Origin: Desulfuromonadales bacterium
Lineage (GTDB): Bacteria > Desulfobacterota > Desulfuromonadia > Desulfuromonadales > Syntrophotaleaceae
DNA: 32,993 bases
NCBI GenBank assembly: GCA_013619105.1
Contig: JABXKU010000023.1
Coordinates: forward strand, 1-32,993
Reading direction: 5' to 3'
Numbering within the stretch: position 1 is the first letter of the stretch; the number at the start of each line of letters is the position of its first letter. The position numbers and the translations under genes were made by a program. A model generated the notes under the pieces. It worked only from the letters and a program-made list of their open reading frames with translations, did no database searches and was not told where the DNA came from. Positions 1 to 32,993 of this stretch are shown in pieces.

Positions 1-36
1 GATAATGAATGCTGTAAGTATGAGTTTATAATTCAT
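1..36 (-). CDS. N-terminus of an unknown exported or membrane protein (cut by window edge)
   Basis: Only the first 12 codons are inside the window; they read MNYKLILTAFII on the minus strand. A very good ribosome binding site (AGAGGAG, 6-7 nt before the ATG at 34-36) supports a real start. One lysine followed by a run of hydrophobic residues looks like the beginning of a signal peptide or a first membrane helix. The rest of the gene lies to the left of the window, so no function can be given. Confidence 0.55.
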   Translation of the reverse strand, partial: MNYKLILTAFII

Positions 37-539
37 TTACTTCTCCTCTCTTTCAAGTTGATATTTTAGGCTTTCCAACAATTAAAGGATTCTTACGGTG
101 GCCTCGCGCCGCAAAAACCCTTAATTCTTATCTAGTCACGTATCCAAGGGTCTTAGGCGGGCCCGTACAAATTTGCACTTACGAATTGAACCCAGGAATT
201 TAAAGAGGTGCCCCTGCCAACACAAGGGAGTTAAGCAACGGACAAATCAAAACCTATGGCAGCACCCAACCATAACGGTCTTCTCCATGAACTCCATGTA
301 AAGCTCCCCTAAAGTGTTAACTGTCAAATGAACTTCAATATTCCTTAGAACAGTTGGCATGTCAAAGAATTTATTGCCCTGAAAGTTGGCTTATATGTTT
401 CCCTAATGGGAAGACATTCTTCTTTAAGGGACACCAATCCTATAACATATAACAACTCAAAACGGTTTCCAGAATTGGCGTGAGAGGTTAGCGCAAGACA
501 ACTTTCGAGTTTGATTGCAAAACAGTTAACAGCTACAAA
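37..539. other. about 500 bp without a recognisable gene
   Basis: This stretch separates the leftward partial gene from the ylqF terminator. It is visibly more AT-rich than the neighbouring genes and all frames are broken by stops; the only longer frame (minus strand, 345-704) is antisense to the end of ylqF and has no family resemblance. I see no tRNA, riboswitch or repeat that I can name. It may hold the promoter and leader of the partial gene at 1-36, and possibly decayed sequence. Confidence 0.5.
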
Positions 540-576
540 AACGCCCGCTGACATGTGCCAGCGGGCGTTTTTTTTC
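540..576. terminator. bidirectional rho-independent terminator after ylqF
   Basis: An 11-bp perfect stem (AACGCCCGCTG at 540-550, CAGCGGGCGTT at 559-569) closes an 8-nt loop. On the plus strand it is followed by a run of eight T; on the minus strand by a shorter T run. It lies 11 nt beyond the ylqF stop codon and would end the leftward hemG-ylqF transcript. The better U-tract faces rightward transcription. Confidence 0.85.
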
Positions 577-586
577 GGTAGCAAAC

Positions 587-1426
587 CTAAGCTATTTCTG
601 GCGGCCGCTCGAAACTGATTCGGCCGATCTTGCCACCCTGTAAATCTCGCAACAGAGCCTCTGCCGCCCGGTAAGAATCGACCACGCCTCCCGCACCGAG
701 GCAACCACGCTTGCGTCCGATTTCAGCCAGCAATTCGACCGCGTCGGCGGGCAGCGCCTTAAGCTTGTAGCGCTGGGTCAGTAACTCGCTGTAACTTTGC
801 AACAAAAATTCAGCGGCAAACAAAGCTACGGATTCATAATCCATGGCATTGTCGCCAACGGCACCACTGGCAGCCAGACGATAAGCCCCCTGCTGATCTT
901 CAAGATTCGGCCAAAGGATACCGGGGGTGTCGTACAGTAGCACACCATTGCGCAAATCGATCTGCTGGGCACACCGGGTAATGGCCGGTCGGTCACCAAC
1001 CCTGGCGATGCGCTTGCCAGCCAAGGTATTAATCAGGGTCGACTTGCCCACATTGGGAATACCCATGATCATAACCCGCAGGGGGCGACCCGGCCTGCCG
1101 CGATGAGGAATCAGAGTACGACACAGGTTCGGGACTCGAGTCGCTTCCCCTTTGTTCCCCGCATTAATCGCTAAGGCGCGAACGCCTTTATCGTTTTTTT
1201 CGAAAAACCGTATCCAGTCTTTGGTGACCTGGGGATCGGCCAGATCGGCCTTGTTCAAGACTTTGATAACGGGCTTGTGCTGGCGCAGCTCGGCTAGCAG
1301 GGGATTGCCGCTAGAGACCGGCAACCGAGCGTCAAGCACCTCGATGGCAACATCGATCTTGGGCATTGCCTCGGCAATTTGTTTACGGGCGGTGCTCATA
1401 TGCCCGGGGAACCACTTGATGGTCAT
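587..1426 (-). CDS. ylqF: ribosome biogenesis GTPase YlqF/RbgA
   Basis: A 279-aa circularly permuted GTPase. The G4 motif NKAD (residues 58-61) comes before the G1 P-loop GIPNVGKST (122-130), the G2 Thr150 and the G3 motif DTPG (166-169), the order typical of the YlqF/YawG group. The N-terminal WFPGHM (5-10) is the family signature. Known members (RbgA of Bacillus) act in late assembly of the 50S subunit in the cytoplasm. I chose the ATG at 1424-1426 because an AGGAG site lies 8 nt upstream and the protein then begins MTIKWFPGHM; the frame is open for 7 more codons without support. It starts 35 nt after the hemG stop and is probably cotranscribed with it. Confidence 0.93.
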   Translation of the reverse strand: MTIKWFPGHMSTARKQIAEAMPKIDVAIEVLDARLPVSSGNPLLAELRQHKPVIKVLNKADLADPQVTKDWIRFFEKNDKGVRALAINAGNKGEATRVPNLCRTLIPHRGRPGRPLRVMIMGIPNVGKSTLINTLAGKRIARVGDRPAITRCAQQIDLRNGVLLYDTPGILWPNLEDQQGAYRLAASGAVGDNAMDYESVALFAAEFLLQSYSELLTQRYKLKALPADAVELLAEIGRKRGCLGAGGVVDSYRAAEALLRDLQGGKIGRISFERPPEIA

Positions 1427-1461
1427 GCTTATCACTCCTGACGCCAAGGCGCCTGTTAATG

Positions 1462-2877
1462 CTATTCGGTGTGTTGGCTGCGGTCGCCAGCGAGAATCGC
1501 TGCTACGGTCCGTTGCGCAGCACTAACACAGTCGTTCAGGCCGATGCCGAAAAAGGCATTGCCGGTAAAAAACAGGCCGGGATAACGGGCGCTGCGTTGC
1601 TGCAAGTCTTGCAGTCGCTGCCCGTGACCGACCCGATATTGGGGAATGGCCTGACGATGGCGAAAAATCTGCACAAAGTCGGGCTTAGCTTCGATGCCCA
1701 TGGTCTGCCGCAATGCGGCTCTGGTTTCGTCCACTACCCGATCCTGATCCCATTCACCCACCTCAGGAAGAGTGGCGCCTCCCAGCATGGAGCGCAACAA
1801 CACGCTGTCTTGTGGGGCACGCTGCGGAAAGATACTGGAATCCCACAATGTTCCCAACAAGGGCAGGGTATTGGGCCGCGCCACCAGATAGCCAAAACCG
1901 TTAAGGTTATGGGCGATGCGCTGGCGACGGTAACCGAAGCAGGCCACTTGCAGTGAAGAATAAGGTATCTGCCCCAGCAGGGTAGCCATGTGTTGATCGA
2001 ACCCTTTCACCAAACTGGCGAAATTATAGGCGGGAACCGCTGAGACCACAACATCGGCAGTTAGCTGTCGGCCATCGGCCAACTGCAGGTTAAATTTCCC
2101 ACCTGCCGGTTCCAGCCCGGTTACCGCTGCGGAAACTTGAATTTGGTCGGCCAGTACCTGCTGCAAACGGTCGGTGAGTTGTTGCAAGCCGCCGGAGAAG
2201 GAGGTTAGTACCCCAGCCGGTCCGGAAGCACTGGCCACGGCCTGACCGGAACGACGCTCTGCTCGACGTTTACGAGCCAGACACAGCATGGCACGAAACA
2301 GCCCGCCATACTCTACCTCTAATTGATGAATACGGGGAAAGCAGCTCTGCAGACTCATGGTTTCGGGGTCACCGGCAAAGATTCCCGACACCATCGGTCC
2401 AACCATTCGGTCAAGAGCCTGTTTCCCCAACCGACGCCGACAAAAATCGGCTAGACTTTCGTCCCCGCCTTGGCGACGGGCCGGAATAGCGATTTCAGCG
2501 GCCATGCGCGCCTTGCCCGATACTGAAAGCAACCCGGAGCGCAAAAAACCCATGGCATTTTCCGGCACCCGGTGCAAACGCTCCTGGGAATAGATAAACC
2601 GGCGGCGGGCGTTATCATTGGAACGCACCAGCTCTTCGGCAACGGACAATTGCCGGCAAAGATCGAGGGTGGCTGGCTTGCCGTCGAGGAACCCGTTGGG
2701 GCCCCATTCGCACAGATAACCCTCCTTGCTGTGCAGACTACGGATCTTGCCGCCGACCTGAGGCTCTTCTTCGAGTACGGTCAAAGACAGCTGCCGGCCT
2801 TTGGCGCGAGCTTCCTGCTGTAGCAGAAAGGCTGTTGCCAAGCCGGAAATTCCGGCACCGATAATAACCACCTGCAT
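1462..2877 (-). CDS. hemG: protoporphyrinogen oxidase (HemG/HemY-type flavoprotein)
   Basis: A 471-aa FAD protein of the protoporphyrinogen/coproporphyrinogen oxidase group. It opens with the dinucleotide-binding fold VVIIGAGISGLATAF, has a GGKIRS segment after an acidic residue as in amine-oxidase-like FAD folds, the WGPNGFLD stretch of this family, and a C-terminal GNAFFGIGLNDCV segment that closes the FAD site. It oxidises protoporphyrinogen IX (or coproporphyrinogen III) in haem synthesis. It is the oxygen-using HemY type by fold, so in an anaerobe the electron acceptor must differ or be supplied by a partner; that is inference. Start taken at the ATG at 2875-2877, just before the FAD motif; the frame continues 34 codons upstream without family match. 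It lies close to hemH and hemE but is separated from them by the rightward dnaJ-like gene. Confidence 0.88.
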   Translation of the reverse strand: MQVVIIGAGISGLATAFLLQQEARAKGRQLSLTVLEEEPQVGGKIRSLHSKEGYLCEWGPNGFLDGKPATLDLCRQLSVAEELVRSNDNARRRFIYSQERLHRVPENAMGFLRSGLLSVSGKARMAAEIAIPARRQGGDESLADFCRRRLGKQALDRMVGPMVSGIFAGDPETMSLQSCFPRIHQLEVEYGGLFRAMLCLARKRRAERRSGQAVASASGPAGVLTSFSGGLQQLTDRLQQVLADQIQVSAAVTGLEPAGGKFNLQLADGRQLTADVVVSAVPAYNFASLVKGFDQHMATLLGQIPYSSLQVACFGYRRQRIAHNLNGFGYLVARPNTLPLLGTLWDSSIFPQRAPQDSVLLRSMLGGATLPEVGEWDQDRVVDETRAALRQTMGIEAKPDFVQIFRHRQAIPQYRVGHGQRLQDLQQRSARYPGLFFTGNAFFGIGLNDCVSAAQRTVAAILAGDRSQHTE

Positions 2878-2914
2878 GGGCAACCGCCTTTGTAAGAGAA
2901 TTAAACGATCGCCC

Positions 2915-2943
2915 ATTATGACAACAAACGAACCGCTATGCAA
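2915..2943 (-). promoter_or_regulatory. candidate sigma-70 promoter of hemG-ylqF
   Basis: On the minus strand TTGCAT (2938-2943) and CATAAT (2915-2920) are separated by 17 nt, about 40 nt before the hemG start. It overlaps no gene and lies back to back with the dnaJ-like promoter. Confidence 0.4.
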
Positions 2944-2997
2944 TGATACCGCTAAACACCCACCAGACTTTTTAGTCAAACCATTTGCCTGGCCCTC

Positions 2998-3026
2998 TTG
3001 ACCTTAGGCAGGACCATCTCTATATT
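2998..3026 (+). promoter_or_regulatory. candidate sigma-70 promoter of the cbpA-like dnaJ gene
   Basis: TTGACC (2998-3003), a 17-nt spacer and TATATT (3021-3026) make a near-consensus housekeeping promoter 36 nt before the start codon. The overlapping CTTGACC and CCATCT elements also resemble a loose sigma-32 pattern, so heat-shock control cannot be excluded from the sequence. Confidence 0.55.
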
Positions 3027-3061
3027 GTCAGAGCATTTTAGCTGCACAATCAGGAGACACC

Positions 3062-3952
3062 ATGAGCAAAGACTACTACGCTACCTTAGGCGTCGCAAAA
3101 GGCGCCGATGCAGACACTATCAAAAAGGCCTATCGCAAGCTGGCCCTCAAGCACCATCCGGACAAGAACTTAGGTGACGATAAGGCCGAGGAAAAGTTCA
3201 AAGAAATTACTGAAGCCTATGCGGTTTTATCTGACACAGAGAAGCGTCGGGAATATGATCAGTTCGGCGATAGCGGTTTCCATCAGCGCTATTCTCAGGA
3301 AGATATCTACCGTAATGTCAATGTCAATGACATGTTTCGCGATTCCGGCTTCGGTTCTGATGACATCTTCAGTCGTTTGTTTGGCGGAGCTGGCGGACGC
3401 AGCGGCTTTCCCGGTGGCCGTCCGCGACCGGCAAAGGGCCAGGACTACGTCATGCATCTGAGCATCCCTTTCCGTCTGGCGATAGAAGGGGGCAAAAAGC
3501 GGGTCGAATACCGCGGCGAGCAGGGACTGGAGAATCTGCAGGTGACCATTCCTGCCGGCATCGAATCGGGGCAAAAGCTGCGGGTTTCAGGCAAGGGCTC
3601 CAAGAGTCCCTCAGGGGGGCCTCCGGGAAATCTCTTTCTCGAAATCAAGGTCACTCCCGATCCCATCTTCAGCCGGGAAGAGCAAAATCTGCTGGTAAAG
3701 GTTCGCATTCCTTTCAGCGGTGCCTGCCTCGGCGCATCGGTCGAAGTCCCCACCCTGCAAGGGAACAAACGGATCAAGGTACCGGCTGGCATTCAAAGCG
3801 GTGGCAAGATCCGCCTTAAAGGTTATGGCGTACCGGCCAAGAAGGGCCAAGCAACGGGCGACCTGTATGCGATCATCGAAATAGAAGTTCCCGGTAAGCT
3901 CGACGTTGAGCAAAAGGCCCTACTCAAAGAGTTACAAAAGGCCGGCCTGTAA
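3062..3952 (+). CDS. cbpA: DnaJ-family co-chaperone, CbpA-like (type B, no zinc finger)
   Basis: A 296-aa Hsp40. Residues 1-70 are a J domain with the HPD tripeptide (32-34) that stimulates DnaK ATPase. A Gly/Phe/Arg-rich linker follows (about 95-125, [16 protein letters not shown]), then two beta-rich substrate-binding domains (about 130-290). The four CxxCxGxG zinc repeats of true DnaJ are absent, which makes it the CbpA/DnaJ-like class. An AGGAGA site precedes the ATG at 3062. It is a single-gene transcript with its own promoter and terminator, set between hemG and hemH on the other strand. Whether it serves haem enzymes is unknown; the placement alone does not show it. Confidence 0.92.
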
Positions 3953-3980
3953 GTAACATCGCACGACACCCTATGCACAC

Positions 3981-4008
3981 AAAAGCCTCTCTTAACGAGA
4001 GGCTTTTT
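3981..4008. terminator. rho-independent terminator after the dnaJ-like gene
   Basis: An 11-bp stem (AAAAGCCTCTC at 3981-3991, GAGAGGCTTTT at 3997-4007) with a 5-nt loop and a short T run. It lies 28 nt after the dnaJ-like stop. The symmetric A and T ends would let it also stop leftward transcripts leaving hemH. Confidence 0.85.
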
Positions 4009-4085
4009 GCATTTAGACCATCGGCAAGCACCGACAGTAAAATAGAGTTTTCACACAGACGGTGCGACTCCCTGCGTCCCAATGT

Positions 4086-5105
4086 TTATGAACAGTTCAG
4101 GGTTAGATGGTGTCTGGCCAGCTGGGCCAGTGCGCCGATGAAATCCTCATGGTCATTGAGGGAGGGGCTGCGCACCAGTTGCTTTATGCCGCGCTGGCAA
4201 GCCGCTGCCTGCAGTTCAATATCGATTTCGTAGAGGGTTTCGACATGATCAGAGACGAAGGAAATAGGCACCAGCAGAACCTCCGTATGGCGAGCCGCAA
4301 CCAGCTTGTCTAACAGGGTGGTCACCGCCGGTCCGGTCCAGCGTACCGGGCCGCTGCGGCTTTGAAACCCCAAGTGCCACTCCCGGCCGGGCAGCCGTTG
4401 CATAATCCCCCGTACGGTTGCCAGAACCTGACTCAGATAGGGATCTCCGCGATCGATGACCTTTTGCGGCATGGCGTGGGCAGAGAAGAGCAAAGGCACT
4501 TCTGCTCGCCGATCGGCCGGAAAGCACTCGAGACCTTCGTTGATACGGCCCACCAGGGCCTCTAGATATGCAGGCCAGTCGTACCACTCAGGAATAACAG
4601 CATAGGCCAGGTCGGGAAAAAGTATTGCAGCAGCCTGCTGAAAGTCAGCAATACTGCTTCCACTGGTGGCACCGGCATACTGGGGATACAGCGGCAATAC
4701 TAGCGCTTGTTCGATGCCGTCGTTGCGCATCTGCCACAGCACCTCTTGAGCCCTGGGTGCTGAATAACGCATCAACACATAGCTTTTCCAACTCTCTCCT
4801 AACTGTTGCTCTAAAGCCGTAGACTGGCGTTCACTCCAGTCACGCAATGGAGATTTACCGCCGATCTGGTGATAATTCTGCCGACTTTTAGGCGCACGGC
4901 GTCTGGCCAGCAGACGCGCCAAAGGCTTTTGCAACAGAGGACCGCCCGGAAGTTTAATCAGATGCCGGTCACTAAAGAGCCTGCACAGGTAAGGCTCCAC
5001 ATCTTCCATACTCTCGGGACCGCCCATATTGAGCAGTACCAGTCCGGTTTTCCGGTCCGTTCGCAGACTACCTCTGCCCGCCAAAGAATCAAGTGTCCGC
5101 TGCAT
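4086..5105 (-). CDS. hemH: ferrochelatase
   Basis: A 339-aa ferrochelatase, which inserts Fe(II) into protoporphyrin IX (or coproporphyrin III) as the last step of haem synthesis. Family signatures seen: LLNMGGPE near the N-terminus, PLYPQYAGATSGS (about 138-150), the catalytic His210 in FSAHAMP, LGFQSRSGP (245-253), and VSDHVETLYEID (about 284-295) with the conserved Glu289. The tripeptide after the catalytic His is AMP rather than the commoner GLP or GVP. There is no clear C-terminal cysteine cluster for a [2Fe-2S] centre. The start at 5103-5105 follows a GAGGA site and lies 15 nt after the hemE stop, so the two are cotranscribed. Confidence 0.93.
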   Translation of the reverse strand: MQRTLDSLAGRGSLRTDRKTGLVLLNMGGPESMEDVEPYLCRLFSDRHLIKLPGGPLLQKPLARLLARRRAPKSRQNYHQIGGKSPLRDWSERQSTALEQQLGESWKSYVLMRYSAPRAQEVLWQMRNDGIEQALVLPLYPQYAGATSGSSIADFQQAAAILFPDLAYAVIPEWYDWPAYLEALVGRINEGLECFPADRRAEVPLLFSAHAMPQKVIDRGDPYLSQVLATVRGIMQRLPGREWHLGFQSRSGPVRWTGPAVTTLLDKLVAARHTEVLLVPISFVSDHVETLYEIDIELQAAACQRGIKQLVRSPSLNDHEDFIGALAQLARHHLTLNCS

Positions 5106-5120
5106 TAAGTCCTCACCCGA

Positions 5121-6152
5121 TTAACCCTTACCGCTGAGACGGTGTACACATTCGACTAGAAAAGCTGCTTTTTCTGGAGCTACAGTCGGCACAATGCCAT
5201 GCCCCAGATTGAAAACATGTCCAGGCCGACCAGCGTTTTCATCAAGAATGCGCTGAACTTCTCTTTCGATGATCGCTTCCGGTGCAAAGAGTACTGCTGG
5301 ATCGAGATTTCCCTGAACCGCCATCCCGGTTCCCAGTTGGTCGCGAGCCTGTCCCAAAGAAGTGAACCAGTCGAGACCGACCACTTGGCCACCAGCCTGT
5401 TTCACAGTATCCAGCATGGTGCCAGCCCCCTTGACAAAGTGGATGATGGGCACTCCTCGTCCTTCAAGGGCGGCAATCAACCGGCGGCTGTAAGGCAGCA
5501 CAAAAGCTTGATAATCGGTAGGCGAAAGAATGCCCCCCCACGTATCGAAAATCTGAATGGCCTCGGCGCCAGCATCGATTTGTGCGCTCAAGTAGCGGTA
5601 ACTTGTTTCGGTAATCTTGTCCATAAGGGCCGCATAGACCTCCGGCGCCTGATACATGAGACGTTTGACACTGGCAAAATCCTTACTGCCACGGCCTTCG
5701 ACCATATAGCAAGCCAGAGTAAAGGGAGCGCCCCCGAAACCGATCAGCGGTACCCTGCCCTGCAATTCCTGGCGCAGCAGACGAATCGTCTCATAGACAA
5801 AAGGAACCTCTTCCTGAACTTCGGGAACCCTCAGGGCGGCCACGGCACTTGCATCGCGCACCGGATCGCTGAACACGGGACCCGGCTCATAGCGCAACTC
5901 CAACCCCATCGCTTCGATCGGTATGAGAATGTCGGAGAAGAGAATGGCGGCATCGACTCCCAGGATATCGATCGGCTGGATGGTGACTTCGGCTGCCAGT
6001 TCAGGAGTCTTACAGAGCTCAAGAAAGCTGAGTTTGGAGCGGATAGCCATGTACTGGGGTAGATACCGGCCGGCCTGACGCATCAACCAAATAGGAGTTC
6101 GCACCGTCGGTCGCCCCCAGCAGGCCTCAATGAAATCGTATTGAATAGTCAT
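5121..6152 (-). CDS. hemE: uroporphyrinogen decarboxylase
   Basis: A 343-aa protein, the usual length for the family. It removes four acetate carboxyl groups from uroporphyrinogen III to give coproporphyrinogen III. Signatures: RTPIWLMRQAGRYLPQY near residues 18-34 (substrate-binding Arg pair), ILFSDILIP with the essential Asp, GFGGAPFTLACYMVEG in the middle and FNLGHGI near the C-terminus. I took the ATG at 6150-6152, preceded by AGGAA and matching the family start; the frame is open 59 codons further upstream but that part overlaps the preceding gene. It begins 10 nt after the radical SAM gene stop and continues into hemH. Confidence 0.95.
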   Translation of the reverse strand: MTIQYDFIEACWGRPTVRTPIWLMRQAGRYLPQYMAIRSKLSFLELCKTPELAAEVTIQPIDILGVDAAILFSDILIPIEAMGLELRYEPGPVFSDPVRDASAVAALRVPEVQEEVPFVYETIRLLRQELQGRVPLIGFGGAPFTLACYMVEGRGSKDFASVKRLMYQAPEVYAALMDKITETSYRYLSAQIDAGAEAIQIFDTWGGILSPTDYQAFVLPYSRRLIAALEGRGVPIIHFVKGAGTMLDTVKQAGGQVVGLDWFTSLGQARDQLGTGMAVQGNLDPAVLFAPEAIIEREVQRILDENAGRPGHVFNLGHGIVPTVAPEKAAFLVECVHRLSGKG

Positions 6153-6162
6153 AACACCGTTC

Positions 6163-7245
6163 CTATGATTGACGACCGATTGAGGCCGGAGGTTGATAGT
6201 TACAGAAAGGTTCCTCGGCCAGATAATCGCCATGAATCGCATCGGCCCTTGCCCGGCAACCGCCGCAAACCTGCAGATATTCGCAGACCCCGCACTTGCC
6301 ACGGTAGAGGCTGAAATCACGCAATTCATTCAATAGCGGAGCATTAAACCAAAGGTCCTTGAAAGAGCGCTGCTTGACGTTTCCGGCGTTGGTTGGAAAG
6401 TAGGAACAAGGCTTGAGGTTGCCATAGGCATCGATCAGGCAGATGCTCTGCCCGGCCAGACAGCCCTTGCCTCCTCCTGTGGAAAAGGACAGACTCCGTC
6501 GCTCATAAGAAATCTTGGAAGCTCGTGCCAATTGTGGAGCGATACGATAATAGTGGGGGGCGCAGGTGGGACGCATGAGAATCTCGGTTTCTTGACACTC
6601 CTGATGGAAATGCCAGGTGAGAATCTCTTCGTAATCTTCCGGTGAGATCAACTCGTCCATGATTTCCTTACCACGACCCGTCGGCACGATCATAAACAGG
6701 TACCAGGCAACCGCACCCAACTCTTTAGCCAGTCGAAAGGTTTCAACAATATCGCTCTGATTCCGGCGGGTAAAGGAAGAATTAATCAGAAACTTGATGC
6801 CATGACGCTTGAGCGTGTGAGCAGCGCGAATGGTCGCATCAAAAGCGCCAGGACTCTGACGAAAGTCATCGTGCATTTCGGCGCAGGAACCATCAAGAGA
6901 AAGGGAGACCATGCGAATGCCGCAGTCAAGCATCTGTTGACAGACCTGATCGTCGACCAAGGTGCCGTTGGTCGCCATACACATGCGCAGGCCTTGCTCC
7001 GTGCCGTAACGGGCGATAGTGAAGATATCATCGCGCAGCAACGGCTCGCCACCGGACAATACAAGCACCGGCTTGGATACTTGGCAGATATCGTCGATAA
7101 GGCGAAAAGCCTCGGAGGTGGAAAAGTCTCCCTCGGCCGCATTCATATCAGACGAACAGCGGCAATGAACGCATTGCAGGTTGCAACGCTGGGTTACTTC
7201 CCAGGCGATCCACTTAGGCAAAAAAGGCTGGTCCTTGATACTCAT
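6163..7245 (-). CDS. radical SAM/SPASM protein, AhbD/NirJ-like (haem pathway)
   Basis: A 360-aa radical SAM enzyme. CxxxCxxC at Cys21, Cys25 and Cys28 binds the SAM cluster; SGGEPLL follows near residue 64. The C-terminal third is a SPASM domain with cysteines in [30 protein letters not shown] and a last FC. The segment [12 protein letters not shown] and the run [13 protein letters not shown] resemble the AhbD/NirJ group, whose members decarboxylate Fe-coproporphyrin III or process haem d1 precursors. Being first in an operon with hemE and hemH fits a haem role. AhbC, NirJ1/2 or a peptide-modifying SPASM enzyme are alternatives. A strong AAAGGAG site stands 5 nt before the ATG at 7243-7245. 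It is probably the first gene of a three-gene transcript. Confidence 0.72.
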
Positions 7246-7279
7246 GCATCTCCTTTGGCAGAACTGAAACAGAAAGCTA

Positions 7280-7309
7280 ATTCTACCTCAGATACCGAGC
7301 ACTTCACAA
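7280..7309 (-). promoter_or_regulatory. candidate promoter of the radical SAM-hemE-hemH operon
   Basis: On the minus strand TTGTGA (7304-7309) and TAGAAT (7280-7285) are separated by 18 nt and lie about 35 nt before the start codon, after the terminator at 7325-7358. The match is only moderate. Confidence 0.35.
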
Positions 7310-7324
7310 GTTCAGGATAACAAT

Positions 7325-7358
7325 AAAAAAAGGCGGATCATAAGATCCGCCTTTTTTG
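7325..7358. terminator. rho-independent terminator after the flavin oxidoreductase gene
   Basis: GGCGGATC (7332-7339) and GATCCGCC (7344-7351) form an 8-bp stem with an ATAA loop, extended by seven A on the left and six T on the right. It isolates the leftward gene at 7384-8526 from the haem operon downstream. Confidence 0.85.
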
Positions 7359-7383
7359 GAATAAAGAATGAGTTGTGCAGCGA

Positions 7384-8526
7384 TTAGCCGTTGGAAACCA
7401 TTTTTGGCAGAGCAGCACTCACCCCAAACAGTTCTTCAAAGATCGCCGCCACGGTGGTAATGCGGTCGGCCTTCCAGGCATTGCTGCCGCAAAACACCAG
7501 ACCATTAACCACATCGCCACGTTGAGCGCGATCCAACGCCTCGACAATGCAGAACCTTTCCTGGTTATCCCTAAAGGCGCAACGGTGCAGACAATTGCTC
7601 AGGCAGCGCTGACCGGCGGCCAGCTGCCCTTCACGAACCTGCTCGAAATGCTTGATGATGGCCCGACCGGGAAGGCCCGCGGGGCTCATGATCAGACCAA
7701 TATCTTCTGGCCGGCAATCAAGATAAGCTTGTTTGAAGGCCAAATCTGCGTCGCACTCTTCGGTACAGACAAAACGGCTGGCCATCTGCACCGCGTCAGC
7801 TCCCTGGGCCAGAGCATGCTCTATATCAGCTCGATCCCAGATACCACCCGCAGCAATTACCGGAACGTCAGTATCCCAAGTATCCTTAAAGTAGGCTTTG
7901 ACATCACGTACGGTTGCATACTGATCGTATTGACCGGTACCGATGTTTTCAAGCTTTTCACCCAAATGGCCACCGGCGGTGTCGGGGTCTTCAACCACCA
8001 CTGCATCGGGCAGTCGACCAAAATTTTTGTGCCACTTGCGCGCGATCAATTGTGCCGCGCGGCTGGATGAAACGATGGGAATCAGGGCCACGTCAGGAAA
8101 GCGTTCGCCGGTAATACCTGGCAACTGCATGGGCAGTCCGGCACCGCTGACGATGAACTTGGCTCCGGCTTCGCAGGCTGCTATCACCATTTCAGCGTAA
8201 TTTGTCACAGCAACCATGCAATTGACCCCAATTACCCCTTGCGGAGCGATCGCGTAGGCCTTGCGGATTTCGTCCTGAAAAGCCAAAGGATCGGCGACGG
8301 ACAAGTTTTTGCCATTATAGTGAAGGCTGTTGACGCCAATGCCGGCTGCCGCTACAGTACCAAAACCACCGCAGCGAGCGATATGGCCAGCCAGGCGGCC
8401 TGCTGAAATACGCACACCCATGCCACCAAGCAACAGGGGAAGAGGGGCACTATGACGGCCAATGGTCAGACTACGATTCACGACTATATCCTGGGAATTA
8501 GAGGTTGAAAAATCAAAAATAGTCAT
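7384..8526 (-). CDS. NMO/2-nitropropane dioxygenase-family FMN oxidoreductase
   Basis: A 380-aa TIM-barrel flavoprotein of the nitronate monooxygenase/FabK group. Seen: LLGGMGVRIS near residue 32, the EDPDTAGGHLGEK segment with the conserved His187, and the FMN phosphate loops AAGGIWD (225-231) and GADAVQMASRF (242-252). The C-terminal third carries an unusual cysteine cluster, Cys308, Cys312, Cys316 and Cys326, inside RCLSNCLHRCAF. The substrate cannot be told; nitronate oxidation, enoyl reduction or another NAD(P)H-flavin reaction are possible. The first ATG (8524-8526) has no clear ribosome site; a GTG at 8479-8481 has AGGA 7-8 nt before it and is a good alternative start (365 aa). It is a single gene with its own promoter and terminator. 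Confidence 0.8.
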   Translation of the reverse strand: MTIFDFSTSNSQDIVVNRSLTIGRHSAPLPLLLGGMGVRISAGRLAGHIARCGGFGTVAAAGIGVNSLHYNGKNLSVADPLAFQDEIRKAYAIAPQGVIGVNCMVAVTNYAEMVIAACEAGAKFIVSGAGLPMQLPGITGERFPDVALIPIVSSSRAAQLIARKWHKNFGRLPDAVVVEDPDTAGGHLGEKLENIGTGQYDQYATVRDVKAYFKDTWDTDVPVIAAGGIWDRADIEHALAQGADAVQMASRFVCTEECDADLAFKQAYLDCRPEDIGLIMSPAGLPGRAIIKHFEQVREGQLAAGQRCLSNCLHRCAFRDNQERFCIVEALDRAQRGDVVNGLVFCGSNAWKADRITTVAAIFEELFGVSAALPKMVSNG

Positions 8527-8568
8527 TAATGCATCGATGACTTAGTCTTCAATACTACCACTTGTCCG

Positions 8569-8596
8569 CCTATAGCAAATGTAATAGTTGTGTAAA
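8569..8596 (-). promoter_or_regulatory. candidate promoter of the flavin oxidoreductase gene
   Basis: On the minus strand TTTACA (8591-8596), a 16-nt spacer and TATAGG (8569-8574). It sits in the short region divergent from the histidine kinase gene. Confidence 0.38.
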
Positions 8597-8659
8597 AAGA
8601 GCGCTGTCATACAACCCAAAAGCCTTGTTCCCGCTATTCCACAGTGATAAGAAAGCATT

Positions 8660-9622
8660 ATGAAATTCTTCCGCCGCCTCGTCAGTCCCCTGATCGTTTT
8701 TATCGGCATCCAGCTTGCGTGGGTGCTGGTTGTTGTATTCTGGATTTCGTGGTTTGTGCGCAACAACCGCAAATTTCGCGCCCTGGCCGAAAAATACGGA
8801 CCAGGACTGCCTCAGAGTGGTCTCGACTGGGTGGTTCTCGTCGAAGGACTGGTGCTGCTAATCGCGATCCTAGCCGGGGTCTATGTGATTTTTCTCTACT
8901 GGCGGAGGCAAACTTCCCTGGCCCGGGAACAACGCAACTTTATCTCTCAGGTCAGCCACGAATTCAAAACACCGTTGGCATCCCTGCAACTACACCTCGA
9001 AACCATTCGCCTGCGCCAGCCGGACCAGCAGCAACTCGACTTCTTTCTCGGCACCATGCTCGAAGATACGGTGCGCCTGCGCAGCCTAGTTGACAACCTG
9101 CTCGACGCCAGCCGCCTTGAACAGAAACGCATCCGCCTCGACCTGAAACCTGACAATCTGTCACACCTGCTGACGGAGTTTTTTCAACAAAGATCCACGT
9201 CCCTGCCGAAAGAAACTAGTTTAACCCTGAACTTGGCTCCCGACCTTCATGCCAACATCGACCATGCGGCGATGCAGATGGTGCTCCGGAACTTGCTGGA
9301 AAACGCCCTGCTATACTCCAACGGTCCTCCTGTTATTCATGTCAGTCTAAAGGCCGAGGGTTCCCGCTGTCACCTGTGTTTCACCGACAAAGGCCGAGGG
9401 ATCTCTGCCAAGGAGCGGAAAAAGGTCTTCCGCATGTTCTACCGCGTTCGCAAAAACGATGAAACCATTCGCGGATCGGGCCTCGGCCTGTTTATCGTCA
9501 AAGCCGTTATCTGGCGTCACAAGGGCAAAGTCTGGCTTGAGAGCGAGGGACTAGGGCACGGTACCAGCTTCCACATCCTGCTACCGCGCATCGAACCCGC
9601 TGAAGGAGCCGACCATGACTGA
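8660..9622 (+). CDS. membrane sensor histidine kinase
   Basis: A 320-aa kinase. Two hydrophobic helices (about 10-33 and 57-80) flank a very short loop of about 23 residues, so it probably senses within or near the membrane rather than through a periplasmic domain. The HisKA motif SHEFKTPLAS places the phosphorylated His at position 100. The ATPase domain has the N box NLLENALLYS (about 211-220), TDKGRG (about 243-248) and GSGLGLF (272-278). It overlaps the start of the response regulator by 8 nt, so the two are translated together. The signal is unknown. There is no HAMP or PAS domain. Confidence 0.9.
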   Translation: MKFFRRLVSPLIVFIGIQLAWVLVVVFWISWFVRNNRKFRALAEKYGPGLPQSGLDWVVLVEGLVLLIAILAGVYVIFLYWRRQTSLAREQRNFISQVSHEFKTPLASLQLHLETIRLRQPDQQQLDFFLGTMLEDTVRLRSLVDNLLDASRLEQKRIRLDLKPDNLSHLLTEFFQQRSTSLPKETSLTLNLAPDLHANIDHAAMQMVLRNLLENALLYSNGPPVIHVSLKAEGSRCHLCFTDKGRGISAKERKKVFRMFYRVRKNDETIRGSGLGLFIVKAVIWRHKGKVWLESEGLGHGTSFHILLPRIEPAEGADHD

Positions 9623-10322
9623 GCCCTATATACTGCTGGTTGAAGACGAACTGCATATCGCCCAGGGGCTAAAGTTCAATCTGGAGATGGAAGGGTTTGC
9701 GGTTGAGCATGTTACCACCGGCGAACAAGCCCTGGCTAAAAAGCCCTGGACCGGTTGCTGCCTGGTCATTCTCGACTTGATGCTTCCCGGCATAAACGGG
9801 TTGCAGGTGTGCCGGATCATTCGCCAGGAGAATGCTCAATTGCCCATCCTGATGCTAACCGCCATGGGCAAAGAAAAGGACCGGGTGGCCGGACTGGCCG
9901 AAGGAGCCGATGACTACCTGACCAAACCCTTCAGCCTCGATGAATTTCTCTTGCGGGTCAAAGGCATTTTACGGCGGGCCGGCTGGTATCGCCAGCAAAC
10001 CATCGTGGAGAAGTGTTACGCCTTTGCCGGGAATCGGGTCTATCTGCAGCAGCATCGCGCAATCACTGACCACAAAGAGATCACCCTGACCGAACTTGAA
10101 ACCCGCATGCTGCAGGTTTTCTTTGACCACGAAGGCGAGGTCCTTTCCCGGGCAAAACTGCTCGAATCGGTGTGGGGAGTCGCCCCGGACACGGAGACTC
10201 GTACCCTGGACAATTTTATTGTCCGACTACGAAAGTATTTTGAAAAACGACCGAGCCGCCCACAACATTTTGTTACTGTACGCGGGCGGGGCTATCGCTT
10301 TCAACGGCAAGCTAAACACTGA
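9615..10322 (+). CDS. OmpR/PhoB-family response regulator
   Basis: A 235-aa DNA-binding regulator. The receiver domain (about 4-120) has the acidic pair near residues 10-12, the phosphoacceptor Asp54 in VILDLMLPG and the conserved Lys in YLTKPFSL. The C-terminal winged helix (about 140-230) ends with the typical VRGRGYRF. GAAGGAG precedes the ATG, which lies inside the end of the kinase gene. It surely partners the kinase at 8660. Target genes cannot be read from the window. Confidence 0.92.
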   Translation: MTEPYILLVEDELHIAQGLKFNLEMEGFAVEHVTTGEQALAKKPWTGCCLVILDLMLPGINGLQVCRIIRQENAQLPILMLTAMGKEKDRVAGLAEGADDYLTKPFSLDEFLLRVKGILRRAGWYRQQTIVEKCYAFAGNRVYLQQHRAITDHKEITLTELETRMLQVFFDHEGEVLSRAKLLESVWGVAPDTETRTLDNFIVRLRKYFEKRPSRPQHFVTVRGRGYRFQRQAKH

Positions 10323-10326
10323 TTCC

Positions 10327-10369
10327 AAACGACAGAAGGGGGAGCCTATGGCTCCCCCTTCTGTCGTTT
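10327..10369. terminator. long bidirectional terminator between convergent genes
   Basis: A perfect 20-bp inverted repeat (10327-10346 and 10350-10369) with a 3-nt TAT loop, ending in AAAC/GTTT. It lies between the response regulator stop (10322) and the stop of the leftward sulfite reductase gene (10391) and can serve both. Confidence 0.8.
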
Positions 10370-10390
10370 AAGCAATCACGGGTCTTCTAG

Positions 10391-11053
10391 TTATCCTAAA
10401 ATTTCTTTACGGAACGCTTCGATACCAATCTCATCAACGAACTTACCGATCCGGCCCCGCTTGTTGAGCTTTTTGAACCACTCGACAACCTTGTCCATGA
10501 TTTCCATGGCTTCTTCATCACTGGGGATATGTTCGGCCAGTTTCAGGGAAAGGCGCGGCATGCCGCCGCCATTGCCACCGACCATGACGTTCCAACCCTT
10601 CGGCGTACCGATCAAGCTTACATCTTTGATGCAGGCTTCGGCACAATCATTGGCGCAACCGGAAACGCCCATCTTGAATTTCCAAGGCAGTTCCAGGCCG
10701 TGATATTTTGCATCAAGCTGCATGCCCACACCGACGGCATCTTGCTGGCCGCGCTTGCAGAAGGTGGTACCAGGGCAGATCTTTACCGAGCGGACGCAAA
10801 GGCCGATAGCCGCACCGGGCTTCTGGTCCAGGGCTTCCCAGACGTCATCGAGACTTTCCTCGGCCAAGCCGACGATAGCGATACGCTGGGCGCTGGTTAT
10901 TTTAAGCGCCTGGGCATTAAAACGTTCGGCCACATCGGCGATCTTGCGCAGGGCGGCAGGAGACGTTACGCCACCGGGTATATGCGGGGCGATAGCATAG
11001 GTTTCTTTGTCTCGTTGAACAATGGCACCTTTTTCCAAAAGATCTTTTTTCAT
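10391..11053 (-). CDS. small stand-alone siroheme sulfite/nitrite reductase (alSiR type)
   Basis: A 220-aa protein with the sulfite/nitrite reductase signature: Cys93 and Cys99 (CPGTTFC, C-x5-C) and Cys133 and Cys137 (CANDC, C-x3-C), which bind a [4Fe-4S] cluster coupled to siroheme. It has one short half of the usual duplicated fold. Low-molecular-weight assimilatory-type sulfite reductases of about this size are known from Desulfovibrio vulgaris and Desulfuromonas acetoxidans; their in vivo job is poorly settled. The ATG at 11051-11053 has AGGAG upstream; the frame runs 8 codons further without support. No electron donor or siroheme gene is next to it. It lies 88 nt downstream of the receiver gene on the same strand, so readthrough is possible. 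Confidence 0.85.
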   Translation of the reverse strand: MKKDLLEKGAIVQRDKETYAIAPHIPGGVTSPAALRKIADVAERFNAQALKITSAQRIAIVGLAEESLDDVWEALDQKPGAAIGLCVRSVKICPGTTFCKRGQQDAVGVGMQLDAKYHGLELPWKFKMGVSGCANDCAEACIKDVSLIGTPKGWNVMVGGNGGGMPRLSLKLAEHIPSDEEAMEIMDKVVEWFKKLNKRGRIGKFVDEIGIEAFRKEILG

Positions 11054-11141
11054 CGCTGGGTTTCTCCTAAAAGGCAAAATTCACAGGGTACACAACAGAC
11101 TGATACACACAGAAAACAGCTTAAATCATAACAAACAATTC

Positions 11142-11513
11142 TTAACCCGCGCCCAGCAAATTGTCAACTGTTGCAAAAAGATCATCCAGTTTGAAGGGCT
11201 TCACCAGATAATTGTAAACACCCAAACCCGCAGCGCGATCGCGCTCGGGTTGTTGGTCTTTGGCCGTCAAAATCATAAAGGGGCAGAGGTTCTCTGCAAC
11301 ATTTTGCTGCAGATATTCAATGGTTTCAAAACCATCCATGCCACCGGGCATCATCAAGTCGACAATGATCAAATCGAAACGGTGCTCCTGAGCCAACTGG
11401 ACGGCCTGTTCACCGCTCTCCGCCAGCAAGACCTGCCGATCTTCCCGGCACAGACTGATCTCCAGTAATTGCCGAATGATTGCCTGGTCATCAACGACAA
11501 GAATACTCTTCAT
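11142..11513 (-). CDS. single-domain response regulator (CheY-like receiver)
   Basis: A 123-aa receiver domain with no output. Acidic pair Asp8-Asp9, phosphoacceptor Asp52 in IIVDLMMPGG, Thr in LTAKD and Lys in YLVKPFKL are all in place. It starts 37 nt after the stop of the PAS kinase on the same strand and is most likely phosphorylated by it. Without an output domain it must act by protein contact or as a phosphate relay. Confidence 0.88.
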   Translation of the reverse strand: MKSILVVDDQAIIRQLLEISLCREDRQVLLAESGEQAVQLAQEHRFDLIIVDLMMPGGMDGFETIEYLQQNVAENLCPFMILTAKDQQPERDRAAGLGVYNYLVKPFKLDDLFATVDNLLGAG

Positions 11514-11550
11514 CTTGTTGCCTTCATTTCAAGAGCCCTCCCCTGCGTCA

Positions 11551-13248
11551 TCACCCTGTCGGCAGGACAAAATGCACTACCGTACCCTTGCCGACACAAC
11601 TCTCCACCCAAATCCTGCCACCATGCGCCTTGATAATCTCCTGAACGATATTCATGCCGAGGCCTACCCCTTCGATGGCTGAGTTAGAGGTGTCTGCCCT
11701 ATAAAACTTATCAAAGATTCGCAGTATTTGATCTTCGCTCATGCCGATACCCTGATCTGCGACCGACACCTGAAACTCGCTATCGAAGCGCTGTCCAGTC
11801 ACTTGCACCGAACCACCCTGAGGTGAGTATTTCACCGCGTTGCTGAGAATATTTTCCACCACCTGACGTAACTTGACCCAGTCGCCGCATACCACAGAGT
11901 CCGTCGACGGCAATGCCACGTCGAACAGATGGCGGTCCGACGTCCAGAAAAGTTGCGAGGTGGCCTGTTTTATAAGCTGCGAAAGATCACAGGGCGTTTT
12001 CTGCAGCACGAAGCCGACCCCCGCTTCGATGCGTGATAGATCAAGTAAATCATTGACGATCCGCGACAGACTCTCGGATTGTTCGTGAATGATAGACAGC
12101 ATGGAGCGACGCTGATCATTCTCCAAATCGGACCGGGCCAGCAGAATTTCAGAAAAACCTTGAATCGAAGTCAAGGGGGTTCGCAATTCGTGGGCTGCGG
12201 TGGTAATAAATTCGGTCTTCATCGAATCGATTTCCCGCTCCCGGCTCACATCCCTCAAGGTGGTAATAATTCCGTTGTGTTGTTCGTTCTGATCGCGAAT
12301 CGCCGACAGGCGTCCCTGCAGAGCTCGCGGTTGCCTGCCGACACTGTCGCACAGCTCGAATTCGAGTAGGCCCCCTATTTCGCCACTTCGCAGGGCTTGA
12401 ATCAGCTTCTCAGGAAAAAGCGCCGTTACATAGGGATCGTCCACTGTATGATTTATAACCTGCTCAAAAACAACCCCCAGCAAAGACTCGGCCGATGGAT
12501 TCATAAGCACAATACGGTGTTCGGTATCGGTCACGATTAGACCGTCGCCAACGGACTTCAGAATACAGGCTATTTTGGTCTGCCCTTCCCGTGCGGAGGC
12601 CAGGGTTTTTTTCAACTCCGCTTCAGCCCCTTTACGATCAGAGATATCCTGCACCAGGCCGATGCCATAGAGGGGCTGCCGTCTATCATCGAACATCCAG
12701 GCACTGGTCACATGCCCCCAAACCAGCTTACCGTCTTTGCAGATAAAACGTTTTTCGTAGTCGAAGGCTTCGCACTTGCTAGCACGAATTCCCTCAAAAC
12801 GCTCCCGTGTAGCGAGCAAGTCTTGAGGATGGGTGAGGTCAAAGACGGTCAGGTGCTGCAGCTCTTCTCGACTATAACCGATAAAATCGCAGAACGCGGA
12901 ATTAACCTGCAGATACCGTCCTTCTAAAGTAATCGTGTTCATGCCGGCGGCGGCATGCTCAAAGATGGAGCGAAACAGTTCTTCGCTCTCCCGTAACCGG
13001 CCATCGAGACGCTGACAGCGAACCATGCTCAATTTCAGACGTTCATTAACTTCCGTCAGCTCCCGGGTCCGCTGCTTGATCAAGGCTTCCAAGTCACCAC
13101 CGCCCCCTTGACTGGAACAGTGCCCCTTGGTCGGCAACGATTGGCCACCACCTCTTTTACTGCGCCGCGCTCTAGTCGTTGCCCCTTTTAGCGGCCCGCG
13201 TTTAATCGCCCGGCGCGATCTGTTGACTGTAAACCCTTGAGTATTCAT
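11551..13248 (-). CDS. PAS-domain sensor histidine kinase (soluble)
   Basis: A 565-aa kinase without membrane helices. The first 50 residues are strongly basic and Gly-rich (RSRRAIKRG, TTRARRSKRGGG). A coiled coil (about 53-88) leads to PAS 1 (about 88-205, ending VQDISDRK), PAS 2 (about 225-335, ending LRDVSRERE), then HisKA with the phosphorylated His at 353 in AAHELRTPLTS, and an ATPase domain with NILSNAVKYS, VADQGIGM and GVGLGMNIV. The start is uncertain: the ATG at 13246-13248 lacks a good site; a GAGGAGGGGG stretch lies about 29 nt upstream, and the frame is open to a TTG at 13284. It forms a pair with the receiver at 11142. The ligand is unknown. Confidence 0.87.
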   Translation of the reverse strand: MNTQGFTVNRSRRAIKRGPLKGATTRARRSKRGGGQSLPTKGHCSSQGGGGDLEALIKQRTRELTEVNERLKLSMVRCQRLDGRLRESEELFRSIFEHAAAGMNTITLEGRYLQVNSAFCDFIGYSREELQHLTVFDLTHPQDLLATRERFEGIRASKCEAFDYEKRFICKDGKLVWGHVTSAWMFDDRRQPLYGIGLVQDISDRKGAEAELKKTLASAREGQTKIACILKSVGDGLIVTDTEHRIVLMNPSAESLLGVVFEQVINHTVDDPYVTALFPEKLIQALRSGEIGGLLEFELCDSVGRQPRALQGRLSAIRDQNEQHNGIITTLRDVSREREIDSMKTEFITTAAHELRTPLTSIQGFSEILLARSDLENDQRRSMLSIIHEQSESLSRIVNDLLDLSRIEAGVGFVLQKTPCDLSQLIKQATSQLFWTSDRHLFDVALPSTDSVVCGDWVKLRQVVENILSNAVKYSPQGGSVQVTGQRFDSEFQVSVADQGIGMSEDQILRIFDKFYRADTSNSAIEGVGLGMNIVQEIIKAHGGRIWVESCVGKGTVVHFVLPTG

Positions 13249-13669
13249 GGCTATTGCAAAAGTGACAGCGCCCCCTCCTCTCAAAAAAACAGCGACAGCA
13301 TCCCTGCCGACTATCTTTTGACCCAGATTAAAACTGGACTATCCTCAAGTAAATCAGTTTAACGGACAACATCTCAAATTCAAGGGGCCGGCTCATTTTT
13401 TTTTAACATTACGTTGTCATTGACGGGACATCTATTTATAGTTTCTTAGTACCCAGCACCCTATAATCTTTCGCATCTTGCTGGTTCTTTGACGCGCCAA
13501 CTGCGTTACGACCAACGCTGATTAACACCGGTTAGGCAGCGAGGGTCATGCCTTGTTGACCCACCAAACTCCTGCGCAATATCACGATATTTTATGGATT
13601 ACAGGGTACTAGTCGGAATATCATCAAATGCCTACCCGGCCCAGACCAGCATTTAAGGAGAGTTAACCA
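13249..13669. other. intergenic region between divergent genes
   Basis: About 420 bp between the leftward PAS kinase and the rightward ornithine cyclodeaminase-like gene. It holds a good rightward promoter (13414-13442), a long untranslated leader with two small inverted repeats (CCAGCA...TGCTGG near 13453-13484; AATATC-AC-GATATT near 13578-13591), and no convincing frame. Confidence 0.5.
13414..13442 (+). promoter_or_regulatory. candidate promoter of the ornithine cyclodeaminase-like gene
   Basis: TTGTCA (13414-13419), a 17-nt spacer and TATAGT (13437-13442). Transcription from here would leave a leader of about 220 nt. A second, weaker pair (TTGACC 13556-13561, ATATCA 13579-13584, 17 nt apart) lies closer to the gene. 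Confidence 0.5.
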
Positions 13670-14629
13670 ATGGCACTGTTTTTGACTGAAGAGGATGTTC
13701 GACAGGTCCTGACCATGCCCATGGCCATCACGGCGGTGGAAAAGGTGCTGCGTGAAATCAGCCTGGGGCAAGGGATAAACATTCCGCGGCAGCGAACTCG
13801 GGTCCCAAAAGGTGCGTTGCATATCCTGCAAGGGGCGGTGGAAAGTCAGCAAATCATGGGTTACAAGGCTTATACGTCTACCAGGGAAGGCACCCGCTTC
13901 CTGCTTTACCTCTACGACAGTAATCACGGAAACCTACAGGCGGTCATCGAAGCCAACTATCTGGGGATGATGCGCACCGGAGCTGCCAGTGGTGTCGCCA
14001 GCAAATGGCTGAGCCGCAACGATTCGACCACCGTCGGGCTGTTCGGCTCGGGCTGGCAGGCAACGGGACAATTGGAAGCTCTCTGCTGCGTTCGGCCCAT
14101 CTCTCAGGTTAAAGTGATGGCCCGCAATGCAGAGCGATTGAACGAGTTCTGCCGCCAGAACAGCGACCGTCTCGGGATTCCCGTCGAGCCCTGTCAAGAT
14201 GCGGAGCAGGTCGTTAGCAATAGCGACATTGTCACCACCGTCACCACTGCCACCGAACCGCTGATTCAATTTCCTTGGGTGAAAGAAGGCACCCATCTCA
14301 ATGCTGTTGGCAGCAACGCCTTGATCCGACGGGAAATCGACGAAAAGACCATCCGTAGTTGTAGTCTTGTGACCGTCGACGCCCGGGATGTTGCGGCTAA
14401 CGAGTGCGGTGATCTGTTACCGCTGATTGAAAAGGGACGCCTCAACTGGCGACAGGTGATTGAGCTGGGGGATATTATTTCCGGACAGGCCAACGGTCGG
14501 ACCACCAGTGAGCAGATCACCCTTTTCGAGTCTCAAGGAATGGCCGTTCAAGACCTGATGATCGGCTCACGGGTACTCGCCGCCGCCCGATCAAAAAGTC
14601 TCGGCAAAGAACTGCCCTTCGGCAGTTAA
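13670..14629 (+). CDS. ornithine cyclodeaminase / mu-crystallin family protein
   Basis: A 319-aa NAD(P)-binding protein. Family features: MGYKAYT with the catalytic-type Lys66, MMRTGAASGVA with Arg102 (about 100-110), and the dinucleotide loop GLFGSGWQA (123-131). The C-terminus has SNALIRREID and DARDVAANECGDL, both usual in the family. Members convert ornithine to proline, oxidise alanine, or reduce cyclic imines; the substrate cannot be set from the sequence. An AAGGAGA site stands 7-8 nt before the ATG. No amino-acid pathway gene is adjacent, so context does not help. Confidence 0.87.
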   Translation: MALFLTEEDVRQVLTMPMAITAVEKVLREISLGQGINIPRQRTRVPKGALHILQGAVESQQIMGYKAYTSTREGTRFLLYLYDSNHGNLQAVIEANYLGMMRTGAASGVASKWLSRNDSTTVGLFGSGWQATGQLEALCCVRPISQVKVMARNAERLNEFCRQNSDRLGIPVEPCQDAEQVVSNSDIVTTVTTATEPLIQFPWVKEGTHLNAVGSNALIRREIDEKTIRSCSLVTVDARDVAANECGDLLPLIEKGRLNWRQVIELGDIISGQANGRTTSEQITLFESQGMAVQDLMIGSRVLAAARSKSLGKELPFGS

Positions 14630-14653
14630 GCCATCGGCGAATCTTTATATAAT

Positions 14654-16882
14654 TTACAACATATCGATGGGATCGACATCGATGGTCGCCGTTACCCCGG
14701 CGGGCACTCGACTGCGTAATTCTTTGAAGTGATTCAGCAAGCGGCGCAATGCAGGTCTATTGGAGGATTTAAGTAAAATCTGCCGCCGCCACTTGCCCCG
14801 CAAGCGGCTTAAGGGACAGGGCGCCGGCCCGAGGATTTCCACCGTGCCATCAGCGGCTAGTTCCTGCCAGGCGTCCGCCAGCCCTTCGGCAGCGGCGATC
14901 ACCTTCGGTTCATCGTTTCCTGCCAGCAAGCAATTCACCAAGTGACCAAAGGGCGGATATTCCAGCACCTCGCGATTGGCCAATTCCTCATCATAAAATG
15001 ACTGATAGTCGTGACCGGCCGCACAGCTCAGCACATAGTGTTCTGGATCGTAAGTTTGAATCAGTACTCGACCGGGAAGTTCACCTCTACCGGCCCGACC
15101 GGCCACCTGGGTCAGCAACGAGAAGGCCCGCTCAGCAGAACGAAAGTCGGGCAGATTCAAGGCGCTATCGGCGTTGACCACCCCAACCAGAGTCACGCCG
15201 GGAAAATCGTGTCCCTTGGCGACCATCTGGGTGCCGACCAAAACATCGATGCGACGACTGGCCATTCCATCGATTAGTTTCTGATGGGCCCCCTTGCGTT
15301 GGGTGGTATCGCGGTCCATACGGCCGATGACGGCGGCGGGTAGCAACTCGGCCAATTCTTCTTCCAAGCGCTCGGTACCGGCTCCTTCTGGGGCAAACTC
15401 ACTACCGTGACAAACAGGGCAAGTATCGGGGGGAGTCAAAGAATAATCGCAGTAATTGCAGCGCAATACTCGCTGATGCTGGTAATAAGTCAGGGTGATT
15501 TCGCAATTGGGGCAACGCACCGTTGCGCCACAGTCGGCACAGAGTAGAAAGGGAGCAAAACCGCGGCGATTCAAAAGCAGCAGGGACTGTTCACCCCGCT
15601 CCAGGTTCTCTTGCAGGGCCAACCGTAAAGGCTCAGCCAGAACGCCTTCGGGACGCTGCTCGGACAGATCGATTAGTTCCACCGCCGGTAGCGGTCGCCC
15701 CATGATCCGATCGGCCAAGGGCAGATATTCGGTCTGCCCCTGCTGCGCCCGGTAGAAGGTGGTTAGCGCCGGGGTGGCACTACCCAGCAATATGGTCGCC
15801 CCCAACATCTGCCCCCGCAACAGGGCCAGGTCCCGAGCATGATAGCGAAACCCGTCCCCCTGCTTGTAACTGCCCTCGTGTTCCTCATCGACCACAATAA
15901 TCCCCAGCCCTTCTAGGGGGGCAAAGATCGCTGACCGAGCACCGATGACGATATCGGCCTCCCCGCGAGCCACAGCACGCCAAGCATCGTAACGCTCGCC
16001 ATCGGACAACCCCGAGTGAAGCACAGCCAGGCGCGCTCCTTCGGCAGTGAAGCGGGCTCGGAAGCGCCCGACCAACTGGGGGGTCAACGCAATTTCCGGC
16101 ACCAGCACTAGCGCCTTGCGCCCGAGCCGTAAAGCCTGCTGTACGGCGCGCAAGTAGACTTCCGTCTTGCCGCTGCCAGTCACGCCATGCAGCAGCATCG
16201 GCCGAAAGGCATCGCTGGCCAGGGCCTCTTCGGTGGCCTGCAAGGCTGCCAACTGCCCGGCCGCTGGCACGACCGGGACATCGGCGGTCAGCGGAACGGC
16301 GGCGAAGGGGTCCCGTTGCCTCTCTCTGCTCTCTTCGGCGACAAACCCCTGCTCCACCAGGCGCTTGAGACTACTGTAAACATCGCCGAACTGCTCTTTG
16401 AGCTGCCCCTGGGAGGTGGCGCCGTGCTGACGTAAAAAGTCTACGATGGCCCGCTGTTTTACTCCTCGGGGCTCTGTTTTTTCTGGAAGCAGAGTAAAAA
16501 ACCGCTCGCTAAGGATTGCCGGACCCTGCCCCGCACCGCTTAACCCAGCCGGCAAGGCGGTCCGAATCACTTCTCCGAGGGGGTGACAATAGTAATCAGC
16601 GGCCCATTCAAAAAACTCCACCATCGATTCATGAAAAAGAGGCTCGCGGTCAAGGACCTCAAGCACATCCTTCATTCGTGCAACGGGCTGGTCAGTGAAC
16701 CCGAGCAGATAGCCAACCACTTGCCGCCGCCCGAGGGGCACCCGTAGCCGCGCGCCAACCCGAGCCTGCGGCAACAGAGCTTCGGGAATACGATAACAAA
16801 GAGCGTTGGGCAAAGGAGCGGCAACAGCCACACGAGCGATCAGATCAGACAAAAGCAATGACCTCGGCACCGGAAAAGGCAC
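14654..16882 (-). CDS. priA: primosomal helicase PriA (replication restart)
   Basis: A 742-aa superfamily 2 helicase that reloads the replisome at stalled forks. An N-terminal DNA-binding region (about 15-110) is followed by the P-loop GVTGSGKTEV (233-242), the Walker B box DEEH (332-335), and eight cysteines (448, 451, 457, 460, 475, 478, 488, 491) that hold two zinc ions. Motifs GTQMVAKGHDFPGV and QVAGRAGRG follow in the second helicase lobe. The reading begins with a GTG at 16880-16882 lacking a good ribosome site; TTG codons 8 and 10 residues on, after GAGG, are possible true starts. It converges on the gene at 13670 with only 24 nt between the stops. Confidence 0.95.
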   Translation of the reverse strand: MPFPVPRSLLLSDLIARVAVAAPLPNALCYRIPEALLPQARVGARLRVPLGRRQVVGYLLGFTDQPVARMKDVLEVLDREPLFHESMVEFFEWAADYYCHPLGEVIRTALPAGLSGAGQGPAILSERFFTLLPEKTEPRGVKQRAIVDFLRQHGATSQGQLKEQFGDVYSSLKRLVEQGFVAEESRERQRDPFAAVPLTADVPVVPAAGQLAALQATEEALASDAFRPMLLHGVTGSGKTEVYLRAVQQALRLGRKALVLVPEIALTPQLVGRFRARFTAEGARLAVLHSGLSDGERYDAWRAVARGEADIVIGARSAIFAPLEGLGIIVVDEEHEGSYKQGDGFRYHARDLALLRGQMLGATILLGSATPALTTFYRAQQGQTEYLPLADRIMGRPLPAVELIDLSEQRPEGVLAEPLRLALQENLERGEQSLLLLNRRGFAPFLLCADCGATVRCPNCEITLTYYQHQRVLRCNYCDYSLTPPDTCPVCHGSEFAPEGAGTERLEEELAELLPAAVIGRMDRDTTQRKGAHQKLIDGMASRRIDVLVGTQMVAKGHDFPGVTLVGVVNADSALNLPDFRSAERAFSLLTQVAGRAGRGELPGRVLIQTYDPEHYVLSCAAGHDYQSFYDEELANREVLEYPPFGHLVNCLLAGNDEPKVIAAAEGLADAWQELAADGTVEILGPAPCPLSRLRGKWRRQILLKSSNRPALRRLLNHFKELRSRVPAGVTATIDVDPIDML

Positions 16883-16940
16883 TATTATTGGAGTTGATAA
16901 GGTGTCACTGAACGGCGGTAAACAAGGGAAACGTGGACGG

Positions 16941-16970
16941 TTGGTGCCTTGGTCCGGCCCATGCTATAGT
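16941..16970 (+). promoter_or_regulatory. candidate promoter of the metallophosphoesterase gene
   Basis: TTGGTG (16941-16946), an 18-nt spacer and TATAGT (16965-16970), leaving a leader of about 80 nt. Confidence 0.4.
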
Positions 16971-17055
16971 TCAGGATAAAGTTTTGTGCTAGCAGCCAAG
17001 ATTTTACAAAAACTTCAAGAGCTGTTTTCAGCACTTGTCAGGAGCATCCTAATTC

Positions 17056-17970
17056 GTGAGTGAACCCTCTACAGAACAAATCGTACCCAGCCTTTCCCGC
17101 CGCAAGTTTCTTACTGCCGGGGCCGGACTGGCCGGTGGCCTCTTTGTGGGCAAAGCCTGCTGGTATGAACCGCGCACCTTCGTGGTGGAAAAATTGCACC
17201 TGAGCGTTGCCAAGGTTCCTCCAGGACCGGGTTTGCGTATTATCCATCTGTCGGACTTGCATCTGCGCTCCCTGCCGAATCATTTTGCTGCGGCTGCGGC
17301 AACCATCAACGACCTGGATCCCGATCTGATTCTACTGACCGGCGACTATCTCGACCAGTCGCGCAAGCTTGAAGGTGTTCTTGACTTTGTCAAACTATTG
17401 CGATGCGAGGGGGGCATCTTTGCCGTCCAGGGCAACTGGGAATACTGGGCTCGCCTGGAGGGGGAACCCCTGCGGCGGAAGTTAGCCAAAGCAGGGGCCG
17501 AACTGCTGATCGACGAGCACCGCGACCTGCTGATCCGTGGCATCCCCCTGTCTATCATCGGCATCGATTACCCTTCGGCCTCCCGTAGTCTGGAAAAGAT
17601 TCGACAGACCGCGGCCAGCAACCGTCTCAATATTGTCCTTTCCCATGTGCCGGCCTTTGGTCACGACAGACTGGCCTCTGTTGCAGATCTGATTTTAAGC
17701 GGGCATACTCACGGCGGTCAGATTAGGCTGCCCTACATTCACCCCTTCTATCTGCCGCGTTTTTCCGCGCCTTTCGTTTCCGGGCTCTATCGGGTAACAG
17801 CCAACCACATCCCCCTTTATGTCAATCGCGGAATGGGTACCAGTGTTTTACCCGCTCGTTTATTCTGCCCACCGGAGATTGCCTTGCTGCAGCTACACAG
17901 CCCTGCGGCAGGCGAAGTGCCCTGGCAACAACAGCCCGTATCCCATACCGGCGCCCCCATAAGGTCGTGA
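17056..17970 (+). CDS. Tat-exported calcineurin-like metallophosphoesterase
   Basis: A 304-aa protein of the YkuE/YaeI type. The N-terminus has a twin-arginine motif (SRRKFLT, 14-20) followed by a Gly/Ala/Leu-rich stretch, so it is likely exported folded or held at the membrane. Metal-site motifs: DLH (67-69), GDYLD (96-100), GNW (126-128), SHVP (196-199) and GHTHGGQI (215-222). In the GNH motif the His is replaced by Trp. Members remove phosphate or cleave lipid phosphodiesters such as UDP-diacylglucosamine; the substrate here is unknown. The start is a GTG with AGGAG 11-12 nt upstream. It converges on the DAHP synthase gene, 6 nt between stops. Confidence 0.83.
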   Translation: MSEPSTEQIVPSLSRRKFLTAGAGLAGGLFVGKACWYEPRTFVVEKLHLSVAKVPPGPGLRIIHLSDLHLRSLPNHFAAAAATINDLDPDLILLTGDYLDQSRKLEGVLDFVKLLRCEGGIFAVQGNWEYWARLEGEPLRRKLAKAGAELLIDEHRDLLIRGIPLSIIGIDYPSASRSLEKIRQTAASNRLNIVLSHVPAFGHDRLASVADLILSGHTHGGQIRLPYIHPFYLPRFSAPFVSGLYRVTANHIPLYVNRGMGTSVLPARLFCPPEIALLQLHSPAAGEVPWQQQPVSHTGAPIRS

Positions 17971-17976
17971 CGTCTC

Positions 17977-18993
17977 TTAATCAAAGGGTTCAAGCACAGG
18001 CAGTAAGCGACCAATCTGTACCATCAAATCAGCAAAACCTTCGCCGGTGAGGCTTTGGGCTCCATCGCAAAGAGCCGTTTCCGGAGTGGGGTGAACCTCG
18101 ATCATTAGACCGTGAGCTCCGGCCACCAATGCCGACCTGGCCATAACCGGCACCAACGCCCTCTTTCCCGTGGCGTGACTGGGATCGACAATAATCGGAA
18201 GATGACTCAATTCTCTGACCAAAGGAACAATGGATAGATCGAGAGTATTGCGGGTGGCTGTTTCAAAGGTACGAATACCTCGTTCGCAGAGCACCACCTG
18301 ACCGTTGCCTTCGGCTAGAATATATTCCGCCGCCGCGAGAAATTCCTCTAGAGTGGCACTCATACCCCGCTTGAGAAGTACCGGTCGATCGAGCTTGCCA
18401 ACCTCTTTCAGCAACTCAAAGTTTTGCATATTGCGGGCGCCAATTTGTATGAAATCGGCATATTGACAAACCGCATCTAGTTGACCGATGCGCATCACTT
18501 CGGTGACCACCGGCATACCAACCTCGTTGCCAGCGGCACGAAGATATTTGAGACCTTCTTTGCCCAAACCCTGAAAGGAATGGGGGCCGGTGCGCGGTTT
18601 GAAAGCACCGCCACGCAAAATATGGGCACCGGCGTTTTTCACCAGACGGGCCGCCGTTACGATCTGTTCTTCACTTTCGATGGAGCAGGGGCCAGCCATG
18701 ACCACTGGAGGCAACCCATTACCCAGAACCACGTCTCCGACCCGCACCTTGCTGGCAACAGGATGAAAATCCCGGGAAACCAGCTTATAAGGTTTACTGA
18801 CATGAATAACCTCAAGCACACCAGAAAGCTCCAGGATCGTGCCATCATCGACATACCCCTGGTTACCAAGGACCCCGATAGCGGTTCGCTCTTTACCGGG
18901 AATCGGCTCGCTTCGAAAACCGAGAGCGACCACAGCCGCCTGAACGGCCCCAATCTCTTCGGCTGTAGCGTGGTGATGCATTACTATAAGCAT
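17977..18993 (-). CDS. aroF: 3-deoxy-7-phosphoheptulonate synthase (DAHP synthase, type I-beta)
   Basis: A 338-aa enzyme for the first step of the shikimate pathway, joining phosphoenolpyruvate and erythrose 4-phosphate. Residues 1-70 form a small ferredoxin-like regulatory domain as in the Thermotoga enzyme, where it senses tyrosine or phenylalanine; the barrel follows. Signatures: VVMAGPCSIES, GGAFKPRTGPHSFQGLG, QIGARNMQNFELL, LLKRGMS and IIVDPSHATGKR. The ATG at 18991-18993 gives the family N-terminus MLIVMHHHATAEEI; the preceding 15 codons are unsupported. A GGAAGGGG stretch lies upstream. No other aro gene is next to it. No leader peptide or attenuator was recognised. Confidence 0.94.
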   Translation of the reverse strand: MLIVMHHHATAEEIGAVQAAVVALGFRSEPIPGKERTAIGVLGNQGYVDDGTILELSGVLEVIHVSKPYKLVSRDFHPVASKVRVGDVVLGNGLPPVVMAGPCSIESEEQIVTAARLVKNAGAHILRGGAFKPRTGPHSFQGLGKEGLKYLRAAGNEVGMPVVTEVMRIGQLDAVCQYADFIQIGARNMQNFELLKEVGKLDRPVLLKRGMSATLEEFLAAAEYILAEGNGQVVLCERGIRTFETATRNTLDLSIVPLVRELSHLPIIVDPSHATGKRALVPVMARSALVAGAHGLMIEVHPTPETALCDGAQSLTGEGFADLMVQIGRLLPVLEPFD

Positions 18994-19351
18994 GGGCAAC
19001 CATCCCCTTCCGTTAAATGAACAACCGCCAAACTGCACAATTTCGTTTCACTGAGTTCTTATTCGAGCTATGGAAAATACCACTTTTCAACAAGGCTTCG
19101 CAATTGTCAAAACAAACAGCATAGGCTATGCTCGCCAAAGTTGGTCAAAGATTCGCTCTGTTAGGAGACTGTCGGGCTTACCATGAGCCGACTGCAAAAT
19201 CGCCTGATCGGCCCATATTCCCGACAATTTTCGCCAAATGGCCCTGCTATTCGCTCCCAAATTCTCGAGAACCTGGACTCAAACAGCCAATTTTTCGTTT
19301 CGGCCCGGCAAATCTGACAGGCTCCTAGCCTCTTTTACTGAGATTTTCACC
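18994..19351. other. intergenic region with one candidate promoter and operator
   Basis: About 360 bp between the divergent aroF and cytochrome genes. It contains a rightward promoter with an embedded palindrome (19104-19132). A 44-codon frame at 19183-19317 lacks a properly spaced ribosome site and family features. Nothing else was recognised. Confidence 0.45.
19104..19132 (+). promoter_or_regulatory. candidate promoter with operator-like palindrome, upstream of the cytochrome gene
   Basis: TTGTCA (19104-19109), a 17-nt spacer and TATGCT (19127-19132). The perfect palindrome AGCATAG-G-CTATGCT (19118-19132) covers the -10 element, as expected of a repressor site. The leader to the cytochrome gene would be about 210 nt. 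Confidence 0.38.
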
Positions 19352-19660
19352 ATGCCCCCAATCCTGCAGGCTACCCTATATTTCGCGCTTTTCCTCTGCT
19401 TAAGCTCTGCCGCCGAAGGATCGAGCAAACCGGAGGAGATCATACCGATGCTAGGCTGCCGCGCTTGCCATCAATTAAGCGGTAAAGGCGGGCAAATTGG
19501 ACCAAGCCTCAGCGGAATCGGCCAGCGTATGACTAGGCGGGATCTACGCCAGAAACTAATGGCCCACAATAAAGCAAATGTCGAACGCCACATGCCTAGC
19601 TACAACTACCTGTTTGAATCGGAACGGCAACAACTTCTTGACAGCCTTGAACAGCAATAA
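19352..19660 (+). CDS. small exported monohaem cytochrome c
   Basis: A 102-aa precursor. Residues 1-22 are a signal peptide ending near SSAAEG. One haem site CRACH (36-40) and a likely Met81 ligand in RHMPSYNYL make it a class I c-type cytochrome of about 80 residues when mature. It works in the periplasm as an electron carrier. The ATG at 19352 is chosen because the signal peptide starts there; the upstream 38 codons have no sense as protein. The ribosome site is weak. It is a single gene; no partner oxidoreductase is adjacent. Confidence 0.82.
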   Translation: MPPILQATLYFALFLCLSSAAEGSSKPEEIIPMLGCRACHQLSGKGGQIGPSLSGIGQRMTRRDLRQKLMAHNKANVERHMPSYNYLFESERQQLLDSLEQQ

Positions 19661-19691
19661 AAGAGCATGCCCTTCAGCCGCATTCTGGTAG

Positions 19692-19720
19692 TTGAAAAAG
19701 ATCACAAACTATGATATTCT
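19692..19720 (+). promoter_or_regulatory. candidate promoter of trmB-truD
   Basis: TTGAAA (19692-19697), a 17-nt spacer and TATTCT (19715-19720). It leaves a leader of about 150 nt before trmB. Confidence 0.45.
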
Positions 19721-19875
19721 GCTGGGCTTTGGTCCGTTAGAGAAAGAAATAGGCGGCCAATTTTTTCTGGGACGTTCTCATCAACCATCGATAATTTTAA
19801 CCAACAGCTTTTTTGAGCGCTAAAAGCGTTACATAAGTTGTTCTGCACCCTAGACAACAGAGGGCGTGATTCTTC

Positions 19876-20577
19876 ATGACTCAACGTATCATCGAGATAA
19901 CATCTCCGACCTTTCTACCGGAGCAACAGCTTACCCCCCCTGTCGATTTCGCCGCAATATTTGGCAACGACAACCCCCTGGTCCTGGAGATCGGCTGCGG
20001 CATCGGTGATTTTATCGTCCAGCTAGCAGCACAACAGCCACAGCGCAATTTTTTGGCCGTGGATATCTACAACAAAGGCTGCTACAAGACCTGTCGCAGA
20101 ATCGACGAAGCAGGCCTAAGCAATGTTCGGGTCATGCGTATCGAGGCCCGGTTTTTGCTAGATCGCTACCTGACCATGGACAGCCTGGCCGCCGTGTACG
20201 TCAATTGCCCGGACCCCTGGCCCAAGAAGCGCCACAACCAGCGGCGCCTTCTCAACCGGGAATTTCTACAAGCATTGCTGTACTATCTGCGGCCCGGTGG
20301 CGAACTCTTCTTCAGCACCGACTTTGCCGATTATGCCGAACAGGTCGCCCCGCAATTGCTCAGCCTGCCCGACTACCAGAGCAAGCTCGATCGACTGCCA
20401 GGCCTGCTACCGGCCGACTATCCGCGCTCGAAATATATGCGCCGTTTTATCGAGCGAGGACAACCGATCTATTTTCTGCATTGCAGCAAGCGGGAGTCCT
20501 GCGCCACCGGTTCCCATTTACTGGCACCGATCAGCCCTGGATTTCGAACCTCTTGGAGCACCATACAACATGGCTGA
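19876..20577 (+). CDS. trmB: tRNA (guanine-N7-)-methyltransferase
   Basis: A 233-aa SAM-dependent methyltransferase that forms m7G46 in tRNA. The SAM loop EIGCGIGDF (38-46) and the TrmB signature VNCPDPWPKKRHNQRRL (near 109-125) are clear, followed by GGELFFSTDFADYAE. The last 30 residues (after CSKRES) look unlike the family core and seem to be a tail created by reading into truD. The gene overlaps truD by 8 nt (ATGGCTGA), so translation is coupled. Both products modify tRNA. Confidence 0.94.
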   Translation: MTQRIIEITSPTFLPEQQLTPPVDFAAIFGNDNPLVLEIGCGIGDFIVQLAAQQPQRNFLAVDIYNKGCYKTCRRIDEAGLSNVRVMRIEARFLLDRYLTMDSLAAVYVNCPDPWPKKRHNQRRLLNREFLQALLYYLRPGGELFFSTDFADYAEQVAPQLLSLPDYQSKLDRLPGLLPADYPRSKYMRRFIERGQPIYFLHCSKRESCATGSHLLAPISPGFRTSWSTIQHG

Positions 20578-21763
20578 CTACTTGACTGAGAAATACCCCG
20601 GCACCGGCGGTACCATCAAAGAGTGCCCGGAAGACTTTCGCGTTGAAGAGATCCCTCTCTACGAACCTAGCGGCGAGGGTGAACACCTCTATCTCGACAT
20701 AGAGAAAAACGGCATGACCACCTTCGACCTCCTTGACGCCCTGGCGAAGTCCCTTGGCGCCAAACGGCAGGAGATGGGCTACGCCGGTCTCAAGGATGCA
20801 CGAGCTGTCACCCGGCAGACCATTTCGCTGACCGGAGTCAAGCCCGAGCAAGCCATGGCCCTGCAACTCGACGGCATCACGATTCTAGGGGCCCGCTACC
20901 ACCGCAACAAATTGCGCACCGGCCACCTAAAAGGCAATCGCTTTGTCATTCGTGTTCGCAATGTCGGCCCCCAGGCCTTGGAAAAAGCCCAGGAGACCCT
21001 GCATGTGCTGCAAATGACGGGGGTTCCAAACTATTTTGGCGAACAGCGTTACGGGGTACTCGGCAACAATCATCTGGTGGGCAAGGCGATTCTAAATGAG
21101 GACTTCAGCGCCGCGATCAGCCAGATCATTGGAGACCCGACGGCCATCCGTAACGTCGATTGGCAGAGGGCGGCCAAAACTTATATCGAAGGCGACATCG
21201 AAGCGGCCCGCAGACTGCTGCCGCGGGGCATGGGCAACGAAGACCGCCTGCTGGGCAAACTGACTAAGGGCTGTTCCCCCCAAAAGGCCCTGTTCGGCAT
21301 GCCGCACAAACTACTACGCCTCTACCTATCGGCCTACCAGTCCTATCTATTCGACCGGATTGTCAGTATGCGGCTTAGCTCCCTTGAGATCCTCTGGCAG
21401 GGAGACCTCGCCTACAAGCACGACAACGGTGCCTGCTTTCTGGTAACCGATCCAGCGGAAGAGCAACCTCGCTCCGACCGTCTTGAAATCAGCCCGTCCG
21501 CCCCATTGTTCGGCTACAAAGGGACATTAAGCCAGGGACAAGCCGGCATCCTAGAAGAGAGCCTGCTCGCCAAGGAAGGCCTAACCCGGGACAGTTTCCG
21601 ACTGGCCCGCGGTCTCTCTCTTGAAGGGGCTCGCCGCCCGTTACGCGTACCACTAGGAGAGGTCACCACCACGGCGGAGAACGGCAATTTGCTATTGGCT
21701 TTCTCCTTGCCCAAAGGCAGCTATGCGACCAGCGTCTTGCGCGAGGTAATCAAAGAAGCTTGA
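20570..21763 (+). CDS. truD: tRNA pseudouridine(13) synthase
   Basis: A 397-aa TruD. The catalytic Asp76 is in GYAGLKDARAVTRQ; further signatures are GNRFVIRVRN and VPNYFGEQRYG, with the TruD-specific insert domain between about 150 and 310. It makes pseudouridine 13 in tRNA-Glu and probably others. The ATG at 20570 lies within the trmB end and gives the usual start MADYLTEKYPG; the frame is open 91 codons upstream inside trmB, which is a shadow. The enzyme is slightly longer than the E. coli protein. Confidence 0.95.
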   Translation: MADYLTEKYPGTGGTIKECPEDFRVEEIPLYEPSGEGEHLYLDIEKNGMTTFDLLDALAKSLGAKRQEMGYAGLKDARAVTRQTISLTGVKPEQAMALQLDGITILGARYHRNKLRTGHLKGNRFVIRVRNVGPQALEKAQETLHVLQMTGVPNYFGEQRYGVLGNNHLVGKAILNEDFSAAISQIIGDPTAIRNVDWQRAAKTYIEGDIEAARRLLPRGMGNEDRLLGKLTKGCSPQKALFGMPHKLLRLYLSAYQSYLFDRIVSMRLSSLEILWQGDLAYKHDNGACFLVTDPAEEQPRSDRLEISPSAPLFGYKGTLSQGQAGILEESLLAKEGLTRDSFRLARGLSLEGARRPLRVPLGEVTTTAENGNLLLAFSLPKGSYATSVLREVIKEA

Positions 21764-21871
21764 CTCCGGCACGGGGTATTTGCCCCCCCCCACCGCAGCC
21801 ACGGGCACACCGTCTGCCTTAACGGATCGATAAAACACCGTACATATATGGCAGCCTTTCCCCGGGAACAT
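21692..21871 (-). CDS. possible small protein, antisense to the truD end
   Basis: A 59-codon frame on the minus strand starting at the ATG at 21869-21871. The reason to list it is an excellent ribosome site, AAAGGAG, 9 nt before that ATG. The product would begin MFPGKGCHICTVFY and has one CxxC. No family is recognised, there is no obvious promoter, and its last 72 nt lie opposite truD, so chance is a real possibility. Confidence 0.22.
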   Translation of the reverse strand: MFPGKGCHICTVFYRSVKADGVPVAAVGGGKYPVPESSFFDYLAQDAGRIAAFGQGESQ

Positions 21872-22051
21872 TAACAATGTCTCCTTTTTTGTTGCTTGCC
21901 ACGAATAAATAATTGGCTCACGCCAAGCACCACAAAACACCCTCAATGGACACATTAAACCATTGATAGTTAACGGTGTTTTCTATTGCCAACCTCTTAC
22001 AATGCCCGTGAAAATCATTTGTGCCGAACTACTATTTCTGGTCCAAACTTA

Positions 22052-22080
22052 TTGACATTCATAAAACAAGGTTTTATTGT
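22052..22080 (+). promoter_or_regulatory. strong sigma-70 promoter of the iclR-type gene
   Basis: A consensus -35 TTGACA (22052-22057), a 17-nt spacer and TATTGT (22075-22080). It is the best promoter in the window. Confidence 0.65.
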
Positions 22081-22084
22081 TTTA
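22062..22084. promoter_or_regulatory. operator-like palindrome over the iclR promoter
   Basis: TAAAACA (22062-22068) and TGTTTTA (22078-22084) form a perfect 7-bp inverted repeat with a 9-nt centre. It covers the spacer, the -10 box and the bases after it, where a repressor would block polymerase. Self-control by the IclR protein is the simplest idea but is inference. Confidence 0.4.
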
Positions 22085-22343
22085 GAGACTTGCATAGTCA
22101 GACAGCACTTCAGGGCTCTTTTTTCAGCAGCAATGCGCAACACCACAGACTGTCAGCTATAAATTTTTGCACCATTTAACATCTGCTGGGAACAGCCGTC
22201 TCAGAACGTTATTCGCCCCAAAACGATTATTTAATAACCCCGCTACAAAGCAAGCCGCGGATTTAACCACTGTCAAGTTATCTCATTGCAGCAAACTGCA
22301 GGAAATTTGACTCACAGAAGATTAAAAGAAGGATACATAGACC

Positions 22344-23129
22344 ATGGCACGTAAAGAAAAGTCTGAATACATGATTCAGGCGGTGTCCCACGCCCTCGAT
22401 CTGCTTGAACAGTTCCATGGCGACGACGTTGACGAACTCGGAGTCACGGAACTTAGCAAACGCCTAAAACTACACAAAAATAATGTCTTCCGCCTCCTTG
22501 CGACCCTCGAATCTCGCGGTTATATCGAACAGAACAAGGCAACGGAAAACTACCGCTTGGGCCTCAAGTCCCTGGAACTTGGTCAAACATTCATCAAAAA
22601 GATGGGCCTGCTACACCAAGCTAAACCGGTTTTAGAAGAACTGGTCGAAGAATCCAACGAAACCGCCTACGTGGCCATTTTCAAAGACGGCTATATCGTC
22701 TACCTAGACGTGGTGGAGACAGGCCTGACGGTACGAGTGGTTTCCCGAGTCGGCACCCGACTGCCCTCCTACTGCACCGCGGCTGGCAAAGTTCACCTGG
22801 CTTACATGTCCGACGAGGAAATCGAAAGCTATTTGCCCGCCCAAGACCTGGAAGCCTATACGCCGCACTCTATCACCGACCGCGAGGTGCTCAAAAAAGA
22901 CCTGACAGCAGTTGCTGAACAGGGTTACGCCTTTGATATTGAAGAACTCGATATCGGCGTCCGCTGCGTTGCCGCCCCGATTCGCGACTATACCCGTCGC
23001 ATTGTGGGCGCGCTGAGCATTTCAGGCCCCGCTACCCGCTTTTCTGATGAACGGCTGGAAAAAGAACTGGTTCCCTTAGTGACCCGCGCGGCCGAAGAGC
23101 TTTCGACCCGCCTCGGCTTTCACAAATAG
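22344..23129 (+). CDS. IclR-family transcriptional regulator
   Basis: A 261-aa regulator. Residues about 8-75 form the winged helix (ELSKRLKLHKNNVFRLLATLESRGYIEQ is its core, cut here by position 37-64); residues 80-258 are the IclR effector domain with TAAGKVHLAYM and GVRCVAAPIRDY. IclR proteins usually bind small organic acids or aromatics and control adjacent catabolic genes, but no such gene is next to this one. An AGAAGGA site precedes the ATG. It has its own promoter and a terminator about 110 nt after the stop, so it is a single-gene unit. Confidence 0.9.
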   Translation: MARKEKSEYMIQAVSHALDLLEQFHGDDVDELGVTELSKRLKLHKNNVFRLLATLESRGYIEQNKATENYRLGLKSLELGQTFIKKMGLLHQAKPVLEELVEESNETAYVAIFKDGYIVYLDVVETGLTVRVVSRVGTRLPSYCTAAGKVHLAYMSDEEIESYLPAQDLEAYTPHSITDREVLKKDLTAVAEQGYAFDIEELDIGVRCVAAPIRDYTRRIVGALSISGPATRFSDERLEKELVPLVTRAAEELSTRLGFHK

Positions 23130-23238
23130 ATATTTTTCGAGCGCGCCGTTGCTATTAATCGTCTGAGAGAGGCTATTCTCAAGCGAAACGCAACGGCCGA
23201 CCAGAGCTTATCTCAAGGCAACCCAAACAAAGTTATCG

Positions 23239-23288
23239 CCTTTCAACCGGGATGACAGAACCCCCTGGTTGAAAGGCCGTTTTTTTGT
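23239..23288 (+). terminator. rho-independent terminator of the iclR-type gene
   Basis: CCTTTCAACC (23239-23248) and GGTTGAAAGG (23267-23276) make a 10-bp stem, followed by CCG and seven T. Confidence 0.85.
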
Positions 23289-23341
23289 GACCGACATCCT
23301 CGCAACAGCTTTGCTATGCATCTTCGGTGAAATCCCCTGTC

Positions 23342-24178
23342 ATGACCACTGAAAACCCACTACAACTAGAAACCCTCATCTCCCGAGCACGCCAACAGGG
23401 AGTACGCCATGATGAGCAGCTTCCATTCCTGCTGACTCCGAGCAAGCCCAACGGCTATGGCGTGCTGCTGGTTCACGGGTTCACCGCCAGCCCTCGGGAA
23501 ATGGAGCCTTTAGCTCAATTTTTAAGTGCGCTGGGATTTACAACTATGGGAGTGCGTCTACCGGGTCACGGTACCAGCCCGGAGGATCTAGCCATACGCC
23601 ATCAGGAAGAATGGCAACAGGCTGTAGAGGAAGGCTATCTATTGCTGCAGCAGCGCACGCAACGGATCCTTGGTGTCGGCCTCAGCACCGGCGCTCTTCT
23701 GCTGGTCGCCCTGGCTGCTCGCCAACCGCTGGCGGGACTGATCCTGCTCTCCCCCTTTTTGCGGGTTAAACATCGCCTGGCGCCGGCCGCTGGCCTGCTG
23801 CGTTTTGCCAAAAAATATCAGAGCCGACCGGTAGCGCCCGAGCTGGCCACCATCTATTACGACCGACGACCACTGCATGGCGTGCATCAGCTCAATCGTC
23901 TCTGCCGCCAGGTACGACGCCTGGCCTGCCAAGTGACCGTTCCGGCCCTGCTGGTCAACGGCAGCGGCGACCAGACCGTTCGCATCGACAGCAGCCTGGA
24001 GCTGTTTCACCTGCTGCCGAGCCGCCACAAGGTCTTTCATCTCTACGGCCCCGAGGTTGGGCACACCCTGACCGCAGCGGACAATCCCCGCCGCCCGGAA
24101 CTCTACACCCTCATTCAGCAGTTTCTTAGAATTTGGGCTCCCCCGCAGCAGGACTCAAACACTCCATTAGAGACCTGA
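23342..24178 (+). CDS. alpha/beta hydrolase (carboxylesterase / monoacylglycerol lipase type)
   Basis: A 278-aa hydrolase. LLVHGFTAS (42-50) forms the oxyanion region, Ser115 in GLSTG is the nucleophile, Asp210 in NGSGDQTV and His241 in GHTL complete the triad. Lid residues lie about 143-190. Family members cut carboxyl esters of short to medium acyl chains; the natural substrate is unknown. Start is uncertain between the ATG at 23342 (GGTGA upstream) and a GTG at 23327. The 3' end overlaps the convergent coaE gene by 53 nt, so the last 17 codons of each are coded by both strands. Confidence 0.85.
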   Translation: MTTENPLQLETLISRARQQGVRHDEQLPFLLTPSKPNGYGVLLVHGFTASPREMEPLAQFLSALGFTTMGVRLPGHGTSPEDLAIRHQEEWQQAVEEGYLLLQQRTQRILGVGLSTGALLLVALAARQPLAGLILLSPFLRVKHRLAPAAGLLRFAKKYQSRPVAPELATIYYDRRPLHGVHQLNRLCRQVRRLACQVTVPALLVNGSGDQTVRIDSSLELFHLLPSRHKVFHLYGPEVGHTLTAADNPRRPELYTLIQQFLRIWAPPQQDSNTPLET

Positions 24179-24737
24179 CCTGGCCTTGAGTCTCCTTTAC
24201 AGTCCCGGAGTTATCGACCACGAAATCAGCGCGGGCGACCTTCTCCTCTTGCGGCATCTGGGCAGCGACACGGGCTAGGGCCTGCGGCCGATTAATACCA
24301 TCCCGAGCCATCAACCGCGTTAACTGTACCTCCGCATCGACCTTCACCACTAAAACTTTATCGACTTCACGGTCCGCGCCGACCTCATACAGCAGGGGAG
24401 CATCGTAAATCACCAGCGGTGCCCCACCCTGCTGGGCCTGGCGCAACCTCGTGCGGGCCGAGGCGGCAATTGCCGGATGGGTCATACCATTCAATGCTAT
24501 GCGGGCCTGGCCATCATTAAACACCATTTCTGCCATCAACTGACGGTTCAGGGTTCCATCTTCCCTTAGAACCTGACAACCAAAGTACTCGGCAATTTGC
24601 TGTAAGACTTGAGTCCCCGGACGGACAACTTCCCGGGCTAATACATCAGCGCTGACCACCACGGCCCCCAAAGTTTGAAAAGCCTGTGCCACTGTCGTTT
24701 TACCGCTGGCGATGCCGCCAGTTATCCCCAATATCAT
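24126..24737 (-). CDS. coaE: dephospho-CoA kinase
   Basis: A 203-aa P-loop kinase, the usual family length, that phosphorylates dephospho-CoA in the last step of CoA synthesis. GGIASGKTT (7-15) is the ATP loop; SADVLAREVV and GMTHPAI, and YDAPLLYE, are family motifs. The stop lies inside the opposing hydrolase gene. The start at 24735-24737 gives MILGITGGIASGK, with AGGAGG 7-8 nt upstream on the minus strand. Confidence 0.95.
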   Translation of the reverse strand: MILGITGGIASGKTTVAQAFQTLGAVVVSADVLAREVVRPGTQVLQQIAEYFGCQVLREDGTLNRQLMAEMVFNDGQARIALNGMTHPAIAASARTRLRQAQQGGAPLVIYDAPLLYEVGADREVDKVLVVKVDAEVQLTRLMARDGINRPQALARVAAQMPQEEKVARADFVVDNSGTVKETQGQVRSLMECLSPAAGEPKF

Positions 24738-24987
24738 ACTATTTGCCTCCTACAACCAATCCCATCCACCGCAAGACATCAAAAACGGATGAAATCGATT
24801 AAAATTGTCGTATCATATAGAAACGTTTACTGATCGATTATTACTGTCTGCTGGTCTTATTTGGCAATCTTGTGCTAAAACATATCATAATCATCCGTAG
24901 CTACTGGAACAATGACCTCAGGTACTACAGAACTAAATGCAGCCAGAAGCATCGCACCGGTCGTAGGAAGGGCAAAAACAATCTGCC

Positions 24988-26637
24988 ATGGATGAAAATC
25001 ATAGCAACCATAACAAACTTGCCAAATGCGATCATCAGAATCAAGTCTCGGCAGCCCTACTTGGTATCGGCAAACTGTTCAAGGCAGTCCGATTCTACCC
25101 ACCCGGGCATCCAGCCCTCGAGAGTACCTGCAAGGAGGCCCACAACCTTCTAAGCCCACTATTGCGACAGGGCAATCTGATACTGAGCATTAAAAAAAAT
25201 GGTTTCTACTGGCAGGGAAAACCGGTCAGCATCGAAATTCCGGTTTTAAAAACGTTAGCCTTCTATTTCTTTGCCCGGCTGGTGCATCGGCTACTGTTTC
25301 TCCCCGACCTGACAACGCGCGACCTCGAAGCCTTCGCCCGCTGTGCCATCGGTGAGCCGGCCGAGATACAACGGGCGGGAGGATTGCAAGAGCTTCTCCT
25401 GCAACAACATATTACCGGTCTGTTCCTCAATGAAATCGACCTGCAGACAGTCCAGGCCCGTCGCGAAGAGATTCTCATCGAGCAAGGGATAGATCCCGAG
25501 CTATTGGACCAGAACCCTTTTGAAGCACCCCCAGAGACGTCTTCCAGCGCCGACACAGACCATAATCTTTTGCCCGAGGCGCTCCTGGAAAACCTTACGA
25601 CAGCCCAACTAGACCCAGTGGAACTACTGCGGCAACTAGAGGGCGAGAACTCGGATCAACGCTATCGCCTACTCTGCCAGAAACTCGTCGTCATCCTCCC
25701 TGAGCACCTACACGAATCGGAATTGAGCACACCGGGTAAAGCCTTACTATTGCTGGCCAGGCACGGTGCCGAAAAGGCTCGTAACAACAACCAGCGACGC
25801 GCATGCCTGGAGGCCCTCGACCAGCTAGGCAGTCCGGAGCTGATGAAATTCTTCATCAACGCTCTATGTGACAAACACCAGCACAGCGCAGGCCGCACCG
25901 ATATCATCAAAGCCCTGTCTGTGCTGCAGGGAAAAGCGGCCGTTGTGTTGGTCGACAGACTGGCCAAAGAGGACAACAGCCAGGTACGAAAATTAATCTC
26001 CGTGGCCCTGGTCAAGCTCGGCAATTGCGCCACCCCGGCCCTTGTCGAGCGATTAGCCGACAACCGCTGGTATATTGCTCGCAATGCGATAGCCATTCTC
26101 GGCAAGATTAAGAATCGAAAAACAGCCATTCACATCCATCCCTACCTCGACCATCGCGATTACCGTGTTCGGCGAGAAGCGGTCAGAGCTTTAGGCCTCA
26201 TCGGCGGCCCCGTTGCCCTCAAGGGCCTACAGCAATTAATTAACGACCGGGACCGAGAGCTCTGTCCTCTGGCAATTGTCGCACTGGGAGCCATGCAAAA
26301 TAAAGCCGCCGTCGATCCGCTGCTCAGATTGTTGGGCTCCTTTGATCCCTTGTTGAAGAATTTTGACCTCAAGAGAAGAGCCATCAAGGCCCTTGGCGCT
26401 ATCGGCGCGCCACAAGCCGCGCCGGCCCTGATAAAGGTTCTCAAACAAAAGCGCCTCTGGAAGCGCAACCTCTACAATAAGCTGCGCAGTTGCGCAATCC
26501 AGGCTTTGGGAAACATCGCCACTGAGAAATCGCTAGAGGCCATCGAAGTTGCAAGCAAGGACCCTTCACCACTGATTGCCCATATTGCGAGGGAAGCCCT
26601 CGACAAAATATCCGCAAGGACCCAAAATGAATCCTGA
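24988..26637 (+). CDS. HEAT-repeat protein with YPxxHP N-terminal domain
   Basis: A 549-aa soluble protein. Residues about 24-152 form a domain with YPPGHP (37-42), a WQGKPV strand (75-80) and FLNEID at its end; this matches the order of features in the N-terminus of the next gene. An acidic linker (170-210) follows. From about 260 to 545 there are some eight HEAT (PBS-lyase type) repeats, each of about 30 residues with an AxxALGxIG core, for example AVRALGLIGG and AIKALGAIGA. Such repeats make protein-binding superhelices. No catalytic residues are seen. The ATG at 24988 has only a distant AGGAAGGG. It overlaps the HD-GYP gene by 11 nt, so the two products probably work together. Confidence 0.82.
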   Translation: MDENHSNHNKLAKCDHQNQVSAALLGIGKLFKAVRFYPPGHPALESTCKEAHNLLSPLLRQGNLILSIKKNGFYWQGKPVSIEIPVLKTLAFYFFARLVHRLLFLPDLTTRDLEAFARCAIGEPAEIQRAGGLQELLLQQHITGLFLNEIDLQTVQARREEILIEQGIDPELLDQNPFEAPPETSSSADTDHNLLPEALLENLTTAQLDPVELLRQLEGENSDQRYRLLCQKLVVILPEHLHESELSTPGKALLLLARHGAEKARNNNQRRACLEALDQLGSPELMKFFINALCDKHQHSAGRTDIIKALSVLQGKAAVVLVDRLAKEDNSQVRKLISVALVKLGNCATPALVERLADNRWYIARNAIAILGKIKNRKTAIHIHPYLDHRDYRVRREAVRALGLIGGPVALKGLQQLINDRDRELCPLAIVALGAMQNKAAVDPLLRLLGSFDPLLKNFDLKRRAIKALGAIGAPQAAPALIKVLKQKRLWKRNLYNKLRSCAIQALGNIATEKSLEAIEVASKDPSPLIAHIAREALDKISARTQNES

Positions 26638-27949
26638 ATTCTTTCAGCAGATTGTCACAAGCTTTACCAGTGCCTATAAAGGGTTACATCTTTACCCCGC
26701 CCAACATCCCACTATTCGAAATCAACTAAAAAAGCTGTTACTGCGCCTGACTTCCCATCTTGAACAACGAGAAATGTTGAAAATGGGCCTGTTGGAAGAT
26801 ACGTTGTTCATTGATGACCATCTGTTCGCCATTCAAACTCCGGCCAGCGCAACCCTCACCCAGCTACTGAAGCAATTAAAGATCGAAGCCCTCGAATTTC
26901 ACCGGGGCCTCACCGAAAGTGAACTGCTGCACTTTCTGCAACTATTAAGACACAGTGACATCGAACCTGAAGACCTGGAGATGTTATTGGCAGAACGAAA
27001 TATCGAACACATTCGTCTGGCAGGCGGTAATCCCGATGAAGACCAAGAACCACGCCGGGTCTATGGTCGAGCCATGACGGTTGTTAATGAAATTTTCGAA
27101 GACGTGCATTTGGGGCGTATTCCTTGCTCGAAAAAGGCCAAACAGGTCGTCAAGGATATGGCCAAACTTACCATGTCCGACCCCCATGCCCTATTTGCCC
27201 TGTCGATGCTCAAAAGCTACGACAACTACACCTTTACCCATTCAGTTAACGTCTCGGTAATCGCCTTGGCCGTCGGCCGAGCCTGTGGACTGCCCGAAGA
27301 GAAATTGCGCACCCTGGGCCTGGGCGGCCTGCTGCACGACATCGGCAAGTTGAAGATCGACCTGGCGATCATCACCAAACCAGGCCGTCTGACCGAGCAG
27401 GAATTTGCCCAGATCATGAACCACCCCCGCCTGGGGGCGGACATCGTCCACAACACCCCCGGCATTTCCCCGAGTGCGGTTGATATTGTGCTTGGCCATC
27501 ATCTTCGCTTCGATCGACAGGGCTATCCAGCCAATGCTCAACTGCATGGTCCTCCAGTAATGCCAAATATCGTCGCCATTGCCGACACCTATGATGCGAT
27601 CACCACCCTGCGCGCCTATCAGCGGCCAGTTACTCCGCGGCAAGCCATCAGCAAGATGCAAAAGGTTAGCGGCTCTATGCTTCACCCGGAGTATCTGAAA
27701 TCCTTTATTGCCTCCCTGGGCACCTATCCGGTCGGTAGTCTGGTACGCCTGGCAAATAACGAAATAGGCCTGGTGACACGGGTCGGCTCCGACAACCCGA
27801 ATGAAGTTGAACTCAAGATTCTCTTCAGCACAGACGGAAAACATCAGTTAGAACCGCACACCACACAAATGGCCAGCAGTAAAAAACATCAGATAGTGGC
27901 CGAAGTCGACAGCTTTATCAAAGGCATCAATCCGGTGGATTATTTTTAA
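26627..27949 (+). CDS. HD-GYP domain protein with YPxxHP N-terminal domain (c-di-GMP-type phosphodiesterase)
   Basis: A 440-aa protein. The N-terminal domain (about 9-134) has YPAQHP (23-28), then FIDDHLF and GLTESELLHFLQLL (94-107), ending IEHIRLAGG. The HD-GYP domain (about 190-350) keeps metal ligands His205, His237-Asp238 (LLHDIGK), His266, His291-His292 and Asp320 (IADTYDA). The signature is HHLRFDRQGYP (291-301) against the usual HHExxDGxGYP: GYP is kept, Glu and the first Gly are not. HD-GYP enzymes usually open cyclic di-GMP to GMP; activity here needs proof. The C-terminus has YPVGSLVRL. Start at 26627 follows AAGGA, within the preceding gene. Confidence 0.87.
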   Translation: MNPEFFQQIVTSFTSAYKGLHLYPAQHPTIRNQLKKLLLRLTSHLEQREMLKMGLLEDTLFIDDHLFAIQTPASATLTQLLKQLKIEALEFHRGLTESELLHFLQLLRHSDIEPEDLEMLLAERNIEHIRLAGGNPDEDQEPRRVYGRAMTVVNEIFEDVHLGRIPCSKKAKQVVKDMAKLTMSDPHALFALSMLKSYDNYTFTHSVNVSVIALAVGRACGLPEEKLRTLGLGGLLHDIGKLKIDLAIITKPGRLTEQEFAQIMNHPRLGADIVHNTPGISPSAVDIVLGHHLRFDRQGYPANAQLHGPPVMPNIVAIADTYDAITTLRAYQRPVTPRQAISKMQKVSGSMLHPEYLKSFIASLGTYPVGSLVRLANNEIGLVTRVGSDNPNEVELKILFSTDGKHQLEPHTTQMASSKKHQIVAEVDSFIKGINPVDYF

Positions 27950-27979
27950 GCAGAAGGGTAACAGCGGGAGGAGAACGAT

Positions 27980-28576
27980 TCAACAAGAAGGGGCGGAATC
28001 ATCCGATTCATCGAGGTGCAATACACCAAGAGCCTTGGCGGCCAGGGACCGCACCATAGTACGGCGGTCTTTGAGCAGAATCAGAAGATCGGCCTCAGCG
28101 GCCGGATCGGCAATGGCGGCCAAGGATCGCAAGGCACTTTTCACCAATTCTTCATCCGACTCTTGCAATAGGGCCGTTAAAAAGGGAGTGAGACGACGGT
28201 CAGAAAAGTTGCCGAGAGCTTCGGCGGCATGGACTCGAACCGCCGGATTGGGGTCTTTGAGATGTCGCACCATATACTTCAGGACTTTGACATTCTTTTT
28301 CCGACCCAAAACCTGTAGAGCGGCACCACGAACATCTGCATCCTTAGCGTTAAGTGCGGACACCAGCGGCGAAAAGGTTTTGGAACTTGTCACCTGCTCT
28401 AGAGCATAAATAGCACGAATCTGCTGATCGCGACTGCCGGATTTCAGCACTTTGGCAAGCGCGTCAAAACCTTGCACGGATTCAAGGTTTTCCAAAGCGG
28501 CTGCGGCAGCTTCGCGCACACAAAGTTCCTCATCGCTGAGCGCTGCGACCAGGCCTTTTTTTCGTCTTTCAAGCAT
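27980..28576 (-). CDS. small HEAT-repeat protein
   Basis: A 198-aa protein made almost only of HEAT (PBS-lyase type) repeats, about six, with cores such as AAAALENL, AALQVLGRK, AAEALGNF, ALRSLAAI and AAKALGVL. No signal peptide, membrane helix or catalytic motif. A GGGAG site stands 5 nt before the ATG at 28574-28576; the frame runs 41 codons further upstream without support. It converges on the HD-GYP gene with 30 nt between stops. With two HEAT genes and an HD-GYP gene side by side, a shared role is likely but unproved. Confidence 0.82.
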   Translation of the reverse strand: MLERRKKGLVAALSDEELCVREAAAAALENLESVQGFDALAKVLKSGSRDQQIRAIYALEQVTSSKTFSPLVSALNAKDADVRGAALQVLGRKKNVKVLKYMVRHLKDPNPAVRVHAAEALGNFSDRRLTPFLTALLQESDEELVKSALRSLAAIADPAAEADLLILLKDRRTMVRSLAAKALGVLHLDESDDSAPSC

Positions 28577-28743
28577 CAATACTCCCACAAATGTTATCTG
28601 CGTGCCTAAGCGCACCCTAACAGAAAGCAATAGGCGGTGCAACGGCTTTAGCTTCGGCACCCACTTGTGGGGGCCGAAATCCCCCAACCGCTGAACCAAC
28701 GCAGGGCTTGAACCTAACGAGAGTTCCTGTTATTATTGGTCGC

Positions 28744-28772
28744 TGAACCCTCAATGGTGGCACACTTATAAT
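28744..28772 (+). promoter_or_regulatory. candidate promoter of nfnAB
   Basis: A perfect -10 box TATAAT (28767-28772), with only a poor -35 (TGAACC, 28744-28749) at 17 nt. It stands about 58 nt before nfnA. The weak -35 suggests an activator. Confidence 0.42.
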
Positions 28773-28829
28773 ACCGCTGATCATGGATGAGGGAGTTGAG
28801 CCCTGAAGATATCCGCCTGGAGAGCTTAC

Positions 28830-29687
28830 ATGTTCGAAATTTTGCAAAACGACACGCTGGCACCGAACGTTCACCGATTGGTGATTCGGGCCCCGCGGAT
28901 CGCCAAAGCCCGTAAATCTGGACAATTTGTTATTGTCCATCCGGAACAGGGCGGTGAACGCATCCCCTTAACCATTGCCGATGCCGATCCGCAAGCGGGA
29001 ACTATTACATTGTTTATCCAGGCTGTCGGCCCTTCAACCCTGCAGATCGTCGGAACCCCTGTTGGCGACAGCTTGCAGGACATCGCCGGCCCACTGGGCA
29101 AGGAAACCGAAATCGAACAATGGGGCCGAGTGGCCTGTGTCGGTGGCGGAGTTGGTACCGCGGTCCTATACCCCCTGGCTAAAGCCCTTGCCGATGCCGG
29201 CAACGAAGTGACCACCATCATCGGTGGTCGGGCTAAACAGTTTATCATCCTGGCCGACGAACTCGCTGAATTTTCCCGCGAGGTACTCCCTGCCACCGAA
29301 GACGGCAGTCTTGGAACGCAAGGGTTTGTCACCAATGTTCTGCAAGATCTCATTGATGACCCAGAAAACCGTCCACAGGCTATTTTTGCCGTGGGTCCGG
29401 TTCCAATGATGCGAGCGGTGTGTGAATTATCTCGGCCTTACGGTATCAAGACTATCGTCAGTCTCAACCCGATCATGATCGACGGCACTGGCATGTGCGG
29501 CGGTTGCCGAGTCAAAATTGGCGAGGAGACCAAATTTGCCTGCGTCGACGGGCCTGAGTTCGACGGTCACCAGGTCGATTTCGCCTTACTCATGGACCGT
29601 TTAACTATGTACCGGGAACAGGAAGCCAAATTGATCGGTGAGCTGCCGCCCGAACTTCAGAAAAAACTCATCAAGGTAAAGAAATAG
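28830..29687 (+). CDS. nfnA: NADH-dependent ferredoxin:NADP oxidoreductase, small subunit (NfnA)
   Basis: A 285-aa ferredoxin-reductase-like subunit. An FAD domain (1-95) with RIPLTIAD, an NAD(P)-binding domain with VACVGGGVGTAVLYP (101-115), and a C-terminal [2Fe-2S] site in DGTGMCGGCRV (218-228) with Cys223, Cys226 and Cys238. With NfnB it forms the flavin-based bifurcating complex that couples NADH and reduced ferredoxin to NADPH. Dihydroorotate dehydrogenase electron-transfer subunit and sulfide dehydrogenase SudB are close relatives; the NfnB-type gene 7 nt downstream favours NfnA. The ATG at 28830 has a weak GGAGAG site upstream. Confidence 0.87.
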   Translation: MFEILQNDTLAPNVHRLVIRAPRIAKARKSGQFVIVHPEQGGERIPLTIADADPQAGTITLFIQAVGPSTLQIVGTPVGDSLQDIAGPLGKETEIEQWGRVACVGGGVGTAVLYPLAKALADAGNEVTTIIGGRAKQFIILADELAEFSREVLPATEDGSLGTQGFVTNVLQDLIDDPENRPQAIFAVGPVPMMRAVCELSRPYGIKTIVSLNPIMIDGTGMCGGCRVKIGEETKFACVDGPEFDGHQVDFALLMDRLTMYREQEAKLIGELPPELQKKLIKVKK

Positions 29688-29694
29688 CTTTCCG

Positions 29695-31107
29695 ATGAAT
29701 AAAAATCTAAGTCATAAAGAGATCATGGCCATCAAGCGGGTGAACATGCGTGAGCAGGATGCACAAGAACGCAGCCGCAACTTCAAGGAAGTCAACCTGG
29801 GCCTGGACAAGGAACAGGCGATCCGCGAAGCACAACGCTGCCTGCAGTGCAAAAGCCAGCCCTGTGTCGACGGCTGTCCAGTCCGAGTGCGCATCCCGGA
29901 ATTTATCGAGGCCTTGGGCGAAGGTGATCTTCCTGAAGCGGCCCATATCCTGCTGGCCGACAATACCCTGCCGGCAGTCTGCGGACGGGTATGCCCTCAG
30001 GAAAGTCAGTGCGAAGCCCGCTGCGTGCGGGGCGCCAAAAGCGGTCCGGTCGCCATCGGCTACCTGGAACGGTTTGTCGCCGACTGGGCCATGGAACACC
30101 CCGACGAGCTCCGTATCGGAAAAAAACCGCAGGCAAGCGGCAAAAGCGTTGCGGTGGTCGGTTCCGGGCCAGCCGGCCTCACCATGGCTGGTGAACTGGC
30201 CCACATGGGTCACAACGTAACCATCTTTGAAGCACTACACGAAACCGGCGGTGTACTACGCTACGGCATTCCAGAATTTCGGTTACCAAAACGAATTGTT
30301 GACCTTGAAGTAACCCGCATGAAGTCCCTTGGCGTGACCATCGAGTGTAACGTTATCGTCGGCAAAACGGTGACCCTTGAGGAACTTAGCGAAGAATTCG
30401 ATGCGGTCTTTATCGGCAACGGTGCTGGCTTGCCGATAATGCTGGACCTTGATGGAGAAAATCTCAAGGGGGTCTATTCAGCCAACGAGTATCTGACCCG
30501 CGTCAACCTGATGGGGGCTTGGCGTGATGACCTTCCCACTCCGATTATTCATGGCCGTCAGGTAGCGGTTATCGGTGGCGGCAACACCGCCATGGACGCG
30601 GTACGCACGGCGCGCCGCATCGGCGCCGAACGGGCCATCATTCTTTACCGCCGCAGCGAAGCGGAAATGCCCGCCCGTATCGAAGAGATCAAACACGCCA
30701 AAGAAGAAGGTATTGAATTCATCTTCCTTGCCGCACCTCTGGAAATTCTCGGGGATGATCAGGGTTGGGTTACCGGCCTGCGTTGCCAGAAGATGGAACT
30801 CGGTGAACCCGATGCTTCTGGCCGGCGACGTCCAGTGCCCATCCCTGAAACGACCTTTGAGTTGGAGGTCGATGTTGTGATCAATGCCATCGGCACGAGA
30901 GCTAACCCTCTACTGACCGCCACGGCACCGAACCTGAATCTGTCCCCAAAGGGCAATATCGAAACGGACAAAACCGGGGAAACGAACCTTCCCGGCGTGT
31001 TTGCCGGCGGCGACATCGTCCGTGGCGGCGCCACGGTTATTCTGGCCATGGGCGACGGTAAAAATGTTGCCTCAGCCATCGATGCCTACCTTAAAAAAGG
31101 CGTCTGA
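29695..31107 (+). CDS. nfnB: NADH-dependent ferredoxin:NADP oxidoreductase, large subunit (NfnB; GltA-like)
   Basis: A 470-aa flavoprotein of the glutamate synthase small-chain group. N-terminal cysteines 49, 52, 57, 61 and 96, 100, 106, 110 can hold two [4Fe-4S] clusters. The FAD loop VVGSGPAGLTMAGELA (154-169) and NADPH loop VIGGGNTAMDAVR (about 289-301) follow, and GDIVRGGATVILAMGDGK ends the FAD site. Next to NfnA this is the bifurcating subunit; alone it would be called NADPH glutamate synthase. The ribosome site is poor, suggesting translational coupling with nfnA. A strong terminator follows. Confidence 0.88.
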   Translation: MNKNLSHKEIMAIKRVNMREQDAQERSRNFKEVNLGLDKEQAIREAQRCLQCKSQPCVDGCPVRVRIPEFIEALGEGDLPEAAHILLADNTLPAVCGRVCPQESQCEARCVRGAKSGPVAIGYLERFVADWAMEHPDELRIGKKPQASGKSVAVVGSGPAGLTMAGELAHMGHNVTIFEALHETGGVLRYGIPEFRLPKRIVDLEVTRMKSLGVTIECNVIVGKTVTLEELSEEFDAVFIGNGAGLPIMLDLDGENLKGVYSANEYLTRVNLMGAWRDDLPTPIIHGRQVAVIGGGNTAMDAVRTARRIGAERAIILYRRSEAEMPARIEEIKHAKEEGIEFIFLAAPLEILGDDQGWVTGLRCQKMELGEPDASGRRRPVPIPETTFELEVDVVINAIGTRANPLLTATAPNLNLSPKGNIETDKTGETNLPGVFAGGDIVRGGATVILAMGDGKNVASAIDAYLKKGV

Positions 31108-31129
31108 CAACTGTCCAAACTCTGCACTT

Positions 31130-31163
31130 AACAGCCCCCACGATCATCGTGTGGGCTGTTTTT
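31130..31163. terminator. rho-independent terminator of nfnAB
   Basis: AACAGCCC and CACGAT pair with ATCGTG and GGGCTGTT in a long stem (31130-31160), followed by T. It separates nfnAB from the sigma-54 activator. Confidence 0.82.
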
Positions 31164-31215
31164 GTTTCTGGACGATATCTGGAGCGCTCTATTAAAAAAG
31201 GAGTATGCTGATTCC

Positions 31216-32538
31216 ATGAATAAGACTCCCCATCAAACCTTAGAGCATCTGACCACCATTCTTGATAGTGTTGCTGACGGCGTGTTTACCGTGGACAGTT
31301 CGATGCACATCACCTGGTTTAATCGGGCCGCCGAGCAGATCACCGGGTTCACTCAGCAGGAAGCGTTAGGCCGTCCCTGCTGTGAGATTTTCCGTAGTAG
31401 CATCTGTTTTGCGGCCTGCCCGGTCCGCGAAGCCATGGCCAGCGGTCACAGTGTCGAAAGCCGTGAAATTGACATTCTCAACCGCAACAACCGGGAAATT
31501 CCCATCTCGGTCAGTGCCTCTGTCCTGCTGGATGCCGATGGCCGGCCCAGCGGAGGCGTCGAAACCTTTCGCGACCTATCCCGCTTGCGCGCCCTACAAC
31601 AAGAAGTCAGCGAAAAACATACCTTTCATGACCTGGTCAGTCGCAATCCGGCCATGCGCAAGCTGTTCGATATTCTGCCCGATGTAGCCGCCAGCGATGT
31701 TACCACTCTATTGCAGGGGGATAGCGGTACCGGCAAGGAACTCTTTGCCCGTGCCTTACACGACCTCAGCCCTCGGCGAGACAAGCCGCTGGTCACCATC
31801 AATTGCGGAGCTCTGCCGGAACAGCTTCTCGAGGCTGAGATTTTTGGTGCCCGAAAAGGGGCGTATACCGGCTCTATTGAGGATCGCCCCGGCCGTCTCG
31901 CCCAGGCCGAAGGCGGCACTCTATTTCTCGACGAGATTGGTGACCTGCCCTTAGCCCTGCAAGTCAAATTGCTGCGCGTACTGGAAAATCGAGAATACCA
32001 ACCTCTGGGGGCCAAGGGACCGCGACGAGCCGACGTACGGTTTATTGCTGCCACTCATCGTCATCTAGAACAGATGGTCGCTACCGGCACTTTTCGCCAA
32101 GATCTGTTTTTCCGCCTTAACGTCGTACAACTGGCCATCCCGGCACTGGAAGAACGCCCCGAAGACATCCCCCTGCTCCTGGACATGGCTCTCGACCGTT
32201 TTAACAAGCACTACGGCAAACACATTCGCGGATTTGATAGCCAAGTCCTCAACCTGCTCCTTGATCATCCCTACCCCGGAAATGTCAGGGAACTACTCAA
32301 CATCGTCGAACGAGCAGCTATTCTTTGCCGCACAGAGCAGATTACAGTCGATCTGCTGCCCGCAGACCTAACCCTGCATTCCACCCGCACCCAGCGGCCA
32401 CCCAGCGGCCGACCGGATGCCGAACAACTGCACGGGATGCTTGCCCGCCATGCAGGCAACCGAAGTGCCTTGGCCAGGGAACTCGGTGTCAATCGCACCA
32501 CCCTCTGGCGCTGGATTAAAGATTGCGATTTTAACTAG
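31216..32538 (+). CDS. sigma-54-dependent activator with N-terminal PAS domain
   Basis: A 440-aa regulator. A PAS domain (about 8-125) carries four cysteines: 55, 56, 64 and 68. The AAA+ domain (about 140-375) has GDSGTGKE (168-175), the sigma-54 contact loop GAYTGS (215-220; usually GAFTGA), Walker B GGTLFLDEIGDLP and the FFRLNVVQLAIPALEERPED segment. A Fis-type helix-turn-helix ends it (NRSALARELGVNRTTLWRW). There is no receiver domain, so it senses a signal through PAS. Its cysteines suggest redox, gas or metal sensing (inference). It may control nfnAB or a distant target; no sigma-54 promoter is seen nearby. The ATG at 31216 has GGAG 12 nt upstream. Confidence 0.9.
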   Translation: MNKTPHQTLEHLTTILDSVADGVFTVDSSMHITWFNRAAEQITGFTQQEALGRPCCEIFRSSICFAACPVREAMASGHSVESREIDILNRNNREIPISVSASVLLDADGRPSGGVETFRDLSRLRALQQEVSEKHTFHDLVSRNPAMRKLFDILPDVAASDVTTLLQGDSGTGKELFARALHDLSPRRDKPLVTINCGALPEQLLEAEIFGARKGAYTGSIEDRPGRLAQAEGGTLFLDEIGDLPLALQVKLLRVLENREYQPLGAKGPRRADVRFIAATHRHLEQMVATGTFRQDLFFRLNVVQLAIPALEERPEDIPLLLDMALDRFNKHYGKHIRGFDSQVLNLLLDHPYPGNVRELLNIVERAAILCRTEQITVDLLPADLTLHSTRTQRPPSGRPDAEQLHGMLARHAGNRSALARELGVNRTTLWRWIKDCDFN

Positions 32539-32899
32539 GCAACACACCCTGACCCGCAATCCCCCTTATATTCCCCATCCAGCCCCTAAATCAACCGTTG
32601 CAAGCGCAACAACCCTCCCTTAATCCTTCAACATCGACCAACCCTAAGCAACTCCACAAGTAGCTGTTCTTATGTTAGATTTTAAAAATTTAACAAATTT
32701 CCAATCTGGTACAAATCTTCGAATACAAGAGGCTATATCAATAATCGACCGCCATACGCCACAGGTCATCGCCATACGCCACAGGTCATCGCCATTCCCC
32801 ACTATGGTCAGCGAAAGATGTCCCGCTTTGGCTTGGCAAGGGAATTTTATCTGGTGATCGGCAACCTGCAAACCGAACAAAACTGCGGCAGCCATGAAG
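32539..32899. other. intergenic region before the insertion sequence
   Basis: About 360 bp with no supported gene. Two antisense frames (minus 32644-32895 and plus 32672-32857) overlap across the tandem repeat; neither has a ribosome site or family features. No clear terminator is seen for the sigma-54 activator. Confidence 0.45.
32751..32795. repeat. 20-bp direct tandem repeat
   Basis: The unit GCCATACGCCACAGGTCATC occurs perfectly at 32751-32770 and 32771-32790, followed by a partial GCCAT. It lies about 105 bp before the insertion sequence end. Confidence 0.9.
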
Positions 32900-32993
32900 T
32901 GGTCTACTAAACCCGGACACCAAATAAGGTGATATATTCATTCACCTCAAAGGAGTGTCCATGACTATGGGAAGACGAACATTTACCAAAGAA
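32900..32993 (+). mobile_element. left end of an IS3-like insertion sequence (cut by window edge)
   Basis: A likely terminal inverted repeat beginning TGGTCTACTAAACCC at 32900, with the 5'-TG end usual for IS3-family elements, stands 60 nt before the start of a transposase gene. The other end lies outside the window, so the repeat could not be confirmed by its partner. Confidence 0.6.
32961..32993 (+). CDS. IS3-type transposase orfA, first 11 codons
   Basis: The reading MTMGRRTFTKE at 32961 matches the start of IS3-family OrfA proteins (a short basic leader then FTKEFK). AAAGGAG lies 5-6 nt before the ATG. A 6-bp inverted repeat (AGGTGA at 32927-32932, TCACCT at 32942-32947) lies just before the ribosome site. 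The rest is outside the window. Confidence 0.65.
   Translation, partial: MTMGRRTFTKE

Follow-up and report, generated by a model that had tools for sequence, protein, structure and literature searches.

Why a HEAT-repeat protein and an HD-GYP protein should be encoded by overlapping genes and begin with what looks like the same domain is the question raised by one locus of a Desulfuromonadales bacterium, which lies within a stretch of 32,993 nucleotides (contig JABXKU010000023.1; hereafter, the window). The initial annotation had proposed that the two genes overlap, that a second HEAT gene converges on them, and that both long proteins carry a common N-terminal domain with a YPxxHP motif. The first two points are borne out by the open reading frames, including a plausible ribosome-binding site for the downstream gene (Table 1). 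In Pfam searches, the HEAT protein (P0001) matched HEAT_2 (E 1e-32) and HEAT_PBS (E 7.7e-18), and the HD-GYP protein (P0002) matched HD_5 (E 5e-19). Tandem HEAT helical hairpins, represented by HEAT_2 and HEAT_PBS above the cut-off, occur in both P0001 and the small converging protein. Promoter-like sites (5 in the window versus 2.6 ± 1.6 in shuffled sequences) and terminator-like sites (6 versus 5.0 ± 2.2) were, at these counts, given no weight.

Table 1. Features of the HEAT/HD-GYP locus, in window positions.
Feature	Positions	Strand	Remarks
HEAT-repeat gene with N-terminal YPxxHP domain	24988..26637	+	549 aa; ORF
Shared N-terminal domain, HEAT-type copy	25033..25461	+	profile match 25036-25446, E 2.9e-38, window's own copies being among the profile rows
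HEAT-repeat superhelix	25585..26634	+	residues 200-549 as profile; Pfam best stretch 350-423
AAGGA, likely ribosome-binding site of HD-GYP gene	26616..26620	+	within the end of the HEAT gene; read from sequence
Overlap of HEAT and HD-GYP genes	26627..26637	+	11 nt, HEAT stop codon included
HD-GYP gene	26627..27949	+	440 aa from ATG; ORF
Shared N-terminal domain, HD-type copy	26627..27043	+	profile match 26624-27037, E 5.8e-38, window's own copies being among the profile rows
HD-GYP catalytic domain	27206..27676	+	metal-ligand set, signature HHLRFDRQGYP
Small all-HEAT gene, converging on the pair	27980..28576	-	ATG at 28576; 198 aa; ORF

The N-terminal domains of the HEAT and the HD-GYP protein are homologous. 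A two-sequence BLASTP comparison of the window's two N-termini was weak, aligning 62 aa with 21% identity at an E-value of 6e-4. When the family profile of the HEAT N-terminus was compared with that of the HD-GYP N-terminus, the approximately 125 residues were aligned over 124 columns with a probability of 98.5 and an E-value of 1.7e-15. A chance resemblance was ruled out by controls, all of which stayed below 1: one reversal and eight column permutations of the HD-GYP N-terminal profile, five HEAT-repeat windows run against the HD-GYP N-terminus, and four HD-domain windows run against the HEAT N-terminus. Single-sequence phmmer searches crossed between the two families as well, whereby the HEAT N-terminus retrieved an HD-GYP ORF in relatives (best E 7.1e-7) and the HD-GYP N-terminus retrieved a HEAT ORF (best E 2.3e-8). 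Thus the domain that had been read by eye is real, and the register suggested for it, NGFYWQGKPV with DTLFIDDHLF and LPDLTTRDLEAF with HRGLTESELLHF, is the one given by the alignment.

AlphaFold2 models of the two domains (mean pLDDT 92.9 for the HEAT-type and 92.5 for the HD-type copy) did not result in unrelated folds but in the same predicted order of the main helices and strands (H-H-E-E-E-H-E-H-H-H-E-H and H-H-E-E-H-E-H-H-E, respectively), with a pair of helices linked through the YPxxHP turn together with a small beta sheet and additional helices. Neither Pfam nor NCBIfam contains a model for this domain. Among 40 HEAT-type and 44 HD-type members, no consistent Pfam match was found, sensory input domains such as GAF, PAS, REC, and CBS included; isolated weak matches were DUF3944 in 5 of the 40 (best E 0.028) and CBS in 1 of the 44 (E 0.0043). 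Foldseek gave no match at E <=0.001 for either model against the PDB, nor for the HD-type model against BFVD. The best Foldseek matches of the two models were weak (PelD chains, E 0.2 and 0.15, TM about 0.2) and the best VIA matches all had Z below 4 (Z 3.4, rmsd 4.1, 72 aligned; Z 3.9, rmsd 3.9, 69 aligned), which in itself is no proof of a new fold. A profile search of PDB sequences with the domain returned 9l08_A (E 9.6e-7, query 90-129) and Octarellin V.1 (E 4.3e-5, query 68-112), and we attribute both to a helical stretch that matches by chance. Their low E-values on short stretches count against calling the domain wholly unmatched. Since there is no Pfam or NCBIfam domain model, annotation of such proteins has to rely on the HEAT or HD parts alone, and the module goes unnoticed.

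The HEAT and HD-GYP genes are linked far beyond the window; the lack of conservation in related genomes, which the initial annotation had named as a refutation, is thus not observed. HEAT orthologues in relatives abut an HD-GYP gene, and among the matches listed, each upstream HEAT gene overlaps its neighbour by between -12 and +20 nt. From 100 deduplicated domain-bearing HD-GYP genes that had upstream room, 93 abut a HEAT gene, and 91 of those HEAT genes carry the domain as well; domain-bearing HD-GYP genes without an abutting HEAT gene do exist (L085, L086, L087, L091, L110, L143, and L153). In contrast, none of 41 HD-GYP ORFs without the domain, which were by-catch of the relatives search and of fetched contexts, abuts a HEAT gene. 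Because many of these controls are beta-proteobacterial, a separate set from the window's own order was added, having no locus in common with the first. It comprised 21 HD-GYP ORFs, chosen because their match to the window protein stopped short of the N-terminus and meant as 20 domain-less regions; 12 of the 21 proved to be domain-bearing, which leaves a true control of 9. A HEAT gene abuts every one of the 12, and in 11 cases it carries the domain, the remaining one being truncated at a contig end; of the 9, none has such a neighbour. For the domain-bearing HEAT genes L202, L204, L211, L225, L231, and L232, no HD-GYP gene was detected beside them by profiles. Of 99 deduplicated loci, 70 have the small converging HEAT gene in the corresponding position, and none of the 12 of the same-order set has it. 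The genome of the window itself has four domain copies, found as two adjoining HEAT/HD-GYP pairs. Named strains with the pair include two Geomonas and one Geotalea, and records from several further phyla contain the pair as well. Among the matches listed, no publication on this pair was found by title or abstract opening.

One reading of such an arrangement would be mere co-transcription within one regulon, with the common domain as a neutral remnant of gene duplication. The window's two copies are just 18% identical, which would suit a remnant. However, the two genes stay linked in records from several phyla and on either side of the domain tree, and none of the control HD-GYP genes, which lack the domain, lies next to a HEAT gene, so that we regard this explanation as highly improbable. 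That tree (75 rows from 38 chosen loci) separates the domain into a HEAT-type and an HD-type kind, with 4 changes compared to a shuffled mean of 24.8 for the HEAT-type. Neither a single HD-type clade (p-AU 0.405) nor a single HEAT-type clade (p-AU 0.494, the L196 row left out) was rejected. Profiles of the two kinds sorted 54 of 54 HEAT and 59 of 60 HD ORFs of L040-L099 correctly, whereby one further ORF was untyped and three loci recur among the profile rows. That each lineage acquired the domain independently is not favoured, since in no locus does the domain of the HEAT gene group with that of its own HD-GYP gene. All cross-phylum records are metagenome-assembled genomes (MAGs); contamination as their source is not favoured either, because two Methylomirabilota and two Omnitrophota loci form their own supported pairs on the HEAT side and on the HD side of the tree.

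The catalytic part of P0002 matches PDB sequences with E 3.4e-17 and 5.3e-15 and resembles known HD-GYP phosphodiesterases, namely PmGH (4MCW/4MDZ/4ME4) and the 3'3'-cGAMP-specific phosphodiesterase 3 (5Z7C), in its catalytic domain, its seven metal ligands, and the GYP triplet. It differs from them by an N-terminal domain that no Pfam model recognises, by HH[LIMV] in place of HHE, and by the HEAT partner gene that nearly all loci of its family possess. The metal-ligand set is intact (H205, H237, D238, H266, H291, H292, and D320 in protein numbering). The full HD-GYP signature is given as HHExxDGxGYP (PMC4159591); as the window protein departs from it, we consider the protein HD-GYP-like and a member of a divergent branch, and we write "HD-GYP" for short. 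Of 98 domain-bearing members, 94 have HH[LIMV] instead of HHE and 74 have R instead of the G of DG; among 38 domain-less relatives, the E is retained in 36 and the G likewise in 36. The same-order set splits alike where the motif was found, with HH[LIM] in 11 of 11 domain-bearing and HHE in 7 of 7 domain-less ORFs. The loss of HHE could mean altered or lost catalysis, and the HD-GYP protein might have given up most of its enzymatic role and serve as a receptor of cyclic dinucleotides, with the HEAT partner reading its bound state; catalytically inactive HD-GYP proteins such as Bd1817 exist (PMC4159591). However, the ligands H, HD, H, HH, and D and the GYP triplet are retained by all 98 members, as are the residues equivalent to D183 and K225, which are putatively catalytic in PmGH according to the residue roles given in PMC4159591. 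Seven of the eight PmGH metal ligands are thus kept, and the eighth, E185, is a Tyr as in the Y/F subfamily of that paper. Hence the receptor reading appears quite improbable to us, and the protein presumably acts as a phosphodiesterase, judging by its conserved residues, with c-di-GMP or 3',3'-cGAMP as the putative substrate.

The common new domain and the joint travel of the two genes across several bacterial groups suggest a dedicated partnership of the HEAT protein with the enzyme. We propose that the domains probably pair the two proteins, with the HEAT protein as a regulatory adaptor; the homology and the linkage are established, whereas binding and regulation are what we infer. The window would then represent one copy of an old cassette, in which an HD-GYP gene overlaps the HEAT gene before it and a small HEAT gene often converges on the two; the role of this small gene might lie in the same system. 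The two long proteins carry two old copies of one domain, and coupled translation would yield them together. Most likely, the HEAT-type and HD-type copies would form a heterodimer and thereby attach the HEAT solenoid to the cyclic-dinucleotide phosphodiesterase. The solenoid could capture a further protein, which, via the domain pair beside the catalytic domain, would position the enzyme or switch it on or off.

N-terminal sensory domains are common in HD-GYP proteins, and the domain might likewise be a sensory or ligand-binding input that forms a homodimer in each protein, with HEAT and HD-GYP as parallel outputs that need not touch. PmGH is such a homodimer, with a GAF domain (PMC4159591), and the YPxxHP domain also heads a protein with PilZ (L196) and one with a weak GGDEF-like match (L207). 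On the other hand, the gene order is fixed, with overlaps or near-contact and near-obligate adjacency, and the domains of the partners differ in sequence kind, which a common ligand pocket would not require. Moreover, few domain residues are nearly invariant (Y, P, H, and P of the helix turn, plus G94 in the HD-type). A sensory input therefore seems unlikely to us, and a pairing domain fits the evidence at least as well. It is difficult to predict from sequence which proteins are dedicated partners of HD-GYP enzymes. In this case, the order of the genes, the common domain, and deep conservation point to one such partner gene in many environmental bacteria.

P0001 in its C-terminal part, as well as the small converging protein, resembles HEAT/PBS-lyase-like repeat proteins, from which P0001 differs by its own N-terminal domain and its linkage to HD-GYP. 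Scores against the NCBIfam models of the phycobilisome lyase/NblB group were far below the cut-offs (NblB, 64.5 bits versus 300; CpcE, 46.7 versus 330). No PADLOC anti-phage defence model matched P0002 or the N-terminal domain, the matches being confined to the HEAT parts (HEAT-ARM_XIII, 1.4e-15, and others).

The domain also occurs in five large proteins from four genomes (L193, two in L194, L195, and L197) that combine GGDEF, an AAA ATPase, two tandem domain copies, and HEAT repeats, and carry AGDEF, AGDNF, or GADEF at the GGDEF position; we know of no family name for such composites. No YPxxH-like motif was found in their tandem copies. The tandem copies group with each other on the tree and 10 of 10 score as HD-type, and thus they represent a parallel doubling and not a fusion of the HEAT/HD-GYP pair. 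It is conceivable, and we put this forward tentatively, that cyclic-dinucleotide signalling possesses an ancient and so far unrecognised pairing module in the YPxxHP domain, which would couple a HEAT solenoid to HD-GYP in trans through two unlike copies and to GGDEF within one chain through two tandem copies. In that case, HEAT-repeat adaptors would be a general and hitherto overlooked type of regulatory subunit for bacterial second-messenger enzymes. Like the pair, the composites join this domain to HEAT repeats and to a cyclic-dinucleotide enzyme domain; unlike the pair, they do so in one chain, with a synthase family instead of a hydrolase family and with an extra ATPase module.

In the window, the HEAT-repeat gene and the HD-GYP gene share an 11-nt overlap on the plus strand (Table), and a second HEAT gene converges on this pair as the initial annotation had described, with 30 nt separating the facing gene ends. 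Pfam recognised HEAT repeats in both HEAT proteins and an HD domain in the HD-GYP protein; it left residues 1-171 of the pair's HEAT protein without any match, and nothing passed the cut-off within HD-GYP residues 1-144. It was for these two N-termini that a common domain had been proposed by eye. Direct comparison of the two sequences was weak (E 6e-4, 62 residues). Single-sequence searches from either N-terminus already retrieved the opposite family among relatives, and comparison of the family alignments established homology with a probability of 98.5 (E 1.7e-15, 124 columns); controls, whether reversed, permuted or unrelated, all scored <1. The register previously suggested for the named stretches is that of the alignment. 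AlphaFold2 models of the HEAT-type and HD-type copies are of high confidence (mean pLDDT 92.9 and 92.5, respectively) and, when the order of elements is compared, share the succession helix-helix-strand-strand-helix-strand-helix-helix-strand; in the HEAT-type model this is extended by a short third strand, by one helix ahead of the last strand and by a closing helix. Y, P, H and P are nearly invariant when both families are aligned together, and the models place them at the turn between helices 1 and 2. Thus, the domain common to the HEAT and HD-GYP proteins is real.

Table. Positions of features in the window and in other loci (L-numbers)
Feature	Record	Coordinates	Strand	Basis
HEAT-repeat gene	window	24988-26637	+	ORF
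HD-GYP gene	window	26627-27949	+	ORF
Small all-HEAT gene	window	28576-27980	-	ORF, Pfam
C-terminal extension, HD-GYP protein residues 366-440	window	27722-27946		
HD-GYP gene with domain, no HEAT partner	L110	5504-6889		
1690-aa open frame	L196	2984-8056		
Site with domain protein next to Ser/Thr protein kinase gene	L207	2361-3323		
Site with domain protein next to Ser/Thr protein kinase gene	L235	4097-5035		
GGDEF/ATPase/tandem-domain/HEAT frames	L193, L194 (two), L195, L197			

Pooling and deduplicating the window and the surveyed loci yielded 105 domain-bearing HD-GYP genes. Conservation of the pair in relatives, as anticipated, was borne out: a same-strand HEAT gene abuts 93 of the 100 domain-bearing HD-GYP genes with enough upstream sequence, and 91 of these 93 HEAT genes carry the domain themselves. 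No HEAT gene was found within 2.5 kb upstream of any of the 41 HD-GYP ORFs without the domain. Since the loci were retrieved via the HD-GYP protein, the independent result is the adjacency and not the presence of HD-GYP; some HD-GYP match occurs in 58/58 genomes of the first survey, the window's own included, as expected for any HD-GYP protein. With the start codon assigned as the ATG closest to the aligned start, no upstream HEAT gene among the matches listed ends more than 12 nt short of the HD-GYP start or more than 20 nt past it. Seven domain-bearing HD-GYP genes have no HEAT neighbour (L085, L086, L087, L091, L110, L143 and L153); the first four are second copies, their genomes having the regular pair too. 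The converging small HEAT gene is kept in 70 of the 99 loci with enough downstream sequence; it also stands beside one of the 41 ORFs without the domain (L135), which is probably a truncated member, as it begins at the edge of its contig and aligns with the query from residue 91 on. A second set comprised 20 regions from the window's order around HD-GYP matches that stop short of the window protein's N-terminus. Here, profile search detected the domain in 12 of 21 HD-GYP ORFs. A HEAT gene abuts each of these 12; it carries the domain in 11 cases and is truncated by the end of the contig in the other. None of the nine ORFs without the domain has a HEAT gene upstream. The small converging gene is beside none of the 21. 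The HEAT/HD-GYP pair is therefore a conserved unit.

At E 1 or better, a profile search of the window's own genome found four domain copies, which make up two HEAT/HD-GYP pairs. The second pair (L040, contig C1), whose open frames overlap and whose HD-GYP start codon is provisional, represents a type with a longer HEAT protein and a shorter HD-GYP protein. No converging small gene was found beside pairs of this type (L040, L093-L099 and the 12 of the second set) or beside several distant pairs. In L040, L096 and L098 a same-strand response-regulator gene, assigned to the sigma-54-activator type from Pfam on its homologue in L110, directly precedes the second-type pair, which may point to input from a phospho-signal. 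The partnerless HD-GYP gene of L110 likewise directly follows a sigma-54 response regulator. Three separate domain-bearing pairs (L121, L228, L229) occur in the Geomonas diazotrophica genome.

The domain was detected in 66 of 148 genomes sampled from the window's phylum and in 20 of 25 genomes of chosen named loci; the five in which it was not found (those of L142, L149, L152, L161 and L170) are beta-proteobacteria. Profiles built from the window's order only also revealed neighbouring domain-bearing pairs in records titled Methylomirabilota (L130, L133), Omnitrophota/Omnitrophica (L132, L134, L136), Geothermincola (L139), Aerophobetes (L140), Acidimicrobiia (L147), WOR-3 (L151), Gemmatimonadetes (L176) and unclassified bacterium (L160), all of them metagenome-assembled genomes. 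In L147 and L160 only the HEAT-type profile matched the domain of the HEAT gene; likewise, only the HD-type profile matched that of the HD gene in L151 and L176. On a 75-row tree the domains of the two protein families separate: each kind takes 4 changes, where shuffling gives means of 24.8 and 24.1. In this tree, with its short alignment and many unresolved forks, one clade per domain kind is not rejected. This pattern fits one old duplication, after which the copies would have been inherited as partners.

Among solved structures, the nearest HD-GYP chains are PmGH (4MCW, E 3.4e-17), 4R8Z and 5Z7C. Residues were mapped by alignment to PmGH, with roles taken from PMC4159591. On this basis, seven of eight metal ligands, the D183 and K225 equivalents and GYP are invariant in 98/98 domain-bearing members, and the eighth ligand, E185, is replaced by Tyr, as in the Y/F subfamily described there. 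At the Glu position of HHE, 94/98 domain-bearing members have Leu, Ile, Met or Val, whereas 36/38 members without the domain retain Glu; in 74 of the 98, Arg takes the place of the Gly of DG. Where the motif was found in the second set, it reads HH[LIM] in 11/11 ORFs with the domain and HHE in 7/7 without it. The altered signature goes together with the domain. It probably marks a distinct active branch, although activity may instead have been lost or altered.

The mechanism that we propose would start from the coupled-expression layout of the HEAT and HD-GYP genes, which is observed. Two unlike domain copies would then pair, the HEAT solenoid would dock a target, and docking would determine where the phosphodiesterase sits or how active it is; we consider these three steps jointly somewhat more probable than the contrary. 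The second set leaves this estimate unchanged, as it concerns linkage rather than binding. The small HEAT protein may compete or assist. N-terminal regulatory domains are already familiar in HD-GYP enzymes; new are the unmodelled domain, its occurrence in the HEAT partner too, how deep the linkage runs and the HHE change linked to the domain. Among the matches listed in a literature search, there was no paper on a HEAT/HD-GYP pair with a shared domain.

The domain also occurs in other architectures. GGDEF, an AAA ATPase, two tandem domain copies and HEAT repeats are combined in five open frames (1424-1456 aa) from four genomes, and two further frames (L198, L199) have a single copy. In these composite frames no YPxxH-like motif was found, and AGDEF, AGDNF or GADEF stands in place of GGDEF, so that synthase activity is unsure. 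The L196 frame, adjoined by a sugar-transferase gene, combines the domain and HEAT repeats with PilZ and a cyclic-nucleotide-binding domain. From the architectures with GGDEF, PilZ and HEAT it follows that the domain accompanies cyclic-dinucleotide enzymes and receptors as well as HEAT repeats. It is also joined to parts that Pfam does not name (L206, with zero Pfam matches, and the first 900 residues of L226). A 761-aa frame in L207 ends in a weak GGDEF-like match without recognisable motif; the HEAT profile found no HEAT repeats in the domain proteins of L207 and L235, both of which are adjoined by Ser/Thr protein kinase genes. In the window's HD-GYP protein, the HD-GYP domain is followed by a conserved C-terminal extension (LGxYPVGSLVRLxNNEIGLV); in several loci of Dechloromonas and Zoogloea the match runs from only about residue 137 to residue 440, which suggests that this extension belongs to a wider HD-GYP subfamily.
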